A stretch of 64,000 nucleotides of DNA. Origin: Aromatoleum buckelii (GTDB lineage Bacteria; Pseudomonadota; Gammaproteobacteria; Burkholderiales; Rhodocyclaceae). Made by a program: the position numbers and the translations under genes. The stretch covers positions 868,001-932,000 of the forward strand of contig NZ_WTVH02000010.1 in assembly GCF_012910785.2 (NCBI RefSeq). The letters are read 5' to 3'. Of the stretch, positions 1-64,000 are shown piece by piece. The notes beneath the pieces were generated by a model, which searched no databases, was not told the DNA's origin, and saw only the letters and a list, made by a program, of their open reading frames with translations. The first letter of the stretch is position 1. Each line of letters begins with the position of its first letter.

Positions 1-3
1 CCT

Positions 4-40
4 GGTAATCCCCCCGCCAGATAAGGGCCGTCAGAAGTAG
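4..40 (+). repeat. Left terminal inverted repeat of the IS3-family element
   Basis: The outer 13 bases (GGTAATCCCCCCG) match the right end exactly on the opposite strand. After a region with a one-base length difference the AGAAGTAG/GGAAGTAG block also matches. This is the expected transposase binding end. Confidence 0.75.
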
Positions 41-70
41 AATTTTCTCGAAGTGAGGGAGTTCTACAAG

Positions 71-334
71 ATGAAGAAATCGAGGTTTTCGGACAGCCAG
101 ATCATCGAGGCACTCAAGCGCGTGGAGGGCGGGCTGTCGGTGCCGGAGCTATGCCGGGAGTTGGGCATCAGCTCGGCGACGTTCTATAAGTGGCGGGCGA
201 AATTCGGCGGCATGGATACCTCCATGATGGCCCGGATGAAGGAGCTGGAAGCCCAGAATGCCCGGCTGAAGAAGATGTACGCCGAAGAGCGACTGAAGGC
301 GGACATCCTCAAGGAGGCGATGGCAAAAAAGTAA
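71..334 (+). CDS. IS3-family transposase OrfA (helix-turn-helix subunit)
   Basis: 87 residues from ATG 71, preceded by a purine-rich GAGGGAG. The N-terminal part has the classic IS3 OrfA helix-turn-helix ([16 protein letters not shown] ... [14 protein letters not shown]) that recognises the inverted repeats. A Leu/Glu/Lys-rich C-terminal helix ([18 protein letters not shown]) looks like the leucine zipper used for dimerisation. An in-frame upstream start at 53 exists but ATG 71 gives the standard N-terminus (MKKSRFS). It ends at TAA 332-334, directly after the slippery heptamer, so part of the translation probably shifts into orfB to give the OrfAB transposase. Confidence 0.9.
325..331 (+). 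other. A-AAA-AAG slippery heptamer, programmed -1 frameshift site
   Basis: The last codons of orfA read GCA AAA AAG TAA. A -1 slip at A-AAA-AAG re-phases the ribosome to AAA AAA GTA, which is the orfB frame, and orfB is open through this point. This is the standard mechanism for making the active OrfAB fusion in IS3 elements. I did not model a downstream stimulatory stem-loop. Confidence 0.75.
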
Positions 335-357
335 CGCGGCCATCTCGTAGGCGTGAG

Positions 358-1158
358 ATGGCCAAGGAAGTGGTTGCGCGACGCGGCATCCCGATCCGCT
401 TGGCCTGCGATATCTTCCAAGTGAGCGAAACCTGCTATCGCTACGAGGCCAAGCGAAACAGCGAGAACCAGGAAATCGCCGACTGGCTGATGAGGCTGAC
501 CGACAACCATCGCAACTGGGGCTTCGGGTTGTGCTACCTGTATCTGCGCAACGTGAAGGGCTTCGCCTGGAACCATAAACGGATCTATCGAATTTACCGG
601 GAGCTCGAACTCAATCTGCGGATCAAACCCCGCAAGCGGCTCGTCAGGGAGAAGCCGGAAGCGTTGGCGGTGCCGACAGCGATCAACCAAGTCTGGTCGA
701 TGGATTTCATGCATGATCAGCTCGAAGACGGTCGCTGCTTGCGCCTGTTCAACGTGATCGACGACTTCAATCGCGAAGCCTTGGGCATCGAGATCGACTT
801 CTCGTTGCCAGCCGAGCGCGTGATTCGGGCTCTGGAGCAGATCATCGAGTGGCGCGGCAAACCCGTGGCGATTCGTTGCGACAACGGCCCGGAGAACATC
901 AGTGGCCTGGTTCAGCGCTGGGCCGAGCAGCGGCAGATCCGGATGGATTACATTCAGCCGGGAAAGCCCGCGCAGAACGCTTACGTCGAGCGCTTCAACC
1001 GCACGGTGCGTTACGAGTGGCTATCGCAGTATTACTGGTCGGACCTCGACGAGGTCCAGCTCTTCGCCACGCAGTGGATGTACAACTACAATCACGACCG
1101 CCCAAACATGGCCTTGGGCGGCATCACTCCAAAACAGCGGCTGGCTATGGCCGCGTAG
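358..1158 (+). CDS. IS3-family transposase OrfB (DDE integrase core)
   Basis: 266 residues if started at ATG 358; the same frame is open upstream through the frameshift site, so in vivo it is probably read as the C-terminal half of OrfAB. An HTH_21-type region ([16 protein letters not shown]) precedes an rve integrase core. The DDE triad is recognisable as WSMDF, RCDNGPE and the glutamate in [15 protein letters not shown], which follows the second Asp at the usual distance of about 35 residues. The C-terminus ([19 protein letters not shown]) is characteristic of IS3 transposases. No frameshift or internal stop is seen. Confidence 0.92.
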
Positions 1159-1160
1159 CT

Positions 1161-1196
1161 CTACTTCCGAGCGCCCCTAAATCCGGGGGGATTACC
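1161..1196 (-). repeat. Right terminal inverted repeat of the IS3-family element
   Basis: Reverse complement starts GGTAATCCCCCCG, identical to the left end over 13 bases, and ends in GGAAGTAG as the left repeat does with AGAAGTAG. It begins immediately after the orfB stop codon. Confidence 0.75.
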
Positions 1197-1219
1197 CCCT
1201 GGGATGAAGCATGGCGCAA

Positions 1220-1780
1220 TCATCTCGACCCCGATTCCCGCCCCCAGCAGCGAATGGTGCGCTGGAAGAAGAGGCTGTTCGGCACTCGCAGCACCGTTTC
1301 GGCCTGCTCGGCGGAGGTCTCTTGCAATGTCGTGTAGATCAGGTTGATATCGATCACGCGGCCTTTGAGTCCGGGTTTTTCGCCGTTTTCCAACAGCTCG
1401 ATCTCATCGAAGAGGCGAAACGGCCGGACGGTGAGGATCAGCAGCGTGCAGAAGATGTTCGACAGCACGCTCCACGCGGCGAAGAAGGCCACCGCTGCGA
1501 CGGCGGCGAATCCGGTCAGGGCGGTCCACAGGACGGTGGCCGATACGCCGAGGCGGTCGAGGATCAGCAGCAGCGCGCCGGAGTAGATGAGGAACGTGCT
1601 CCCCCTGCGTGCGCCGATGACCATTTCCGCCGGCAGGCTGTAGCGCTCGCCGATCCGCCGGATCAGGCGTTTCACCAGCATGCGCAGCGCGCCGGCGCCG
1701 ACGAAGATCAGAATGATCTGCAGGCCGAGGGTGATCGTTGCGAGCCAGGGAAGGGCCCATTCGGGAAGAATCTGTGTCAT
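1220..1780 (-). CDS. Small mechanosensitive channel of the MscS family
   Basis: 186 residues from ATG 1778-1780. Three hydrophobic segments can be seen (about residues 10-32, 55-73 and 78-105); the last is rich in Ala/Gly/Val, like the pore-lining helix of MscS. It is followed by a short beta domain (VRPFRLFDEIELLENGEKPG ... GRVIDINLIYTTL) and the motif RVPNSLFFQ, close to the conserved IPNxxF of MscS. It lacks the large cytoplasmic vestibule of E. coli MscS (286 residues), as in other short family members. The stop lies about 24 bases from the IS end, so the insertion occurred just downstream and seems not to have cut the gene. Longer upstream starts would add a low-complexity stretch with no homology. 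Confidence 0.75.
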   Translation of the reverse strand: MTQILPEWALPWLATITLGLQIILIFVGAGALRMLVKRLIRRIGERYSLPAEMVIGARRGSTFLIYSGALLLILDRLGVSATVLWTALTGFAAVAAVAFFAAWSVLSNIFCTLLILTVRPFRLFDEIELLENGEKPGLKGRVIDINLIYTTLQETSAEQAETVLRVPNSLFFQRTIRCWGRESGSR

Positions 1781-2177
1781 CGGCGTCGGAAGGATCTGAA
1801 CTTGCGGCAGGAGCCCGCGCCGCGAGGCGCAGATTGTAGTCGACCGGCTCGGCGGGCAGCCGCGCGGCGACGGGCAACAGGATTGAAGCCACTGCGCTCG
1901 CAAGAACAAGCCCATGCTCGGCCTGACCGCGCGGCGCAAGGAACTCGTCATCATGGTCGAGCGGATGCTGCTCGATGCAGCGCGACAATCAGCATGGGCC
2001 GCAGCGACCGGGAATAATGCTGTGGGCCGCGGCGGAGATATTCGCCCGACTAACCTTTCCCGCTGTAAGGATCCGCATGCCGCGACTATGCGGCGGCGCG
2101 AGGGCACTTTTCGGTGACAGCGGTTGTCGGTGAAGTGACGGCCGTCATGGCTCGATCGGAACTGCGCGGAGGCGTTC
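1781..2177. other. 397-base divergent intergenic region between the MscS gene and tsdB
   Basis: No convincing gene. A 67-codon plus-strand frame at 1914-2117 has no ribosome binding site or recognisable family and I do not call it. The region should hold the promoters for both neighbours, but I see no pair of good -35/-10 hexamers. The only clear signal is the GGAGG at about 2167-2171 that serves tsdB. Confidence 0.5.
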
Positions 2178-2804
2178 ATGATTCTCAGATACGGGCCTAT
2201 TGCCGGGATTTTCCTCGTTTGCGCGGTGCACGCGCAGGCTCCGGCCGACGTCTACAGTCGTGGCGGCGCAAATCCCGCAGCCGTTGCATGTGCAAGCTGC
2301 CACGGCGCGCAGGGAGAGGGTATGGAAGCCGGCGGCTTTCCGCGGCTCGCGGGCTTGCCCGCCGACTACATCAAGAAACAGCTCGCCGACTTTGCTTCCG
2401 GCGCTCGGGCGAATCCGATCATGCAGCCGATTGCTTCGGCGCTGACACGCGAAGAGATCGATACGCTCGCCGCGATGCTCACCGCCCAGGCTTATCCCGA
2501 GGTGGCACCGGTCGGCAAGGGGGCCGAGGTGCAGGAGCTGGGAGAAACGCTGGCGCTGCGCGGCGCGTGGGATCGCAACATCCCGGAATGCGTGGCCTGC
2601 CACGGGCCGGGCGGACGAGGGGTGGGCGAAGTCTTTCCGCCGCTCGCCGGCCAGCCCGCGCAGTACCTCGCCGCCCAGCTGATAGCTTGGCAACAGGGCA
2701 CGCGCACGAACGATCCGAACGATCTCATGGGTCATATCGGGCGCAGCCTGACAGCAGACGAGATCGAGGCGGTGTCGAAATACTTCGCGGGCCTGAAGAA
2801 ATAG
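2178..2804 (+). CDS. tsdB: Di-haem cytochrome c4-type protein, TsdB-like electron acceptor
   Basis: 208 residues with a cleavable signal peptide ending near VHAQA. Two CXXCH haem sites are present, C38-A-S-C41-H42 and C138-V-A-C141-H142, each followed by the class I cytochrome pattern (GxGMEAGGFPRLAG; GGRGVGEVFPPLAG) and a distal Met region (NPIMQPIA; NDLMGHIG). This two-fold repeat is typical of cytochrome c4. Such a c4-type partner, TsdB, is encoded beside tsdA in several bacteria and accepts its electrons. A GGAGG lies 7 bases before ATG 2178, and tsdA follows after 10 bases, so they form one operon. The name TsdB rests on this context; on its own the protein would just be a c4 cytochrome. 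Confidence 0.85.
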   Translation: MILRYGPIAGIFLVCAVHAQAPADVYSRGGANPAAVACASCHGAQGEGMEAGGFPRLAGLPADYIKKQLADFASGARANPIMQPIASALTREEIDTLAAMLTAQAYPEVAPVGKGAEVQELGETLALRGAWDRNIPECVACHGPGGRGVGEVFPPLAGQPAQYLAAQLIAWQQGTRTNDPNDLMGHIGRSLTADEIEAVSKYFAGLKK

Positions 2805-2814
2805 GAGCGCAGAC

Positions 2815-3741
2815 ATGAAGATATCGTGTACGGCAGTGCTGCTCAGCGCCTTCGGCTTTGCCTCCTTCGCGGCTCAGGGGGCCGAAATCGCGGAAGACCA
2901 GTCGCAGATTCTCACTCGCCCGGACTCACCCGCGAGCGGGCGCTATTTCAGGCCGCCGTTGGAAAGGGAAATCCCGGACAACGCTTTTGGCAAGCTGGTG
3001 CAAGAAGGGCGCGCGATCTTCGTCGATACGAAGAACCGCGCGCCGGAGTACGTCGGCAACGGGCTCAGCTGCGGCAACTGCCACCTCGAACAGGGGCGAA
3101 GGGCGAACTCCGCGCCGCTGTGGGCCGCCTACACGATGTACCCGGCGTATCGCAAGAAAAACGACAGGGTCAACAGCTACACCGAGCGCCTGCAAGGCTG
3201 TTTCCAGTTCAGCATGAACGGCAAGGCGCCCGAAGCCGAAAGCCGCGTCATCGCTGCGCTTACTGCATATTCGTACTGGCTCGCGATGGGGGCCCCGACC
3301 GGACAGGAGCTGCCCGGCCGCGCCTATCCCGAAGTGCCGCCGCCGGCAGGCGGCTTCGATCTCGCGAAGGGCGAGCGGATCTACGCGGACCAGTGCGCGA
3401 TATGCCATGGCGCCGATGGCGAGGGGCAAAAAGCGGGCGAAAACTACGTATTCCCCCCGCTGTGGGGGGCGGACTCGTTCAACTGGGGAGCCGGGATGCA
3501 CCGGATCAATACTGCCGCGGCGTTCATCAAGGAGAACATGCCGCTGGGCAAGGGGGGCACGCTGTCGGACGAGGACGCCTGGCATGTCGCGGCGTTCATG
3601 AACAGTCACGAGCGGCCGCAGGACCCCAGGCTGATCGACGGGTCGGTCGAAAAGACGCGCGACAAGTACCACGCGAACGACGGCGTGAACCTGTACGGTA
3701 TGGTCGTCAACGGCAGGATGCTGGGCCAGGGCGTGGAATGA
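2815..3741 (+). CDS. tsdA: Thiosulfate dehydrogenase TsdA (tetrathionate-forming)
   Basis: 308 residues with a signal peptide (cleavage probably after FAAQGA), so periplasmic. TsdA joins two thiosulfates to tetrathionate and releases two electrons. Haem 1 is bound by C86-G-N-C89-H90; the motif QGC129FQFSMNGK carries the cysteine that serves as the unusual distal axial ligand at the TsdA active-site haem. Haem 2 is C194-A-I-C197-H198 (GADGEG), with NMPLGKGGTLSDEDAWHVAAFMNS downstream supplying the Met/Lys ligand region. All signature features of the family are therefore present. AGGAG precedes ATG 2815. The substrate direction (thiosulfate oxidation or tetrathionate reduction) cannot be told from sequence. 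Confidence 0.9.
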   Translation: MKISCTAVLLSAFGFASFAAQGAEIAEDQSQILTRPDSPASGRYFRPPLEREIPDNAFGKLVQEGRAIFVDTKNRAPEYVGNGLSCGNCHLEQGRRANSAPLWAAYTMYPAYRKKNDRVNSYTERLQGCFQFSMNGKAPEAESRVIAALTAYSYWLAMGAPTGQELPGRAYPEVPPPAGGFDLAKGERIYADQCAICHGADGEGQKAGENYVFPPLWGADSFNWGAGMHRINTAAAFIKENMPLGKGGTLSDEDAWHVAAFMNSHERPQDPRLIDGSVEKTRDKYHANDGVNLYGMVVNGRMLGQGVE

Positions 3742-3898
3742 TGCTCAGGTCTTTCGGTTCCAGCGTCGCGAATCGATGCCGGGTGGCGCTCGAAGCGCCA
3801 ACCGCCGATGATGGTCGCCGGGTCACCCGGGCAGAACCGGTTTGTCCTTTACCCCGGAACGCTTTCGCCCCGGGCATCGAGCGGTAAAGTCGAGCATA

Positions 3899-4414
3899 AT
3901 GTTCGAAATATCGACACAGTTGACTCGCATGAATTGCATCGTTTCCTCGATACCGGGCCGGCTGCGGCTACGCAATCGGGCATTGCGTGAACCCGATCGG
4001 CATGCTCGCCTGCAAGCGCTGCTGGAGGATCTCGACGGGGCTCTGGCCGTCGAAGGGAGCATCAACGCCGGCAGCCTGTTGATGCGCTACGACGCCGCCC
4101 GGATCGACAGGGCGACGATGGAAGCGCAGGTGACGACCGCGGCCGGGAAGGTGCTGGGAGAAGTCCCGGAGACCGTGCGGGAAGCGCCGAACGCGGTGCA
4201 GCCGGCTTCCCCCGGGCGCTGGAAGCTCGGTTCGAGGCGCGCCATTGCGCGGCGCCTCAATACCTACTCGAAGATTGGCATGCTCGGTAGTCTCGGGGCG
4301 TCGCTTGCGCTGGCGGCGGTCGGGAACAAGCACCTGCACGCGGCCACCGGAGGCTTGTTCACGGCGCTGCTTGCGATTCACATGGCCGTGCACCGGCGCC
4401 ACTTGTTGAAATAG
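3899..4414 (+). CDS. Small HMA_2-like protein with C-terminal membrane segment
   Basis: 171 residues from ATG 3899; ATG 3929 (MNCIVSSIPGRLR) is an alternative. The N-terminal 80 residues look like a degenerate heavy-metal-associated ferredoxin-like fold: the turn IPGRLRLRN is the hallmark of HMA_2-type domains, and there is no CXXC metal site. A basic linker (PGRWKLGSRRAIARRL) leads to two hydrophobic stretches near the C-terminus (IGMLGSLGASLALAAVG; GGLFTALLAIHMAVH). It is the first of nine closely spaced genes leading to a P1B-type ATPase, so a role as a membrane accessory protein or adaptor for that ATPase is likely. The exact function is unknown. Confidence 0.7.
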   Translation: MFEISTQLTRMNCIVSSIPGRLRLRNRALREPDRHARLQALLEDLDGALAVEGSINAGSLLMRYDAARIDRATMEAQVTTAAGKVLGEVPETVREAPNAVQPASPGRWKLGSRRAIARRLNTYSKIGMLGSLGASLALAAVGNKHLHAATGGLFTALLAIHMAVHRRHLLK

Positions 4415-4440
4415 CTCGAAATACCGTGTTGGAATCCCCC

Positions 4441-4776
4441 ATGGACGAATTCGATCAACTGCAACGCTTCACCGGCTACCTGCGTATCGCGCACCACATC
4501 CCGGGACGCATACGGCTCAAGCTCGAGGGCGATCTGGACTCGGCTCGGCTCGCGGCAATCGGCGACGCAAAACGCTTCGGGCGTGCGCTCGATAGCATCT
4601 CCGGCGTGCATTCGGTCAAGCTCAATATTCTGGCCCGCTCCTGCACGATCGAATACGACACGAGCACGATCCCGGCCGCCGCCTGGCCGGATCTGTTGGG
4701 CGGCGTGCGCTCGACCGCGGCGGAAACACTGCTGGACATACTGGTGACCAAGCATCGGGAGCTGCTTGGTGCGTAA
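4441..4776 (+). CDS. Soluble HMA_2-like domain protein
   Basis: 111 residues. ATG 4441 is preferred because GGAA lies 7 bases upstream; GTG 4426 would add five residues. It carries the pattern GYLRIAHHIPGRIRLKLEG at the start of a betaalphabeta-betaalphabeta HMA-like fold, followed by GVHSVKLNILARSCTIEYD. The PGRIR turn matches the preceding protein and, more loosely, the N-terminus of the ATPase (RGRARFRY). It has no CXXC, so classic copper-chaperone binding is not expected. The 3' end overlaps the next gene by 8 bases, indicating translational coupling. I infer a partner of the downstream ATPase. Confidence 0.75.
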   Translation: MDEFDQLQRFTGYLRIAHHIPGRIRLKLEGDLDSARLAAIGDAKRFGRALDSISGVHSVKLNILARSCTIEYDTSTIPAAAWPDLLGGVRSTAAETLLDILVTKHRELLGA

Positions 4777-5470
4777 CTACGACGAAGCGATCTTGCGCAG
4801 CCGGCGAATCGACCCCGCTGCGCCATTTGCGCCGCTGCAGCAGGGGCTGCGCATTGCGCTCTACGACGCCTATGCAGCACGGGCCTTTTACACGAAGATG
4901 GTCGAGGCGTTCGGCCCGCGCGCTCCATTCGCCGATCTCGCCAAATCGGAAGAGAAGCACACGGCGACCCTTTCAACGCTCGCACGGCGCTTCGGCGTGC
5001 CGCTCCCGCTCGATCCCTTTCCTCTCGAAACCGCGTTGGCGCCCGACTGGCGCGCCAACTGCGAGCGGGCCGTGGCCGGCGAGATCGGGCGGGTGCGCCT
5101 TTACGAATCGCTCCTGACGGGAATCGCCGAGCCGCAAGTCCGCCGGACCTTCCAGCGTTTGCAGGCGAGCGCACTGGAACGTCATTTGCCGATGCTGCAA
5201 CGCGCCGTGACCGATGCGCTGCGGCAGGAAGCGCTTCATGCGCGACAGGGCGTGGCACCCGAACAAGCGTATATCCAGCATGGTCTATTCGCCGATTTTC
5301 TCGAGAAAACCTTCGCCGTGCTCGGGAGCCAGCACCACGCCATCGGCGTCGTCGGCCCGCTCCTGCGCAACACTCGCCCGGCCATGATCGCCGGGCTCGT
5401 CGCGGGCGGGGCAGGCGTTCTGTTCGTCAAGGACAAGCGTAAACGCAACCAACAAGAAAAGGAGGGATGA
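4769..5470 (+). CDS. Ferritin-like (DUF2202-type) four-helix protein with C-terminal membrane anchor
   Basis: 233 residues from GTG 4769, overlapping the upstream stop. The region from about residue 22 to 150 is a four-helix ferritin-like domain: helix 1 ALYDAYAARAFYTKMVEAF, helix 2 FADLAKSEEKHTATLSTLARRFGVPLP (E-x2-H), helix 3 AVAGEIGRVRLYESLL, helix 4 QASALERHLPML (E-x-H). These give acidic and His residues at spacings suited to a di-iron centre, although helix 1 has Asp where Glu is usual. A C-terminal hydrophobic segment (AMIAGLVAGGAGVLFV) followed by KDKRKR would anchor it in the membrane. A membrane-tethered ferritin-like protein beside a metal ATPase suggests iron binding or oxidation at the membrane; this is inference. 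Confidence 0.7.
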   Translation: MRNYDEAILRSRRIDPAAPFAPLQQGLRIALYDAYAARAFYTKMVEAFGPRAPFADLAKSEEKHTATLSTLARRFGVPLPLDPFPLETALAPDWRANCERAVAGEIGRVRLYESLLTGIAEPQVRRTFQRLQASALERHLPMLQRAVTDALRQEALHARQGVAPEQAYIQHGLFADFLEKTFAVLGSQHHAIGVVGPLLRNTRPAMIAGLVAGGAGVLFVKDKRKRNQQEKEG

Positions 5471-5471
5471 C

Positions 5472-5834
5472 ATGTACCCCTTGCTTCCATTCGCCGTCGG
5501 CCTGGTGACCGGTGCCTTGGGCATCCGGCTGCTCAAGGCGGGCAAGACCCGCGCCACGCTCGACAAAGCCCAGGAGCGCCTGCGGGAGGCGACTGTGTCG
5601 AGTCTTAGCGCGATCGAACATTCGTCGGCCCACTTGCGCGCGAAGCTCGCCACAGACGCCGAACCGCCGCTCGAAACGGCAGCCCAGGTGCAAGCGGCGC
5701 CAACCCCGGCGGAGTCGAAAGTGAAGCCGGAGTCGAAGGCTGCTCCGCGTCGCCGGCGCAAGCCCGCATCCGGTAGGGCCGAGTCCGCCGGTCAACGCGC
5801 GCAAACCGAGAAGCCCGACGAGGACAAGCCGTGA
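5472..5834 (+). CDS. Single-pass membrane protein with charged Lys/Pro/Glu tail, function unknown
   Basis: 120 residues with a strong AAGGAGGG ribosome binding site 5 bases before ATG 5472. One N-terminal glycine-zipper-like segment (PLLPFAVGLVTGALGIRLL) is followed by an amphipathic Ala/Glu/Arg-rich helix (about residues 25-60) and a low-complexity Pro/Lys/Ala/Glu tail. The layout (one TM, then a charged helix, then a variable tail, just upstream of a P1B ATPase) recalls the DUF1490/PacL-type scaffold proteins that partner P-type metal ATPases in mycobacteria, but I see no metal-binding His/Asp motif at the C-terminus. Homology is not claimed. Confidence 0.6.
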   Translation: MYPLLPFAVGLVTGALGIRLLKAGKTRATLDKAQERLREATVSSLSAIEHSSAHLRAKLATDAEPPLETAAQVQAAPTPAESKVKPESKAAPRRRRKPASGRAESAGQRAQTEKPDEDKP

Positions 5835-6175
5835 AGCGGCGGCTGCGCCCCTATCCGGCCCCCGCCACAGATCCCGCGTCGGCGAATTTTGTCCGCGGGT
5901 TCGTCGCCACCGGCCTCCTCGCAGCGCTGCCGAGTGGGGCGGCAAGCGCCACGGCGCCGAATGCCGGCAAAGCCATCCTGCGTCAGGCACTGCAAGGCGG
6001 AATCGCCCTCGCGGCAGGCGGGACGGCAGCAGGCGCCCTGCAGCGTCGCGATTACCGGACGGCCGTAGTGGCTGTCACCGGCGGCGCGGCCGCGGTAATC
6101 GCTGTCGATTACCTGTTGCGCAAACCTGCGCGCAAAGACAACAAGGAGAAGGCTCTTGGGCAAGAAAAAGCATAA
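5831..6175 (+). CDS. Small hydrophobic Ala/Gly-rich membrane protein, function unknown
   Basis: 114 residues from GTG 5831, overlapping the preceding stop by 4 bases. Two or three hydrophobic Ala/Gly-rich segments are seen (FVRGFVATGLLAALPSGAA; GGIALAAGGTAAGALQ; AVVAVTGGAAAVIAVDYLL). A basic C-terminus (RKPARKDNKEKA) probably faces the cytoplasm. I do not recognise a family. Small glycine-zipper-like membrane proteins of this kind occur in gene clusters that shape intracellular membranes, but the resemblance is only compositional. Confidence 0.6.
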   Translation: MKRRLRPYPAPATDPASANFVRGFVATGLLAALPSGAASATAPNAGKAILRQALQGGIALAAGGTAAGALQRRDYRTAVVAVTGGAAAVIAVDYLLRKPARKDNKEKALGQEKA

Positions 6176-6539
6176 GAAGGCGAAGCACCGCGACAAGGCC
6201 GCGGCTTACGCCGGCGGATCCTGGGGTGAACACCCGCATTACAGCGGTTTCGGCGCGCAGGGCCATCATGCGGGTGGTTTCGGCGCCGGACTGGTCGACG
6301 AGGATTTCCTGCGGGGGCTTCCCGGCCGGCTCAAGTCGGGCCAGTACGAACAGTTCCTGATGGGAGCGGTAATCGGGGCTGCGGCCGCGTACGTGCTCAG
6401 TGACGAGGAACTGCGCGCCAAACTGGTGAAGACCGGCATCAAACTCTATTCGAACGTGGTCGGCGGCTTGGAGGAGATGAAGGAGCAGATGGCCGACCTC
6501 AAGGCCGAAGCAGAAGCGGAGCGCCGCGGCGACGCATGA
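6156..6539 (+). CDS. Lys/His/Gly-rich small protein with one hydrophobic segment, function unknown
   Basis: 127 residues from TTG 6156, with AAGGAGAAGG just upstream and a 20-base overlap with the previous gene. The start is unusual: a polybasic head (GKKKHKKAKHRDK), then a Gly/His/Tyr/Phe-rich stretch (EHPHYSGFGAQGHHAGGF) holding four of the protein's histidines and plausibly metal-binding. A hydrophobic segment follows (FLMGAVIGAAAAYVL), then a C-terminal amphipathic helix (VGGLEEMKEQMADLKAEAEAE). It overlaps the ATPase start by 4 bases (ATGA), so the two products are made together. No known family recognised. Confidence 0.6.
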   Translation: MGKKKHKKAKHRDKAAAYAGGSWGEHPHYSGFGAQGHHAGGFGAGLVDEDFLRGLPGRLKSGQYEQFLMGAVIGAAAAYVLSDEELRAKLVKTGIKLYSNVVGGLEEMKEQMADLKAEAEAERRGDA

Positions 6540-8620
6540 CTTCGGGTCCGTGGTTCGGCACGCTCGAACTCGTCCATCGCACGCGCGGGCGCGCGCGCTT
6601 TCGCTACCGCTGCCGGACGGGCACGCCGACCGATGCCAGGACGATCGAGCGGGCCGCCGAAAACATCCCCGGCGTGCTCGAAGCGCGAGTCAATCGCGCG
6701 GCCCGTTCGCTGGTGCTGCATTTCGATGACAAGGAGGTCGAACTCGAGACCTTGCGTGCAGCGCTTGGGGCCTTGTCTGCCCCGCTTGCGGCGGTACGGG
6801 GATCGGCCGTTGTCGAAGAAGGCGGACCGGCGTCGATGGTCGCGAGTCTGGCGACACTGGCCATCACGCGTTTTCTGCCGCAGCCGCTGCAGCTTCCGGT
6901 GACGCTCGGGGCGGCCGCGCCCCTGCTCAGGCATGCGCTGGAGGACCTCGTCGCCAACGGCATTTCGTCGCATGTGCTGGAGGCGATGGCGGTATCGATC
7001 TCGCTCGCGCGCGGTGACTATACGGCCGCCAATACGACCACTTTCATGCTGGCGTTGGGGGAATACCTCGAGATTTCGATCGCCCGTCGTTCGGACGATC
7101 TGCTCAAACACCTTTTGCGTCCGGCAAGCGACGAGGTCTGGATCGAGCGCGGCGGGCAGGAAGTGTTGGTTGCGGCCGGTGAAGTTGCGGTCGGCGATAC
7201 GGTGATCGTCGCGGACGGCGCTGTCGTTCCCGTTGACGGCACTGTGCTGGGAGGCGAAGCCACCGTCAATGAAGCGACGATGACGGGCGAGAGCGCCGCG
7301 GTAGCGAAGGGGCGGGGCGACGCGGTTCTTTCCGGGACGCTGGTCGAAGAGGGCCGCCTGAGAGTGTATGCGGAACAGGTCGGCAGCCGCACGGCCGCTG
7401 CGCGCATCGCCGACTACGTCGAACAGTCGCTGACGGCGAAAAGCGCGGCACAACTCGACGCCGCGCGCCTTGCCGACCGCCTCGTGCCGATCGTGCTGGG
7501 GCTGGCCGGTGCCACGTATTTTATTTCGGGCGACTGGCGTCGGGCCGCGTCGGTGCTGCAGGCCGACTATTCCTGCGCGCTCAAGCTCGCAACGCCGGTC
7601 GCTTTCAAGTCGGCGATGTACGGCGCGGGGCGTGCCGGAATCCTCGTCAAGGGGGGCAGCGCCCTCGAGCGTCTCGCCGATGCCGACACCTTCATCTTCG
7701 ACAAGACCGGCACGCTGACCGCAGGCACGCTCGCCGTGACCGATTCGATCGCGTTCGACAGCACCTACACTGCGGAAGACCTGCTGTGCCTCGCGGCTTC
7801 GGTCGAGGAGCACTACGTCCATCCGCTGGCGCACGCGGTCGTCACCGCAGCGCGCGCGATACACGGGCAGCATTTCGATCACCAGGAAGTGCAGTTCATC
7901 GTCGCCCACGGCGTCGCAAGCGTCATCGATGGCCAGCGCATCGTCATCGGCTCGCGGCATTTCGTCGCCGATGACGAAGGGATCGACATTTCGGCACATC
8001 TCGAGACCGTCGACCGGCTTTACGAGGAAGGCAAGACGCTGCTCTACATCGGCTTCGGCGGCAGGTTCCTCGGCGTGCTGGCGCTGAAGGACGAAGTGCG
8101 CGCCAACAGCGCGGCGACCATTCTCCGGCTGCGCGAGTTGGGCGCCAAGCGGATCCTGATGCTCACCGGCGACCACCGCGAGCGGGCCGAAGAACTTGCC
8201 GAGCATCTCGGGCTCGATGGCTGCCATGCCGAGTTGCTGCCGGAGGACAAGGCGCGGATCGTCGAAGAATTTTCGCGGCAAGGCGCGCGCATCGCCTTTA
8301 TCGGCGACGGCATCAACGACGCTCCGGCGCTCGCCGGTGCCCATGTCGGCATTGCAATGCAAAAAGGTGCGGATATTGCGCGCCTGACCGCCGACGTGGC
8401 GCTGCTCGAGGACGACATCGCCTGCGTGGCCGACGCGAAGGCCTTGGCGAACGGCACGATGGCGCTCATCGGTTCCAACTATCGCCTGACGGTGGGACTC
8501 AACACGGGCATTCTCGCTGCAGCTGCAGCCGGGCTGCTGTCGCCGATCACCACTGCGATGCTGCACAACGGCAGCACGATCGCGATCCTGCTCAACGCCT
8601 TGCGCCGCAGCAGCGTCTGA
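6536..8620 (+). CDS. P1B-type heavy-metal-translocating ATPase with atypical S-C-A membrane motif
   Basis: 694 residues. All P-type ATPase hallmarks are present: the actuator TGES (TMTGESAAVAKG), the phosphorylation site D389-KTGT, the nucleotide-domain HP motif (YVHPLAHAV), a TGD box (LTGDHRERAEE) and G590-DGINDAPAL in the hinge. The metal-site helix reads DYS346-C347-A348-LKLATP instead of CPC, SPC, TPC or CPH, and the last helices carry MLHNGSTIAILLNALR. The N-terminal 80 residues resemble a degenerate HMA_2 domain without CXXC. This motif places it outside the copper and zinc/cadmium branches; P1B-6 ATPases (the FezB group of ferrosome loci) and mycobacterial CtpC-like pumps are candidate relatives, so iron, manganese or zinc are possible substrates. 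It is translationally coupled to the small upstream genes. Confidence 0.9.
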   Translation: MTSGPWFGTLELVHRTRGRARFRYRCRTGTPTDARTIERAAENIPGVLEARVNRAARSLVLHFDDKEVELETLRAALGALSAPLAAVRGSAVVEEGGPASMVASLATLAITRFLPQPLQLPVTLGAAAPLLRHALEDLVANGISSHVLEAMAVSISLARGDYTAANTTTFMLALGEYLEISIARRSDDLLKHLLRPASDEVWIERGGQEVLVAAGEVAVGDTVIVADGAVVPVDGTVLGGEATVNEATMTGESAAVAKGRGDAVLSGTLVEEGRLRVYAEQVGSRTAAARIADYVEQSLTAKSAAQLDAARLADRLVPIVLGLAGATYFISGDWRRAASVLQADYSCALKLATPVAFKSAMYGAGRAGILVKGGSALERLADADTFIFDKTGTLTAGTLAVTDSIAFDSTYTAEDLLCLAASVEEHYVHPLAHAVVTAARAIHGQHFDHQEVQFIVAHGVASVIDGQRIVIGSRHFVADDEGIDISAHLETVDRLYEEGKTLLYIGFGGRFLGVLALKDEVRANSAATILRLRELGAKRILMLTGDHRERAEELAEHLGLDGCHAELLPEDKARIVEEFSRQGARIAFIGDGINDAPALAGAHVGIAMQKGADIARLTADVALLEDDIACVADAKALANGTMALIGSNYRLTVGLNTGILAAAAAGLLSPITTAMLHNGSTIAILLNALRRSSV

Positions 8621-8692
8621 ACGCCGCGGCAGCGCGGATCCAGAAGGAACCGAACCGGCAGGAACGGCAGGTGGTTCGTCGGAGGCAGCATT

Positions 8693-9376
8693 TTGCGTTT
8701 TCTTCGGAATTGGCTGGAGCCGCGGATACTCGGCATAGTCGCTGCCGTGACGTCCGCGCTGTGGATCTTCATCGAGGTCGCGGAAGATGTCGTCGAAGGG
8801 GATACGCACGCGTTCGACAACGCGATCCTGATGGCGCTGCGTCCGCCCGGCGACGCGCAGGCCCCGTTGGGCCCGCCGTGGATCGAGGCGGCCGCGAGGG
8901 ATATCACGGCGCTGGGCAGCTTCACCGTGCTGGGGCTGGTGGTTGCGGCGGTGACGGTCTTCCTCCTCCTGGCCAGGCGGCACCGCACGGCGATGTTCGT
9001 GCTGCTCGGCACCAGCAGCGGGACGCTGGCTTCCGTCTTGCTGAAGGGCGCTTTCTCCCGGCCCCGGCCGGATATTTTTCCGCACGGAGACTTCGTCATC
9101 TCGGCAAGCTTTCCGAGCGGGCATGCGATGCTCTCGGCGGTCGTGTATCTGACGCTCGGAGCCTTGCTGGCGCGACTGGTGCCGCGGCGCCGGCTCAAGC
9201 TCTATGTGATGTCGATCGCGCTGGCGCTGACCGTGATCGTCGGCCTCAGCCGGATCTATCTGGGGGTCCACTGGCCGACCGACGTTCTCGCCGGGTGGGC
9301 CGCCGGCGCGGCGTGGGCGCTGGGATGGTGGGGTGCGGCGGAGCTCGTGAAAATCCGCAACGGGGAGCGCGCGTGA
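8693..9376 (+). CDS. PAP2-family membrane phosphatase
   Basis: 227 residues from TTG 8693. The three PAP2/acid-phosphatase signatures are intact: KGAFSRPRP (KxxxxxxRP), PSGH (SASFPSGHAMLS) and SRIYLGVHWPTD (SRxxxxxHxxxD). About six hydrophobic segments fit an integral membrane enzyme acting on phosphatidic acid, undecaprenyl diphosphate or a similar lipid phosphate at the outer face of the membrane. The gene starts 72 bases after the ATPase and overlaps the DgkA gene (GTGA), so a lipid phosphatase and a lipid kinase are made together, which suggests recycling or adjusting of phosphatidic acid and diacylglycerol. Confidence 0.88.
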   Translation: MRFLRNWLEPRILGIVAAVTSALWIFIEVAEDVVEGDTHAFDNAILMALRPPGDAQAPLGPPWIEAAARDITALGSFTVLGLVVAAVTVFLLLARRHRTAMFVLLGTSSGTLASVLLKGAFSRPRPDIFPHGDFVISASFPSGHAMLSAVVYLTLGALLARLVPRRRLKLYVMSIALALTVIVGLSRIYLGVHWPTDVLAGWAAGAAWALGWWGAAELVKIRNGERA

Positions 9377-9735
9377 AAGGCCGTGGGTTCCGCGAACGCC
9401 TCGGTTTCGCGCTGCACGGCCTGCAGCTGGCGATCAGCCGCGAGAAGAGCTTCCGCGCGCATGTCCTGGCGGGCGGGGCGATGCTGTGCGTGTTGCTGGT
9501 GGCCCGTCCGCCGCTCGTCTGGTGGATGGTGCTTGCGCTGACGGCGGGTTTCGTCATGGTGACCGAACTCGTCAACACCGCGCTCGAGACGCTGGCCGAT
9601 CACCTTCATCCCGAACGGCATCCGGAGATCGGCGCATGCAAGGACATCGCGGCAGGCGCGGTGCTCGTGGCCGCCGCGACGGCGCTCGTCGTCGGGATCG
9701 TTTTCGCCGCGCAGTGGTTCCGCGGCTGGTCCTGA
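9373..9735 (+). CDS. dgkA: Diacylglycerol kinase, DgkA family
   Basis: 120 residues from GTG 9373, which overlaps the upstream TGA; E. coli DgkA is 122 residues. The N-terminal amphipathic helix (RERLGFALHGLQLAISREKSFRAH) and the family signature MVTELVNTALETLADHL followed by KDIAAGAVL hold the conserved Glu and Asp/Lys residues of the active site at the membrane face. Three hydrophobic helices are predicted. The enzyme phosphorylates diacylglycerol (or undecaprenol in related forms) with ATP. It closes the run of genes that starts at 3899. Confidence 0.88.
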   Translation: MKGRGFRERLGFALHGLQLAISREKSFRAHVLAGGAMLCVLLVARPPLVWWMVLALTAGFVMVTELVNTALETLADHLHPERHPEIGACKDIAAGAVLVAAATALVVGIVFAAQWFRGWS

Positions 9736-9778
9736 AGCTCAAATGGCCGCTCGAGAACAGGCGGCGTCCGGCCGGCGA

Positions 9779-9805
9779 GGCCGCTGCGGCGGCCGCCACC
9801 CTTTT
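9779..9805. terminator. Hairpin between the convergent dgkA and tryptophanase-family genes
   Basis: GGCCGC-TGCG-GCGGCC forms a perfect six-pair stem with a four-base loop, followed on the plus strand by a weak T-run (CCCTTTTCC). It lies where transcription from both sides should end. Confidence 0.4.
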
Positions 9806-9835
9806 CCGCACGGCCGCCGGTTACTGGGCCCAGTC

Positions 9836-11284
9836 CTACAGGCTGTCGCCGAAATCCTCGCGGAATTTCTCGAACAGCTTTTGCTGCCAATCCGAAACGG
9901 GCTTCAGCCGGCCATAGAAGAAACGCAGGATTTCAGGCTCTTCGGTGAACACGAGGCCGCCGATGAGGTGGCGGTTTTCGTACACCCACGAGATCCGGTC
10001 GATCGCGTATTTGACCTGCGACAGCGTGAATACCCGGCGCGGCAACGCCAGCCGGACCAGTTCCATGTTGGCGAAAACTTCGTTGCCGTCGGGGTCGCGC
10101 TGCTCGGAGAGCGTGCCGCGCTCCATGCCGCGTATGCCGCTGGCGATATACAGTGCCGAGGCGAGTGCGCCGGCAGGGTATTGCGCCTGCGGGACGTGCT
10201 CGAGGAACTGCATGACGTTGATGTGGCAACCGAGGCCGCCGGCCGGCGTGATGACCGGAACACCGCGTTTTTGCAGCTCGTCGACCATGAAGCTGATGAA
10301 CTGCGGCCCCTGGTTGATCACGTCCTCGTCCATCGTTTCGTCGAGGCCGACCGTCAGCGCTTCCATCTCGCGCACCGACATGCCGCCGTACGTGAGGAAG
10401 CCTTCATACAGCGGGACCAACCCGCGCATCCTGCGGTACAGCTCCTCGGTCCTGATGCAGATGCCGCCGCCGCGTGCGCAGCCGAGCTTGCGGGCCGAGA
10501 AGTAGATGACGTCGCATAGGTCCGCCATTTTGCGCGTGATCTCGCGAATGCTCAGATCGTTGCAGCTTTCCTCGCGGTTCTTGATGAAGTGGAGGTTGTC
10601 CGCAAGCAGGCTCGCATCGAGCACGAGCAGGACGTCGTGCTTGTCGCACACCCGGCGAACGTCGGCGAGGTTCTCGAGCGAGAACGGCTGGCCGCCGATG
10701 AGGTTCGTGCCCGCTTCCATGCGGACGAACGCAATCTTGCTGGAGCCGTGCCCTTCGATGATCGCCGACAGCTTGGCGATGTCCATGTTGCCCTTGAAGG
10801 GATGCACGCTGACGACTTCGAGGCCGGCATCCGAGATCAGCTCTTCGACGATGCCGCCGTTCAGCGTGATGTGCGCCTTGGTGGTCGTGAAGTGGTAGTT
10901 CATCGGCACGATGGAGCCCGGCGATACCAGCACCTGCGACAGGATGTTCTCGCACGCGCGCCCCTGGTGGGCGGGCAGGAAATAGGGCAGGCCGAAGATT
11001 TCCTGGAGCTTGCTTTCGAGGCGGGTGTAGGTCGCGCTGCCGGCGTAGCTGTCGTCGGCGATCAGCATCGCGGCCTGCTGTTGATCGCTCATGGCATTGA
11101 CACCGCTGTCGGTGAGCATGTCCATGAAGACGTCCTTGTTCTGCAGCAGGAAAGTGTTGTTGCCTGCTTCGGTGATCGCCTTGAGCCGGTGTTCCACCGG
11201 TGGAAGGTTCAGCTTCTGTACGATGCGTACCTTGTGCATTTCCAGCGGAACCTGTTCTCCGCTGAAAAACTTCACCTGTGCCAT
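9836..11284 (-). CDS. tnaA: Tryptophanase / tyrosine phenol-lyase family PLP enzyme
   Basis: 482 residues with GGAGG upstream of ATG 11282-11284. Family features: SYAGSATYTRLE near the N-terminus, FLPAHQGRACE (PLP phosphate-binding region), LLVLDASLLADNLHFIKNREE (PLP-pyridine Asp) and FSARK266LGCARGGGICI, whose lysine lines up with the PLP Schiff-base lysine of E. coli TnaA (K270). The reaction is beta-elimination of tryptophan to indole, pyruvate and ammonia, or of tyrosine to phenol. The Lys-motif differs from the usual SxKKDxxVxxGG, so the substrate is uncertain. No TnaC-like leader peptide or tnaB permease is visible upstream; the next plus-strand gene is divergent. Confidence 0.8.
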   Translation of the reverse strand: MAQVKFFSGEQVPLEMHKVRIVQKLNLPPVEHRLKAITEAGNNTFLLQNKDVFMDMLTDSGVNAMSDQQQAAMLIADDSYAGSATYTRLESKLQEIFGLPYFLPAHQGRACENILSQVLVSPGSIVPMNYHFTTTKAHITLNGGIVEELISDAGLEVVSVHPFKGNMDIAKLSAIIEGHGSSKIAFVRMEAGTNLIGGQPFSLENLADVRRVCDKHDVLLVLDASLLADNLHFIKNREESCNDLSIREITRKMADLCDVIYFSARKLGCARGGGICIRTEELYRRMRGLVPLYEGFLTYGGMSVREMEALTVGLDETMDEDVINQGPQFISFMVDELQKRGVPVITPAGGLGCHINVMQFLEHVPQAQYPAGALASALYIASGIRGMERGTLSEQRDPDGNEVFANMELVRLALPRRVFTLSQVKYAIDRISWVYENRHLIGGLVFTEEPEILRFFYGRLKPVSDWQQKLFEKFREDFGDSL

Positions 11285-11560
11285 GTTGTTGCCTCCGGAT
11301 GCTGTCGAATTTCGGGGTGAAGCAATCGATTCTCGAGGGAAGAATTGCCGGCGGCGATTATCCCCTGCCTGTTGCGGTGGACCAAACGCGGAACGATCCT
11401 TGCCGTTTCGTCACGCCGCGGGAACGGCAGCAGAGACGGTATGAAACCCGTACGGCCGAGCGCAGGCGGGGCGGTTGTGGCATAGTCGGCGGATGGAGGC
11501 TCGATCGCGGGCCCGCGTCCACCTCGTTTCAATCGGCTTGGCCGAACCAAAGGGAATCTC

Positions 11561-11764
11561 TTGGCAAAACCAAATTACCAGTTCGAAAAGCGCCAGCGGG
11601 ATCTGGCGAAGAAAAGCCGGCAGGAAGAAAAACGCCGGCAGAAGCTCGCCGCTAAAGCCGGCGCTGGCGAAGCTCCGGCCGACATCGACGAAGCGCCGTC
11701 GGCCGATGACGCCGGCTTGCGACCCCCACGCGCGAACGGTGGGACAGAGTCCGGCAGCGCGTAA
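11561..11764 (+). CDS. Small basic conserved hypothetical protein
   Basis: 67 residues from TTG 11561. The N-terminus (KPNYQFEKRQRDLAKKSRQEEKRRQK) is a charged Lys/Arg/Glu helix, probably a coiled coil or nucleic-acid-contacting segment. The C-terminus is Ala/Asp/Pro-rich and low complexity. Short proteins starting MAKPNYQFEKRQ are common in betaproteobacteria but have no assigned function as far as I know. It stands alone between divergent and convergent genes. Confidence 0.6.
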   Translation: MAKPNYQFEKRQRDLAKKSRQEEKRRQKLAAKAGAGEAPADIDEAPSADDAGLRPPRANGGTESGSA

Positions 11765-11847
11765 CCCCAGCAGGGCGCTGCCGAAAACAGCGCTCGGTGC
11801 TTCCTGAACTCTTTGGGTTCCCCGCTGAGCCGGATCCCTTCAGGCGC

Positions 11848-13371
11848 TTACTGCAACGGCGAGTGCCAGGTGAATCGGTACACCCTGGCTGGCGGCTTGC
11901 CGCCGCATCGCCCGTTATCCGCGTCCGATCCGACCAGAAACCAATCGGCGCGGGAAGTCTCGCCGAGCCTGCGCGCCTTGTCCTCCCGGAAGCACCGTGC
12001 CAGATCCGGCAGCGGAACGAGCGCGAACGATTGCGGATGGCTTCGCAGCCAACTTGCGGCATGATCCACCGTGACCTCCGACTGAAAGCCGAAATGCACG
12101 ATCGGTTGGCGCGCGAACAACCAGTGCCCTTCGCGCCAGTCGATCAGTGCCAGTTCCGCTCCGCCCGTCAGTTCGGCCGCCTGGCGCATGATGCCCTCGT
12201 GGGGATTGAGGCCGTCGCGGACCGGTTCGATGAAACCTTCCACGAACCAGGCGACGAACCAGAGCAGGGCCGCGCCGAGAAAGAGCTTTCGCGCACGCGG
12301 GCGGCCGGCAAACCAGCGGCGCAGCAGCCACGGCACGAGGGGCGCGACCGCCAGCACCAGGCCGGGCAACGCCGGGTAGATGTACAGCTTGCGCTTGCCG
12401 CTGCTCAGGCAGAAGAACAGCAGCACCAGCGCCACCCAGCCTAGCAGCACCAGCGTGCGACCGTCCCGCTTCGCCAGCTGGCGCCGCCATGCCGGGATGA
12501 GCCACGGCAGTGCCGGCACGATCGGCAGCCAGTACTTCGGGATCACTTCGGCAAAAAAATACCAGAACGGCTCCTGGTGCGCCCAGGCCTTCGTGTAGCG
12601 CTCGGCGGTTTGTCGCAGCAGGATCTCTTTCACGTACGCGAGACTGTCGGCGTCCGCCTGCAGCAACACCATGACGACCAGCGGCAACAGCCACAGCGAT
12701 ATCGCCGCCAGCGTCGCGGCGAGGCCGAGGGACCAGCGCACACCCTCGCCAGGCATGCGGGTGACGCCTGACCAGCCGGCATGCACGGCCCAGGCGTACG
12801 GAATCAGCATCAGGGCCGGCAGGAAGCCGACGCCCTTGCTAATGACGCCGAATCCCATCGCGGCACACGCGACGTAAAACCACCCCCACGCCGGGCCGAG
12901 CATGAGATGCCGCACGAGGCCGTACACGGCGAGGACGATCCACAGGCACAGGAAACCGTCGATCTGCCCGGCCCTCAGGATGCTGTAAGTCTGGTAGCTC
13001 GCGAGAAACAGCAGTGCGGCGATGATCCCGATGCGCCGATGCCACAGGCGCCGCCCGAGATCGTACAGGCACGCTGTCGCGACCACCCCGGCGAGCAGCG
13101 CCGGGAGGAACAGCGCGACCACCGGCGAGCCGGTGAGCTGAACGAACAGCGCCACCGTCCACATGAACAGCGGCGGTTTGTCCGGATAGATTTCGGCGGC
13201 GCGATGCGGAATGAACCACGAGCCGTCCTGCAGCATTTCCAGCGCGACGCCGAGAAAGCGCTCTTCATCGACGTTCAGCGGCTGTCGCAAGCCGAGTCCG
13301 GCGCCGACCATCAGCAGCGCCAGCAGCATCAGGCCGATGAGCTCGATGCGTGACGAAATAGCGTTGCGCAC
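11848..13371 (-). CDS. ArnT/PMT-like membrane glycosyltransferase (GT83 type)
   Basis: 507 residues from GTG 13371. About eleven hydrophobic helices. The N-terminal periplasmic loop carries NVDEERFLGVALEML, the acidic motif that holds the catalytic Asp/Glu of the GT-C superfamily, followed by YPDKPPLFMW, typical of ArnT-like 4-amino-4-deoxy-L-arabinose transferases, and by GQIDGFLCLW. These enzymes move a sugar from an undecaprenyl carrier to lipid A or another acceptor on the outer face of the inner membrane. It is last in a three-gene operon with a LAB_N protein and a DPM1-like transferase, so the donor is probably made by the neighbours. Sugar and acceptor are unknown. Confidence 0.82.
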   Translation of the reverse strand: MRNAISSRIELIGLMLLALLMVGAGLGLRQPLNVDEERFLGVALEMLQDGSWFIPHRAAEIYPDKPPLFMWTVALFVQLTGSPVVALFLPALLAGVVATACLYDLGRRLWHRRIGIIAALLFLASYQTYSILRAGQIDGFLCLWIVLAVYGLVRHLMLGPAWGWFYVACAAMGFGVISKGVGFLPALMLIPYAWAVHAGWSGVTRMPGEGVRWSLGLAATLAAISLWLLPLVVMVLLQADADSLAYVKEILLRQTAERYTKAWAHQEPFWYFFAEVIPKYWLPIVPALPWLIPAWRRQLAKRDGRTLVLLGWVALVLLFFCLSSGKRKLYIYPALPGLVLAVAPLVPWLLRRWFAGRPRARKLFLGAALLWFVAWFVEGFIEPVRDGLNPHEGIMRQAAELTGGAELALIDWREGHWLFARQPIVHFGFQSEVTVDHAASWLRSHPQSFALVPLPDLARCFREDKARRLGETSRADWFLVGSDADNGRCGGKPPARVYRFTWHSPLQ

Positions 13372-13374
13372 CGC

Positions 13375-13647
13375 TCAAGTTTCCTGCTCTTTTTGCCGGG
13401 CGATCAGCTGCAGGTTGCGCAGGTAGATGATGAAGCCGAACGACTGCCCGACGATGAACACCGGATCTTCACGGTGGATCGCGTAAGCCAGCAGCAGCGC
13501 ACTGCCGATGAGGCTCAAATACCAGAAGCCGACCGGAATGAGGCTGCGTTTCTTGTATTCGCTGTACAGCCACTGCAGCGCGAAGCGGCCCGTGAACGTC
13601 AGCTGGCCGGCGAAGCCGATCACCAGCCAGAGTGTTTCCTTGCCCAT
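13375..13647 (-). CDS. Lipid-A-biosynthesis N-terminal (LAB_N) domain membrane protein
   Basis: 90 residues with three hydrophobic helices. The sequence LWLVIGFAGQLTFTGRFALQW followed by SEYKKRSLIPVGFWYLSLIGS is the signature of the LAB_N family, a small SWEET/PQ-loop-like membrane protein found next to DPM1-like and ArnT-like transferases. The gene ends 3 bases before the ArnT-like start and begins 1 base after the glycosyltransferase stop, so the three form a tight operon. A role in flipping or presenting the lipid-linked sugar is plausible but not shown by the sequence. Confidence 0.85.
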   Translation of the reverse strand: MGKETLWLVIGFAGQLTFTGRFALQWLYSEYKKRSLIPVGFWYLSLIGSALLLAYAIHREDPVFIVGQSFGFIIYLRNLQLIARQKEQET

Positions 13648-13648
13648 C

Positions 13649-14392
13649 TCAGCCCTCCGTTTCGGTCGCGACCGTATCCAGGCGGGTGCGCCTGATCAAC
13701 CACCACACGCCGAACAGGTCGAGGATGCCGACCAGCGCCCGGTCGAGGTTTCCGTATTTGGACGTGCCGGTTCTGCGCGGCCGGTGATTGACGGGGTGAA
13801 CGATCGTTCGCCCGCGGTGGCGCTGGATCAGCGCTGGCAGGAAACGATGCATGTGATCGAAATAAGGCAGGCGCAGGAACGCTTCCCGTTCGATGAGCTT
13901 GAGGCCGCAGCCGGTATCGGGCGTCGCATCCTTCAGCAGCCTGCTGCGCAGCCCGTTGGCGAAGCGCGATGCCCAGCGCTTGCTGGCCGTGTCGCGGCGA
14001 GTGACGCGGTGGCCTGCCACCAGCTTGATGCCGTCCGGCCGACCTTCGGTGCCGCGCACCAGCGCGAGCATCCCGGAAATGTCCGCCGGGTCGTTCTGGC
14101 CGTCGCCGTCGAGCGTCACGAGCCAGTGGCCGTGCGCAGCGAGCACTGCGTGGTAGAGCGATGTGCTTTGCCCGAGCGAGCGGGGATGGCTGAGGATGCG
14201 CAACTGGGGGAAGCCAGCGCTTTTCAGCGCCCGCAGCTCGGACGCGCTGCCGTCAGTGCTGCCGTCATCGACGACGATGACCTCGTAGGCTTCGCCGGCG
14301 AGCGCGCTGCGCACTTCTTCGAGGAGCGGCGCAAGGTTGCCGGCTTCGTTCCTTGCAGGAATAAGGACGGAAACATAAACGTTATCGTGCAT
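13649..14392 (-). CDS. Dolichol-phosphate-mannose-synthase-like GT2 glycosyltransferase
   Basis: 247 residues from ATG 14390-14392; an in-frame start at 14470 would add 26 low-complexity residues. GT-A fold motifs are clear: VSVLIPARNEAGNL, VIVVDDGSTDGS (first Asp motif), TLDGDGQNDPADI (DXD metal site) and GCGLKLIERE (acceptor loop). The C-terminus (HPVNHRPRRTGTSKYG) is typical of the DPM1/ArnC branch, which transfers a nucleotide-sugar to a polyprenyl phosphate. It probably makes the lipid-linked donor used by the ArnT-like enzyme encoded downstream. Confidence 0.87.
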   Translation of the reverse strand: MHDNVYVSVLIPARNEAGNLAPLLEEVRSALAGEAYEVIVVDDGSTDGSASELRALKSAGFPQLRILSHPRSLGQSTSLYHAVLAAHGHWLVTLDGDGQNDPADISGMLALVRGTEGRPDGIKLVAGHRVTRRDTASKRWASRFANGLRSRLLKDATPDTGCGLKLIEREAFLRLPYFDHMHRFLPALIQRHRGRTIVHPVNHRPRRTGTSKYGNLDRALVGILDLFGVWWLIRRTRLDTVATETEG

Positions 14393-14573
14393 GGGGTGAC
14401 TCGATTGTTGCCACAGGTTGTTGCCCCGCCAGCCGGTGGGCGCAGCTGCCGGCGAAGGCGCGGCCGACATTGCGGCCGGGATGGGGCAGTTTTTCGCAAG
14501 AAAATATCCAGACTTCGAGCGTGGGTATTAGTTTATCCAAATTTTGCATCGGCCCGGCCCGGCTGCCGCAGGC

Positions 14574-16655
14574 TCACCGGCTTTGCGCCGCTACGCCCGC
14601 GGTGTTTCCGAGCAGGCTCTGCGTGGCAGTCTGCACGAATGCATGCAACATGCCGCGCAGCTGCGCTTCGTCCGCGGCATTGTTCACCCGCGTGCTGCCG
14701 GGGGCGTCGCCGAGCCGGTAATCATAGAGCCGCGGCGACATGCCCTTCGGTTCGACGAGGATGCGGCTTCCCCTGAGGATCGCGATCGTCTGGTCGCTCC
14801 CCGACGGTTTGATGACGCCGATGCCTTCGTCTCCTGCCGGCAGGTTGAGCAGATCGCGTCCCCAGCACTGGTGACGCACCTCGCCGCCGAAGCGTCCCAT
14901 GATCGTTGGAACGATGTCGATCTGCGTTCCGACGGAATCGTGCCGCGTGCCGAAAGCCTGCTGGATGCCGGGTCCGATCAGCAACAGCGGAACATTGAAG
15001 CGGTGCAGGTCCATCTCGGTGATCTGTTCGTCGGCGCCGAAGCCGTGGTCGCCGACAATGACGAACAAGGTGTCGCGGAAATATTCCGACTTGCGCGCTT
15101 TCTCGAAGAACTGCCCGAGCGCCCAGTCCGAATAGCGCATTGCGGTCAGATGATCGTCGAGCGGACCGTGGCCGGTGACCGGCTCGACGGGCAGCGTCTG
15201 CGGCAACGCGTACGGCGTATGGTTCGACAACGTTTGCAGCAGCGCGTAGAACGGCTTGCCGCCGGAATCCTTCTGCAGTTCCTCGGCCGCGCGGTCGAAC
15301 ATGTCCTGGTCCGACACGCCCCAGGTCGGGTCCGAAACCACGGGGTCGATGAAGTCATTGCGGCCGATGAAGCGCGTCATGCCCTGGTTGCCGAAAAAGC
15401 CGGACTGGTTGTCCCACGCGAAATCGCCGTTATACACATAGACGTCGTTGAACTCGCGCGCCCGCAGCAGCTGCGGGAGACCGGAAAAACGGTGTCCCCC
15501 TTCCGGCATCTGCATCAGGTATTCGAAGCCCGGCAGGTTCGGGAAGCACGCCATCGTCGCGAACATGCCCTGATGGGTGTGCGTGCCATTCGAGAAGAAG
15601 CGCGTGAACAGCACGCCTTCGCGCGCGAGCCGGTCGAATTGCGGCGTGATTCCATCCTTGCTGCCGAGCGCGCCGACGTAATGCCCGGCGAAGCTCTCGA
15701 GCAGGATCACGACGACGTTGCGGATCGGCAACGTGCCGGCGGCGGGCGGAGTGACGTCGCGGCGGATGTTCGCGCTCTCTGCATCGACGAGGCGGTCGCC
15801 CGGGGTCAGCAACATGCTGCGCACGATCCGGGTCGCTTCGTGCTGCGGCATCGAAGCTTTCCACATCTTGTCGCCGGACTCGAGGAATCGGCTCTTCGCC
15901 GCGGCGACGAGAGTGAGAGTGCCGTTGAGCCCGAGCTGGTTCGCGAACATCGAGTCGGTCGTGTAGGCGTCGCCCCAGCGCAGCGGCGGTCCCTGGCGCA
16001 GCGTGCCGCGCGCGGCAACGACCGAAACCGCCAGGCACAGCACCAGTGCAAGCCAGCGCGGGCCCGCATCGAAACGGCGTGCGCTGCGGGAATCATCGCG
16101 CCGGGGCGCGGTCAGCCGGTCGATGACGGCGAAGAGCCGGAACAACCCCCAGCTTGCCAGCAGCCAGGCCGCCAGGTAGCGCAGCACTGGGAAGCCGTGC
16201 CACAACATGCTGAGCACAGTCGCCGGATCTTCACGCAGGTACTGGAAGACCAGGCTGTTGAGGCGCTGGTGGAATTCCCGGTAGAAGTCGAGTTCGATCA
16301 CGCCGAGGAACAGCGAAACGCTCGCCGCCGCCGTCAGCCAGGCCCTGTGCGCGCTTCGCGCTGCCATCGCCCGCCCGGCCGCCATCGCCAGGATCAGCGG
16401 TGCGCAGAGGTACACGACGAGCCGCAGGTCGAATCGCAGGCCGGTCAGGAACGCTTCGACGAAGGGTGCGATCGGCGTGTCGCCGATCAACGCCCGGTTG
16501 TAGATGAGCAGCGCAATGCGCAGCGCGGTGAACATCAGCAACAATGCGATTGCGGACAGCGCCATGAATGCGAGATGGGAGCCGAGCGTGGGTGCCCGGT
16601 GAAGCTGCTGCTCGGGGATGGGATGGCCCGGCGCCGAGATGGAGCGTGTCATCAT
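14574..16655 (-). CDS. LTA-synthase-like sulfatase-fold membrane transferase
   Basis: 693 residues from ATG 16653-16655, overlapping the cytochrome b561 stop by 4 bases. Five N-terminal hydrophobic helices (to about residue 210) precede a large extracytoplasmic sulfatase/alkaline-phosphatase-fold domain: NVVVILLESFAG holds the metal-binding Glu, NGTHTHQGMFAT the catalytic Thr region (GxHT), and FVIVGDHGFG the Asp/His metal pair. This is the layout of LtaS and of Gram-negative phosphoglycerol transferases such as OpgB. With a cyclic glucan synthase also in this window, transfer of phosphoglycerol to glucans or another envelope polymer is a fair guess, but the two genes are far apart. Confidence 0.82.
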   Translation of the reverse strand: MMTRSISAPGHPIPEQQLHRAPTLGSHLAFMALSAIALLLMFTALRIALLIYNRALIGDTPIAPFVEAFLTGLRFDLRLVVYLCAPLILAMAAGRAMAARSAHRAWLTAAASVSLFLGVIELDFYREFHQRLNSLVFQYLREDPATVLSMLWHGFPVLRYLAAWLLASWGLFRLFAVIDRLTAPRRDDSRSARRFDAGPRWLALVLCLAVSVVAARGTLRQGPPLRWGDAYTTDSMFANQLGLNGTLTLVAAAKSRFLESGDKMWKASMPQHEATRIVRSMLLTPGDRLVDAESANIRRDVTPPAAGTLPIRNVVVILLESFAGHYVGALGSKDGITPQFDRLAREGVLFTRFFSNGTHTHQGMFATMACFPNLPGFEYLMQMPEGGHRFSGLPQLLRAREFNDVYVYNGDFAWDNQSGFFGNQGMTRFIGRNDFIDPVVSDPTWGVSDQDMFDRAAEELQKDSGGKPFYALLQTLSNHTPYALPQTLPVEPVTGHGPLDDHLTAMRYSDWALGQFFEKARKSEYFRDTLFVIVGDHGFGADEQITEMDLHRFNVPLLLIGPGIQQAFGTRHDSVGTQIDIVPTIMGRFGGEVRHQCWGRDLLNLPAGDEGIGVIKPSGSDQTIAILRGSRILVEPKGMSPRLYDYRLGDAPGSTRVNNAADEAQLRGMLHAFVQTATQSLLGNTAGVAAQSR

Positions 16656-17206
16656 CGCCGCCGACTCGCTTGGGAACGGACTTTGACTCCCGTCAGCATC
16701 GCCCCGATGAGATTCGTGCGTTCGCGGTGGCTCATCAAGACAGCGGCCGCGGCGTGCAGTCCGGCCAGGCCGATCAGCGTCGAGGCCAGCGTTGCGTGGA
16801 GTTCCTGCAGCCACTCTTCGCCCCAGAAAGCGTCCAGGGTCTGCATGAAACCGGTAACGCCGAGGCCCAGCACCAGCGCCATCAGCACGAGCATCATGAC
16901 TGCGCCCAGGGGGTTGTGGCCGGCGTGAAAGTCCGGCTCGCCCCGAATCATCCTGCGCAGGTGTTCGCGGATGCCGGCAGCGGTCGGAAGGAAGTCGGCA
17001 AAGCGCGCGTGTCGCGAACCGACGAATCCCCACACGATGCGGGCGCCGACGAGCCCGCTGGCGACATAGCCGATCCACTCGTGGAGTATCTCGCCGTCGT
17101 CGATGACGAAGAAGTTCAGGAATACGCAGGACGCCAGTGTCCAGTGGAACACCCGCACAAACGGATCCCAGACGCGAATCGCCCTGGCAGGATCGGGATC
17201 TCTCAT
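16652..17206 (-). CDS. Cytochrome b561-type di-haem membrane protein
   Basis: 184 residues from ATG 17204-17206. Four transmembrane helices with His residues at the expected places: RVFHWTLASCVFLNFF (helix 1), LHEWIGYVASGLVGARIVWGFVGSRHARFADF (helix 2, a diagnostic motif), GHNPLGAVMMLVLMALVLG (helix 3) and ELHATLASTLIGLAGLHAAAAVLMSHRER (helix 4). It carries electrons across or within the inner membrane. The pairing with a PepSY-domain protein upstream is common and suggests a cytochrome-b partner in periplasmic electron transfer. It is translationally coupled to the downstream sulfatase-fold protein, which is an odd partner. Confidence 0.85.
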   Translation of the reverse strand: MRDPDPARAIRVWDPFVRVFHWTLASCVFLNFFVIDDGEILHEWIGYVASGLVGARIVWGFVGSRHARFADFLPTAAGIREHLRRMIRGEPDFHAGHNPLGAVMMLVLMALVLGLGVTGFMQTLDAFWGEEWLQELHATLASTLIGLAGLHAAAAVLMSHRERTNLIGAMLTGVKVRSQASRRR

Positions 17207-17279
17207 CGTCGTCCTCTCAGCGATAGGTAGCCAGGCTCCCCGAGAGAGCCCGCTCGGCATGCCGTGAAAAGCGCGTCGT

Positions 17280-17540
17280 TCAGCGCTTGGTTTCAAGTAC
17301 GGCTGCCGTGGCCGGGTCGAAGTAGATCTCGACCTTCTTGCCGTCCTTGTCGAAACCGTAGATTTCGTAGCACTTGCCCTTGGTCACCTTGAAGGTCTTG
17401 ATCTGGTAGCCCTGGGCTTCGAGGCGGGCCTTGAAGTCGGATTCCTTCATCCACTGTTCCTGCGGCACGTTGCAGGTCGGGCCGGCGATCGCGGCGGTGG
17501 CGGAAAGGGCAATGACGGTCGATGCGAGCAGCTTTTTCAT
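17280..17540 (-). CDS. Small secreted PepSY-domain protein
   Basis: 86 residues from ATG 17538-17540. A clear signal peptide (MKKLLASTVIALSATAAIA) is followed by about 65 residues that fit a PepSY_2 domain: the helix WMKESDFKARLEAQGYQIKTFKV, the strand KCYEIYGFDKDGKKVEIYFDP and the end AAVLETKR. Two cysteines (CNVP and GKCYE) could form a disulfide. It is periplasmic and lies 73 bases before the cytochrome b561 gene in the same direction, an association seen in many proteobacteria. Confidence 0.8.
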   Translation of the reverse strand: MKKLLASTVIALSATAAIAGPTCNVPQEQWMKESDFKARLEAQGYQIKTFKVTKGKCYEIYGFDKDGKKVEIYFDPATAAVLETKR

Positions 17541-17767
17541 ATGCGCGTCCTGATTCGGTTGGCGTACCCCGGTCGGGGCACGGACGGAATCTAAACGCAT
17601 GAACATGAACAAAACCTGAACTGCAATCGCGCGTTGCAATCACCTCGCGAAGTTTCCGGGCGCAGAAGGCCGCTGGCGATGAGCGCCTTCGGGGTGGCGA
17701 GGCCGGAATGGAGACGGAGCCGATCGTGTCGTCGCGCCTCGGTCCTGCAGGGCGGTCGGCGGGGATT

Positions 17768-18754
17768 TCAGTCGGGCACGAGAACGACCGCGCCCTGTAT
17801 CTGCCCGCGACGCAGCGCGAGCAGCGCGTCGTTCGCGCGTTCCAGCGGAAAATGTTCGATATGCGTACGGATTGGCGCTGCGGCGGCGATCTCGAGAAAA
17901 CGCCTGCCGTCTTCACGCGTCAGGTTCGCAACCGAGCGGATGACGCGCTCGCCCCACAGGATCTCGTACGGAAACGACGGGATGTCGCTCATGTGGATGC
18001 CGGCGCAGATGACCGTGCCGCCTTTTCTCAGCTGGCGCAGCGCCGCCGGCACGAGTTCGCCTGCGGGGGCGAAGATCAGCGCCGCGTCGAGTGCGTCGGG
18101 CGCGTTCTCGCCTGCGGCGCCTGCCCAGGTGGCGCCGAGCTCTCTCGCGAACGCCTGACTCGCGTCGTCACCGGGGCGCGTGAAAGCGTAGAACGGCCGG
18201 CGCTGATGGGCGAGCAGCTGCGCCAGGATATGCGCTGCGGCGCCGAAACCATAGATGCCGATGCGTTGCGCGCTGCCTGCCATGCTCAGTGCGCGATAGC
18301 CGATCAGCCCCGCGCACAGCAGCGGCGCGAGTTCGGCAGCGGGTTGCGAGTCCGGCAGCGCAAAGCAGAAGCGCTGGTCGGCGACGGTGTATTCGGCGTA
18401 GCCGCCGGGCAGCTGGTAACCGGTGAAGCGCGCGTCGTCGCAGAGATTTTCGCGGCCCTCGGCGCAGTATCCGCAATGGCCGCAAGTCCGGCCAAGCCAA
18501 GGTACGCCGACACGCTGGCCGGGCGCGAAACCGCTCGCCCCGGCGCCCAGCGCGACGACCCGCCCGACGATCTCGTGGCCGGGAATGACCGGCAGCCGCG
18601 GCTCGGGGAGTTCGCCGTCGACGAGATGCAGGTCGGTGCGGCAGACCCCGCACGCTTCGACCCGCAGCAGAATTTCCCCGACACCCGGCTGCGGCACCGG
18701 AAGCTCGGCCAGCCGCAAGGGCGTGTCGGGAGCGTCGAGAACCATCGCGCGCAT
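17768..18754 (-). CDS. Zinc-dependent alcohol dehydrogenase (MDR family, AdhA-like)
   Basis: 328 residues. It has a GroES-like catalytic zinc site (ACGVCRTDLHLVDGELP and GHEIVGRV), a structural zinc lobe (GRTCGHCGYCAEGRENLC, four Cys) and a Rossmann NAD(P) site (IGIYGFGAAAHIL). The short length and the sequence GYQLPGGYAEY fit the subfamily often annotated as zinc-binding alcohol dehydrogenase family 2. It oxidises an alcohol or reduces an aldehyde; the substrate cannot be read from sequence. The gene is monocistronic by spacing. The 227 bases between it and the PepSY gene hold no recognisable signal. Confidence 0.87.
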   Translation of the reverse strand: MRAMVLDAPDTPLRLAELPVPQPGVGEILLRVEACGVCRTDLHLVDGELPEPRLPVIPGHEIVGRVVALGAGASGFAPGQRVGVPWLGRTCGHCGYCAEGRENLCDDARFTGYQLPGGYAEYTVADQRFCFALPDSQPAAELAPLLCAGLIGYRALSMAGSAQRIGIYGFGAAAHILAQLLAHQRRPFYAFTRPGDDASQAFARELGATWAGAAGENAPDALDAALIFAPAGELVPAALRQLRKGGTVICAGIHMSDIPSFPYEILWGERVIRSVANLTREDGRRFLEIAAAAPIRTHIEHFPLERANDALLALRRGQIQGAVVLVPD

Positions 18755-18852
18755 GTCGGATCCCTCCCGGGCAGGTTGATCGGCCCGAATGGAATCATAG
18801 CGCGCGGCGCGGCGACGAGCGCCGCTGCGTCCGCACGCGGTGCGCGGAAGGG

Positions 18853-20067
18853 TCAGGCAGCGGCGGTGCCCGGCTCCTGCAGCACGGTGGCCATCGCTTT
18901 CGCGACGTAATCGACGTTACCCCGGTTGAGGCCGGCGACGCACATGCGGCCGGACTGCACGACGTACACGGCGAACTCCTCGCGCAGGCGATCGACCTGC
19001 CCCGGCGTCAGCCCGGTGTAGCTGAACATGCCGCGCTGCTTGACGAAGTAGCTGAAATCGCGCCCCGGCAACGTGCTGCTCAGCACTTCGTAGAGCTTCT
19101 GGCGCATCGCCTTGATGCGCTCGCGCATCCCGCGCACCTCGACGACCCATTCCTCGTGCAGTCCGGCATCGTTCATGACCGCGGCGGCGACCCGGCCGCC
19201 ATGTACGGGCGGGCTCGAGTAGTTGCGGCGCACGGTGAATTTCAGCTGGCCGAGCACGCGTTCGGCTTCGTCGGCATCCTTGCACACGACCGACAGGCCG
19301 CCGCAGCGCTCGCCGTAGAACGACAGGTTCTTCGAGAACGAGTTGCTGACGAAGAAACTCACGCCGGCGTCGGCCATCGCGCGGATCGCGTAGGCGTCGT
19401 CGTCGAGGTTGTCGCCGAAGCCCTGGTAGGCGATGTCGAGGAACGGGATCAGCCGGCGCGACGCCGCCACCGCGATCACTTCCTGCCACTGTGCTTTGGA
19501 CAGGTCGACGCCGGTCGGGTTATGGCAGCACGGATGCAGCAGCACGATGCTCTGCGCGGGCAGCGACTGCAGCGTCGCGAGCATCTCGTTAAAGCGCACG
19601 CCGCCGCTCGCCGCGTCGTAGTACGGGTAGTCGTGCACTTCGATGCCGGCGCCCTCGAAGATCGAACGATGGTTGTCCCAGGTCGGGTCGCTGACCCACA
19701 CTTCGCTCGCCGGAAAATACCGTTTGAGCAGGTCGGCGCCGACCTTCAATGCGCCCGAGCCTCCGATGGTCTGGATCGTCGCGATGCGCCCGGCTCGCAG
19801 CGCCGCGCTGTCCGCGCCGAACAGGAGTTTCTGCACGGCGGCGCGAAAGTCGGCCGCCCCTTCCATCGGCAGATAGGGGCGCGGGCCCGGATTCGCCGCC
19901 AGCGCCGCCTCGGCCTTCTCGACCGAGCCGAGCAGCGGGATGCGGCCGTCTTCGTCGTAGTAGAGCCCGATGCCGAGGTTCACTTTCTGCGGGCGCGGGT
20001 CGCGGTGGAAAGTTTCGACGAGGGAGAGGATGGGGTCGCCGGGATAGGCGTCGACGTGCTCGAACAT
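18853..20067 (-). CDS. tyrB: Aromatic amino acid / aspartate aminotransferase
   Basis: 404 residues, class I PLP aminotransferase close to E. coli TyrB/AspC. Motifs in order: [17 protein letters not shown] (N-terminal arm), [48 protein letters not shown], the PLP lysine in [19 protein letters not shown] (about residue 246), and the substrate-carboxylate Arg in [10 protein letters not shown]. It interconverts aromatic amino acids or aspartate with their 2-oxo acids. In denitrifying aromatic degraders this enzyme often starts phenylalanine breakdown, but no pathway genes are adjacent. The 78 bases up to the next gene hold nothing obvious. Confidence 0.9.
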
Positions 20068-20145
20068 GGGAAAGCAGGTCCTTTGCAGTGGTGGGTGGAA
20101 TTCGGGGTTAATTCGGGGGTTATCGTGACAGGTGCCGCGTACAAG

Positions 20146-21147
20146 TCAAACGAGCCCGCGGGCGCGCAGTTCGTCCTTGAGGTAGGCGTAGAAGATCGGC
20201 GCCGCGACGACGCCCGGCAGGCCGAAAGCGGCCTCCATCACGAGCATCGCCAACAGCAGCTCCCACGCCTTGGCGCGGATCTCGCCGCCGACTATCCGGG
20301 CGTTGAGGAAATATTCCGCCTTGTGCACGCTGACCAGGAATGCCAGCGAACCGAGAGCGACCTGCGGCGAATGGGCGAAGCTGACGACGATGATGACGGT
20401 GTTCGAGATCAGGTTGCCGATGATCGGCAGCAGGCCGGCGATGAACGTCACCGCGATCATCGTCTTGACCAACGGCAGTTGCACGCCGAGCAGCGGCAGC
20501 ACGGCCAGCAGATACAGCGCGGTGAAGAAGGCATTGATCGCCGAGATCTTCACTTGCGCGAAGACGATGCGGCGGAAAGCGTCGGCGAGCCGTCCGGCAC
20601 GCTCGCTCAGCGCGCGGGCGAGCGGCGCATATTCCTGGCCGGCTTGCAGCTCGTGCAGCGAAACCATGGCGCCGATGATCAGGCCGACGACGATGTGGGC
20701 CATGACGACGCCCGCTTCCTTGCCCACCCCTCCGACTTCGATCGCATGTTCCCGCAGCCAGCGCGATATCGCTTCCTTGATCGGATCGACGCCGTTCGGA
20801 AAGTGGTCGACGACCCACGGCGGCACCGATTCGCGCAGCCCTTCGATGATCGTCGCCATGCGGGTGAGCAGGTTCGCGAGATCACCCGCGTCGCTGCGGA
20901 AAAAAGCGACCACGCCCAGAACCATCGCCACGACCACGATCGTGGCCACCCCAACGACCAGCACCAGCGCGGCTGGTTTGCTTCGCCGCCCCGAGAGCTG
21001 CTTCGGCAGCCGTGGGGCGAGCAGATGGACCAGTTCGTGAACCAGCAGCCCGGTTAGCAGCGCCGGCAACAGGTCCAGGCGCAGCACCAGGAAAAGGGAC
21101 GCCGCCGCAAGGACCCAGGCGGCGATCAGCGCATAGCGTTCGGTCAA
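20146..21147 (-). CDS. AI-2E family (PerM-like) transporter
   Basis: 333 residues from TTG 21145-21147. About seven to eight hydrophobic helices, with the family's central charged region and the conserved segment FIAGLLPIIGNLISNTVIIVVSF (normally FIxxxIPxxGpxi) and the C-terminal VHKAEYFLNARIVGGEIRAKAW, equivalent to the hxxENxlxPxixG motif. Members export autoinducer-2 in E. coli (TqsA), act as Na+/H+ antiporters, or have no known substrate. The C-terminus ends FYAYLKDELRARGLV. The gene lies 47 bases upstream of trmA on the same strand order and may be co-transcribed. Confidence 0.82.
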   Translation of the reverse strand: MTERYALIAAWVLAAASLFLVLRLDLLPALLTGLLVHELVHLLAPRLPKQLSGRRSKPAALVLVVGVATIVVVAMVLGVVAFFRSDAGDLANLLTRMATIIEGLRESVPPWVVDHFPNGVDPIKEAISRWLREHAIEVGGVGKEAGVVMAHIVVGLIIGAMVSLHELQAGQEYAPLARALSERAGRLADAFRRIVFAQVKISAINAFFTALYLLAVLPLLGVQLPLVKTMIAVTFIAGLLPIIGNLISNTVIIVVSFAHSPQVALGSLAFLVSVHKAEYFLNARIVGGEIRAKAWELLLAMLVMEAAFGLPGVVAAPIFYAYLKDELRARGLV

Positions 21148-21194
21148 GATCGAAACCGTTCCCTATTGCCGGTCCATGCCGCCCGCGGCCCGCT

Positions 21195-22295
21195 TCATCT
21201 GACGCCTGCGCGCCGCGTCAGCAGCAACCCGCACTCGAGATGCCGGGTGTAGGGAAACTGGTCGAACACCGCCGCGGCTGCGATGCCGTGCGTCCCCTGC
21301 AGCGCAGCGACGTTTTCCTGCAGCGTATGCGGGTTGCAGGAGATATACAGGATACGGTCGAAACCGCGCGCGAGCTCGATCGTCGGCGCGTCCAGCCCGC
21401 TGCGCGGCGGGTCGACGAACAGCGTCGAGAACCGATAGCTGTCGAGGTCCACGTCCTTCATGCGCCGGAATTCGCGCGTGCGGGCGAGCGCGGCGCTGAT
21501 CTCGTCGCTCGACATGCGCACCATCGCGACATTGCCGATGTCGTTCGCGGCGAGGTTGTAGTGTGCAGCTTCGACCGACGTCTTGCTGACTTCGGTGGCA
21601 AGCACCCGATCGAACAGCGGTGCCAGCGCGACGGTAAAGTTGCCGTTGCCGCAATACAGCTCGAGCAGGTCGCCGCCGGCTCCGCGCGCCTGTTCGCATG
21701 CCCAGCCGAGCATCTGCCGGTTTACGCCGCCGTTGGGTTGCGTGAAGCTGCCTTCGATCTGCTTGTATCGGAGCTGGCGCCCGTCGAGCCCGAACTGTTC
21801 CAGCACCCAGTCTCGGTCCAGCACGATCTTCTGCTTGCGGCTGCGTCCAATGAGTTGCACGCCGAGTTCGGCCGCGAGTTCGCGGGCTGCCCCTTCCCAG
21901 CTTTCGTCGAGCGGCCGGTGGTAGATCAGGCTGATCATCAGTTCGCCGCGGAGGGTGGCGAGAAACTCGACCTGGAACAGCCGGCGCTTCAGGGTTTCGC
22001 TGGCCTGCAGCCGTTCGCGCAGCCGCGGCATTGCCGCGCAGATCGGCTCGGCGGCGATGTCGAACTGCTCGATCGCGATCGGCTGCTTCGGCTCGGCCGG
22101 GTCGAACATTGCATAATCGACGCGCTCGCCATCGTGCCACATGCGGAATTCGGCGCGCAGCCGATAGTGCAGCGGCGCGGAGGGGAAGACCGTTGGCTCG
22201 GGGACGGCAAAGGGGGCGAAAGCGTGTTTGAACTGTGTCACTTTGTCCGCGAGCTGCGACGCGTATTCGGCGGGGTCGATGGCGGGTAGGGGCAT
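21195..22295 (-). CDS. trmA: tRNA (uracil-5-)-methyltransferase TrmA
   Basis: 366 residues from ATG 22293-22295, the same length as E. coli TrmA. It methylates U54 in the T-loop of tRNAs using S-adenosylmethionine. Visible features: the N-terminal PSAPLHYRLRAEFRMWHDG of TrmA, FTQPNGGVNRQML, the SAM motif DLLELYCGNGNFTVALA, LFVDPPRSGLD, the catalytic nucleophile in YISC320NPHTL, and the C-terminal FDQFPYTRHLECGLLLTR. It lacks the TRAM domain and Fe-S cysteines of the RlmD/RumA relatives, which supports TrmA. The frame stays open far upstream, but only this start gives the conserved N-terminus. Confidence 0.95.
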   Translation of the reverse strand: MPLPAIDPAEYASQLADKVTQFKHAFAPFAVPEPTVFPSAPLHYRLRAEFRMWHDGERVDYAMFDPAEPKQPIAIEQFDIAAEPICAAMPRLRERLQASETLKRRLFQVEFLATLRGELMISLIYHRPLDESWEGAARELAAELGVQLIGRSRKQKIVLDRDWVLEQFGLDGRQLRYKQIEGSFTQPNGGVNRQMLGWACEQARGAGGDLLELYCGNGNFTVALAPLFDRVLATEVSKTSVEAAHYNLAANDIGNVAMVRMSSDEISAALARTREFRRMKDVDLDSYRFSTLFVDPPRSGLDAPTIELARGFDRILYISCNPHTLQENVAALQGTHGIAAAAVFDQFPYTRHLECGLLLTRRAGVR

Positions 22296-22463
22296 GAAAT
22301 CCGTGGATATTGCCGAGGGTATTGCGGTGTGTATGAGGGCCGTTTCCGGGCGAAGCGCGCGAAACGGCGAAAAAGCCGCGACGCCCGGTAGTCCGGGCTC
22401 TCGGCCGAGGACGAAATATACCCTTGTCCGTCGCGGCACGCCGGAAAGGCGTAGGCTTCTGCA

Positions 22464-22967
22464 ATGAACGACGCAACTTCGAGTCCTTCTTTCTTCGATC
22501 AGGAGCCGCCGGAGTTTGAAGTCCTGATCGAGATTCCGAAAGGCAGCTTCGTCAAACGCGGCTCGACGGGTCACGTCGATTTCATCTCGCCGCTGCCATG
22601 CCCTTTCAATTACGGCTCGGTGCCGGCCTACATCGGGTGCGAAGGGGATCTGCTCGACGCGCTCGTGCTCGGACCGCGCCTGCCGCTCGGCAGCCGGGTC
22701 GTGACGAGAGCGTGGGGCGCGGTGATCCTGAGGGACCGCGGCATGACCGACGACAAGCTGGTGTGCGCCGCGCATCGCCCGAGTTCGGCCGAGTGCCGCG
22801 CGGTGCTGCGTTTCTTTCATCTTTACGCCCGCTGCAAGGGGTTGCTGAACCTGTGGAGGGGCCGCGCGGGGCGTAACGCCTGCGAAGGCTGGTGCCCAGT
22901 CGCCGAAGCGATGGGCCGGGCGCGACCGAGAGACGGGACGTGGAGCGGACCGGCGATCGGGTTCTGA
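22464..22967 (+). CDS. Divergent inorganic pyrophosphatase-like protein
   Basis: 167 residues. The core matches the soluble family I pyrophosphatase fold: FEVLIEIPKGS (E. coli VEIP), PCPFNYGSVPAYI (PCNYGYI), CEGDLLDALVLGPRLPLGS (DGDPVDVLVxxPxPxxxGS) and RDRGMTDDKLVC (D-x4-D-x-K). However, the first metal-ligand Asp is Glu, the Arg equivalent to R43 is missing, and the Tyr-Lys pair near the C-terminus has lost its Lys (FHLYARCKG). It could be a pyrophosphatase with altered activity or a relative with another role. It stands alone, divergent from trmA. Confidence 0.7.
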   Translation: MNDATSSPSFFDQEPPEFEVLIEIPKGSFVKRGSTGHVDFISPLPCPFNYGSVPAYIGCEGDLLDALVLGPRLPLGSRVVTRAWGAVILRDRGMTDDKLVCAAHRPSSAECRAVLRFFHLYARCKGLLNLWRGRAGRNACEGWCPVAEAMGRARPRDGTWSGPAIGF

Positions 22968-23148
22968 TCGGAGGGCGGCGAATGCTATCGCTACGGCTGC
23001 CCCATTCGGCACTCGCGGCGACGCGGGACTCGCCGTTGGCCCGTGGACAGCTGCTTTTGCCCGGATATTTCTCCGGAACTGCCGGCGCAGCGCCCCGTCA
23101 TTACGTCGAGTCGAACTGCCAGGCCATCCGGTCACACTGGAGGAAACC

Positions 23149-24132
23149 TTGACTCGCGAGACCCTGTCCCTTCACCCGGTGCCTCCCCCGTCGCCGCCGG
23201 CCGCCGATCTGCGGCGGTTGCCGATCACTGTCGTCATGAACGCCGGCTCCGGCCGCGAGGACAAGTCCGAAGCCGGCGCGGCGATCGAAAAAGTGCTGGA
23301 GGCGAGCGGCCGCGATGTCGAGCTGCTGGTCGCGAAGCGGCCGCGCGACCTGGCGGCGCTCGTTCGCGGGGCGGCCGATCGGCGCCCGGGCATCCTCGCG
23401 GCGGCCGGTGGCGACGGCACGCTCAACGCAGTCGCTGCGGTCGCGTACCAGCGCAGTTTGCCGTTCGCGGTGATCCCGCTCGGGACCTTCAACTATTTCG
23501 CCCGCGAACTCGGCATTCCGCTCGATCCGGCGGCTGCGGCGCAAGTGGCCGTGGACGGGTCGATCCGCCGTGTCGCGATCGGCGAGGTCAATGGCAGGGT
23601 CTTCCTCAACAACGCGAGCATCGGCCTGTACCGGCGCCTGCTCGAATGGCGTGAAGTGCACAAGCGCCGCTTCGGGCGCAACCGCTTCGTCGCGTTCGTC
23701 TCCGGGCTCGTCACGCTGATGCGCGAGCACCGTCCATATCGCCTGGCGCTGCAGATCGACGGCCACCCGCTGAACTTGTCGACGCTGACGGTGTTCTTCG
23801 GCCGCAATGCGTTGCAGATGGAGCAGCTCGGCCTCGACGAGGCGGTGTGCGTTGCGCGCGGCGAACTGGCGGTGCTCGCGCTGCGGGAGGTCGGTCGCCA
23901 TGACCTGCTGGCGCTGGTGCTGCGCGGCGCCCTGGCCCGCCTCGAAACCGCCGAAAACCTGCGCCAGTATTGCGCGCTGACGGTGCAGATCGAGCGGCTC
24001 GACGAGGGCACGCGGCATATCCGCGTCGCGCTCGACGGCGAACTCGTCGACTGCGAGCTGCCGCTCGTCGTGAGATCGGTGCCGGAGGCGTTGCAGGTTC
24101 TCGTGCCGGCAGTGCCGGAGGTGCGCGCGTGA
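23149..24132 (+). CDS. Diacylglycerol-kinase-catalytic-domain lipid kinase (YegS/LCB5 family)
   Basis: 327 residues from TTG 23149, with GGAGG 6 bases upstream. The DAGK catalytic domain is clear: ITVVMNAGSGRED (nucleotide loop), AAAGGDGTLNAVAAV (GGDGT signature), VIPLGTFNYFAREL and FLNNASIGLY; the C-terminal beta-domain ends in RVALDGELVDCELPLVV. It phosphorylates a lipid such as diacylglycerol or sphingosine-type bases. The stop overlaps the ATG of the metallophosphoesterase, so the two are translationally coupled and may act on the same lipid phosphate or signal. Confidence 0.88.
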   Translation: MTRETLSLHPVPPPSPPAADLRRLPITVVMNAGSGREDKSEAGAAIEKVLEASGRDVELLVAKRPRDLAALVRGAADRRPGILAAAGGDGTLNAVAAVAYQRSLPFAVIPLGTFNYFARELGIPLDPAAAAQVAVDGSIRRVAIGEVNGRVFLNNASIGLYRRLLEWREVHKRRFGRNRFVAFVSGLVTLMREHRPYRLALQIDGHPLNLSTLTVFFGRNALQMEQLGLDEAVCVARGELAVLALREVGRHDLLALVLRGALARLETAENLRQYCALTVQIERLDEGTRHIRVALDGELVDCELPLVVRSVPEALQVLVPAVPEVRA

Positions 24133-24989
24133 TGCGGCTCGCCCATATTTCGGACCCGCATTTCGGCACCGAGGATGCCCCGGTCCGCGATGCGCTGCGC
24201 GAGGACTTGCTGCGCGAAGCGCCGGACCTCGTCGTGCTGACCGGTGACATCACGCAGCGCGCCCGGCAGGCGCAGTTTCGCGCTGCACGGGCTTTCCTCG
24301 ACAGCCTCGCGCCGCTTCCGGTGCTGTCGCTGCCCGGCAATCACGATCTGCCGCTGTTCGACCTGTTCACGCGCTTCACCCAGCCTTACCGCTTCTACCG
24401 TCGCCATATCTGCGCGTCGCTTTCGCCGCTGTGGCGAGGCCGCCGCGTCGCCGTCGTCGGCGTCAATTCGACACGCATGCTGCGCCACAAGCACGGCGAA
24501 CTGCCGGCGCCGCTCGTCGATGAGGTCGCCCGCCAGCTTGCGGCCCTCGGCGAGGCTTTCAAGGTCGTCGCACTGCACCACCCGCTCGAGATCATCGAGC
24601 CTTCGGACCGGCGCAACCGCGTCCACGGTGCCGACGCGGCGCTCGCCGCCTGGATCGCCGCGGGGGCCGACCTGTTTCTCGGCGGACACATCCATTTGCC
24701 GTACTGCGTGACAACCGGAGACGGGTCGCGCGATGCGCTGGTGCTGCAGGCCGGCACGTCGATGTCGACGCGGCGGCGCAACGGTCGGCCCAATTCGTAC
24801 AATCTGGTGCGTTTCGCGCCGATCGAGCCGGGGGGGCCGGGCAAGGCGGGCCTGCGGCGCATCGAAATCGAGGAACGCGATCACGACCCGCGCATCGGGC
24901 GTTTCACGGTCGCGACGTGTCGCGAGGCGGTGTGCGCCGGATCGGGCTGGAGCTTGCTGTCGCAGGGCGCGGTGCCGCTGCCGGGCTGA
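24132..24989 (+). CDS. Calcineurin-like metallophosphoesterase (CpdA/Icc type)
   Basis: 285 residues from ATG 24132, overlapping the upstream TGA. All five dinuclear metal motifs are present: SDPHFG, LTGDITQ, LPGNHDLP, LHHPLE and GGHIHLPY. This arrangement fits the class III phosphodiesterase group (CpdA, GpdQ and relatives), which cleave cAMP or glycerophosphodiesters. Because it is coupled to a lipid kinase, a lipid-derived phosphodiester is as likely a substrate as cAMP. The last 60 residues are variable and Arg/Glu-rich. Confidence 0.85.
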   Translation: MRLAHISDPHFGTEDAPVRDALREDLLREAPDLVVLTGDITQRARQAQFRAARAFLDSLAPLPVLSLPGNHDLPLFDLFTRFTQPYRFYRRHICASLSPLWRGRRVAVVGVNSTRMLRHKHGELPAPLVDEVARQLAALGEAFKVVALHHPLEIIEPSDRRNRVHGADAALAAWIAAGADLFLGGHIHLPYCVTTGDGSRDALVLQAGTSMSTRRRNGRPNSYNLVRFAPIEPGGPGKAGLRRIEIEERDHDPRIGRFTVATCREAVCAGSGWSLLSQGAVPLPG

Positions 24990-25003
24990 CCGGCACGGCC
25001 GGT
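24989..25003. terminator. Short hairpin between convergent metallophosphoesterase gene and glk
   Basis: ACCGGC-ACG-GCCGGT is a perfect six-pair stem located exactly at the end of the metallophosphoesterase gene; a T-run (GGCGGTTTTTCC) follows after 9 bases. This is a weak case for a terminator. Confidence 0.35.
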
Positions 25004-25022
25004 TGCTGTGGCGGTTTTTCCG

Positions 25023-26018
25023 TCAGGTGCCCGTTTCGCCGGCGAGCGCGTTATCGAGCGCCGTCGCGGCGCCGAGCAGCGCAGGATATTCGGCCAGGAT
25101 CACGTAGCAGGGTATGCGTGCGAGGTAGTCCGAGAACCGTCCTTTCTGCTCGAAGCGCCGGCGGAAATCCGATCGATCGAAGAAGTCGCCGAGCTTCGGC
25201 ACGATTCCCCCGCCGATATACACGCCGCCGAACGCGCCGAGCGTCAGCGCGAGATCGCCGGCGACGCTGCCGAGCATCCCGCAGAAGATCTGCAGCGTTT
25301 CGGCGCACCACGGACAGCTCGCGGCCATCGCACGGGCGCTGATCTCGTCCGCTTCGAGGGCCAGCGGCGGGGCGCCCCCGAGCTGCCGGATCGCGTCGTG
25401 CAGGGCGATCAGGCCCGGTCCCGATAGCGCCCGCTCAGCGGACACGTGGCCGAAGCGCGCGGCGAGCACTGAGATGAGCTCCGCTTCGCGTGGCGTGGAC
25501 GCGGCCAGCGTGACGTGCCCGCCTTCGCCTTCGAGCGGCGCGTAGCCGTTGCCGCAGCGCACCAGTCCCGACACGCCAAGGCCCGTGCCCGGTCCGATCA
25601 GCGCGACTGGTCGCCCCGCGCGCTCGTGGCCGCCGCCGATCTGACGCCGTTCACTGGCCTGCAGCCCGGGCAGCGACAGCGCGAGCGCGGTGAAGTCGTT
25701 GAGGACGACGAGCCGCGCCAGTCCGAGATCGATGCGCAGCTGCTCGATCGAAAACGACCAGTCGTGATTCGTCATCCGTACCAGATCGCCTTCGACCGGA
25801 TTGGCGATGCCGAACGCCGCCACACACGGCCCGGCAAGCCCCTGTTCCAGCAGCAGGTAAGCCTGGACGGCCTCCAGGAGTCCGGGGTGATCGTCGCAGC
25901 ACAGCGTGCGAAAGCGCGTCGGCGGGCTGCCGGGCGAGTCGATGACGGCAAAGCGGGCGTGCGTGCCGCCGATATCGCCGATCAGCCGGGGGTAGGTGTC
26001 GGAGCAGCCAGTGGACAT
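25023..26018 (-). CDS. glk: Glucokinase
   Basis: 331 residues from ATG 26016-26018. ROK/Glk-type sugar kinase: LIGDIGGTHARFAVID is the phosphate-1 loop, FGIANPVEGDLVRMTNHDWSF holds the glucose-binding Asn-His-Asp of group A glucokinases, VVLNDFTALALSLP has the catalytic Asp, and LIGPGTGLGVSGLV and EGEGGHVTLA are the family signatures. GAFGGVYIGGGIVPKLGDFF is the C-terminal ATP motif. It phosphorylates glucose to glucose-6-phosphate. It is divergent from the GH13 alpha-glucosidase, whose glucose product it would trap. Confidence 0.93.
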   Translation of the reverse strand: MSTGCSDTYPRLIGDIGGTHARFAVIDSPGSPPTRFRTLCCDDHPGLLEAVQAYLLLEQGLAGPCVAAFGIANPVEGDLVRMTNHDWSFSIEQLRIDLGLARLVVLNDFTALALSLPGLQASERRQIGGGHERAGRPVALIGPGTGLGVSGLVRCGNGYAPLEGEGGHVTLAASTPREAELISVLAARFGHVSAERALSGPGLIALHDAIRQLGGAPPLALEADEISARAMAASCPWCAETLQIFCGMLGSVAGDLALTLGAFGGVYIGGGIVPKLGDFFDRSDFRRRFEQKGRFSDYLARIPCYVILAEYPALLGAATALDNALAGETGT

Positions 26019-26171
26019 CGGGGCGATCGAAGCGGATGGACAGAACCGGGAGAGTGCCCGCCGCGCGCAAAAGTGTCCACCTTGCCGGCCCCGGTCCGCA
26101 TGCAGCCCTCCGCCGAACGCGCCGGAACTGCGACAATCGATGATTCGACGGAACAGCGAGGAGAGGCACGG

Positions 26172-27860
26172 ATGAGGACGGCAGGCGACGACGCGGCGGG
26201 CAGGGCATGGTGGAAGGAAGCCGTCGTGTATCAGATCTATCCGCGCAGCTTCATGGATTCGAATGGCGACGGGATCGGCGACCTGAATGGCATCACTACG
26301 CGGCTCGACTACGTGAAGTCGCTCGGCGTCGACGTGATCTGGATCTGCCCGGTGTTCGGGTCGCCGAACGACGACAACGGGTACGACATCAGCGACTACC
26401 GGGCGATCATGGACGACTTCGGCACGATGGCGGATTTCGACCGCCTGCTCGCCGAAGTCCACCGCCGCGGCATGCGGCTGATCCTCGACCTCGTCGCGAA
26501 CCACACCAGCGACCTGCACCCGTGGTTTCTCGAATCGCGCGGTTCGCTGAACAACCCCAAGCGCGACTGGTACCTGTGGCGCGACGGCAAGGACGGGCGC
26601 GAGCCGAACAACTGGGAGAGCATCTTCAAGGGCTCGGCGTGGAAATACGACGACAAGACCGACCAGTATTTCCTGCACCTGTTCTCGGAGCGCCAGCCGG
26701 ACCTGAACTGGGACAATCCTGAAGTGCGGACCGCGATCTACGAAATGGTGCGCTGGTGGCTCGACAAGGGCGTCGACGGCTTCCGGCTCGACGCCGTGAG
26801 CCACAAGAAGAAGGAGCCGGGGCTGCCCGACATGCCCAATCCGCACGGCCTCGATTACGTGCCGTCGTTCGAGAGGCACATGAACGTCGATGGCGTGCTC
26901 GACTACCTCGACGAGTTGTGCCGCCACACGTTCGACCACTACGACGTGATGACCGTCGGCGAAGCCAACGGCGTGTCGCCGGAGCAGGCCAGAGCCTGGG
27001 TCGGCGAGGAGCATCGGCGGCTCAACATGATCTTCCAGTTCGAGCATTCCGCGCTGTGGAAGAAAGCGCCGCGCAACGGGCTCGACCTTCCGGCGCTCAA
27101 GGCCGTGCTGACGAAATGGCAGAAGAGCCTCGATGGCATCGGCTGGAACGCGCTGTTCCTCGAAAACCACGATTTGCCCCGGGTCGTTTCGCGCTGGGGC
27201 GACACCGGGCGCTACTGGCGCGAGAGCGCGACTGCGCTCGCGACGATGTATTTCCTGATGCAGGGCACACCGTTCATCTATCAGGGGCAGGAACTCGGCA
27301 TGACGAACAGCCGCTTTGCGGCGCTCGCCGATTTCAACGATGTCCTGACGAAGAACCGTTTCGCGTTGATGAAGCGTGAAGAAGTCGCCGAGCGCGACAT
27401 CATCGAACTGTTGTCGATTGTCTCGCGCGACAACGCGCGCACGCCGATGCAATGGGACGGGTCGGCGAACGGCGGGTTCAGCACCGGCACGCCGTGGCTG
27501 CGGGTCAATCCGAACTTCAACGAGATCAACGCGGAGTTGCAGGAGCGCGACCCCGCGTCGGTGCTGAACCATTACCGCCACCTCATCGCGCTGCGCAAAC
27601 GCGAGCCAGGGCTCATCCATGGCCACTACGAACTGCTGATGGAGGACGATGCGCAGGTCTACGCATACAGCCGCACCCATGGCGCGCAGCGCTACGTGAT
27701 CGTCACGAACATGACGCCCGATGAAGCCCGTTACCACGAGCCGGGCCTGCTGCCCGACGGCAGCGGGTTGCTGCTCGCGAACCAGCCAGTCGAGCCCCAC
27801 CCGCCGACGGACCGCCTGCTGCTCAGGCCGTATGAAGCGCGCGTGTACCGCCTCCGGTGA
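26172..27860 (+). CDS. GH13 alpha-glucosidase (oligo-1,6-glucosidase / sucrose- or trehalose-type)
   Basis: 562 residues from ATG 26172. GH13 conserved regions are complete: LDLVANHTSDLHPWF (region I), VDGFRLD207AVSH with the nucleophile Asp, MTVGE264ANG with the acid/base Glu, and LENHD334LPRVVSRWG with the stabilising Asp. The N-terminal QIYPRSFMDSNGDGIGDLNGI contains the QIYPRSF and the calcium-loop pattern of oligo-1,6-glucosidases. These intracellular enzymes release glucose from small alpha-glucosides. The exact linkage preference cannot be read. It is divergent from glk, forming a small alpha-glucoside catabolic unit; no transporter is adjacent. No signal peptide. Confidence 0.92.
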   Translation: MRTAGDDAAGRAWWKEAVVYQIYPRSFMDSNGDGIGDLNGITTRLDYVKSLGVDVIWICPVFGSPNDDNGYDISDYRAIMDDFGTMADFDRLLAEVHRRGMRLILDLVANHTSDLHPWFLESRGSLNNPKRDWYLWRDGKDGREPNNWESIFKGSAWKYDDKTDQYFLHLFSERQPDLNWDNPEVRTAIYEMVRWWLDKGVDGFRLDAVSHKKKEPGLPDMPNPHGLDYVPSFERHMNVDGVLDYLDELCRHTFDHYDVMTVGEANGVSPEQARAWVGEEHRRLNMIFQFEHSALWKKAPRNGLDLPALKAVLTKWQKSLDGIGWNALFLENHDLPRVVSRWGDTGRYWRESATALATMYFLMQGTPFIYQGQELGMTNSRFAALADFNDVLTKNRFALMKREEVAERDIIELLSIVSRDNARTPMQWDGSANGGFSTGTPWLRVNPNFNEINAELQERDPASVLNHYRHLIALRKREPGLIHGHYELLMEDDAQVYAYSRTHGAQRYVIVTNMTPDEARYHEPGLLPDGSGLLLANQPVEPHPPTDRLLLRPYEARVYRLR

Positions 27861-27979
27861 CCGGACCGGCTGCCGCTGCGCAAAGGCGGCGGAGCCCGCG
27901 TAACGGACATGTCTCGACAATCAACGTCATATCCGATAATTTTTGTGCATCCAATCATTACTGAAACTAATTCCACGCC

Positions 27980-28867
27980 ATGAAAACCATCCTTCGCATC
28001 GCCTCCCTGTGCCTGTGCAGCTTCGCATTTCCGGCGGCCCACGCGGCCGCACCCGCATCCGCCGCAGCCGCTCCGACCGCACAGGCCGACCTCGTCCAGC
28101 GCGCCGACGAGAACCGCAGCCGTCGCCTGCTCGAGAAGGCCGTCGCGCACTATCGCGAGAAGGGCGAAGCCGCGCTGGCCGATTTCAATCGGTCGCCGGC
28201 CTTCAGCGACAAGGAGCTTTACGTATATGTGCTGACCCTGGACGGCGAAATGCTCGCGAGCGGCGGGCCGTCCGCGACGCTCGTCGGACGCAACGTCGCG
28301 ACGATGAAGGATGTCTCGGGCAAGGAGTTTTTCCGCGACATGCTCGACACCGCGGCGAAAACGGGCCACGGCCGTATCGAGTACCGCTGGCTCAACCGCG
28401 TCGATAACCGCGTCGAGCCGAAAGTCACGCTGTTCGAGCGGGTGGACGACCGCATCATCGCGGTCGGCTACTACACGCCGCGCGCCACTGCCGAGCAGGC
28501 GAAAGGCCTGCTCGAGCGCGCCGTGACCGCGCTGAACGAAAAGGGCGACGCCGCGCTGGACGCTTTCAATGCGGTCGATGGCGGTTTCATCCAGGATGAT
28601 CTCTACGTCTTCGTCATCGATATCCCGACCCGGCGCTTCGTCGCCCACGGGGGTTCTCCCGCGATGGTCGGCACCGACGGCAGCGCGCTGCGCGACCCGA
28701 AAGGCAAGGCCGTCGTCACCGACATGCTGAACATCGTCGGGCGCAAGGGCGAAGGGGAACTCGATTACGCGTGGCGCAATCCACTGACGGAAAAGCTCGA
28801 GTCGAAACACAGCTTTTTCCGCAAGGTTGGCGACAAGATCGTCGGAGTGGGCTATTACACGCGCTGA
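27980..28867 (+). CDS. Periplasmic tandem Cache-like sensor or binding protein
   Basis: 295 residues with a signal peptide (MKTILRIASLCLCSFAFPAAHA). Two tandem copies of one domain follow, about residues 50-168 and 173-295: both start with LLEKAV/LLERAV, continue with EKGEAALADFN/EKGDAALDAFN, LYVYVLTLDG/LYVFVIDIPT, a GGPSATLVG/GGSPAMVGT loop and end VGYYT. This is the single-Cache (sCache_2) pattern known from chemoreceptor and histidine-kinase sensor domains, but here there is no transmembrane or signalling domain. It may bind a small ligand and report to a partner. GATAAT at 27935-27940 is a possible -10 element upstream. Confidence 0.75.
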   Translation: MKTILRIASLCLCSFAFPAAHAAAPASAAAAPTAQADLVQRADENRSRRLLEKAVAHYREKGEAALADFNRSPAFSDKELYVYVLTLDGEMLASGGPSATLVGRNVATMKDVSGKEFFRDMLDTAAKTGHGRIEYRWLNRVDNRVEPKVTLFERVDDRIIAVGYYTPRATAEQAKGLLERAVTALNEKGDAALDAFNAVDGGFIQDDLYVFVIDIPTRRFVAHGGSPAMVGTDGSALRDPKGKAVVTDMLNIVGRKGEGELDYAWRNPLTEKLESKHSFFRKVGDKIVGVGYYTR

Positions 28868-29034
28868 GCCGCGCTGGCCAGCAAAAATGCTTGCTTCGCG
28901 CATCGCGCGTGTCCATAATGCCCGCCTGCGGCGTCTCGCGGTAGCTCGCAAGAGCGGGAAAACTTCACCAAATCGATGATTCGACAAGGTTTTCGACGAA
29001 ATTACGGTGATTCCGAAAAAATGCCGCGAGGTGG

Positions 29035-29062
29035 TTGACGCAGCAGCGAGACCTGTTAAAAT
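29035..29062 (+). promoter_or_regulatory. Sigma-70 promoter of tRNA-Arg
   Basis: TTGACG (29035-29040), a 16-base spacer and TAAAAT (29057-29062) place the start of transcription at about 29069, 10 bases before the mature tRNA. Confidence 0.7.
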
Positions 29063-29078
29063 CTCGCTTCTTCACAAA

Positions 29079-29155
29079 GCGCCCGTAGCTCATCTGGATA
29101 GAGTACTTGGCTACGAACCAAGGGGTAGGGAGTTCGAATCTCTCCGGGCGCGCCA
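29079..29155 (+). tRNA. tRNA-Arg (anticodon ACG)
   Basis: A 77-base cloverleaf. The acceptor GCGCCCG pairs fully with CGGGCGC, followed by discriminator G and an encoded CCA. The D-arm is TAGCTCATCTGGATAGAG; the anticodon stem CTTGG/CCAAG closes the loop CTACGAA with anticodon ACG at 29113-29115. The T-arm is GGGAG-TTCGAAT-CTCTC. The wobble A is expected to be edited to inosine to read CGU, CGC and CGA. It has its own promoter and terminator. Confidence 0.96.
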
Positions 29156-29172
29156 GAATAATCAAGCACTTG

Positions 29173-29197
29173 GGCCAGTCGAAAGACTGGCCTTTTT
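29173..29197 (+). terminator. Rho-independent terminator after tRNA-Arg
   Basis: GGCCAGTC-GAAA-GACTGGCC, a perfect eight-pair stem with a GAAA tetraloop, followed directly by TTTTT. It lies 17 bases after the tRNA. Confidence 0.92.
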
Positions 29198-29284
29198 GCT
29201 TCTGCGCTCCGGCGATAACGCCTTTTAGCATCACGGCATGCTGGCTCGCCGAGACCCGCAATTACGGGTTAGCATTGGAGCAAA

Positions 29285-32185
29285 ATGACTCTGCTCCTGA
29301 TCATACTGCTGCCGTTCGCCGGCAGCCTGTGCGCCGCCTTCCTCCCGTCGAACGCCCGAAACGCCGAAGCATGGCTCGCCGGGCTGGTTGCGCTCGCGAC
29401 GACCCTGCTGACTGCGAGCCTGTACCCGCAGGTCGCCGACGGGGGTGTCGTCCGTGCGTCGCTGCCGTGGGCGCCGGAACTGGGGCTGAGCTTCTCGCTG
29501 CGGCTCGACGGCTTCGCGTGGCTGTTCGCGATGCTGGTCGTCGCGATGGGGACGCTCGTCGTCGTGTATGCGCGCTATTACATGTCGCCGGCCGACCCGG
29601 TGCCGCGGTTCTTCTCCTTTTTTCTCGCGTTCATGGGCGCGATGCTCGGCGTGGTGCTGTCGGGCAACCTGATCCAGATGACGATGTTCTGGGAGCTGAC
29701 GAGCCTCGCCTCGTTCATGCTCATCGCGTACTGGCATCACCGCGTGGACGCTCGACGGGGGGCGCGCATGGCGCTCACCGTCACGGCCGCGGGCGGACTT
29801 TCGTTGCTTGGCGGCGTGCTCCTGCTCGGCCACATGGTCGGAAGCTACGACCTGGACGTCGTGCTCGATTCGGGTGCGGTGATCCGGTCCCATCCCTGGT
29901 ATCCGGCAGTGCTCGCGCTGATCGCGTTCGGCGCCCTGACGAAGAGCGCGCAGTTCCCGTTCCATTTCTGGCTGCCGCACGCGATGGCGGCGCCGACGCC
30001 GGTTTCGGCCTATCTGCACTCGGCGACGATGGTCAAGGCGGGGGTGTTCCTGCTGGCGCGGCTGTGGCCCGTCCTCTCCGGGACCGACGCATGGTTCTGG
30101 ATCGTCGGCGGCGCCGGACTGTTCTCGCTGGTGATCGGCGCCTACCTGGCGATGTTCCAGGAGGACATGAAAGGCGTGCTCGCGTACTCGACGATCAGCC
30201 ATCTCGGCCTCATCACGCTGCTCCTCGGCATGAACACGCAACTGGCGCTGGTCGCCGCGGTGTTCCACATCGTCAATCATGCCGCGTTCAAGGCTTCGCT
30301 GTTCATGGCCGCGGGCATCGTCGACCACGAGACCGGCACGCGCAACCTGAAGCGCCTGTCCGGCCTTTACCGGGCGATGCCGCTCACCGCGACGCTGGCG
30401 TTCGTCGCCGCCGCGTCGATGGCCGGCGTGCCGCTGCTCAACGGCTTCCTGTCGAAGGAGATGTTCTTCTCCGAAACCGTATTCCTGCAGCGCCCCGACG
30501 TGCAGCGGATCGGGCTGCCGCTCGCGGCGACGGTCGCGGGGATGTTCAGCGTTGGCTATTCGCTGCGCTTCATCGCCGAGGTTTTCCTCGGGCCCAAGAC
30601 GACCGACCTGCCGCGCGCGCCGCAGGAACCGACGCGCTGGATGCTGCTGCCTAGCGCGCTGCTGGTGCTGATGTGCCTGCTCATCGGAGTTTTTCCCGCG
30701 CAAACTGTCGGCCCATTCCTGAAGACGGCGACGACGGCGATCCTCGGCGCCGACGCGCCCGCTTACAGCCTCGCGGTGTGGCACGGGTTCAACCTGCCGG
30801 TGCTGATGAGCTTCAGCGCGCTCGCCGGGGGAATCCTGCTGTACGTTCTGCTGTGGCGCTATCCGGCGATCCGCGCGCCGCTGCTCGGCCGCTTCGACGG
30901 CAAGCGGGCGTTCGATCTGGCACAGACCGCGATCATGTCTGGTTCCGAGCGTGCGCTGCGTGCGCTGTCCTCGCGCCGCCTGCAGACGCAACTGCTGCTG
31001 GTGGTCGGAGTCGCGGTCGGCGGTGCGCTTTATCCGGCGCTGACCGCAGGCTGGTCGTGGGGCACGCGTCCGATCCTTCCTCCTCATCCGGCTTTCGTGC
31101 TGATGTGGGTCATCGGCGCAGCGTGCGCGGTCACCGCCGCATGGCAGGCCAAGCATCACCGCTTTGCGGCGCTGATCCTGTCCGGGGGCGCGGGGCTGGC
31201 GACGAGCCTGACCTTCGTCTGGTTCTCGGCGCCCGATCTCGCGCTCACGCAACTCACCGTCGAGGTCGTCACTGCGGTGCTGATCCTGCTCGGGCTGCGC
31301 TGGCTGCCGCGGCGCGACGAGCGCTTCCGCCTGGGCGAACGTGTGCCGCTGAGCACGCGCGTGCGCCGCGGCCGCGACACCCTCATCGCCACTGTGGCGG
31401 GACTCGGGCTCGCCGGTCTCGCCTATGCCATCCTGACTCGCCCTCCGACCGACGGCATCTCGCCGTTCTTCGTCGAACGGGCGCTGTCGGAGGGCGGCGG
31501 CCTGAACGTTGTTAACGTCATCCTCGTCGACTTCAGGGGGTTCGACACCTTCGGCGAAATCACCGTGCTCGGGATCGTCGCGCTGACCGTGTATGCGCTC
31601 CTGCGCCGCTTCCGCCCGGCGCCCGAGAGCGTCGCGCTGCCACGCCAGCAAAGCGAGCAGGACGGAGCGGACGGCGGCAGTGAAGAGCGGCTGCCGGACC
31701 CTGCCGCGCCCTTGCCGGACGGTTACCTGATGCTGCCGGCGGTGATCGTGCGACTGCTTCTGCCGCTGGCGACGCTGGTGTCGCTGTTCTTCCTGCTGCG
31801 TGGGCACAATGCGCCGGGCGGCGGCTTTGTCGGCGGGCTCGTGCTCGCGACCGCGGTGATCCTGCAGTACATCGTCGGCGGCACGGTATGGGTGGAGTCG
31901 CGGCTGCGCATCCATCCCCAATATTGGATCGCGACCGGGCTGCTTGCCGCGGGAACAGCCGGAGCCGGGGCGTGGCTTGCGACCGAGCCGTTCCTGTCGA
32001 ACTTGTCCTGGCACGGCGAGCTGCCGCTGCTCGGTGAAATCCATCTGTCGACGGTGCTGCTGTTCGATCTCGGGGTCTACATGCTCGTCGTCGGAGCGAC
32101 GGTGCTGATGCTCGTCGCGCTCGCGCACCAGTCGCTGCGCAGCCACCACCGCAAGGCGATGCTCGATCGCGGAGGATTCGTCTGA
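29285..32185 (+). CDS. mrpA: Mrp Na+/H+ antiporter subunit A, with subunit B fused at the C-terminus
   Basis: 966 residues with more than 20 hydrophobic helices. Residues 1 to about 500 are NuoL/MrpA-like: the membrane lysines and [27 protein letters not shown] match the proton-translocating core. Residues about 600-800 hold the MrpA-specific C-terminal part ([50 protein letters not shown]). After a charged linker (about 780-815) the last 150 residues ([27 protein letters not shown]) are an MrpB domain. MrpA and MrpB are separate in Bacillus but fused in group 2 (Pha-type) systems, as here. It is the first gene of an operon for monovalent-cation/proton exchange and pH or salt tolerance. Confidence 0.93.
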
Positions 32186-32532
32186 TGGAAATCATCCTCG
32201 CACTGGCGATCGGGATCATGGGCGGCTCAGGCGTGTACCTGCTGCTGCGCCCCCGCACCTTCCAGGTCATCATCGGCCTGTCGCTGCTGGCGTACGCGGT
32301 GAACCTGTTCATTTTCAGCATGGGGCGGCTCAATCTCGGCCGCGCGCCGGTGATCGTGCCGTCCCACGGCAGCAACCCCGCGTTTTACGCCGATCCGCTG
32401 CCGCAGGCGCTGGTGCTGACGGCGATCGTCATCGGTTTCGCGACGACCGCGCTGTTCCTCGTCGTGCTGCTCGCGTCGCGCGGACTGACGGGCACCGACC
32501 ACGTCGACGGGCGGGAGCCGGAGCAGGAATGA
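32185..32532 (+). CDS. mrpC: Mrp Na+/H+ antiporter subunit C (NuoK-like)
   Basis: 115 residues starting in the mrpA stop codon (TGATG). Three hydrophobic helices and the NuoK-like motifs GGSGVYLLLRPRTFQVIIGLSLLAYAVNLFIF and DPLPQALVLTAIVIGFATTAL, which is the best conserved MrpC segment. It forms part of the membrane ion path. It ends 64 bases before mrpD, the largest gap within this operon. Confidence 0.93.
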   Translation: MEIILALAIGIMGGSGVYLLLRPRTFQVIIGLSLLAYAVNLFIFSMGRLNLGRAPVIVPSHGSNPAFYADPLPQALVLTAIVIGFATTALFLVVLLASRGLTGTDHVDGREPEQE

Positions 32533-32596
32533 CGAAGCCGATGCGTTCTGTCGCGATACCTCGCCCGGTCGACGGCCCCATCTGTGGAGCCCCGGC

Positions 32597-34219
32597 ATGA
32601 GCGGCTGGCTGCAGCATCTGCCGATCCTGCCGGTCGTACTGCCGCTGTTCGCGGGAGCGGCGATGCTGCTGTTCGGGGAAACCCGGCGGCGGGCGCGCAC
32701 GATTCTCGCGCTGACCTCGACGATCGCGCAGCTGGTCGTCGCGATCACGCTGCTGGGAATGAGCGGCGGACTGATCAGTGCGCCCTGGGGGAGCGACGTC
32801 GGCGTTTATGCGCTCGGCGATTGGGCCGCGCCGTTCGGCATCGTGCTGGTCGTCGACCGCCTGTCGGCGATCATGCTCACGCTGGGCGCGACGCTGGGAC
32901 TCGCGACGCTCGTGTATTCGCTCGCACGGTGGGAGCGCGCCGGCGCGCATTTCCTGCCGCTTTCGCAGTTCCTGCTGATGGGGATCAGCGGCGCTTTCCT
33001 GACCGGCGATCTCTTCAACCTGTTCGTCTTTTTCGAAGTGCTGCTCGCCGCGTCGTACGGGCTCGTGCTGCACGGTTCGGGCGCGACACGGGTCAGGGCG
33101 GGACTGCATTACATCGTCGTCAATCTCGTCGCGTCGCTGCTTTTCCTGATTGCGGCGGCCCTCATCTACGGTGTCACCGGCACGCTCAACATCGCCGAAC
33201 TGGCGTTGCGCATCCCGCTCCTCGTCGGGGACGAACGGGCGCTGGTCGACGCGGCCGCGGCGCTGCTCGGCGTCGTGTTCCTCGTCAAGGCGGGCGCCTG
33301 GCCGCTCAACTTCTGGTTGGTTCCGGCCTACGGGGCGGCAGCTGCGCCCGTGGCGGGCGTGTTCGCGATCCTGACGAAAGTCGGCGTGTATGCGCTGGTG
33401 CGCTTCGAAACGCTGCTCGGCGACGCTGCGCCGGCGCCGTTCGGTGGCGAATGGATGTTCTACACCGGCCTCGCGACGATCGCGACGGGGACGCTCGGAA
33501 TGCTCGCCGCGCAGCAGCTGGACCGCCTCGCCGGCTGCACGGTGATCGTCTCGTCGGGAACGCTGCTGACGGCGTTCGGTTTCGACGGCTACGCGCTGAC
33601 GGGCCCCGGCCTGTTCTATCTCGTCAGCTCCGTGCTCGCGAGCGCCGCGTTCTTCATGGTCATCGAAATGGCCGAACGCGGCCGGGCGATCGCCGCCGAC
33701 CTCCTCGCGGTCAGCTTCGAAGCCTTCGGGCTCCAGGATCCCCAGGACCCGAGGCAGATCGAGAGCGTCGTCGGCTTTCCGATCCCGGCCGCAATGGCTT
33801 TCCTCGGCCTGGCTTTCGTCCTGTGTGCGGTGCTCGTGACGGGGCTGCCGCCGCTGTCGGGGTTCGTCGGGAAGTTCACGCTGCTCGCCGCGGCGATCGC
33901 TTTCGAGCCGGGGCCCGGCTCCAACGCCCCGCACCCCGGGCTGTTCATCGCCGCGCTGCTGCTCTCCGGCCTCGCCGGCGTGGTCGCGTTGTCGCGCATC
34001 GGGACGCGCATCTTCTGGAGCACCGAGCGCAGCGTGCCGCGGCTGCAATGGACCGAAGCCGTTCCCGTCACCGCGCTGCTGCTGCTGTGCGTCGCGCTCG
34101 CCGGCGGTGCGGGGCCGGCGATGACGTATTTCAATACCACCGCGCAATACCTCGAGGGCCGCGGCTACGTCGAGGCGGTGCTGCCGGGGATGACGGTGAC
34201 GGAAGGCTTCGCGCGATGA
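32597..34219 (+). CDS. mrpD: Mrp Na+/H+ antiporter subunit D (NuoM/N-like)
   Basis: 540 residues, about 14 transmembrane helices, homologous to NuoL/M/N. Conserved elements include LFNLFVFFEVLLAASYGLVLHGSG with the key glutamate, LLGVVFLVKAGAWPLNFWLVPAYGAAAAPVAGVFAILTKVGVYALVRF with the central lysines, and PPLSGFVGKFTLL near the end. It carries one of the antiporter's proton paths. The stop overlaps mrpE by 4 bases (ATGA). Confidence 0.93.
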   Translation: MSGWLQHLPILPVVLPLFAGAAMLLFGETRRRARTILALTSTIAQLVVAITLLGMSGGLISAPWGSDVGVYALGDWAAPFGIVLVVDRLSAIMLTLGATLGLATLVYSLARWERAGAHFLPLSQFLLMGISGAFLTGDLFNLFVFFEVLLAASYGLVLHGSGATRVRAGLHYIVVNLVASLLFLIAAALIYGVTGTLNIAELALRIPLLVGDERALVDAAAALLGVVFLVKAGAWPLNFWLVPAYGAAAAPVAGVFAILTKVGVYALVRFETLLGDAAPAPFGGEWMFYTGLATIATGTLGMLAAQQLDRLAGCTVIVSSGTLLTAFGFDGYALTGPGLFYLVSSVLASAAFFMVIEMAERGRAIAADLLAVSFEAFGLQDPQDPRQIESVVGFPIPAAMAFLGLAFVLCAVLVTGLPPLSGFVGKFTLLAAAIAFEPGPGSNAPHPGLFIAALLLSGLAGVVALSRIGTRIFWSTERSVPRLQWTEAVPVTALLLLCVALAGGAGPAMTYFNTTAQYLEGRGYVEAVLPGMTVTEGFAR

Positions 34220-34698
34220 GACGCAGGGTGCCGGTCCTGCCGGTCTTCCTCCTGGTGATGTGGCTGGCCCTCAACGGCAGCTTCGCGCCGGCGCAGATCG
34301 CGCTCGGCGTGTTGTTCGCAGGCCTGGTCACGCTCGCCGTCGCCGCCCTGCGTCCGGTGTTCGCGTGGCCGCGGCGCTTCGACGTCGCGGTTCGCCTGTT
34401 CGTCGTCGTCCTCGTCGATGTCATCCGCTCCAACATCGCGGTCGGCCGCATCATCCTCGGCGCGTCCAAGCGCCAGCCGCACGTCGGTTTCGTGAAGATT
34501 CCGCTCGAACTGCGCGATCCGCACGGACTCGCCGTGCTGGCGATGATCATTACCGGCTGCCCCGGCTCGGTGTGGGCGGGACACGACACGGAGAGCAACG
34601 TGTTGACGCTGCATATCCTCGATCTGCAGGACGAAGTCACGTGGATACGAACGGTCAAGCAGCGTTACGAACGACCTCTGATGGAGATCTTCGGATGA
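34216..34698 (+). CDS. mrpE: Mrp Na+/H+ antiporter subunit E
   Basis: 160 residues from ATG 34216. Two to three N-terminal hydrophobic helices, then the cytoplasmic MrpE signature: VVLVDVIRSNIAVGRIILGASKRQPHVGFVKIPLELRDPHGLAVLAMIITGCPGSVWAGHD, given here only as the span from about residue 60 to 120. The C-terminal LHILDLQDEVTWIRTVKQRYERPLMEIFG is typical. MrpE is needed for complex stability or full activity. Coupled to both neighbours by 4-base overlaps. Confidence 0.92.
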   Translation: MRRRVPVLPVFLLVMWLALNGSFAPAQIALGVLFAGLVTLAVAALRPVFAWPRRFDVAVRLFVVVLVDVIRSNIAVGRIILGASKRQPHVGFVKIPLELRDPHGLAVLAMIITGCPGSVWAGHDTESNVLTLHILDLQDEVTWIRTVKQRYERPLMEIFG

Positions 34699-34976
34699 AT
34701 CACGTCCTTCCGTGGGCGGTGTACTTCGCCCTGATGTGCGTTTCGGTCGCTATGGGATGCGCTACGATCCGCCTGCTGCGCGGCCCGCAGGCGCAGGACC
34801 GTGTGCTCGCCCTCGACACGCTGTACATCAGCGGCATGCTCGTCGTGCTCACGCTGGGGATCGGTTTCGGCTCGGGCATCTACTTCGACATCGCGCTGCT
34901 GATCGCGCTGTTCGGCTTCGTCGGCGCCACCGCGATGGCCAAGTTCCTGCTGCGCGGCGAGGTCATCGAGCCATGA
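34695..34976 (+). CDS. mrpF: Mrp Na+/H+ antiporter subunit F
   Basis: 93 residues from ATG 34695, overlapping the mrpE stop. Three hydrophobic helices with the family core RLLRGPQAQDRVLALDTLYISGMLVVLTLG (R-x-GP-x4-DRVxALD) and a C-terminal GFVGATAMAKFLLRGEVIE. Same operon as mrpA-G. Confidence 0.93.
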   Translation: MNHVLPWAVYFALMCVSVAMGCATIRLLRGPQAQDRVLALDTLYISGMLVVLTLGIGFGSGIYFDIALLIALFGFVGATAMAKFLLRGEVIEP

Positions 34977-35284
34977 ACGCGATGAGCGTGCCATTGTGGG
35001 CGGCGCTCCCCGCAGCTGCGCTGCTGGTGGTCGGAGGCCTGTTGACGCTCGTCGGTTCGCTCGGACTGCTGCGGCTGCACGATTTCCACGCCCGCATCCA
35101 CGCGCCGACGATGGGAAGCACGCTGGGTGCCGGCTGCATCCTGCTCGCCTCGATCCTGGTTTCGTCGGCGCTCGCGCAGCGGCCGGTGGTGCATGAACTG
35201 CTGATCGCGGTATTCGTCGTCCTCACTTCGCCGGTGACTGCGATGCTGCTGATGCGCGCCTCGCTCTACCGCCCGCGTGGATGA
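34973..35284 (+). CDS. mrpG: Mrp Na+/H+ antiporter subunit G
   Basis: 103 residues from ATG 34973, overlapping the mrpF stop. Three hydrophobic helices with the MrpG signature GSLGLLRLHDFHARIHAPTMGSTLGAGCILLAS and LIAVFVVLTSPVTAMLLMRASL. Last subunit gene of the Mrp operon; the DUF2889 gene follows after 94 bases. Confidence 0.93.
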   Translation: MNAMSVPLWAALPAAALLVVGGLLTLVGSLGLLRLHDFHARIHAPTMGSTLGAGCILLASILVSSALAQRPVVHELLIAVFVVLTSPVTAMLLMRASLYRPRG

Positions 35285-35378
35285 ACAGCTCGCTGTCGAT
35301 CTTCGCCCGCGGCCATTACCATTGACTTTTGCTATCGCGGTGACGAACGCCGCCGCCACCGCTCGGGAGGAAACCGGA

Positions 35379-35939
35379 ATGCTTGGGGAATGCGAGCGCG
35401 AACTCGCGCATACGCGACAGATCACCTGCCGCGCCTATCGCCGCAAGGACGGCCTGTATGAAGTCGAAGCGACCGTCGCGGACGAGAAAGCGCAGGAGAT
35501 GATTTTTCGCTCGCGCGAGCCGATCCGTCCCGGCGAACTGATCCATCACATGACGATCGCGTTCCTGATCGACCAGGATTTCACGATCCTCGACGTGGAG
35601 GCGCGGATGATGGCATCGCCGTGGCCGGTGTGTCCGGAAGCCGCTGCGGCTTATCGTCGCCTCATCGGGCTCCACATCGGCCCCGGATTCGGCCGGCAGG
35701 TGCGCGAGCGCGTCGGCGGCACGGAAGGATGCGCGCATCTGACCGATCTCATCACCCAGGTCGGCAACACTTATACGCAGGCCTCCTGGCCGGACCGCAT
35801 CGCGCGCCAGATCGCCATCGATCCCGACCCGCGGCGCTGGCCAGATGCACGCGCCGTCGCGTTCGTCGGCGAATGCCTCGCATGGCGGCGCGACGGGGAG
35901 ACGCTGCGCGGCGAATATCCGGAACTCGCCGACGAGTGA
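35379..35939 (+). CDS. DUF2889-family protein
   Basis: 186 residues; ATG 35379 is chosen because GGAGGAAA lies 7-14 bases upstream. A soluble protein with the DUF2889 pattern: RQITCRAYRRKDGLYEVEATVADEKA, IDQDFTILDVEARMMASPWPVCPEAAAAYRRLIG, then GTEGCAHLTDLITQVGNTYTQA. Members are common near acyl-transfer and aromatic-degradation genes in betaproteobacteria, but no reaction is known. The conserved Cys (PWPVCP, GCAHL) and His could form an active site; this is a guess. It follows the Mrp operon but is probably independent of it. Confidence 0.82.
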   Translation: MLGECERELAHTRQITCRAYRRKDGLYEVEATVADEKAQEMIFRSREPIRPGELIHHMTIAFLIDQDFTILDVEARMMASPWPVCPEAAAAYRRLIGLHIGPGFGRQVRERVGGTEGCAHLTDLITQVGNTYTQASWPDRIARQIAIDPDPRRWPDARAVAFVGECLAWRRDGETLRGEYPELADE

Positions 35940-35956
35940 AACCGGGCTGACTGCCG

Positions 35957-38900
35957 TCAGGCGCCGAGCGCCATCAGGCTGGCATTGCCTCCGGCGGCGG
36001 CGGTGTTGATGCTGACGGTGCGCTCATGGACGAGCCGAGCCGGATCGTATTCGGGTTCGGGCTGCAACAGCGGCACGATCGGGCCGTCGCGTTCGGCGAG
36101 GCGCACGCGCCACGTATCGGCCTCTGCCGCAGAGCCGTCGAGCAGCAGCGCGCCGAACGGGTGGTCTTCCCAGTCGCTGTCCAGCGTCACCGCTTTTCGC
36201 ACCGGGTCCGGCAAGGCGTCGAACAGTGCGCGATGCACGGCATCATCCGCGAACACGATGCGATTGTCGCTCGCGAGCGCGGCGACGAGCTGGTGCAGAC
36301 GCCCGACGGTCGTCGCGGCGACGCCGGCGACGAGGCCGCGCGGGACGAAACGCAGGCTGTTGTCTTCGCCGGTCGGACCGGGCAGCGCGAGGCCCAGGCC
36401 GGCGAGGCGCTTCGCGCGGCAGGCGGCGATCCGCTCGTGCAGGAATGCGTGGCCGATGTCGTCGACCAGCGTCCGCCCTGTGCCGTCGAGCCAGGCGACG
36501 AGGCAGCCGAACGCCTCGCTGTCGGGCAGCTGCTCGCGGCCATCCAGCGCTGGTCCCAGGCTGCGGCGCAGCAGGCGATGCACATACAGCGGGCCGCCCG
36601 CTTTCGGACCGGTGCCGGACAGACCTTCGCCGCCGAAAGGCTGCACGCCGACGACGGCGCCGATCATGTTGCGGTTGACGTAGAGGTTGCCGACGCAGGC
36701 GCGCGCGATCACCGCATCGATTGTCTCGTCGATGCGCGAATGCACGCCCATTGTCAGGCCGTAGCCGGTCGCGTTGATCGCGTCGAGGAGGCGGTTGAGC
36801 TCGTCAGCGCGGTAGCGCAGCACGTGCAGGATCGGCCCGAAGTGCTCGCCGCCGACATCACGGATGTCGCCGACCTCGATGATCGTCGGTGCGACGAAAG
36901 TGCCGCGGCTGCAGCGCTGCGGCAACGCAAGACGCGTGATTCGTGCGCCGTTCGCGTGCATCGCGGCGACGTGGCGCTCGAGCGCCGCCTGGGCGTCCAC
37001 GTCGATGACCGGACCGATGTCGTTGCGCACGTCCGACGGGTCGCCGAGCCGCATTTCATCGAGCGCGCCGCGCAGCATCGCGAGCACGGCGTCGGCGACA
37101 TCGTCCTGCAGGCACAGCACGCGCAGCGCCGAGCAGCGCTGGCCGGCGGAGTCGAAGGCCGACGCAATCGCGTCGCCGACAACCTGTTCGGCGAGCGCCG
37201 TGGAATCGACGATCATCGCGTTCTGCCCGCCGGTTTCGGCGATCAGCGGCACGTCGCCGCCGCGGCTGGCGAGCGTGCGATTGATCAGCGTGGCGACTTC
37301 GACCGAGCCGGTGAACAGCACGCCGCGCACGCGCGGGTCGGCCACCAGCGCTGCGCCGACGGTCTCGCCGCGGCCGGGGAGCAACTGCAGGACGGCCGCG
37401 GGCACGCCGGCTTCGCGGAACAGGGCCACTGCCGCGTTAGCGATCAGCGGGGTCTGTTCAGCCGGTTTGGCGAGCACCGGGTTGCCTGCGGCGAGCGCCG
37501 CCGCGATCTGGCCGGTGAAAATTGCCAGCGGGAAATTCCACGGGCTGATGCACAGCACCGGTCCGAGCGCGGCATGGCTCGCGTTGTCGAAGTCGCGCAC
37601 CCGGGCGGCGTAGTAGCGGCAGAAATCGACGGCCTCGCGCACTTCCGCGAGGGCATTGGCCCATGACTTGCCCGCTTCGCGGACCGCCAGCGCGACGAGC
37701 TCGTCCGTGTCGCGCTCGATCAGCTCGGCAGCGCGTTCGAGGCAGGCGGCGCGTGCCGCCGGAGCCCGCATCGCCCAGCCCGGCGCGGCGCCGGATGCCG
37801 CCGCGAGCGCCCGTTCGACGTCGATCTCATCGGCGTGAACGACCATCCCGACGACGTCGGAGTGGTCCGCCGGATTGCGCACTGGGCGCAGGTTGTCGCG
37901 CGAGGCGGGGGATGCTGCACCGTTCGCGAGCAGTGGTCCGGCGCGGCGCACGACGCTGCGGCTGAGCTGCAGCGCAGCGCCGATGCGCTGCCGGACCGGC
38001 TCGCTCGCGAGGTCGTGGCCCGCCGAATTGCGCCGCTCGCTGCCGTACAGGTCGGCCGGCACCGGAATCCGCGGGTGAGGTGCGCCGGCGAGCGGCAACG
38101 CCTCCTCGACCGGATCGGCGACCAGCTCGTCGATGCTGACGTTTTCATCCACGATGCGATTGACGAAGCTCGAGTTCGCACCGTTTTCGAGCAGGCGCCG
38201 CACGAGGTACGCGAGCAGCGTCTCGTGGCTGCCGACGGGCGCATAAATGCGCACCCTGCGCCGCGAAGGGGCGTCGCCGACGACCTGGTCGTAGAGCGGC
38301 TCGCCCATGCCGTGCAGGCACTGGAACTCGTAGTCGCCGGCCGCGTAGTCGTCGCCCGCGAGCTGGAACACCGCCGAAAGCGTGTGGGCGTTGTGCGTCG
38401 CGAACTGCGGATAGAGGACGTCGCGTGCCGCGAGCAGCTGTCTGGCGCACGCGAGGTAAGCGACATCGGTGTAGAGCTTGCGCGTGAAAACGGGGTAGCC
38501 GGCGAGGCCTTCGACTTGGGTACGCTTGATTTCCGCATCCCAGTACGCGCCCTTGACGAGCCGCACCATCAGGCGCCGGCCGCTGCGCCGCGCGAGGTCG
38601 ACGATCCAGTCGACCACCTGCGGAGCGCGTTTCTGGTATGCCTGCACGACGAAGCCCAAACCTTGCCACCCGGCGAGCTCGTCGTCGAGCGCGAGCGCTT
38701 CGAGCAGGTCGAGCGACAGGTCCAGACGGTCGGCTTCCTCGGCGTCGATGTTCAGGCCGATGTCGTAGTCCCTCGCCAGCACGCACAGCGATTTCAGCCG
38801 CCGCAGCAGCTCGGCGAGCACGCGCTCGCGCTGCGACCACACGTAGCGCGGATGCAGCGCCGACAGCTTGACTGAAATGCCGTCGCCGTCGACCACGCCA

Positions 38901-39634
38901 CGGCCGGCCGACGCCGCGCCGATGGCGTGGATCGCCTGCTCGTAGCCGGCCAGGTAGCGCCGCGCGTCGGCCGCCGTCATCGCCGCCTCCCCGAGCATGT
39001 CGAACGAGTAACGATAGCCGCGCCGCCGCGCCGCCGCGCTGCGCTCGAGCGCCTCGGCGATGCTGCGGCCGGTGACGAACTGCTCGCCGAGCAGGCGCAT
39101 CGCCAAGTCCATGCCGCGGCGGATCAGCGGTTCGCCGCCGCGCGCGAGCATCCGCGTGAGAGCGCTCGAAAGCCCTTGCTCGCTGCTCGTCCCCACCAGC
39201 CTGCCCGTCACCAGCAGTCCCCAGGTCGCAGCGTTGACGAACAGCGACGGGCTGTGGCCGAGGTGCGCGTGCCAGTCCCGGTGGCCGAGCTTGTCGCGGA
39301 TCAGCCGGTCGGCAGTCCCGGAGTCCGGCACCCGGAGTAGCGCTTCGGCGAGACACATCAGCGCGACCCCTTCCTGGCTCGACAGCGAAAACTCCTTCAT
39401 CAGCGCGTCGACGCCGCTGGAGCGAGTGCGCGTCGCCCGCAGTCCTGCGACCAGCTCGCGCGCCTGCACACGAATGCGCGCCTGCATTTCCGCATCGAGC
39501 CGCGCGGCGCGGATCAGCGGCGGCACGCACTCGGGTTCGGGCGTTCGCCAGACGGCGTCGATGCGCCGGCGCAGTTCGGAACGTGCGGCGGCGGGGAGGG
39601 CGGCAGTGGCGGGATCAGGGATTTCGGGCTTCAT
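35957..39634 (-). CDS. putA: Bifunctional proline dehydrogenase / L-glutamate-gamma-semialdehyde dehydrogenase PutA
   Basis: 1225 residues from ATG 39632-39634. The N-terminal third is the FAD-dependent proline dehydrogenase barrel (YRYSFDMLGEAAMT; SVKLSALHPRY; RLVKGAYWDAEIKR; PQFATHNAHT; EFQCLHGMGEPLYDQV). The middle is the NAD-dependent aldehyde dehydrogenase (ISPWNFPLAIFTGQIAAALA; AKPAEQTPLIA; the catalytic Cys in DSAGQRCSALR at about residue 834). It converts proline to glutamate in two channelled steps. E. coli PutA (1320 residues) starts with a ribbon-helix-helix repressor domain; this one lacks it, so it is not its own regulator. A C-terminal domain extends past the ALDH core. No putP is adjacent. 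Confidence 0.95.
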   Translation of the reverse strand: MKPEIPDPATAALPAAARSELRRRIDAVWRTPEPECVPPLIRAARLDAEMQARIRVQARELVAGLRATRTRSSGVDALMKEFSLSSQEGVALMCLAEALLRVPDSGTADRLIRDKLGHRDWHAHLGHSPSLFVNAATWGLLVTGRLVGTSSEQGLSSALTRMLARGGEPLIRRGMDLAMRLLGEQFVTGRSIAEALERSAAARRRGYRYSFDMLGEAAMTAADARRYLAGYEQAIHAIGAASAGRGVVDGDGISVKLSALHPRYVWSQRERVLAELLRRLKSLCVLARDYDIGLNIDAEEADRLDLSLDLLEALALDDELAGWQGLGFVVQAYQKRAPQVVDWIVDLARRSGRRLMVRLVKGAYWDAEIKRTQVEGLAGYPVFTRKLYTDVAYLACARQLLAARDVLYPQFATHNAHTLSAVFQLAGDDYAAGDYEFQCLHGMGEPLYDQVVGDAPSRRRVRIYAPVGSHETLLAYLVRRLLENGANSSFVNRIVDENVSIDELVADPVEEALPLAGAPHPRIPVPADLYGSERRNSAGHDLASEPVRQRIGAALQLSRSVVRRAGPLLANGAASPASRDNLRPVRNPADHSDVVGMVVHADEIDVERALAAASGAAPGWAMRAPAARAACLERAAELIERDTDELVALAVREAGKSWANALAEVREAVDFCRYYAARVRDFDNASHAALGPVLCISPWNFPLAIFTGQIAAALAAGNPVLAKPAEQTPLIANAAVALFREAGVPAAVLQLLPGRGETVGAALVADPRVRGVLFTGSVEVATLINRTLASRGGDVPLIAETGGQNAMIVDSTALAEQVVGDAIASAFDSAGQRCSALRVLCLQDDVADAVLAMLRGALDEMRLGDPSDVRNDIGPVIDVDAQAALERHVAAMHANGARITRLALPQRCSRGTFVAPTIIEVGDIRDVGGEHFGPILHVLRYRADELNRLLDAINATGYGLTMGVHSRIDETIDAVIARACVGNLYVNRNMIGAVVGVQPFGGEGLSGTGPKAGGPLYVHRLLRRSLGPALDGREQLPDSEAFGCLVAWLDGTGRTLVDDIGHAFLHERIAACRAKRLAGLGLALPGPTGEDNSLRFVPRGLVAGVAATTVGRLHQLVAALASDNRIVFADDAVHRALFDALPDPVRKAVTLDSDWEDHPFGALLLDGSAAEADTWRVRLAERDGPIVPLLQPEPEYDPARLVHERTVSINTAAAGGNASLMALGA

Positions 39635-40005
39635 CGCGAGGAGGACTCCTGAAAGCGCGATCGGGCATTGAGGCTGCCGTTCGCGTACACATCCGGCCGT
39701 CACCCTGAGCCTGCGATCGAGCGCGGCGGGCCTGCGACGGGTGGACGGGATTCTTGCACGGTTGGACGGCCTCACGCACTGCCCTCCGCAAGGCCGAACC
39801 TCGCCTGCGGGCGCGACGGGAGCGTTTTGACAACCGAATGGTGCAGATTCAGTGCCGAGCCGCCCCCGCACCGGGCCCGAGAGGTCACTTCGGGTAAGCA
39901 GGCCTCACCTCGTCATGCGCTTCTGTGTTTCAATTTCCCACGTGGCGGGCAGAACGCGAGCCTGCCGCGTCGGACTGTCTGCTTCTCGCCGAAAAGGGCC
40001 TTTCG
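39635..40005. other. 371-base intergenic region between divergent putA and the cardiolipin-synthase-like gene
   Basis: No gene found. TTGACA at 39827-39832 is a consensus-like -35 on the plus strand, but no matching -10 lies 16-18 bases downstream. The upstream codons of the cardiolipin-synthase frame (39925-40005) are open but lack family residues. Nothing else recognisable. Confidence 0.5.
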
Positions 40006-41298
40006 ATGCCACGAAAATGGATGTCCAAACGCATGCTCTGGACTGCCGCGATCACGGCGGTGGGCACCGGAGTCGTGGCGTTGGTGGGGATGAACTTCTC
40101 CACGCCGGAAAAGAAGCTGGAACAGGTGCTCGCGCACCGCTTCCCCGTCGCCGCGCCGCAGTTCCGGCGCGAGATGTCGGTGCTGCTGGGGCCGCCGATC
40201 ATCGCAGGCAACCGCGTCACCGCACTGCAGAACGGTGACGAGATATTCCCGGCGATGTTGCAGGCCATTCGTGGCGCCCGCACTTCGATCACGTTCGAGA
40301 CGTACATCTACTGGTCCGGCGAAATCGGCAGGGAATTCTCCGATGCGCTGGCCGAGCGCGCGCAAGCCGGGATTCCGGTCCATGTCACGATCGACTGGGC
40401 GGGCAGCATCAAGATGGACGAGCGCCTGCTGCGGAAGATGGAGCAGGCCGGGGTGCGGGTCCATCGCTACCGGCCGTTGCACTGGTACTCGCTCGACCGG
40501 CTCAACAACCGTACGCACCGCAAGTTGCTGGTTGTCGACGGGCGCATCGGCTTTACCGGCGGCGTCGGGGTCGCGGACCAATGGCTCGGACACGCGCAGG
40601 ATCCCGAACATTGGCGCGATTCCCATTACCGCGTCGAGGGCCCGGCCGTCGCGCAGATGCAGGCGGCGTTCAACGACAACTGGATCAAGACGACCGGCGA
40701 AGTGCTCAGCGGTCCGGCCTATTTCCCGGAGCTTTCCCCGGTCGGAGACGTGGCCGCGCACCTCTTCCTCGCGTCGCCGTCGGGCGGCAGCGAGAGCATG
40801 CACCTGATGTACATGATGGCGGTGACCGCGGCGAAACATTCGCTGGACCTCGCCGCGTCGTACTTCGTGCCGGACGCGCTGATCGTCAAGGCGCTGATCG
40901 CCGCCCGGGAACGCGGGGTGCGCGTCCGCGTCCTGCTCCCCGGCCCGTACATCGATTCGGAAGCAGTGCGGTTCGCGTCGAAAGCCGGATGGGGGCCGCT
41001 GCTGCAGGCCGGCATCGAGATCCACGAATACCAGCCGACGATGCTGCACACGAAGCTGCTGGTCGTCGACCGCGAGGTTGTGTCGGTCGGATCCACCAAT
41101 TTCGACATCCGTTCGTTCCGCCTCAACGACGAGGCGAGCCTCAATCTATACGACCGGGCGTTCGCCGAGAAAATGATCGCGGTCTTCGAGTCCGATCTCG
41201 CGCAGGCGCAGGCCTACACGTATGAAATGTGGCAGCAGCGGCCGATGAAGGACAAGCTGATCGAGAAATTCGTGCTGCCGCTGAAGTCGCAGCTGTGA
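40006..41298 (+). CDS. Cardiolipin synthase-like phospholipase D family protein
   Basis: 430 residues from ATG 40006 (MPRKWMSKRM); ATG 40021 is also possible. One N-terminal hydrophobic anchor (LWTAAITAVGTGVVALVGMNF) is followed by two PLD domains with complete HKD motifs: H171-RKLLVVDGRIGFTGG and H348-TKLLVVDREVVSVGSTN. The order and the sentences NGDEIFPAMLQAIRGARTSITFETYIYWSGEIG and IKMDERLLRKMEQAGVRVHRY fit the ClsB/ClsA group that condenses phosphatidylglycerol (and phosphatidylethanolamine) to cardiolipin. The size is near ClsB (413 residues). It is convergent with the cyclic glucan synthase gene. Confidence 0.88.
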   Translation: MPRKWMSKRMLWTAAITAVGTGVVALVGMNFSTPEKKLEQVLAHRFPVAAPQFRREMSVLLGPPIIAGNRVTALQNGDEIFPAMLQAIRGARTSITFETYIYWSGEIGREFSDALAERAQAGIPVHVTIDWAGSIKMDERLLRKMEQAGVRVHRYRPLHWYSLDRLNNRTHRKLLVVDGRIGFTGGVGVADQWLGHAQDPEHWRDSHYRVEGPAVAQMQAAFNDNWIKTTGEVLSGPAYFPELSPVGDVAAHLFLASPSGGSESMHLMYMMAVTAAKHSLDLAASYFVPDALIVKALIAARERGVRVRVLLPGPYIDSEAVRFASKAGWGPLLQAGIEIHEYQPTMLHTKLLVVDREVVSVGSTNFDIRSFRLNDEASLNLYDRAFAEKMIAVFESDLAQAQAYTYEMWQQRPMKDKLIEKFVLPLKSQL

Positions 41299-41391
41299 CG
41301 GGCAGAGAAGGGACGAATTGCGCAAATGACGCGGCCGGGAACCTCGCGAGGCCAAGCGGTGCGCCGTCCGGCTGCAAGGGAAGGTCCGGAC

Positions 41392-44300
41392 TTACCTCGC
41401 GCTGACGTTCACTTCGACCCGGTGCTCCTGCCGGTCATCGATGAGGGGGAACGTCCTGTCGAGTCGTTCGACGCCATCCACCGTAACGTACGTCACCCTG
41501 CTTTGGGCATCTTCGCCGGGACGCGATTGCGATACGGCGATGTGATAAACGGTTTCCCGATACCGATAGCGGATCGTGTACCCGGGCCAGTCGGCGGGCA
41601 GGCAGGGTGCCAAATGCAGCATCGCGCCGGCGAGCCGTAGGCCCAGCAGCGATTCGACGACCAACTGGTACATCCATCCGGCCGAGCCAGTGTACCAGCT
41701 CCAGCCTCCGCGGCCGAGGTGCGGCGCCACTGCGTAGACGTCGGCGGCGACGACATAGGGTTCCCCTTTGTAGGTCGCGATCCCCTCCGCGGATAGCGTG
41801 TGGTGTACGGGGTTGATCATCGTCAGCAACTCCCATGCACGCTCGCGTTCGCCCAATGCGGCCCAGGCCATTGCCGCCCAGATCGCGGCGTGGGTGTACT
41901 GCCCGCCGTTCTCGCGCACGCCCGGCACATAGCCGCGGATGTAGCCCGGATCGAGGGGCGACTTGTCGAAAGGCGGATCGAGAAGCTGCATGAGCGCGCA
42001 GTCGCGGCGCACGAGCCGCTCATCGACCGCTTTCATCGCCCGGTGCGAACGCCTCGCGTCGCCGGCCCCGGACAGCACGGACCAGCTCTGCGAGATCGAG
42101 TCGATGCGGCACTCCGCATTGGCCGCGGACCCAAGCGGCGTGCCGTCGTCGAACCACGCGCGCCGATACCACTCGCCATCCCACGCGTGCTGCTCGATGC
42201 TTTCACGCAGCTGCTCGCCTTCGGCGAGGCAGAGTTCGGCGAAAGAGGGGTCGCCCTGGGCGCGAGCGAGCGGGGCGAACTGCGCGAACACGGTGAACAG
42301 GAAGAAACCGAGCCAGACGCTTTCGCCCTTGCCCTGGATTCCGACGCGGTTCATGCCGTCGTTCCAGTCCCCCGAGCCGATCAGCGGCAAGCCGTGCTCG
42401 CCGAAACGCAGAGCGTGCCGGATCGCGCGCACACAGTGCTCGTACAGGCTCGCCACCTCGACGGAGCGGCCGGGCAGATCGTAGTAGGAGTCGTCCTCCG
42501 GGTTCACCGGACGGCCTTCGAGGAAATGCACGACTTCGTCCAGCACCGCGCTGTCCCCGGTGCTCGTCACATAGCGGCACACCGCGAGCGGCAGCCACAG
42601 GTAGTCGTCCGAACACCGCGTCCGCACGCCTCGGCCCGACGGCGGATGCCACCAGTGCTGTACATCGCCTTCCACGTACTGCCGACCTGCGCACAGCAGC
42701 AGGTGCGCACGCACGAGCGCGGGTTCGGCGTGCACCAGCGCCATGCTGTCCTGCAGCTGGTCGCGGAACCCGAACGCACCGCCCGACTGGTAGTAGCCGC
42801 TGCGGGCCCACATGCGACACGCGAGCGTCTGGTACACGAGCCAGCCGTTCGCCAGCACATCGAGCGACGGATCGGGTGTTTCGATCTGCACTGCACCGAG
42901 CGTATGGCGCCAGTACCGGTGCACCGCTTCGAGTGCGTCGCGTGCGGCAGGGGCGCCGCGGAAGCGCTGCACGAGCTCGCCGGCGTCGTCCAGATTGCGC
43001 CCGACGCCGAGCCGGAAGACGATCTCGCGCTCCTGCCCGTCAGCCAGATCGAAGCTCACCTGAAGTGCGCCGCACGGATCCAGCGCGGCGCCGAACTTGC
43101 CGGAAAGGCGCGAGCGGCTCATCGCGGCAGGATTTTGCAGGGTGCCGTTGCGCCCGAGGAATTCCGTGCGGTCGCCGCTCAGGTTGCGTGCCGGGTCATC
43201 CACGTCGAAGAAAGCGACCCGATCGCCGAACTCGGTGCTGTACGGATTTCGCGCATACAGCGCACCGCTGCGCGGATCGATTTCGGTGCTGACATGCATC
43301 GAGGATTTCGCGCGCAGGTCCCCGAGCACCCACTCGACGTAGCCGGTCGCCGACAGCCGGCGTGGCCGACCCGATTCGTTGCGGATTTTCAGCGCCGTGA
43401 ATTTGACGGCCGCATCGCTGGCCACATACACCCACAGTTCGGAGCGGATGCCTTCGGCGCAGGTCTCGAAGACGCTGTAGCCGAACCCGTGCCGGATCAC
43501 ACAGGACACGTCAGCGCGCGCCGGCAGCGGCGTCGGCGACCAGAACCGGCCGCTCTCTTCGTCGCGCAGGTACAGCGCTTCGCCGCCCGAATCGCTCACC
43601 GGGTCGTTATGCCACGGCGTGAGACGGAATTCATGCGCGTTCTCGCTCCACGTGCAGGCGACGCCGCTCTCCGAGATCACCGTGCCGAAGTGCGAATTCG
43701 CGAGGACGTTCGCCCACGGCGCCGGTGTCACCCGACCGGGCGCAAGCGCAATGACGTATTCACGCCCGTCGGGGGTGAATCCGCCCAGGTCGTTGAACAG
43801 AATCAGATCGCGGTGTGGCTCTTCGTTGGTGGTTTTGGCGTCGGCGGTGGCCCCGGGCAGTGAGGATCGGCTCGGCACGAACTGGGGCGGGCGGGGTTCG
43901 ACCGGCCCGCGACGGTCGAGTTGTTCGGCGAGCGTGCCGCAACGGTCGCTCAGAACGACGCGCGCGACCGACTGGAAGAGGATGCGGTCGTCGCTCGAGA
44001 TCTGCTCGGCGGGCCGCACGAAGATGCCGCCCGGCCGGTCGATGACGCTCGCTTCGGTGCCCGAGGCGATCAGCCCCATGATCTGTTCCTGCAGCCGTTG
44101 CCGGTAACCGGCGTGGTCTTCGTTCCAGATCACGAGGTCCACCGCCAGCCCTTTCAGGCGCCAGTACGCGTGGGCCTGCACGAGTTGACGCACGAGCTCG
44201 ATGTTGGCGGCGTCCGCGATCTGCAGCAGTACGATCGGCAGGTCGCCGGAGATCGCGTAACCCCACAGCCCGGACTGCCCGCGGCGATTCTTGACGAGCA

Positions 44301-47300
44301 CGGCCGCATCGGGGCGCAGCGAGGCGTTGGCGTGGATCACGGAACTGGCGAGCCGGGCGTGAAGTTGCGAGTCGGCCTCGCTCGCGTTGAGCTGGCGCAG
44401 CACGACCTGGCTGTGAGTCCACGTCAGGTCGAAGACGCGGTCGGCCAGATGCCGGTCCTGGTATTTGTCGATGAGGCCCACCGCGATGTCGCGGCTCTCG
44501 CCGATGCCCGACACGATATCGATCGTCGCCGACTGTTCCGGATCGAGGGCCAGCACATAACGAATTGCAACGATCGGATCCAGCACCGAGCCGTCGGTGC
44601 CCGATAGCGGCCCCGCCTCGCTCAACGCCAGCGGGTCGGCGGCGCTTCGCGTACGGCCGATGAAGCGCGGACGGTCCGTCTCGTAGGACACTTCGCCGAC
44701 CTCCGCGCCGTGCACCGCCATCAGGTGCAGCATCCACGGCGTCGGTTCGCCGGCGGAGCGGGGCCGGCGTGTGCACAGGATCGCGCGCCGCTCGCGCAGA
44801 ATCTCGGTCTGCACGAAAAGATTGCTGAAGGCCGGATGAAGCGCATCCGCGTCCGGTGGCGCGATCACCACTTCGGCGTAACTCGTGACGTCGATCATCC
44901 GGCGCTGTTCGGATCGGTTCGTGATGCGCACTCGCCGCAGCTCGATGTCATCTTCCGGAGACACGACGATCTCGGTGTATGTCTCGAAATCGCCGTCGCC
45001 TGCGCCCGCCACATCGCGGCGCCGGAACTCGGCGCGCCCTTCGGAGAAAATCGCCTCGTAGCTGTCCGCTCGCCTGAGCGTCGGCTGATGGCCCGTCGAC
45101 CAGAACTGGCCGCCCGGTCCGTTCGTGAGGTCGCGGATGTAGCAGAACGTGCCCCGGTTGTCGCAGGTGCCGTCTTCGCGCCAGCGCGTGACGGCGAGAT
45201 CCTTCCAGCGGCTGTAGCCGCCCCCTGCGTTCGTGACCATCACGTGGTAGCGGCCGTTCGACAACAGCTGCACTTCGGGTATCGGCGTGTCGGGGCTGGT
45301 GAAGACGCGAATCTGCATTTCCGCGGCGACCGATGTCGCGCGTACGTCGGACAGCTGCGCGGTGTGTGAAAACAGAGCCGTCGCCTTGGGGATCCGTTCC
45401 TGCAGCAGCAGCATGACCGCCTGGAACAGCCGGTCCGACTCGAACCGGCGCTGCATCGGCCGATCAAGCACCAGGTAGGCGAGCGCCAGCAGGCTCATGC
45501 CTTGGTGATGGGCCATGAAGGCGCGCACGACGACGTGCGACTGGCCGCGTCGCTGCCGCGCCGGCGTGTAGTCGATCGCTTCGTAAAAGCCGAACTTCCC
45601 GAGAAACCCCTCGGCGGAGAGCCGCTGCAGATTCGCACAGGCCTGCTCGGGCGCGACCATCAGCGCGAGCACCGACGCATAGGGCGCGATGACGAGATCG
45701 TCGGCGAGCCCGCGCTTGAGTCCCAGGCCCGGCACGCCGAAGGCGCGGTACTGGTAGTTGAGATGCAGGTCGACGGTGTTGTAGCAGGATTCCGAGATGC
45801 CCCACGGCACACCGCGCTGGACCCCGTACTCGATCTGCCGCGCCACCGCAGCCTTGCACGTCTGGTCGAGCAGGGTGTTGTCGTACGTCGGCATCACGAG
45901 CAGCGGCATCAGGTACTCGAACATCGAGCCGCTCCACGACAGCAGAGCCGGTTCTCCGCCGGCGCCGATGAGCAGGCGCCCGAGTGCGAACCAGCTCTCC
46001 TGCGGCAGCTGTCCCTGCGCGATCGCGACGAAGCTGGATAATCGCGCTTCCGAGGCCAGCAGATCGTAGTAGCTCACGTCCACCCGGCATTCCGTGACGT
46101 TATAACCAATGGCCAGCAGGTGACGGGTTTTGTCGAACAGAAAGTCATAATCCATCTGCGCGAACTCGCCGCACTGCACCGCCAAGCGGTCGATCGCCGC
46201 GATCCTGTCGCGGGCGCGAGCGCTCCCGTCGGCGATGGACCGCTGCAGATCGCTGAGCCACGGGTGTTCTGCCGACCGGGCATGAAGCGGGGCCGCAAGG
46301 GCCGGCCCCAGCTCGGTGTCGAGCCGTGCGAGTCGCCGCAGCGTCAGGAGGCCGGGGAGGGCGACGAGCGCGGCAGAGGCGGAATCCGCTTCCAGGTCCG
46401 GCGGCGGCAGCGACAGCCACGGCGCAAGGTGGTCGAGTTCGTCGAGCGCGTCATTGCATTGCCGGACGAGTGCCCGCACCCATCCGTGGGCTTCGCTCTC
46501 GGGCACGGTGTCGTCGCCACCGACGGCGGGGCCCAGGGCCGTCACGAGCGCGGCGGTGCAGGAGGCGAGCCGCAGCAGCGTCGCGTGCGCTGCGGGGAGC
46601 GTGAGCGGCTGGCCGGCGGTCGCGGATGCCAGTTCGTTTCGGCACGCCGCGAGCCGGTCCGCGGCCATGCCGTCCGTCCCTTCCAGGGTTTGCACGAGGA
46701 TCTCGAACGTGTCGCACAGGCCGTCGAACAGCCGTGCCGGCAGTATTGGATCATCGGCAAGGCTGAGCAGGCCTGCCCGCAAGGTCAGCAGGTGGCCGGC
46801 GAGGTTGCCGCTGTCCACGGTCGATATGTACAGCGGCAGCAGTGGCTGCAGCGTCTGCGTGTCGTACCAGTTGTAGAAATGGCCGCGGTGGCGCTCGAGG
46901 TCGTGCATCGTGCGCAGCGTGTTCGCCGTGCGTTCGACGAGCCGTCCTCCGGGGAGGTAGCCGAAATCGTACGCGGACAGGTTCGCCAGCAGCGCCAGGC
47001 CGATGTTGGTCGGCGAAGTGCGATGCGCGATCGCGGCAACGCGGTACTCCTGGAAATTGTCGGGCGGCAGCCAATGATCGTCCTCCCCGACGAAGTTGTC
47101 GAAGAACGCCCAGGTGCGTCGCGACAGCGCGCGCAGGAAGAGGGTTTGTCCGGCCGTCAGGCTCGGCTTGCGGCGAGCGAGCGGGCGGCTGATCCACCAC
47201 GCGAGGGCTGGCGACGCAAACCATAGCAGCAGGACCGGTAATGCCACCACCAGCGCTTCCGGCCGCGACAGCGCGAGGTGGATCGCCATCATGACGGCGA

Positions 47301-50300
47301 TCGCAGGGGCCACCCACATCGTGCGGATGGCCGCGGCGAGGGCGCCGCGGTCCCGGCCGGCCGATTCGCGATCGACTTCGCCCGACGGTTTCCATTCGAG
47401 CAGCCTCCGCTGCGTGACGGTCATCCGCCAGGCTGTGCGGGCGATTGCATCGAGGCTGAAGAAGGCCTCATACGGAAGGCAGGCCAGCTCGAAGCCGACC
47501 TGCATGAAGCGCCGCGCCGCTGAGCGTGCGACGGCTGCGACGTGCTGGCGCATCAGCACCTCGTCCGGCTTGCGGAACAGGTCGAGGACCACGGCGCACA
47601 TCGACGGGATCAGCAGGATACCGATCACCGCCATCGTCCATAGCCCTGGCGACGACAACAGTGCCCATCCGGTCAGCAACAGCAGGGTCAGTGCTGCCGG
47701 GACGAGGCTGCGGCGCATGTTGTCGGCGAGCTTCCACTGCGACAGCATCGTCAGGGGGTTCGTCTGGCGCGCGCCTTCACCCGGCACACGCCGCAGCAAC
47801 CACCCCGCCAGCTGCCAGTCCCCCCGAATCCAGCGGTGACGGCGGCTCACGTCGGCGCCGTAACGGGCAGGATAGTCCTCGTACACCTGCACATCGCTCA
47901 GCAGACCGGCGCGCGCGTAGCAGCCTTCGAGAAGATCGTGGCTGAGGATGCGATTGTCGGGAAAGCAGCCGTCGAGCGCCTGCTCGAACGCATCGACGTC
48001 GTAGATTCCCTTGCCAATGAACGAACCTTCGCCGAACACGTCCTGATAAACATCCGACACGGCACGGGTGTACGGATCGATGCCCGGCTCGCCGCCGTAC
48101 AGACGCGCATAGCGCGAGCGGTTCGTCCCCGGCAGGCTGACCGACACGCGCGGTTGCAGGATAGCGTAGCCTTCGCACACCCGGCGCTTGGCACTGTCAT
48201 AGCGGGCGCGATTCAGCGGATGCGCCAGGGCGCTGACCAGTTGCCGCGCCGTGTCGCGCGGCAACTGCGTATCGGTGTCGAGCGTGATGACATACTTCAC
48301 GCCCGACAGGACCGAGATGCCGCCGACGACGAGCGCGAAGCGATGTTCCGCGGCGCCGCGCTCCTGGGTCCGCAACAGGGCGTTCAAGTCTGCGAGCTTG
48401 CCGCGCTTGCGCTCATGCCCCATCCAGACGCGTTCCTGCGGGTTCCATCGCCGCGGGCGATGGAAGAGGAAGAAAATGTCGTCCCGGGGGTGGCCCTCGT
48501 CTCGGCCGTATTTCTCGTTCAGCTCGTCGATCCTCGTCCCGGCCAGCTGCATCAGCGGGGCATCCTCCGGGAGCGATTCCTGGTCCGCGTCGAGAAAGTC
48601 CGTCAACAGGCCGAAGTGCAGGCTGGGATCGCGGTTCGCCAGAAACCTGACTTCGAGCGCCTCGACGAGATCCTCGATGTTCGAGGCACTCGTCAGCATC
48701 GTTGGCACCACGACGAGCGTGCGGGAGTGCGGCGGGATCCCTTTGGAGTAGTCGATTCTGGGCAGGGGATGCGGCGCAGCCAGCAGCGTCGCGAGCCAGT
48801 TCACCAGCGCGACCGACAACTGGCTCACGGCGAGCAGCGAAACGGCACCGACCGCGAGCAGCATCCAGACGGATAGTCCGGACTCCGACGCCTGCGACAG
48901 CAGCCACCCGGTCACGAGCAGCGTGATCAACGCGATCGTGCCGAGATACGGAATCAATGGCCTCCGCTTTGCAATTCTGCCCAACGCCTCGAGGGCGGGT
49001 AGCCGAACGTCGGCTGCCCGCTCGAGCTCAGCCATACCCTTGTCAATGAGATAGAAACCGACATGAGCTGCACGATCGGCGCTCCCGCTGTCGGCACTCC
49101 TCGCCGCGGCCTCAGCCAGTTCGACGGCCTTGCGGGCGACCTCGCGTTCGGCCAAGCGGCCTTTGCGCGCGATCGCTTCCGTTGCGTGGCGGTAGCGATC
49201 GCGGGTTGCGAAATCCATCTGCCCATAGACGCCGGCCGGGTCCTCCAGCAGTGTCTGCTCGACGACGCTCAGGCTCTCGACGAACTCGCGCCAGTCGATC
49301 GCCCCCAGGGCGCGGAGGCTGCCGATGCTGTTGCTGACCGACACTTGGTCGGCGGCCTGCTGCTGGTTCTCCGACTGCACCGACTGGTCGATCGTCAGTC
49401 CCGATTCGGCGAGGCGCTGCTCGATCCACGTCAGGGGTAGGGCCAGGGCGGGGCCGCGCCCTTGCAGGCGGCGCGCCAACTCGGCGACAAACGCGCTGCC
49501 CATCGGCGGGTTGGAGCGCGCCATGTCCGCAATCACCAGGATCAGGCTCTTCGGATCCTTTTCCGCAGTCTCCGTCATGCGGTCCGCCCAGGAACCGGCC
49601 AGGTCGCGCTCTTCCCATGCGGCTGCGATCCGCGTGCCGACGCGACGGAGGTTCTCGATCAATGCCAGCCGCAGCATGATCGGAATCGCCCACAACTCGC
49701 CGAGCTTCAGGGGCGAGACAGTCTGGTAGGCCGCGACGAAACGGCCGAGACTTTCGGTATCCACGCGACCGTCGCCGTGCGCGACCGTCTCCAGCGCGAT
49801 GTCATAGACGCGGGGCCGTCCGGCCGACCGCCCCGCTCGTGCCTCATCGAGGCGGGGCAGCTCCCGGCTGTAGTCTTTCGGCAGATGCCGCTTGGCGGTG
49901 TGGATCTGCTCTTCGATGAGATAGAAATTGTCGAGCAGCCATTCGGCGGCCGGCGTACTCCGATGGTTCTCGCTGACCGCGGCGGTCAGCAGGCGGCACA
50001 CGCCGACCAAGGCATTTTCGTTCGCCGCCAGCCGATCGAGGAGCTGATCCGGCGCCCGTCCCGAAGCCAGACGATGCGAGGCAGCGAGCGCCTTGCCGTG
50101 CTGCTCCATCTGATCGGCGCTGAACAACTCCGATCGCAGCGGGGGCTCCTCCGCCGGGGGGACGCGCGGCCGGCTCCTGCCGGGGAGCCCTGCCTTCAAC
50201 TGCTGCAGCGTCGCGGCGAGATCGTCACGCCGTGCCTGCACCTGTGCCGCCAGGGAGATTCGAACGAATGGCAGCGGACCGTCGCGACCGCTCCCGAACG

Positions 50301-50337
50301 TGACATCGGGTGGGAGGCCACGGCCCACTTTCCTCAC
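41392..50337 (-). CDS. ndvB: Cyclic beta-1,2-glucan synthase, NdvB/ChvB type (GT84 + GH94)
   Basis: 2981 residues from GTG 50335-50337, slightly longer than rhizobial NdvB (about 2830). Order: an N-terminal helical region; TM helices at about 465-520; a GT84 synthase (VITLDTDTQLPRD with the DXD near residue 684, HDLLEGCYARAGLL, SRRHRWIRGDWQ near 835 as the QxxRW-like site); a second TM block at about 880-1010; two glycoamylase-like repeats; and two carbohydrate-binding/GH94 phosphorylase modules, with the catalytic acid in GSGDWNDGMNRVG near 2657. It polymerises, sizes and cyclises glucose from UDP-glucose at the inner membrane. It is common in alphaproteobacteria, less so here. The start overlaps the BON gene stop (GTGA), so the two are coupled. 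Confidence 0.92.
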   Translation of the reverse strand: MRKVGRGLPPDVTFGSGRDGPLPFVRISLAAQVQARRDDLAATLQQLKAGLPGRSRPRVPPAEEPPLRSELFSADQMEQHGKALAASHRLASGRAPDQLLDRLAANENALVGVCRLLTAAVSENHRSTPAAEWLLDNFYLIEEQIHTAKRHLPKDYSRELPRLDEARAGRSAGRPRVYDIALETVAHGDGRVDTESLGRFVAAYQTVSPLKLGELWAIPIMLRLALIENLRRVGTRIAAAWEERDLAGSWADRMTETAEKDPKSLILVIADMARSNPPMGSAFVAELARRLQGRGPALALPLTWIEQRLAESGLTIDQSVQSENQQQAADQVSVSNSIGSLRALGAIDWREFVESLSVVEQTLLEDPAGVYGQMDFATRDRYRHATEAIARKGRLAEREVARKAVELAEAAARSADSGSADRAAHVGFYLIDKGMAELERAADVRLPALEALGRIAKRRPLIPYLGTIALITLLVTGWLLSQASESGLSVWMLLAVGAVSLLAVSQLSVALVNWLATLLAAPHPLPRIDYSKGIPPHSRTLVVVPTMLTSASNIEDLVEALEVRFLANRDPSLHFGLLTDFLDADQESLPEDAPLMQLAGTRIDELNEKYGRDEGHPRDDIFFLFHRPRRWNPQERVWMGHERKRGKLADLNALLRTQERGAAEHRFALVVGGISVLSGVKYVITLDTDTQLPRDTARQLVSALAHPLNRARYDSAKRRVCEGYAILQPRVSVSLPGTNRSRYARLYGGEPGIDPYTRAVSDVYQDVFGEGSFIGKGIYDVDAFEQALDGCFPDNRILSHDLLEGCYARAGLLSDVQVYEDYPARYGADVSRRHRWIRGDWQLAGWLLRRVPGEGARQTNPLTMLSQWKLADNMRRSLVPAALTLLLLTGWALLSSPGLWTMAVIGILLIPSMCAVVLDLFRKPDEVLMRQHVAAVARSAARRFMQVGFELACLPYEAFFSLDAIARTAWRMTVTQRRLLEWKPSGEVDRESAGRDRGALAAAIRTMWVAPAIAVMMAIHLALSRPEALVVALPVLLLWFASPALAWWISRPLARRKPSLTAGQTLFLRALSRRTWAFFDNFVGEDDHWLPPDNFQEYRVAAIAHRTSPTNIGLALLANLSAYDFGYLPGGRLVERTANTLRTMHDLERHRGHFYNWYDTQTLQPLLPLYISTVDSGNLAGHLLTLRAGLLSLADDPILPARLFDGLCDTFEILVQTLEGTDGMAADRLAACRNELASATAGQPLTLPAAHATLLRLASCTAALVTALGPAVGGDDTVPESEAHGWVRALVRQCNDALDELDHLAPWLSLPPPDLEADSASAALVALPGLLTLRRLARLDTELGPALAAPLHARSAEHPWLSDLQRSIADGSARARDRIAAIDRLAVQCGEFAQMDYDFLFDKTRHLLAIGYNVTECRVDVSYYDLLASEARLSSFVAIAQGQLPQESWFALGRLLIGAGGEPALLSWSGSMFEYLMPLLVMPTYDNTLLDQTCKAAVARQIEYGVQRGVPWGISESCYNTVDLHLNYQYRAFGVPGLGLKRGLADDLVIAPYASVLALMVAPEQACANLQRLSAEGFLGKFGFYEAIDYTPARQRRGQSHVVVRAFMAHHQGMSLLALAYLVLDRPMQRRFESDRLFQAVMLLLQERIPKATALFSHTAQLSDVRATSVAAEMQIRVFTSPDTPIPEVQLLSNGRYHVMVTNAGGGYSRWKDLAVTRWREDGTCDNRGTFCYIRDLTNGPGGQFWSTGHQPTLRRADSYEAIFSEGRAEFRRRDVAGAGDGDFETYTEIVVSPEDDIELRRVRITNRSEQRRMIDVTSYAEVVIAPPDADALHPAFSNLFVQTEILRERRAILCTRRPRSAGEPTPWMLHLMAVHGAEVGEVSYETDRPRFIGRTRSAADPLALSEAGPLSGTDGSVLDPIVAIRYVLALDPEQSATIDIVSGIGESRDIAVGLIDKYQDRHLADRVFDLTWTHSQVVLRQLNASEADSQLHARLASSVIHANASLRPDAAVLVKNRRGQSGLWGYAISGDLPIVLLQIADAANIELVRQLVQAHAYWRLKGLAVDLVIWNEDHAGYRQRLQEQIMGLIASGTEASVIDRPGGIFVRPAEQISSDDRILFQSVARVVLSDRCGTLAEQLDRRGPVEPRPPQFVPSRSSLPGATADAKTTNEEPHRDLILFNDLGGFTPDGREYVIALAPGRVTPAPWANVLANSHFGTVISESGVACTWSENAHEFRLTPWHNDPVSDSGGEALYLRDEESGRFWSPTPLPARADVSCVIRHGFGYSVFETCAEGIRSELWVYVASDAAVKFTALKIRNESGRPRRLSATGYVEWVLGDLRAKSSMHVSTEIDPRSGALYARNPYSTEFGDRVAFFDVDDPARNLSGDRTEFLGRNGTLQNPAAMSRSRLSGKFGAALDPCGALQVSFDLADGQEREIVFRLGVGRNLDDAGELVQRFRGAPAARDALEAVHRYWRHTLGAVQIETPDPSLDVLANGWLVYQTLACRMWARSGYYQSGGAFGFRDQLQDSMALVHAEPALVRAHLLLCAGRQYVEGDVQHWWHPPSGRGVRTRCSDDYLWLPLAVCRYVTSTGDSAVLDEVVHFLEGRPVNPEDDSYYDLPGRSVEVASLYEHCVRAIRHALRFGEHGLPLIGSGDWNDGMNRVGIQGKGESVWLGFFLFTVFAQFAPLARAQGDPSFAELCLAEGEQLRESIEQHAWDGEWYRRAWFDDGTPLGSAANAECRIDSISQSWSVLSGAGDARRSHRAMKAVDERLVRRDCALMQLLDPPFDKSPLDPGYIRGYVPGVRENGGQYTHAAIWAAMAWAALGERERAWELLTMINPVHHTLSAEGIATYKGEPYVVAADVYAVAPHLGRGGWSWYTGSAGWMYQLVVESLLGLRLAGAMLHLAPCLPADWPGYTIRYRYRETVYHIAVSQSRPGEDAQSRVTYVTVDGVERLDRTFPLIDDRQEHRVEVNVSAR

Positions 50338-50648
50338 TTGACCCGCATGTCGTTCTTGACTGATTTCACGCCGCTTACGCCCCGTGCGATCTCGACTGCC
50401 TTGTTGATGTCCGCCTGCGAGGCGACGAACCCGCTCAGTTGCACGACGCCCTTGAAGGTTTCGACGTTGATCTCTGCGACTTTCAGTGTCGGCTCATTGA
50501 GGATCGCCGCCTTCACCTTGGTCGTGATGACCGTGTCATCGATGTATTCGCCGGTCCCTTCCTGCTTCGCCGTCGAGGAACAGCCCACTGCGGTGATCAG
50601 CGCGATGGCGAGGAAGAACGCGGAAAAATACTTGCCGAGCTGTGTCAT
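50334..50648 (-). CDS. BON-domain lipoprotein
   Basis: 104 residues with GGAG 10 bases before ATG 50646-50648. A lipoprotein signal peptide (LGKYFSAFFLAIALITAVGC23SS) precedes one BON domain (about residues 36-104): IDDTVITTKVKAAILNEPTLKVAEINVETFKGVVQLSGFV and GVSGVKSVKNDMRVK. BON (OsmY-type) domains bind phospholipid surfaces and are common in osmotic-stress proteins. The stop overlaps the start of the giant glucan synthase, whose translation may therefore depend on this gene. A link to osmotic adaptation fits both. Confidence 0.88.
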   Translation of the reverse strand: MTQLGKYFSAFFLAIALITAVGCSSTAKQEGTGEYIDDTVITTKVKAAILNEPTLKVAEINVETFKGVVQLSGFVASQADINKAVEIARGVSGVKSVKNDMRVK

Positions 50649-50866
50649 GAGTGATTCTCCAGAGGTGCATCAAAAAGCGTTCTTGCTTGTTGTTTATTTC
50701 TTCTCGACTCCGGCTTCCTATCGAGAGGCATTTCTTGCCGGTCGGTTGGCACCGCTGCATCACGTCTCCCGGCGTGAGTGAATGGGCGAGGCGACAGTCG
50801 CGGCAGGGTTTGCCGCTGCCCCATCGCCTTCGCGAGAAACTGGTCTGCCCCGCAGGGCAGCGATCA

Positions 50867-51040
50867 TCAGACGTTCTTGATGTCTTCCTTGATATCCCCG
50901 TAGCCGGACTGGACTTTGCCGACAACTTTCTCGGCCTTGCCCTTTTCTTCGAGGCTCTTGTTGCCGACGACCTTGCCGGTCACTTCCTTGACGGTGCCTT
51001 CCACTGTTTTCACTCGACCTTTGACCTGATCCTTGTTCAT
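50867..51040 (-). CDS. CsbD-family stress protein
   Basis: 57 residues from ATG 51038-51040: MNKDQVKGRVKTVEGTVKEV, then GNKSLEEKGKAEKVVGKVQSGYGDI. This is the classic CsbD pattern (NxDxxxGxxxxxxGxxKexxGk), a small soluble general-stress protein of unknown mechanism. It lies upstream of the BON gene on the same strand, 218 bases away, among other stress-associated genes. Confidence 0.9.
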   Translation of the reverse strand: MNKDQVKGRVKTVEGTVKEVTGKVVGNKSLEEKGKAEKVVGKVQSGYGDIKEDIKNV

Positions 51041-51284
51041 GTCTTGCTCCCGTGATTCGGTTGAACATTGCCCAGGGCGCCGTGTCGCATCTGCGGCATC
51101 CGGCTCAACAAGGATGCGTGCGATGCAATTTGCAGTCTGTACGGCAGCGCACATTGAGCGTGTTGTCATTCCCGGCGGGAGAAACTGTGTGTGATGCCGC
51201 ACTGATGCGGCTTGCCCGGGCGGCTAAACTTATTTCAGACGCAGGCGCGTCGGCTTGAGCAACAGATCGAGGAGAGGGACCGAC

Positions 51285-52013
51285 ATGGAAAAGATGAACC
51301 TGCTTTTGTTGCCCGGGCTGCTGAACGGGGCGAGCCTGTTCGAGCACCAGGCGGATGGGCTCGCGGACGTGGCCGGCATCACGATCGCGGACCTGACCGG
51401 TTCGGATTCGATGGCCGGACTTGCGGAAGATGCGCTGGCGCAAGCGCCCGAAGGTCCGTTCGTGCTCGCCGGGATGTCGATGGGCGGGTATGTCGCCTTC
51501 GAGATCCTGCGCCGGGCACCGCACCGCGTGCGTGCCCTGGCGCTGCTCAGCACGAGCGCGCGCCCCGACACTCCCGAAGCCACGAAGGCGCGCGAGGAGC
51601 TCATCGAACTTGGCGCCACCGATTTTCCAGCGGTCATCGAAAAACTGCTGGCGCGCATGGCGCACCCGGAGCATGCGAACACCCCCGAGGTGGGTGGCGT
51701 GTTCCAGTCGATGGCGACCGGGCTCGGGTACGACGTGTTCGTACGCCAGCAGCGCGCGATCATGGGCCGCGCGGACAGCCGGCCCACGCTCGCCGACATC
51801 GAATGCCCCACGCTGGTTTTGTGCGGTCAGGACGATCTCATCACGCCGCCGGACGTGCACCGTGAACTGGCGGCGGGGATTTCCGGGGCGCGGCTTCATG
51901 TCATCGAGGAATGCGGTCATCTCGTGCCGCTCGAGCAGCCCGAACAGGTCACCGGGCTGCTGCGCGACTGGCTGGGGGCGCTCGCGGTGCCGCCGAAGAC
52001 GCCGGGAACCTGA
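51285..52013 (+). CDS. Alpha/beta-hydrolase
   Basis: 242 residues from ATG 51285 (MEKMNLLLLPGLLNG). The alpha/beta-hydrolase fold is clear: the nucleophile elbow GMSMGG (Ser), the acid in LVLCGQDDLITPP (Asp) and the base in ECGHLVPLEQPEQV (His). The oxyanion region is LPGLLNGASLF. It resembles the MhpC/RsbQ-like esterase group. Substrate unknown. It is divergent from the CsbD gene and convergent with the VIT gene. Confidence 0.85.
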   Translation: MEKMNLLLLPGLLNGASLFEHQADGLADVAGITIADLTGSDSMAGLAEDALAQAPEGPFVLAGMSMGGYVAFEILRRAPHRVRALALLSTSARPDTPEATKAREELIELGATDFPAVIEKLLARMAHPEHANTPEVGGVFQSMATGLGYDVFVRQQRAIMGRADSRPTLADIECPTLVLCGQDDLITPPDVHRELAAGISGARLHVIEECGHLVPLEQPEQVTGLLRDWLGALAVPPKTPGT

Positions 52014-52039
52014 CGAGGGCCGGGGCGTCCGTCACCCAC

Positions 52040-52741
52040 TCAAACGACGGCCCCGAACAGCGCGCCAACGCCGGCAGTGACCGCCATCGCGAGCGCGCCC
52101 CAGAACGTGACGCGCCACGCCCCTGTCAGCACGGAGGCGCCGCCGACGCGGGCGGCGACGGCCCCGAGCAGGGCGAGGAACGCGAGCGATGTCCCCGAAA
52201 CCCACCCGATCAGGCCGTGCGCAGGGGCGAGCGCGGTTACCGCGAGCGGCAGCGCTGCCCCGACCGCGAAGCTCGCGGCCGACGACAGCGCGGCCTGCAC
52301 CGGCCGTGCGCTGAGCCTTTCCGAAATTCCGAGTTCGTCACGCGCGTGGGCGCCGAGCGCGTCGTGTGCCATCAGCTGGTCGGCAACCTCGTGCGCGAGG
52401 CCCGGCTCGAGACCGCGCGCGATATAAATCGCGGCCAGCTCGCGGTGTTCCGCAATGGGCTGCCGCTCGAGCTCGACGCGCTCGCGCGACAGGTCGGCAT
52501 TTTCCGCGTCGGCCTGCGAATGCACCGATACGTATTCGCCTGCGGCCATCGACATCGCTCCGGCCACCAGTCCGGCAACACCGGCCACGACCGCTGCTCC
52601 CTGACCTGACCCGGCAGCCGCGACCCCGACCACGAGACTGGCCGTCGACACGATGCCGTCGTTGGCCCCGAGCACGGCGGCACGCATCCAGCCGATCCGA
52701 TCGGTGCGGTGACGTTCAGTGTGGCGGCGCGCGGACTTCAT
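52040..52741 (-). CDS. VIT1/CCC1-family iron/manganese transporter
   Basis: 233 residues from ATG 52739-52741, which has GGAG 8 bases upstream; GTG 52750 is less likely. Five hydrophobic helices. The first holds MRAAVLGANDGIVSTASLVVGVAAAG, the diagnostic VIT1/CCC1 signature, and AGAMSMAAGEYVSVHSQADAE has the metal-binding Glu/Met region. A Glu-rich cytoplasmic loop (AENADLSRERVELERQPIAEHRELAAIYIARGLE) corresponds to the metal-binding helices. It likely exports Fe2+ or Mn2+ from the cytoplasm. It is 54 bases upstream of nothing related; the neighbour is the Crp-PAS gene on the same strand. Confidence 0.9.
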   Translation of the reverse strand: MKSARRHTERHRTDRIGWMRAAVLGANDGIVSTASLVVGVAAAGSGQGAAVVAGVAGLVAGAMSMAAGEYVSVHSQADAENADLSRERVELERQPIAEHRELAAIYIARGLEPGLAHEVADQLMAHDALGAHARDELGISERLSARPVQAALSSAASFAVGAALPLAVTALAPAHGLIGWVSGTSLAFLALLGAVAARVGGASVLTGAWRVTFWGALAMAVTAGVGALFGAVV

Positions 52742-52795
52742 GATCGGCACTCCATGGGCGTCGATCCATACAGCATGGCTGCTACAGATGTGCCG

Positions 52796-54130
52796 TCAAG
52801 CCCGCGGTGAATATTCGAACCGTGCATGCCGAATGCGTTCACGCTCCTGCAGTGCTTTTTCGGCCCGCCTTTCGGCAGTGATATCGCTCACCACCATGCG
52901 GCATTCGCGGCCGGTTTCATCCGGGACAGCCTCGATCCGGACGATCGCTTCGGGGCGTTGGCTGCCGGCCGCCAGGACGATCTCGCATTTCTTCTTGCAT
53001 TTTGCATCGAGCACGTCGCTGACGAAGCGGTTGAACTCCGGCAGGAACTCCGGCTTGACGGAAGCGGCAAAACGATGCCGCCCATGCTCGGAGCGCTTGA
53101 TCCCGAGCAAGATCGCCCCGGCGAGATTGACATTCGTGATGACGCCGAGCGCATCCAGCGTGAAGTAGCCGACCGGGGCGAAGTCGTACATGTCGGCGCA
53201 TTGCTTTCGCAGCGAATCGGCTTCGTCGTAAGCCTGACGAAGCTCCTGGTTGTGCAACTCCAGCTCGATCTGGTGCACCTGCAGTTCGTGCAGCAGGCGC
53301 TCCGTATCCCACGGCGCTCCCGGCAGGATGGGCCGGGCCTGCTTCAACCGGGCTTCGGCGCGCTTGCGCAGTGTGGCCGGATTCGGCCGTACGCGACACT
53401 TCGACCGGTGGGCCGGCAGCATCTGAAACAGACGGTCGCATTCCGACTTGACGGCGCCGTAGCATTCGCAGGCGCGCGCTTCCAGGCCGCGGCGATCGGT
53501 CACCGTGACATGCCCGCGGCGGTATTGAATCAGTCCGGCCCCCTGCAGTTTTCCGGCCGCCTCCGTGATGGCTTCGCGACGCACGCCCAGCATCCGGGCG
53601 ATCATTTCGTGGGTGACATCGAGCTTGTTCCCGGGCAGCAGGTCGAGACTGAGGAGGAGCCAGCGGCACAGTTGCTGGTCGACCGTGTGGTGTCGATTGC
53701 AGACGGCACTCTGCGCCATCTGCGTCATCAGCGCCTGCGCGTACCACAGGGCGAGGCGCTGCAGGCTTCCTCCCTGATCGAGTTCCCAGCGCATGATTTC
53801 CGCGCGCAGGCGGTACGCACCCCCTGCGCTCTGAACCACGACCGCATGGGTCGTGGTGTCGCCGCCGAGCACCAGCGGGATGCCCACCAGACCGTCGTTG
53901 CCGGTCATCGCCAGTTCGGTCGACGCGCCGTTCTCCGTGGAGAAGATCAGCGAGGCGATGGACGTCGTCGGGAAAAAGACGAATTCCAGGCTGTCACCCG
54001 ATTCATACAGGACTTCCCCCGTCGGAAAGGTCACGAGTTCCAGATCGTCCACCAGCCGGGCATATTCGGTCACCGGAAGAGTTGCCAGAACCCGGTTCTG
54101 CCTCGGATTGTGGGTCAGCGTATCGGGCAT
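52796..54130 (-). CDS. Crp/Fnr-family regulator fused to a C-terminal PAS domain
   Basis: 444 residues. Residues 1-230 are a complete Crp/Fnr protein: an N-terminal cyclic-nucleotide-type beta barrel and a winged helix (MLGVRREAITEAAGKLQGAGLIQYRRGHVTVTD). A linker (LLHELQVHQIELELHNQELRQA), normally seen before PAS domains of histidine kinases, leads to a PAS domain at about 315-430 (YDFAPVGYFTLDALGVITNVNLAGAILLGIKR ... VVSDITAERRAE). It has no kinase module; the protein stops soon after the PAS. No Fe-S or haem Cys/His set is seen in the barrel. The DNA-binding half is a close paralogue of the protein at 54594. It may sense a signal through the PAS domain and bind DNA itself. Confidence 0.83.
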   Translation of the reverse strand: MPDTLTHNPRQNRVLATLPVTEYARLVDDLELVTFPTGEVLYESGDSLEFVFFPTTSIASLIFSTENGASTELAMTGNDGLVGIPLVLGGDTTTHAVVVQSAGGAYRLRAEIMRWELDQGGSLQRLALWYAQALMTQMAQSAVCNRHHTVDQQLCRWLLLSLDLLPGNKLDVTHEMIARMLGVRREAITEAAGKLQGAGLIQYRRGHVTVTDRRGLEARACECYGAVKSECDRLFQMLPAHRSKCRVRPNPATLRKRAEARLKQARPILPGAPWDTERLLHELQVHQIELELHNQELRQAYDEADSLRKQCADMYDFAPVGYFTLDALGVITNVNLAGAILLGIKRSEHGRHRFAASVKPEFLPEFNRFVSDVLDAKCKKKCEIVLAAGSQRPEAIVRIEAVPDETGRECRMVVSDITAERRAEKALQERERIRHARFEYSPRA

Positions 54131-54257
54131 TGCGCGGTCCTCATATCGTCAAGCTGCCGGTTCACAGGCTTGCGATCCGGCCCTTGTGCTTGGCGGCGGT
54201 GGCGCGACCTTCGTGACAGTGGATGCCTGATGAATCGGCTTGCGGGCCGAAGCACCG

Positions 54258-54407
54258 CTACAGCACTTTGCGACCGCTGATGATTCTGAGCAGCACGATC
54301 ACGACCGCGACCACCAGCAGGATGTGGATGAATCCCCCGATCGTGGTCGAAGTGACCAGCCCGAGTAGCCACAGGATCAGCAGTACGACTGCAATGGTAT
54401 AAAGCAT
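54258..54407 (-). CDS. Tiny membrane protein of the lmo0937/DUF5670 type
   Basis: 49 residues from ATG 54405-54407, with GGAGAA upstream. Almost the whole protein is two hydrophobic segments: LYTIAVVLLILWLLGLVTSTTIGGFIHILLVVAVVIVLLRII, with a basic tail (SGRKVL). This is the lmo0937 family, small membrane proteins common in stress-related loci. It lies between the two Crp/Fnr paralogues, which may control it. Confidence 0.85.
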   Translation of the reverse strand: MLYTIAVVLLILWLLGLVTSTTIGGFIHILLVVAVVIVLLRIISGRKVL

Positions 54408-54593
54408 GAGATTCTCCTTGTCCGTCGGGTTGAGATGCCAGGATCCGGGCGGCGGCACGGGATTCGGGAGCGTGGGGGGTGTGGGCGATCGACAGGGATG
54501 CCGGAAGTGCCGCCGGCCGTAGGCGTATCAATATTCGATTCGATCCCGGGCGTCTGTCTGCCAGCGCACACAACGGCGATGCTCGCCGGAGAT

Positions 54594-55352
54594 CTACCTT
54601 GCGGAAACGTCGCCGTCCTGGCAATCCTGCGACGGCGGAAGCAGGCGATCGCATTCCGCTCTGACCACTGCATAGCATTCGCAGGCCCGTACCTCCAGCC
54701 CCGGGCGGTCGAGCACGGTGATGTGGCCTCGGTGGTACGCAATCAAGCCTGCCTTGTGCAGGTTTCCGGCAGCTTCCGAGACGCCCTCGCGGCGCACGCC
54801 GAGCATGTTGGCGATCAGCTCCTGGGTCATGAGCAACTCGTTCGACGGGAGGCGATCGAGGCTCAGCAGCAACCAGCGGCATAGCTGCTGGTCGAGAGAA
54901 TGGTGACGGTTGCACACTGCCGTCTGCGCCATCTGGGTCAGCAGCGCCTGGGTGTAACGAAGCAGCAAATCGTGAAAGACGCCCGAGCGACGCCCTCCGG
55001 TACGTTCGAATTCATCCTTCAGCAGCTGGCCTTTCAATTGGAATGCGTGGCCGGCACTTTGCACGACGGCACGGCTCGGCGTGGTCTCGCCGCCCATGAA
55101 GAGGGAAATGCCGACAATGCCTTCGTTGCCGACCACGGCGATCTCGGCCGAGGCGCCGTCCTGCATGACATAGAGCAGTGACACGATCGCGTCGGTAGGG
55201 AAATAGACGTAATGCATCTGGGCGCCGGACTCGTAAAGCACTTTGCCGAGCGGCATCGGGACCCATTCCAGGCTCGGTAGGAGGCGCGCGTAGTCCTGCG
55301 CGGGAAGGGCAGCGAGAAGGCGATTCCGACGGGGATCGTGAGTGCCAGGCAT
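54594..55352 (-). CDS. Crp/Fnr-family transcriptional regulator
   Basis: 252 residues. An N-terminal cyclic-nucleotide-like barrel (VLYESGAQMHYVYFPTDAIVSLLYVMQDGASAEIAVVGNEGIVGISLFMGG) and a C-terminal HTH (LIANMLGVRREGVSEAAGNLHKAGLIAYHRGHITVLDRPGLE), cited here as spans at about 35-85 and 170-215. It shares TQMAQTAVCNRHHSLDQQLCRWLL and the HTH with the Crp-PAS protein, so they arose by duplication. There is no N-terminal Cys cluster of FNR type. It ends ECDRLLPPSQDCQDGDVSAR. Ligand unknown. Confidence 0.85.
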   Translation of the reverse strand: MPGTHDPRRNRLLAALPAQDYARLLPSLEWVPMPLGKVLYESGAQMHYVYFPTDAIVSLLYVMQDGASAEIAVVGNEGIVGISLFMGGETTPSRAVVQSAGHAFQLKGQLLKDEFERTGGRRSGVFHDLLLRYTQALLTQMAQTAVCNRHHSLDQQLCRWLLLSLDRLPSNELLMTQELIANMLGVRREGVSEAAGNLHKAGLIAYHRGHITVLDRPGLEVRACECYAVVRAECDRLLPPSQDCQDGDVSAR

Positions 55353-55700
55353 GATGGATCTCCCGATCGTCAGGCGTTATCAATACGCATCCACATTGTG
55401 GCTGAATGAATCCTGACGGCCTTCACAGTATAGGTGCAACGCCGGTTCGGGAGCCGTCGGACTGCACAGAGGGGACTCCGAAGATCGGGCGGCTGCGTCC
55501 GCCATCCTCACCTGTAGTACTTCGCTCCCGCGGATTTCCACGGCCTGCCGCCTGCGCCGATTTGCGCGGCGCTGTTCTTTTCCGACCGGCCGGACCTGAA
55601 GATCGGCAGGGAGATGGTGTCGTTTCCAAATCGCGGGAAGAGGCAAAACCCGAGCGGGTGCCGGGTTTTGCCTATGAGGAGCACAGCTCCTTTCCAGCGG
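55353..55700. other. 348-base intergenic region between a Crp/Fnr gene and a small secreted-protein gene
   Basis: No gene supported; the minus-strand frame at 55380-55646 has no family resemblance or clear ribosome binding site. The region carries the 11-pair hairpin at 55642-55672 and, presumably, the promoter of the Crp/Fnr gene. Confidence 0.5.
55642..55672 (-). terminator. Hairpin downstream of the small secreted-protein gene
   Basis: GGCAAAACCCG and CGGGTTTTGCC form a perfect 11-pair stem with a nine-base loop. It lies 29 bases past the stop of the minus-strand gene at 55701. There is no long T-run after the stem, so the call rests on position and stem strength. Confidence 0.6.
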
Positions 55701-56030
55701 TTACGGCCACTGATAGAAGCTCGCGTGCCGCCCCAGCGCTTCCGGGTCGTTCCGGAAAGCGATCAGCTCCTGATGGACCTGGGCGCGCGTTTTTCCTTCC
55801 GCGCCCGCGGGCGTCTTCATGTCGAGCACCCACACGGCTTCACCTTCGACACGGCGCCACCCATTCATTGCCGGCTCGTTCTGGAATCCGGCGGTCGCGT
55901 GCATAACATGATTGTGTGACGCCGCTTCGGCTCCGATGCGCACCGGTGCCGATGAAGAATCCGCGATCGCAACGGAGGCGCCCAATGCGGCGACAAGAGC
56001 GATACCCGTGCTTTTCAGATATTTCTGCAT
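55701..56030 (-). CDS. Small secreted protein with a DUF4148-like C-terminus
   Basis: 109 residues from ATG 56028-56030. A signal peptide (QKYLKSTGIALVAALGASVAIA) is followed by a mature domain of about 87 residues; GKTRAQVHQELIAFRNDPEAL resembles the TRAxVxxEL repeat of DUF4148 proteins found widely in Burkholderiales and Rhodocyclales. GWRRVEGEAVWVLDM and the His-containing HNHVMHATAG have no known role. It is divergent from the flavodiiron gene and shares its long AT-rich upstream region. Confidence 0.7.
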   Translation of the reverse strand: MQKYLKSTGIALVAALGASVAIADSSSAPVRIGAEAASHNHVMHATAGFQNEPAMNGWRRVEGEAVWVLDMKTPAGAEGKTRAQVHQELIAFRNDPEALGRHASFYQWP

Positions 56031-56323
56031 TTTTAACCCCAAAGATAGTGTAACGATTAACAGGATTGAAATAGTGGCGCAATTCAGTTGCGTCGTGATT
56101 AAGAATAAGCGCCGCTGTGATTGCGCACTTTGATTTAGATTATTTTTTGCAAATCACGATTAAACCGACATTGCATCAGGGAAATTTGTCCGCAAACAGA
56201 CAACGAGTCATGCCGGCGATAAAGTGCGGGAATATCCCTTTCAGCTTTGCGGGAAAAAAACGATGATGCCGCAATGGGATTGATGATAGAGGAATAATGT
56301 CACGAGCGGAGCTGTCGCTGGAA

Positions 56324-56337
56324 TTGACGAGGATCAA
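56324..56337. promoter_or_regulatory. FNR/Dnr-type binding box
   Basis: TTGAC-GAGG-ATCAA matches the FNR consensus TTGAT-N4-ATCAA at nine of ten half-site positions. It lies about 300 bases from each flanking start codon, so which gene it serves is uncertain. FNR/Dnr control by low oxygen or NO would fit a flavodiiron NO/O2 reductase. Confidence 0.55.
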
Positions 56338-56577
56338 TTTAAATCCTTGAAAATTGCGATTATGGGCAGCATGTGGAAATTACTTGAATTTGAAGTTGCA
56401 AGAAATATACATCTTCTGATAGCCTGCAATCCTTGCTTTTGGCGGAGCTGACAGACTTACGGATCAGCTTACAGCGGCGGAATGGCAGGCTTTAAGCGGC
56501 GTATGAACAAAACAACAATGCATATTGCCGTCTCCATGTCGTTCCGGGTAATGCAAGCAACTATGATAAGAAGCATG

Positions 56578-56583
56578 TATAAT
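56578..56583 (+). promoter_or_regulatory. Possible -10 element of the flavodiiron fusion gene
   Basis: A perfect TATAAT 72 bases before the ATG, giving a leader of about 65 bases. The position 17 bases upstream (AAGCAA) is far from a -35 consensus, so if this is the promoter it probably needs an activator. Confidence 0.4.
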
Positions 56584-56654
56584 ATTTATTAAAAATCCAT
56601 GGTTTGTGCCCTGTATTTCAGGGGCCGAAACCTTTATCGAATTAGGAGTGTGCA

Positions 56655-59318
56655 ATGTCGTTTGCTGTGAAAAGTAATATCACGTGGGTCGGAAAACAGG
56701 ATTGGGAACTGCGTGAATTCCATGGTGCGGAATACTCGACGCACAAGGGATCGAGCTATAACAGCTATCTCGTGCGCGAGGAAAAGGTCGCGTTGATCGA
56801 TACGGTCTGGAGCCCCTACGCGCAGGAGTTCGTCGACAATCTGGAAAAGGAAATCGATCTCCACAAGATCGACTACATCATTGCGAACCACGCCGAAATC
56901 GACCACAGCGGCGCTTTGCCGGCATTACTGGCGAGGATTCCCGACACGCCGATCTACTGCACTGAAAACGGCGTCAAGTCCCTGAAAGGACACTTTCACA
57001 AGGACTGGAATTTCAAGGTCGTCAAGACCGGGGATACGCTGGATCTGGGCAACGGCAAGCAGTTCGTCTTCGTCGAAGCCCCGATGCTGCATTGGCCGGA
57101 CAGCATGATGACGTACCTCGCCGGGGATGCGGTGCTGTTCAGCAACGACGCCTTCGGCCAGCACTACGCGAGCGAGCAGATGTTCAACGACCTCGTTGAC
57201 CAGGAGGAATTGCGCGCCGAGTGCCTCAAGTACTACGCGAACATCCTCACGCCGTTCAGTGCCCGTGTTACCGCGAAGATCCACGAAGTGCTGTCGTTCA
57301 AGCTGCCGCTGGAAATGATCTGCACGTCGCACGGCATCATCTGGCGCGACAATCCGGCACAGATCGTGGAGCAATACCTGGCGTGGGCCGACGATTACCA
57401 GGAAAACCAGATCACGCTGATCTACGACACGATGTGGAACGGCACCCGTCAGATGGCAGAGGCGATCACCAAGGGGATCCGTTCGGCCGACCCCTCGGTG
57501 GAAGTCAAGATGTTCAACCTGGCCATCTCCGACAAGAACGACGTGCTGACCCAGGTGTTCAAGTCGAAAGGCATTCTGGTCGGTTCTCCGACCGTCAACA
57601 ACGGCATGTTGCCCCAGGTCGCAGCGCTGCTCGAAGAAATGCGGGGCCTGCGTTTCCGCGGCAAGCACGCGGCCTCGTTTGGCAGCCATGGCTGGAGCGG
57701 CGGCGCCGTGGACCGAATCGGCCAGCGCTTGGAGGAGGCGGGCTTCAAGGTTAGCGGCGGGATCGAAGCGGTCTGGAAGCCGACCGATGGCGCGCTCGAC
57801 GAATGCCTCGCATTCGGCCGGCGCATTGCGCAGCAATGGCGTGGCGAACACGCACCTGTCCAGGCAGGGGAGAACGCTCCTGCATCCGCATTCGCCCGGT
57901 CGCCGGCCCGCCCGGCCGCAAATCCCGTTGCGGCAGCGACTGCGACCCCGAACGTCGTCGCGGCTGACGGCGGTTCGATGCGGTGCCGGACCTGCGGCTG
58001 GGTTTATGACCCGGCAAAGGGAGAATCGGGGCAGGGCGTCCATGCCGGCACGCCGTGGTCCGCGGTGCCGGAAACGTTCCTGTGCCCCGAATGCCTCCTC
58101 GGCAAATCCGAGTTCGAGCCGCTGCATCCGCACCGCGACGGTGCGGCGGACGCTTCCAGGGGGGACGGACTCCAGCCCGCGCCGGTCGTGATCATTGGCG
58201 GCGGCAGCGCCACTTATCAGCTGGTCCGTGCTTTCCGGGCGCAGGATCAGGACACGCCAGTGCTGGTGATCACCGCCGACGCTGGTGCCGACTATCCAAA
58301 GCCCCAACTGGTCCATGGCTTCAGCCGCAAGCTCGGGCCATCGGATCTGGTGCAGCGTTCGCCGGAAGAACTCGCCCGCGAGTTCAACGTCACGATCAAG
58401 ACGCATACGCGGGTGGATTCGATCGACGCCGAGGCGAAGACGATCAGTTTCGGCGGCGAAATCCAGCCTTACAGGGATCTCGTCCTCGCGCTCGGGGCGA
58501 CTCCGTGGATCCCTCCGCTCGAAGGAAACGCCGTCGATCGGGTGATCACGCTGAACAATCTCTCGGACTATGAAACCTATCTGCACCAGCTCTCACGGGG
58601 AACGCGGGTGTTGGTGATCGGAGCGGGCCTGACCGGCACCGAGGTCGCGCTCGATCTGGCCGAAGGCGGGCAGCAGGTGTGGCTGACCGACGTCGCCCCC
58701 CGTACGCTTGCCAAGGTGTTGCCCGAGTTCGTCAGCCAGGAACTGGAAGCGAGGCTGGTGCAGAAGGGGTGCCGGCTGCATCTGGGCCAAAACATCGTGT
58801 CGATCGACTCGAGCGCCGGAGGGGTCACCGTGCGGCTTTCGGACGGGGAAACGTTTGAAGTGGACACGGTGTTGGTGGCAGCGGGAGTGCGGCCGCGCGT
58901 CGAACTCGCGAAAGCGGCCGGCCTCCAGGTCAATCGGGGAATCCAGGTCGATCCGCAGTTGCAGAGCAGCAGCGCGCACATCTATGCGCTGGGCGACTGC
59001 GCCGAGATCGAAGGGCGGGTGCTGCCGTTCATGCATCCCCTGTCGCTGGCGGCCCAGGCGCTGGCGAAAACGCTCGCCGGCGAGCGTACCGGGTTGCGCC
59101 TGCCTGCAATGCCGACGATGGTGAAAACGCCCGCGATGCCGATCCAGGTCGGTGGTGTGACGGTCGCCGACGGCCTTCAATGGACGGTGGAGGCCGATGA
59201 AACCGGCCTGACGGGCAAGGCGGTCAATGACGAGGGCGAATTTGTCGGCTATGTCGTAACCGGCAAGCATCTGGGCAACGGCATGGCGCTGCTGCAACAG
59301 CTGCCCGCACTGCTCTGA
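56655..59318 (+). CDS. Three-module flavodiiron protein: flavodiiron core + rubredoxin + NADH:rubredoxin reductase
   Basis: 887 residues. Residues 1-250 are the metallo-beta-lactamase-like di-iron domain, with ligands in NHAEIDHSG (H-x-E-x-D-H), [18 protein letters not shown] and TSHGIIW. Residues 252-400 are a flavodoxin FMN domain ([28 protein letters not shown]). After a Pro/Ala linker, residues about 440-490 are a rubredoxin ([10 protein letters not shown] ... [11 protein letters not shown]). From about 508 to the end is a FAD/NAD reductase ([46 protein letters not shown]). In E. coli NorV holds the first three and NorW is separate; here the whole NADH-to-NO (or O2) chain is one polypeptide. 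It is followed by nsrR, which supports NO detoxification. Confidence 0.92.
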
Positions 59319-59410
59319 GGCCTGTCCGCGCTATCGACGAGCGCGGCGTCGCTTTCGCTGACGAGCGGAAACGGGACGCGGGCGGCCCGGAAGGGTCGCT
59401 CGCTCCTCAT

Positions 59411-59433
59411 AAGCTGCATCATAGATACACCTA
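59411..59433. promoter_or_regulatory. Candidate NsrR operator upstream of nsrR
   Basis: AAGCTGCATCA-T-AGATACACCTA is an imperfect 11-1-11 dyad; the right arm read on the other strand is TAGGTGTATCT. Both arms resemble the NsrR half-site AAGATGCATTT. It lies about 115 bases before the nsrR ATG and fits autoregulation. This is a by-eye match. Confidence 0.5.
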
Positions 59434-59546
59434 TCTGGCGACCGCGTGGTAATCTGACATGTACGGCCGATTGCCCGGTCCGTCCTGTCTGGGTCTGTGG
59501 TGCAGCGGGAAGGGGGCAGAAGTGCCGGGACATGCAAGGGCCCGCG

Positions 59547-60014
59547 ATGCAACTGACCCGATACACCGATTACGCGTTCCGCACGCTGATTTTCCTCGGA
59601 CTGCAAAAACCCGCCGAACTGGTAACGATCTCCATCGTGTCGGAGCATTTCGACATTCCCCGCAATCACCTGGTCAAGATCGTGAACCACCTCGCCAAGC
59701 TGGGCTATATCGAAGCTCTCAGAGGGAAAGGCGGCGGCATTCGCCTGAATCGTCCGGCGACGAAAATCAACTTGCGCGCCGTGGTTGAGGCCGTCGAGGA
59801 GACGCTGACGCCGGTAAACTGCCACGAGCCGACCTGCCGAATCCTGCCGTCATGCCGGCTGGTTGGCATCATGGACGAGGCGCAGGAAGCGTTCCTGGCA
59901 GTGCTCGGGAAATACCACCTGAGCGATCTTCAGCAAGAGCCGCAACGTCTCGAGAAATTGCTCAGGTGGTTTCCTCCTGCGCAAGAAAGGAGCGCGCACG
60001 TCGCGCACTCCTGA
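59547..60014 (+). CDS. nsrR: NsrR, Rrf2-family nitric-oxide-sensing repressor
   Basis: 155 residues from ATG 59547 (MQLTRYTDYAFRTLIFL, the standard NsrR N-terminus). The winged helix is at about 25-65 (ISIVSEHFDIPRNHLVKIVNHLAKLGYIEALRGKGGGIRL). The Fe-S cluster cysteines are C92, C97 and C103 in NCHEPTCRILPSC, with the exact NsrR spacing. NO destroys the cluster and lifts repression. Its place directly after a flavodiiron NO reductase, with an NsrR-like site between them, suggests that it controls that enzyme and itself. Confidence 0.93.
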   Translation: MQLTRYTDYAFRTLIFLGLQKPAELVTISIVSEHFDIPRNHLVKIVNHLAKLGYIEALRGKGGGIRLNRPATKINLRAVVEAVEETLTPVNCHEPTCRILPSCRLVGIMDEAQEAFLAVLGKYHLSDLQQEPQRLEKLLRWFPPAQERSAHVAHS

Positions 60015-60060
60015 ACCGCGCCTCGAAGCAATGCCCGCCGGCAGCAGTCGTGTCGTCGCT

Positions 60061-60897
60061 TCAGCCGAACCGAAAAGCGGAAAGCGTGGTTTCGAGCACG
60101 CGATCCGAGAAGACCCGCTGACCCCCGTCCTCGCCGGCGGCACCGGCGACCACCATCAGCGGCAGCAGATGCTCTTCGGCCTGCAGCGGGTGCGAAAGAC
60201 GGGCTGAAGGCGCGTGCGCCCAATCGACCAGCGCCTGATGACGGGATTGCGGCGGCGCCTCGACTGCAGCCGTGAGCCAACCGTCGAACTCGTCGGACAC
60301 GGGCCCGAAATGGGGGTCGCCGTAACCCCGCATATTGTGAAAACTCATGCCGCTGCCGACGATGAACACCCCTTCATCACGCAACGCCGCGAGTGCCTGG
60401 CCTGCCTGCAGATGCGCCAGCGGATCGAGATCCCGACGCAGCGACAGTTGCACCACCGGGATATCGGCAGCCGGGAACATCAGCTTCAACGGAATGAACA
60501 TGCCGTGATCGAAGCCGCGATGGGGGTCCGTTTTCGCCGGGAGCTGCGCCTGGCCGAGCAGCGCGGCAATCCGTTCCGCGAGGCGGGGCTCGCCCGGCGC
60601 GTCATAGCGCAGTTCGTACGTGTGCGGCGGGAAACCGTGGTAGTCGTAGATCAGCTCCGGTCGTGCGCCGCTGGTGACGCTGAACACGGACTCCAGCCAG
60701 TGCGCTGAAACGAGGACCACGGCTTGCGGGCGTTGCGGCAGGGTGCCGGCCACGCTCTTGAGGAAGCCCGCCATCGCGTCCCATGCCGTGGGCGGGTTCC
60801 AGTCCATGAAGAAGCAAGGGCCGGCACCATGGGGAATGAACAGGGTCGGCATCCGGGAATCGATGCGCGTGGGAACGGCTTGCGTAGTTGCTGACAT
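60061..60897 (-). CDS. LigB/DODA-type extradiol dioxygenase family protein
   Basis: 278 residues from ATG 60895-60897. Matches the 4,5-DOPA dioxygenase (YgiD) branch of the class III extradiol family: MPTLFIPHGAGPCFFMDW (His ligand), VLVSAHWLES (His), DHGMFIPLKLMFP (DHGxxxPL signature) and IVGSGMSFHNMRGYG (GSG-x2-HN). The C-terminal ligand and Lys/His set is in SHPLQAEEHLLPLMVVAGA. These enzymes use Fe2+ or Zn2+ to open catecholic rings, but many bacterial members have unknown substrates. It is convergent with nsrR and divergent from the DUF3616 gene. Confidence 0.88.
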   Translation of the reverse strand: MSATTQAVPTRIDSRMPTLFIPHGAGPCFFMDWNPPTAWDAMAGFLKSVAGTLPQRPQAVVLVSAHWLESVFSVTSGARPELIYDYHGFPPHTYELRYDAPGEPRLAERIAALLGQAQLPAKTDPHRGFDHGMFIPLKLMFPAADIPVVQLSLRRDLDPLAHLQAGQALAALRDEGVFIVGSGMSFHNMRGYGDPHFGPVSDEFDGWLTAAVEAPPQSRHQALVDWAHAPSARLSHPLQAEEHLLPLMVVAGAAGEDGGQRVFSDRVLETTLSAFRFG

Positions 60898-60983
60898 ATG
60901 CGCCACTCTCCTGGGGGAAACGCAAACGCTGCGAAAGTACCACTTGCGGCGCCGCCCGGTTGCATCCTGCTGAGGTGAAACCC

Positions 60984-62084
60984 ATGCCCAATTCACGCAT
61001 CGGCAACGCGGTACGTCTGGAATTCTCGCCGGGCTCACTCGTCCACACCAACCTCTCGGGGGCCGCTTTTTCGGGGGACTGGTTGTGGGTCGCCGGTGAC
61101 GAAGCCTGCGGCATCGGTCGTCTGCGGCGTCTCGATCCGCTCGGCACGGAAGCGTTGCGGTACGGCGATCCCTCCAATGTCTCCCTTGCCGACCTGCTGG
61201 ACCTGCCCGGCGATCCCGACGAAGAGGCCGACCTGGAGGGAATGGCGGTCGTCGACGGCTACCTCTGGGTGGTCGGCTCGCACGGGCTCAAGCGCAAGAA
61301 CCCGAAGGCCCATCGATCGCATGCCGATAACGCGAAGCGGCTCGCGAAAGTGACGCTCGACGCGAACAGAAGGATGCTCGCGCGTCTTCCGATCGAGCCC
61401 GATCGGCACGGCGTGCCGTGTCTCGTGCGCGAAGCCAGCGACGGGCGTCGCGCACAAAAGCTCGCCGGGGATGCCCGCTCGAACGAACTGACCGCGCTGC
61501 TCGACGATGACCCTCATTTCGGGCCGTACCTGAACCTTCCCGGCAAGGACAATGGCTTCGACATCGAGGGGCTCGCGGTGGATGGGAAGCGCCTGTTGCT
61601 GGGGCTGCGAGGCCCGGTGCTGCGAGGCTGGGCCGCTTTGCTCGAGATCGCTGTCGAGGCGCATGGCGAAGACTTGCGGCTGGCGCCGCTCGACGACAGC
61701 AACACGCTCATCCGCAAGCATTTCCTGCAACTCGAAGGCCTCGGCATCCGCGACCTGCACTTTTCCGGAGACGATCTGCATCTCCTCGCCGGGCCGACGA
61801 TGGTGCTCGACGGCGACATTCGCGTTTTCAGGTGGGCAAACGCCCGTTCCGTGCTGGCCGAGAACCGCGAGCCGGTGCGTTTCGAAGCCGCCTTGCCGCA
61901 GCGGCTGTCCCTGCCGCACGGACGGGGCATCAACCGGGCCGAGGCTATTTGCGAGGTGCCACGCGAGCTCGGTCTGCCCGCGCCGGGATGGATCGTCCTC
62001 TACGATTCGCCCGACTCCGCGCGTAAGGATGGCGAATGCACGGTATTCGGCGACCTGCTGCTTCGGCGCGCAGCGCGACGGTGA
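60984..62084 (+). CDS. DUF3616-family protein
   Basis: 366 residues from ATG 60984. The pattern fits DUF3616, predicted beta-propeller-like repeats: LSGAAFSGDWLWVAGDEACGIGRL, EADLEGMAVVDGYLWVVGSHGLKRK, DIEGLAVDGKRLLLGLRGPVLRGWAALLEI, LEGLGIRDLHFSGDDLHLLAGPTM and NRAEAICEV. The spaced LEG(M/L)A repeats suggest about five to six blades. No signal peptide, so cytoplasmic. No reaction is known for the family. The start is divergent from the LigB-like gene. Confidence 0.8.
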   Translation: MPNSRIGNAVRLEFSPGSLVHTNLSGAAFSGDWLWVAGDEACGIGRLRRLDPLGTEALRYGDPSNVSLADLLDLPGDPDEEADLEGMAVVDGYLWVVGSHGLKRKNPKAHRSHADNAKRLAKVTLDANRRMLARLPIEPDRHGVPCLVREASDGRRAQKLAGDARSNELTALLDDDPHFGPYLNLPGKDNGFDIEGLAVDGKRLLLGLRGPVLRGWAALLEIAVEAHGEDLRLAPLDDSNTLIRKHFLQLEGLGIRDLHFSGDDLHLLAGPTMVLDGDIRVFRWANARSVLAENREPVRFEAALPQRLSLPHGRGINRAEAICEVPRELGLPAPGWIVLYDSPDSARKDGECTVFGDLLLRRAARR

Positions 62085-62166
62085 GCCGGCCGGCGTCGAG
62101 CGGGAACCCGGAATCATGTCCGGCCGGGTCGCGAAAAAACGTTCAAGTCGTTGCACTGTTCCGTGG

Positions 62167-62185
62167 TCCGTTCCTACGGAACGGA
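62167..62185. repeat. Short perfect inverted repeat
   Basis: TCCGTTCC-TAC-GGAACGGA, an eight-pair stem with a three-base loop, 82 bases after the DUF3616 stop. No T-run follows. It may be an operator or part of the 3' end of that transcript; function not known. Confidence 0.6.
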
Positions 62186-62257
62186 GCGTGACGGCAACCC
62201 GTAGCACGGTGAGCAGGGAACAAGTGTGGGCACCGCGTCCAGCGACCCCAAAAGCAA

Positions 62258-62288
62258 AAAACCCAGCCACCGTGAGTGATTGGGTTTT
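62258..62288 (-). terminator. Rho-independent terminator after tRNA-fMet (possibly bidirectional)
   Basis: AAAACCCA (62258-62265) pairs with TGGGTTTT (62281-62288) around a 15-base loop. Read on the minus strand the stem is followed by a T-run (TGGGTTTTTTGC), 12 bases past the tRNA 3' end. Confidence 0.82.
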
Positions 62289-62298
62289 CTGTACTTTT

Positions 62299-62376
<78 letters not shown>

Positions 62377-62389
62377 TCGGAGAAACAGA

Positions 62390-62418
62390 ACTATAGTCGA
62401 CATCACGGATGCCGTCAA
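62390..62418 (-). promoter_or_regulatory. Sigma-70 promoter of tRNA-fMet
   Basis: On the minus strand, TTGACG (62418-62413), an exact 17-base spacer, then TATAGT (62395-62390). Transcription should start at about 62383, 7 bases before the mature tRNA. Confidence 0.82.
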
Positions 62419-62606
62419 TGAATGTTGCCGAAAAATGTCGAGACAGGCGGGGCGCCGGCTACAAGGAACGGGCGGGCGACGCTATGCTGTCGGCCGGCCG
62501 GATTTGTGCGCGAGCTGTGTTTTCGGGAATCCCGGCATTCCTCCGTCACAGGCTCAGCCGCTGCCCGATCCCGGACCTGTTTGAGATTTCAAGGAATCTA
62601 CCCCCC

Positions 62607-63389
62607 ATGGCAATGACGAGGTCGCTCGAAGTGAAAGGCCAGCTGGTGGCCGGTGGCAAGGAGCCGTTGATCTGCGCGCCGCTCGTCGGCAGGGACGAAG
62701 CGGCGGTGCTGCACGAGCTGGAAGTGATCGTCGCGAAGCGGCCGGATCTCCTCGAGTGGCGAGTGGATTTCTATTCCGGGATTTCCGACGTCGGCCGTGT
62801 CGTCGAACTCACGAAGGAGATCCGCACGCGTTCGGCCGGCATTCCGGTCATTTTCACGCGCCGCTCGACCCGCGAAGGCGGTGAGCCGATCGACCTCTGT
62901 GAGGACGAAGTGCTGTCGATGTACCGGGAGGTCGCGCGTTCGGGCGCGGTCGACTTCCTCGACTACGAGTTGAGTAGCGAGCCGGAGCATTTCGAGCAGG
63001 CCGTCGCGCTCGCCCGCGAGACCGGCACGAAGCTCATCGCGTCTTTTCACGATTTCGAAAAGACGCCGCCGGCCGACGCGATCGTCGCGAAGCTCGTGGG
63101 GATGGAGAAAGCGGGGGCCGACATCGCGAAGATCGCGGTGATGCCGCAGGGGCTCGAGGACGTGCTGACGCTGCTGCAGGCGACCCTGGAAGCGCAGAAG
63201 ACGATTTCGCTTCCGGTCATCAGCATGTCGATGGGCGCTTATGGTTCGCTGAGCCGCCTGTTCGGCTGGGTGTTCGGCTCGTCGGTAAGCTTCGCCGTCG
63301 GCCAGCAAGCTTCCGCGCCGGGACAGGTGCCGATCGAGGACCTGAGGACGGTGCTCGAAGTCCTGCAGCGCTCGCTCAAGGGCGGATAA
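62607..63389 (+). CDS. aroD: 3-dehydroquinate dehydratase, type I
   Basis: 260 residues from ATG 62607 (MAMTRSLEVKG). Type I enzymes form a Schiff base: the lysine is K175 in KIAVMPQGLED and the catalytic His is H148 in SFHDFEKTP. Other conserved parts are ICAPLVGRDEAAVLHEL, LLEWRVDFYSG and FTRRSTREGGE, and the C-terminal ISMSMGAYGSLSRLFG. It dehydrates 3-dehydroquinate to 3-dehydroshikimate in the shikimate pathway (or in quinate use). Most betaproteobacteria have the type II AroQ, so a type I form, without shikimate genes nearby, may serve a catabolic role; this is inference. Confidence 0.92.
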   Translation: MAMTRSLEVKGQLVAGGKEPLICAPLVGRDEAAVLHELEVIVAKRPDLLEWRVDFYSGISDVGRVVELTKEIRTRSAGIPVIFTRRSTREGGEPIDLCEDEVLSMYREVARSGAVDFLDYELSSEPEHFEQAVALARETGTKLIASFHDFEKTPPADAIVAKLVGMEKAGADIAKIAVMPQGLEDVLTLLQATLEAQKTISLPVISMSMGAYGSLSRLFGWVFGSSVSFAVGQQASAPGQVPIEDLRTVLEVLQRSLKGG

Positions 63390-63396
63390 GTCCGGC

Positions 63397-63419
63397 CGCG
63401 CGGAGCGGCTTTCCGCGCG
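63397..63419. terminator. Hairpin between convergent aroD and panE-like gene
   Basis: CGCGCGGA-GCGGCTT-TCCGCGCG is a perfect eight-pair stem just after the aroD stop and between convergent genes. No T-run follows on either strand. Confidence 0.45.
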
Positions 63420-63446
63420 TACCGGCTAGGATGGCCTGCCGGATTT

Positions 63447-64000
63447 TCAGCCGGCCTGCCGCGCTTCGAGCAGCTTGACCAGGCTGTGCAGGACGCGGTT
63501 GACGGGCGTCGCAATGCCGAAGGCTTCGCCCTTGCGCAGCACGTAGCCGTTGAGGTAGTCGATCTCGCTGCGCTTGCCGCGTGCGAGATCCTGCGCAGTG
63601 GAGGAGAACTGCGTCGGCATCGTGCGCGCGATATGCTGCACTGCGTCCCAGGGGTCTCCCGGCACTTTCACGCCTTCAGCCTGCGCGACGGCGAGGCACT
63701 CCCGCACGACGTCGCGCATCACGTCTTCGACTCCTTCGCCGCGCACGAGGCGACCGTAAGGCAGTTGCGTGATCGCGGACAGCGCGTTGTAGGCGCAGTT
63801 GAGGATCAGCTTGGCCCACAGCGCGCCCATGACGTTGTCCGAGATCTGCACCGGCACGGCGGCTTCGGCGAACAGCTTGGCCAGCGCTTCGCTCGAGGCC
63901 GACGGGCCGATCACCAGTTCGCCACGTCCATGGTGTTTGACGTGGCCCGGAGCGGCCATTTCGGTCGCGACATAGACGACTGCCGGTGCCACCTCGCGTC
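63447..64000 (-). CDS. panE: 2-dehydropantoate 2-reductase (ketopantoate reductase), 3' part only
   Basis: About 184 residues are visible; the frame continues past the right edge, so the N-terminal NADP-binding half is missing. The C-terminal domain has the catalytic lysine in NVMGALWAKLILNCAYNALSAITQLPYG and the Ser/Asp-Glu motif in QDLARGKRSEIDYLNGYVLRKGEAFGIATPVNRVLHSLVKLLE, cited as the span from about 63465 to 63600. These are standard for the ApbA/PanE family, which reduces 2-dehydropantoate to pantoate for pantothenate synthesis. The TGA stop and sequence are intact. Confidence 0.9.
   Translation of the reverse strand, partial: REVAPAVVYVATEMAAPGHVKHHGRGELVIGPSASSEALAKLFAEAAVPVQISDNVMGALWAKLILNCAYNALSAITQLPYGRLVRGEGVEDVMRDVVRECLAVAQAEGVKVPGDPWDAVQHIARTMPTQFSSTAQDLARGKRSEIDYLNGYVLRKGEAFGIATPVNRVLHSLVKLLEARQAG

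Follow-up and report, generated by a model that had tools for sequence, protein, structure and literature searches.

A probable fez (ferrosome) operon with an added ferritin-fold gene in Aromatoleum buckelii

Results

Nine open reading frames, all on the + strand, lie close together near the start of the window, by which we mean the whole 64,000-nucleotide stretch of Aromatoleum buckelii DNA analyzed here. The first seven are called g1 to g7.

3929..4414, + strand: g1, FezC-like protein, HMA_2 domain plus helical hairpin (Pfam, alignment, profile match, AF2)
4441..4776, + strand: g2, small soluble HMA_2 protein (Pfam HMA_2 E 2.7e-8, over the cut-off)
4769..5470, + strand: g3, DUF2202 ferritin-fold protein (weak Pfam Rubrerythrin/DUF2202; alignment to annotated DUF2202 proteins)
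5472..5834, + strand: g4, N-terminal Gly-rich TM helix and Ala/Glu/Lys-rich tail (g4 profile, hhalign)
5831..6175, + strand: g5, small Gly/Ala-rich membrane protein (hydrophobic segment 79-95)
6156..6539, + strand: g6, His/Gly-rich N-terminus, Gly/Ala-rich hydrophobic helix and charged tail (YtxH-like)
6536..8620, + strand: g7, FezB-type P1B-6 ATPase (Pfam E1-E2 ATPase and HAD, motifs, tree)
8693..9376, + strand: PAP2 phosphatase (Pfam E 9.7e-24)
9373..9735, + strand: DgkA diacylglycerol kinase (Pfam DAGK_prokar E 3.5e-29)

Homologues move the start of g1 from 3899 to ATG 3929 and put that of g3 at GTG 4769; the DgkA start, read from the sequence, is probably GTG 9373. Genes g1 to g7 (3929 to 8620) form a compact set in which each neighbor overlaps the next or lies ≤26 bp away, with spacings of 26, -8, 1, -4, -20, and -4 bp, followed by 72 bp to the PAP2 gene, which overlaps that of DgkA. 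The measured gaps bear out the tight packing that an earlier note on this DNA had described between 4441 and 6536, where genes overlap or sit a few base pairs apart. For each of g1 to g7, dN/dS was ≤0.50 in every congener pair tested (taken over the conserved parts for g2 and g6), indicating purifying selection, and one g2 pair had no nonsynonymous change. Upstream cytochrome genes (2178 to 3741) were considered as part of the locus and rejected; they are present in L032 and L080 and missing from L033.

The ATPase g7 reads DYSCALKLATP in its fourth transmembrane segment (TM4), with SCA encoded at 7571-7579, and SCA in TM4 is the mark of P1B-6. Its last transmembrane segment reads LHNGST (HN codons 8564-8569), and HN is given as a feature of P1B6 ATPases in the available part of PMC9374683. 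The N-terminus is HMA_2-like without CxxC (Pfam HMA_2 25.1 bits, below the 30-bit cut-off). In a 63-row tree, a branch with SH-aLRT 100 separated g7 and the 38 other P1B-6 rows (39/39, window row included) from 24 other P1B rows. The tree puts the ATPase inside P1B-6 and outside the CPC (Cu/Zn) groups; a position among zinc and copper pumps was what the earlier note had named as counting against its idea. Within P1B-6, the window FezB subclade was separate from the FezB of Desulfovibrionaceae and Bacillota clusters with DUF6110. P1B-6 motifs were present in 9 of the 80 loci listed by one genome scan with generic P-ATPase motifs. Judged by motifs and placement, g7 is the P1B-6 ATPase that a fez cluster carries as FezB.

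The protein encoded by g1 joins an N-terminal HMA_2 ferredoxin-like domain (Pfam E 1e-7, over the cut-off; no CxxC) to a hairpin in which His137 (codon 4337-4339) and His151 (4379-4381) form an H-X13-H pair that is invariant in a 15-sequence alignment. Its profile matched the protein after FezB in Mailhella sp. L141 (Desulfovibrionaceae; L141:8408-8923) with 89 bits and an hhalign probability of 99.4% over 145 columns; the gene order there is DUF6110-FezB-HMA_2/hairpin. Weak DUF4405 matches occurred in 11 of 15 g1 relatives (best E 0.0016), and FezC is described as a heme-b, DUF4405-like ferrosome protein in the portion of PMC11334425 available. The AF2 model of g1 had a mean pLDDT of 82.6, and the g1 profile matched mostly HMA domains of copper and zinc proteins among PDB sequences (best E 6.5e-7). 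On this evidence, g1 is a FezC-family protein and a putative heme binder.

The other small proteins are less readily named. The second HMA_2 protein, g2, has PGRxR, lacks CxxC, and contains a single Cys; the earlier note had claimed two HMA_2 proteins, and g1 and g2 both exceeded the Pfam cut-off in a scan of ten window proteins (matches listed to E 1). In that scan, g4 and g5 had no Pfam match over the cut-off, and g6 had YtxH below it (E 1.1e-5) and a weak DUF5132. The g4 profile picked up the DUF6110 protein next to FezB in two loci, L115 (E 4e-5) and L141 (E 9e-4), and hhalign probabilities against DUF6110-type proteins were 62% for g4 and 53.5% for g6. We regard g4 as a candidate FezA (DUF6110-like) counterpart, the choice between g4 and g6 being uncertain.

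The remaining gene of the set, g3, encodes a protein with the ferritin four-helix fold. It resembles DUF2202 ferritin-like proteins in alignment and fold and differs from them by a C-terminal hydrophobic helix and by loss of the helix-1 Glu. Four of five diiron ligands (E60, H63, E104, and H138) are kept and the Glu at position 33 is Ala, leaving the set E, ExxH, E, H incomplete. Homologues form a series of diiron sites with 5/5, 4/5, 3/5, and 1/5 ligands, L036 having 5/5 and L077 1/5, and six congener g3 proteins have 1/5. The membrane anchor proposed earlier depends on a C-terminal segment of 17 Gly/Ala-rich residues (about 204-220; mean KD 1.96), which fails a 19-residue window at 1.5. Against PDB sequences, the best that the g3 profile reached was E 0.46 (chain 5n5e_e, named PFC_05175), followed by E 0.99.

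The order g1 to g7 was kept in all 11 mapped clusters of the genus, contrary to the loss of order in relatives that the earlier note had also named as counting against it. Together with the open reading frames, Pfam domains, tight spacing, and selection, this confirms the earlier observation of a metal-handling membrane gene set. In the nine clusters from elsewhere in the family, six gene families (g1, g2, and g4 to g7) occurred together in every case (9/9, g2 and g5 among them), and g6 lay directly 5' of FezB in the window, 10 other genus clusters, and all nine of these. The order g1-g2-g4-g5-g6-g7 was found in L034, L041, L042, L058 (Azospirillum), and G833, and also in L038, with g3. This order, ending in the ATPase, thus extends to other families, with an example on a plasmid of Azospirillum and a partial one in Arcobacter. 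The gene g3 held the same slot, between g2 and g4, in 11/11 genus clusters, 2/9 other family clusters, and both Arcobacter plasmids. Fourteen named control genomes had no HMA_2 match over the cut-off.

Genes for FeoA, FeoB, Fur, or TonB were near 8 of 32 P1B-6 loci compared to 1 of 75 other P-ATPase loci; after removal of the four loci that had supplied a query, the counts were 4/28 versus 1/75 (P = 0.019). With seven query proteins, no FeoA, FeoB, TonB, or Fur relative was found in the 64-kb window. Fur control of fez is reported for C. difficile in the accessible part of PMC12574912. The region 5' of the window operon contained no Fur- or FNR-like box better than chance, the best Fur-box match being 11/19, reached by 24.5% of shuffles. 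A Fur-box match at 5% or less of shuffles was found in 4 of 32 loci (best L042, 15/19).

Discussion

We consider g1 to g7 to be probably (roughly 0.77) a fez (ferrosome) operon of the six-gene kind plus one added gene, g3. The fez-like locus, the central idea of the earlier note, is upheld by the P1B-6 placement of the ATPase, the kept gene order, and the FezC homologue g1. Grant et al. (2022) reportedly described a six-gene fez operon of Shewanella putrefaciens. Likened by description, the operons of S. putrefaciens and Rhodopseudomonas palustris (RPA2333-2338) share with the window a P1B-6 FezB and a few small membrane proteins, and the window differs by the extra DUF2202 ferritin-fold gene. 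For R. palustris CGA009, the part of PMC12016538 available gives a count of six fez genes. A P1B-6 FezB is also shared with Mailhella sp. L141, Lachnospiraceae, and other Bacillota (L114-L118, L132), and a FezC homologue with the L141 cluster. A DUF6110 protein precedes FezB in L141, L115, and L132 (Pfam) and in the other L114-L118 loci (alignment). The window adds g2, g3, g5, and g6 to the content of these DUF6110-FezB(-FezC) clusters, and its own FezA counterpart can be recognized only weakly.

The earlier note had named a PacL/CtpC-like efflux platform as the main alternative. Here the ATPase would stand in the plasma membrane and move surplus Zn, Mn, or Fe out to the periplasm, the small proteins serving only to cluster it. 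The mycobacterial zinc efflux system PacL/CtpC does share with the window a P1B ATPase with HN in its last transmembrane segment and a small transmembrane partner, and in the window, too, small transmembrane helpers adjoin the pump. CtpC is P1B6-like, and DUF6110 proteins accompany P1B6 ATPases, according to the part of PMC9374683 available; the small protein of L043 matched both DUF1490 and DUF6110 weakly. In CtpC, however, TM4 carries CPC, and the partner is a DUF1490 protein bearing a metal-binding motif (same source); neither was found in the window, where TM4 has SCA and none of the 10 proteins scanned matched DUF1490 (E up to 1). Five rows of the tree had CPC and HN as in CtpC, and all five fell with the 19 other non-P1B-6 rows. 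An efflux platform would also leave a FezC-type cytochrome without an obvious place, and iron genes, where found, adjoin P1B-6 loci. Because the ATPase has SCA rather than CPC and no DUF1490 match was found, this alternative is weakened, and we think it improbable.

Whether the operon extends further is a separate matter, since the earlier note counted nine genes, with PAP2 and DgkA as part of one unit in which they would remodel vesicle lipids. Both are co-directional with FezB, 72 bp downstream and mutually overlapping, and every one of the 5 congeners that have a close PAP2 relative has it next to the cluster. The same five of the 11 genus clusters are flanked by both PAP2 and DgkA; neither was found at the other six or at any of the nine other family clusters (L042, one of these, stops 460 bp past the ATPase), and the two are therefore not core but lineage-specific neighbors. 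A search of 17 whole genomes of the genus gave PAP2 relatives in 7: in five the gene adjoins the cluster, and in G158 (53%) and G156 (35%) it is not beside a mapped cluster. Since the ATPase of the four other carriers is almost unchanged from that of the window in the dN/dS pairs, synteny by descent suffices to explain the neighborhood, and a nine-gene unit seems very unlikely. Equally hard to favor is a fez-derived module that exports Fe(II) across the inner membrane for detoxification with no vesicle: DR1440 is given as an iron-exporting P-type ATPase in the available part of PMC6091924, but a plain exporter would presumably not need the conserved set that FezC and the small membrane proteins form.

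For the preferred reading, a fez operon, we infer vesicles and iron as their cargo; the metal of the window FezB has to be inferred because P1B-6 pumps are little characterized. FezB would move Fe(II) from the cytosol into vesicles derived from the inner membrane. A FezC dimer would hold b heme and pass electrons through the vesicle membrane, and would in this way set the redox state of the iron stored inside. Gathering of the pumps and shaping of the vesicle may fall to the small Gly/Ala-rich membrane proteins g4, g5, and g6, and the CxxC-less HMA_2 domains of g1, g2, and FezB may be docking modules rather than soft-metal binders. On the vesicle membrane, g3 could act as an accessory in iron delivery or nucleation, or as a scaffold; it is placed in such a role because its diiron site is incomplete. 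The earlier suggestion that g3 is an accessory part holds in that it is a recurrent member in the same slot across clusters, but its diiron site is degenerate.

A further, tentative proposal, which we would not call likely, is that one class of ferrosome operons acquired, after the HMA_2 gene and before the scaffold genes, a gene for a ferritin-fold protein tethered to the vesicle. Such operons would bring together the two known strategies of iron storage, protein cages and lipid vesicles. In some lineages this protein would be a true ferroxidase or nucleator, and in this genus a pseudo-ferritin kept as a structural or iron-delivery subunit. A literature search with the primary fez papers outside its scope gave, among the matches listed, no ferritin-like gene in a fez operon. 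If the proposal is true, g3 would be an old but optional module of ferrosomes, given that it occurs in Arcobacter as well as in several lineages within the window's family. Few bacterial organelles are bounded by lipid; the ferrosome is one of them, and little is known of what its small proteins do. A seven-gene operon this compact, with a ferritin-fold subunit among its products, would offer a genetic handle on iron entry and mineralization in the vesicle, and the natural series of diiron sites may allow the importance of ferroxidase activity inside the ferrosome to be probed.

Operon layout, domains, and selective constraint

The gene content described below points, at odds of roughly three to one, to a six-gene-type fez (ferrosome) operon that has gained a ferritin-fold gene, itself partly degenerate. 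The features concerned, in window coordinates, are as follows:

53-1158, + strand: two overlapping ORFs, an IS3-type transposase-like pair (family named from translation), ~2.8 kb 5′ of the operon
2178-3741, + strand: genes for two c-type cytochromes, of which one weakly resembles PdsA and the other is SoxA/TsdA plus cytochrome c
3929-8620, + strand: seven head-to-tail genes, g1 (FezC-like), g2 (HMA_2), g3 (DUF2202 ferritin fold), g4 to g6 (small membrane proteins), and g7 (P1B-6 ATPase, FezB type)

Gaps between the seven genes are 26, −8, 1, −4, −20, and −4 bp, with the start of g1 set at ATG 3929 from homologue starts. A PAP2 gene begins 72 bp 3′ of g7 and is overlapped by a DgkA gene; these two are local neighbors. 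Values of dN/dS (Nei-Gojobori) were ≤0.50 for g1 to g7 in up to six congener pairs (conserved parts only for g2 and g6; dN was 0 in one g2 pair), and three pairs gave 0.10 to 0.26 for PAP2 and DgkA; because these values are low, all of these genes are coding and constrained. In Pfam, HMA_2 was above the cutoff in g1 and g2 and weak at the ATPase N terminus, and weak matches linked g3 to Rubrerythrin/DUF2202 and g6 to YtxH/DUF5132; g4 and g5 had no Pfam match above the cutoff. Cys positions in g1, g2, and the ATPase N terminus include no CxxC pair.

The cytochrome genes resemble a thiosulfate dehydrogenase pair. Upstream of fez-type clusters elsewhere, both occur in locus L032, the second occurs in L080, and neither was found in L033.

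Class of the ATPase

The g7 ATPase carries DYSCALKLATP in TM4 and LHNGST in the last TM; we take SCA to be the TM4 motif of P1B-6 ATPases. Among NCBIfam models, it scored above the cutoff only in broad P-type ones (heavy-metal, cadmium-family, and HAD-IC). A conserved HN in TM6 is a P1B6 feature, and CtpC has HN but CPC in TM4 (PMC9374683).

For phylogenetic placement, 63 ATPases were selected among those with motifs read and labeled by motif before tree building: 39 combined HN with an SC or AC motif in TM4, and the remaining 24 comprised 12 CPC, 5 CPC+HN, 4 SPC, and 3 CPG. In this midpoint-rooted tree, built by a quick method without bootstrap, a branch with SH-aLRT of 100 separated all 39 SC/AC+HN sequences, and all five CPC+HN sequences fell on the opposite side. 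Within the 39, the anaerobe sequences (Lachnospiraceae, Anaerotignum, other Bacillota, and Mailhella) together with L043 made up one set of nine; the other 30 made up a second set, which included the window's clade of 17, drawn from its own family, Azospirillum, and genomes G833/G867, with Arcobacter deeper.

L043:9636-12074 (genome G052, window's family) is a second kind of P1B-6 cluster, with a FezB that groups with the anaerobe set, a small protein weakly matching DUF1490 and DUF6110, and a FeoB relative nearby. In L069 (G452), a FezB homologue with 46% identity contains one in-frame TAG. FezB of an Arcobacter sp. AZ-2023 plasmid (L062:6690-8803) is split in the annotation between a "hypothetical protein" that is HMA-like and an ATPase cut short, versus one gene at that position in the similar plasmid L059.

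FezC and candidate FezA counterparts

In Mailhella (Desulfovibrionaceae), an HMA_2 protein ending in a C-terminal hairpin is encoded 3′ of FezB (L141:8408-8923); its place and domains indicate that it is probably FezC. A g1 profile built from the window's family and Azospirillum matched this protein over its full length (89 bits; hhalign, 99.4% over 145 columns). In the AF2 model of g1, two long helices come after the HMA fold. Across 15 aligned g1 relatives, His137 and His151 never vary; they lie 14 residues apart, the spacing of cytochrome b heme ligands. DUF4405 matched 11 of the 15 relatives at E ≤ 1 (best, 0.0016), with the window's g1 under the cutoff at 0.099. FezC has been shown to be a DUF4405-like heme-b ferrosome protein and is a predicted homodimer (PMC11334425).

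A small protein occupies the FezA place 5′ of FezB in Mailhella and Bacillota loci, and the three scanned were all DUF6110 (Pfam E values of 2.3e-7, 1.7e-41, and 2e-30). The window has a candidate FezA counterpart: the g4 profile matched two DUF6110 proteins (E = 4e-5 and 9e-4), and hhalign to FezA-place proteins gave 62% for g4 and 53.5% for g6, an unproven match because these hhalign values are low and the g4 profile, during iteration, absorbed Gly-rich TM proteins from gamma-type loci. Each of g3, g4, g5, and g6 has a short Gly/Ala-rich hydrophobic segment.

Conservation and spread

Comparison with relatives established the identity, order, and conservation of the genes. An ATPase with ≥62% identity occurred in 13 of 150 genomes of the window's family, its own included. 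HMA_2 matches were found in 12 of 17 genus genomes, and the g1-to-g7 order was identical in all 11 mapped; the twelfth (G158), outside those 11, had a single HMA_2 match. Nine of ten other family loci had the full set of g1, g2, g4, g5, g6, and g7, and the tenth (L014), a 4.2-kb contig, had g4 to g7 only. The g1 gene stands at the front in L034, L038, L041, and L042, immediately 3′ of FezB in L035, L037, and L040, and on the opposite strand 3 to 4 kb away in L036 and L039.

The six-gene order recurs in Azospirillum brasilense L058 (annotated in order as HMA2, cation transporter, two hypotheticals, YtxH, and ATPase), in G833 (L198), and, with two g1-like HMA_2 genes leading, in G646 (L201). On Arcobacter plasmids, g2 to g6 and FezB are accompanied by a short hairpin protein that resembles g1 (weak match), and gamma-type loci (L074, L075, L199, and L200) have a related gene set with divergent g1. 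The system is uncommon, with 7 of 397 other sampled phylum genomes (up to two ATPase candidates scored per genome) and 2 of 385 genomes of one further class (up to three) having it.

Among the hits in the family of G402, one genome, G646, has the window-type cluster (L201; ATPase 40% identical to the query), and the other 17, G402 among them, have ATPases 59 to 100% identical to the gamma-type query. This contrast suggests horizontal transfer.

Iron context and proposed function

Relatives of FeoA, FeoB, Fur, or TonB receptors occurred in 8 of 32 P1B-6 loci versus 1 of 75 other P-type ATPase loci; the queries were drawn from P1B-6 loci, and with the four query-supplying loci removed the counts were 4 of 28 versus 1 of 75 (P = 0.019). 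This enrichment is a hint of an iron link, not proof, because some loci are mutually related, locus lengths are unequal, and two comparison loci (L168 and L189) have no standard TM4 motif. The 64-kb window yielded no such relatives, and a scan of its operon for Fur and FNR boxes gave nothing convincing. In L042, 45 bases 5′ of the g1 match start, lies the best Fur-box-like site among the 32 loci (15/19 to consensus, a score that none of 200 shuffles attained).

In the most likely mechanism, deduced as a whole from sequence (vesicle, metal, and heme included), FezB would load Fe(II) into inner-membrane vesicles, and a FezC dimer would carry electrons across the vesicle membrane. The g4, g5, and g6 proteins would give the membrane its shape and bring the pumps together. 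HMA_2 domains would dock parts of the system, and g3 would aid iron entry or nucleation or serve as a scaffold.
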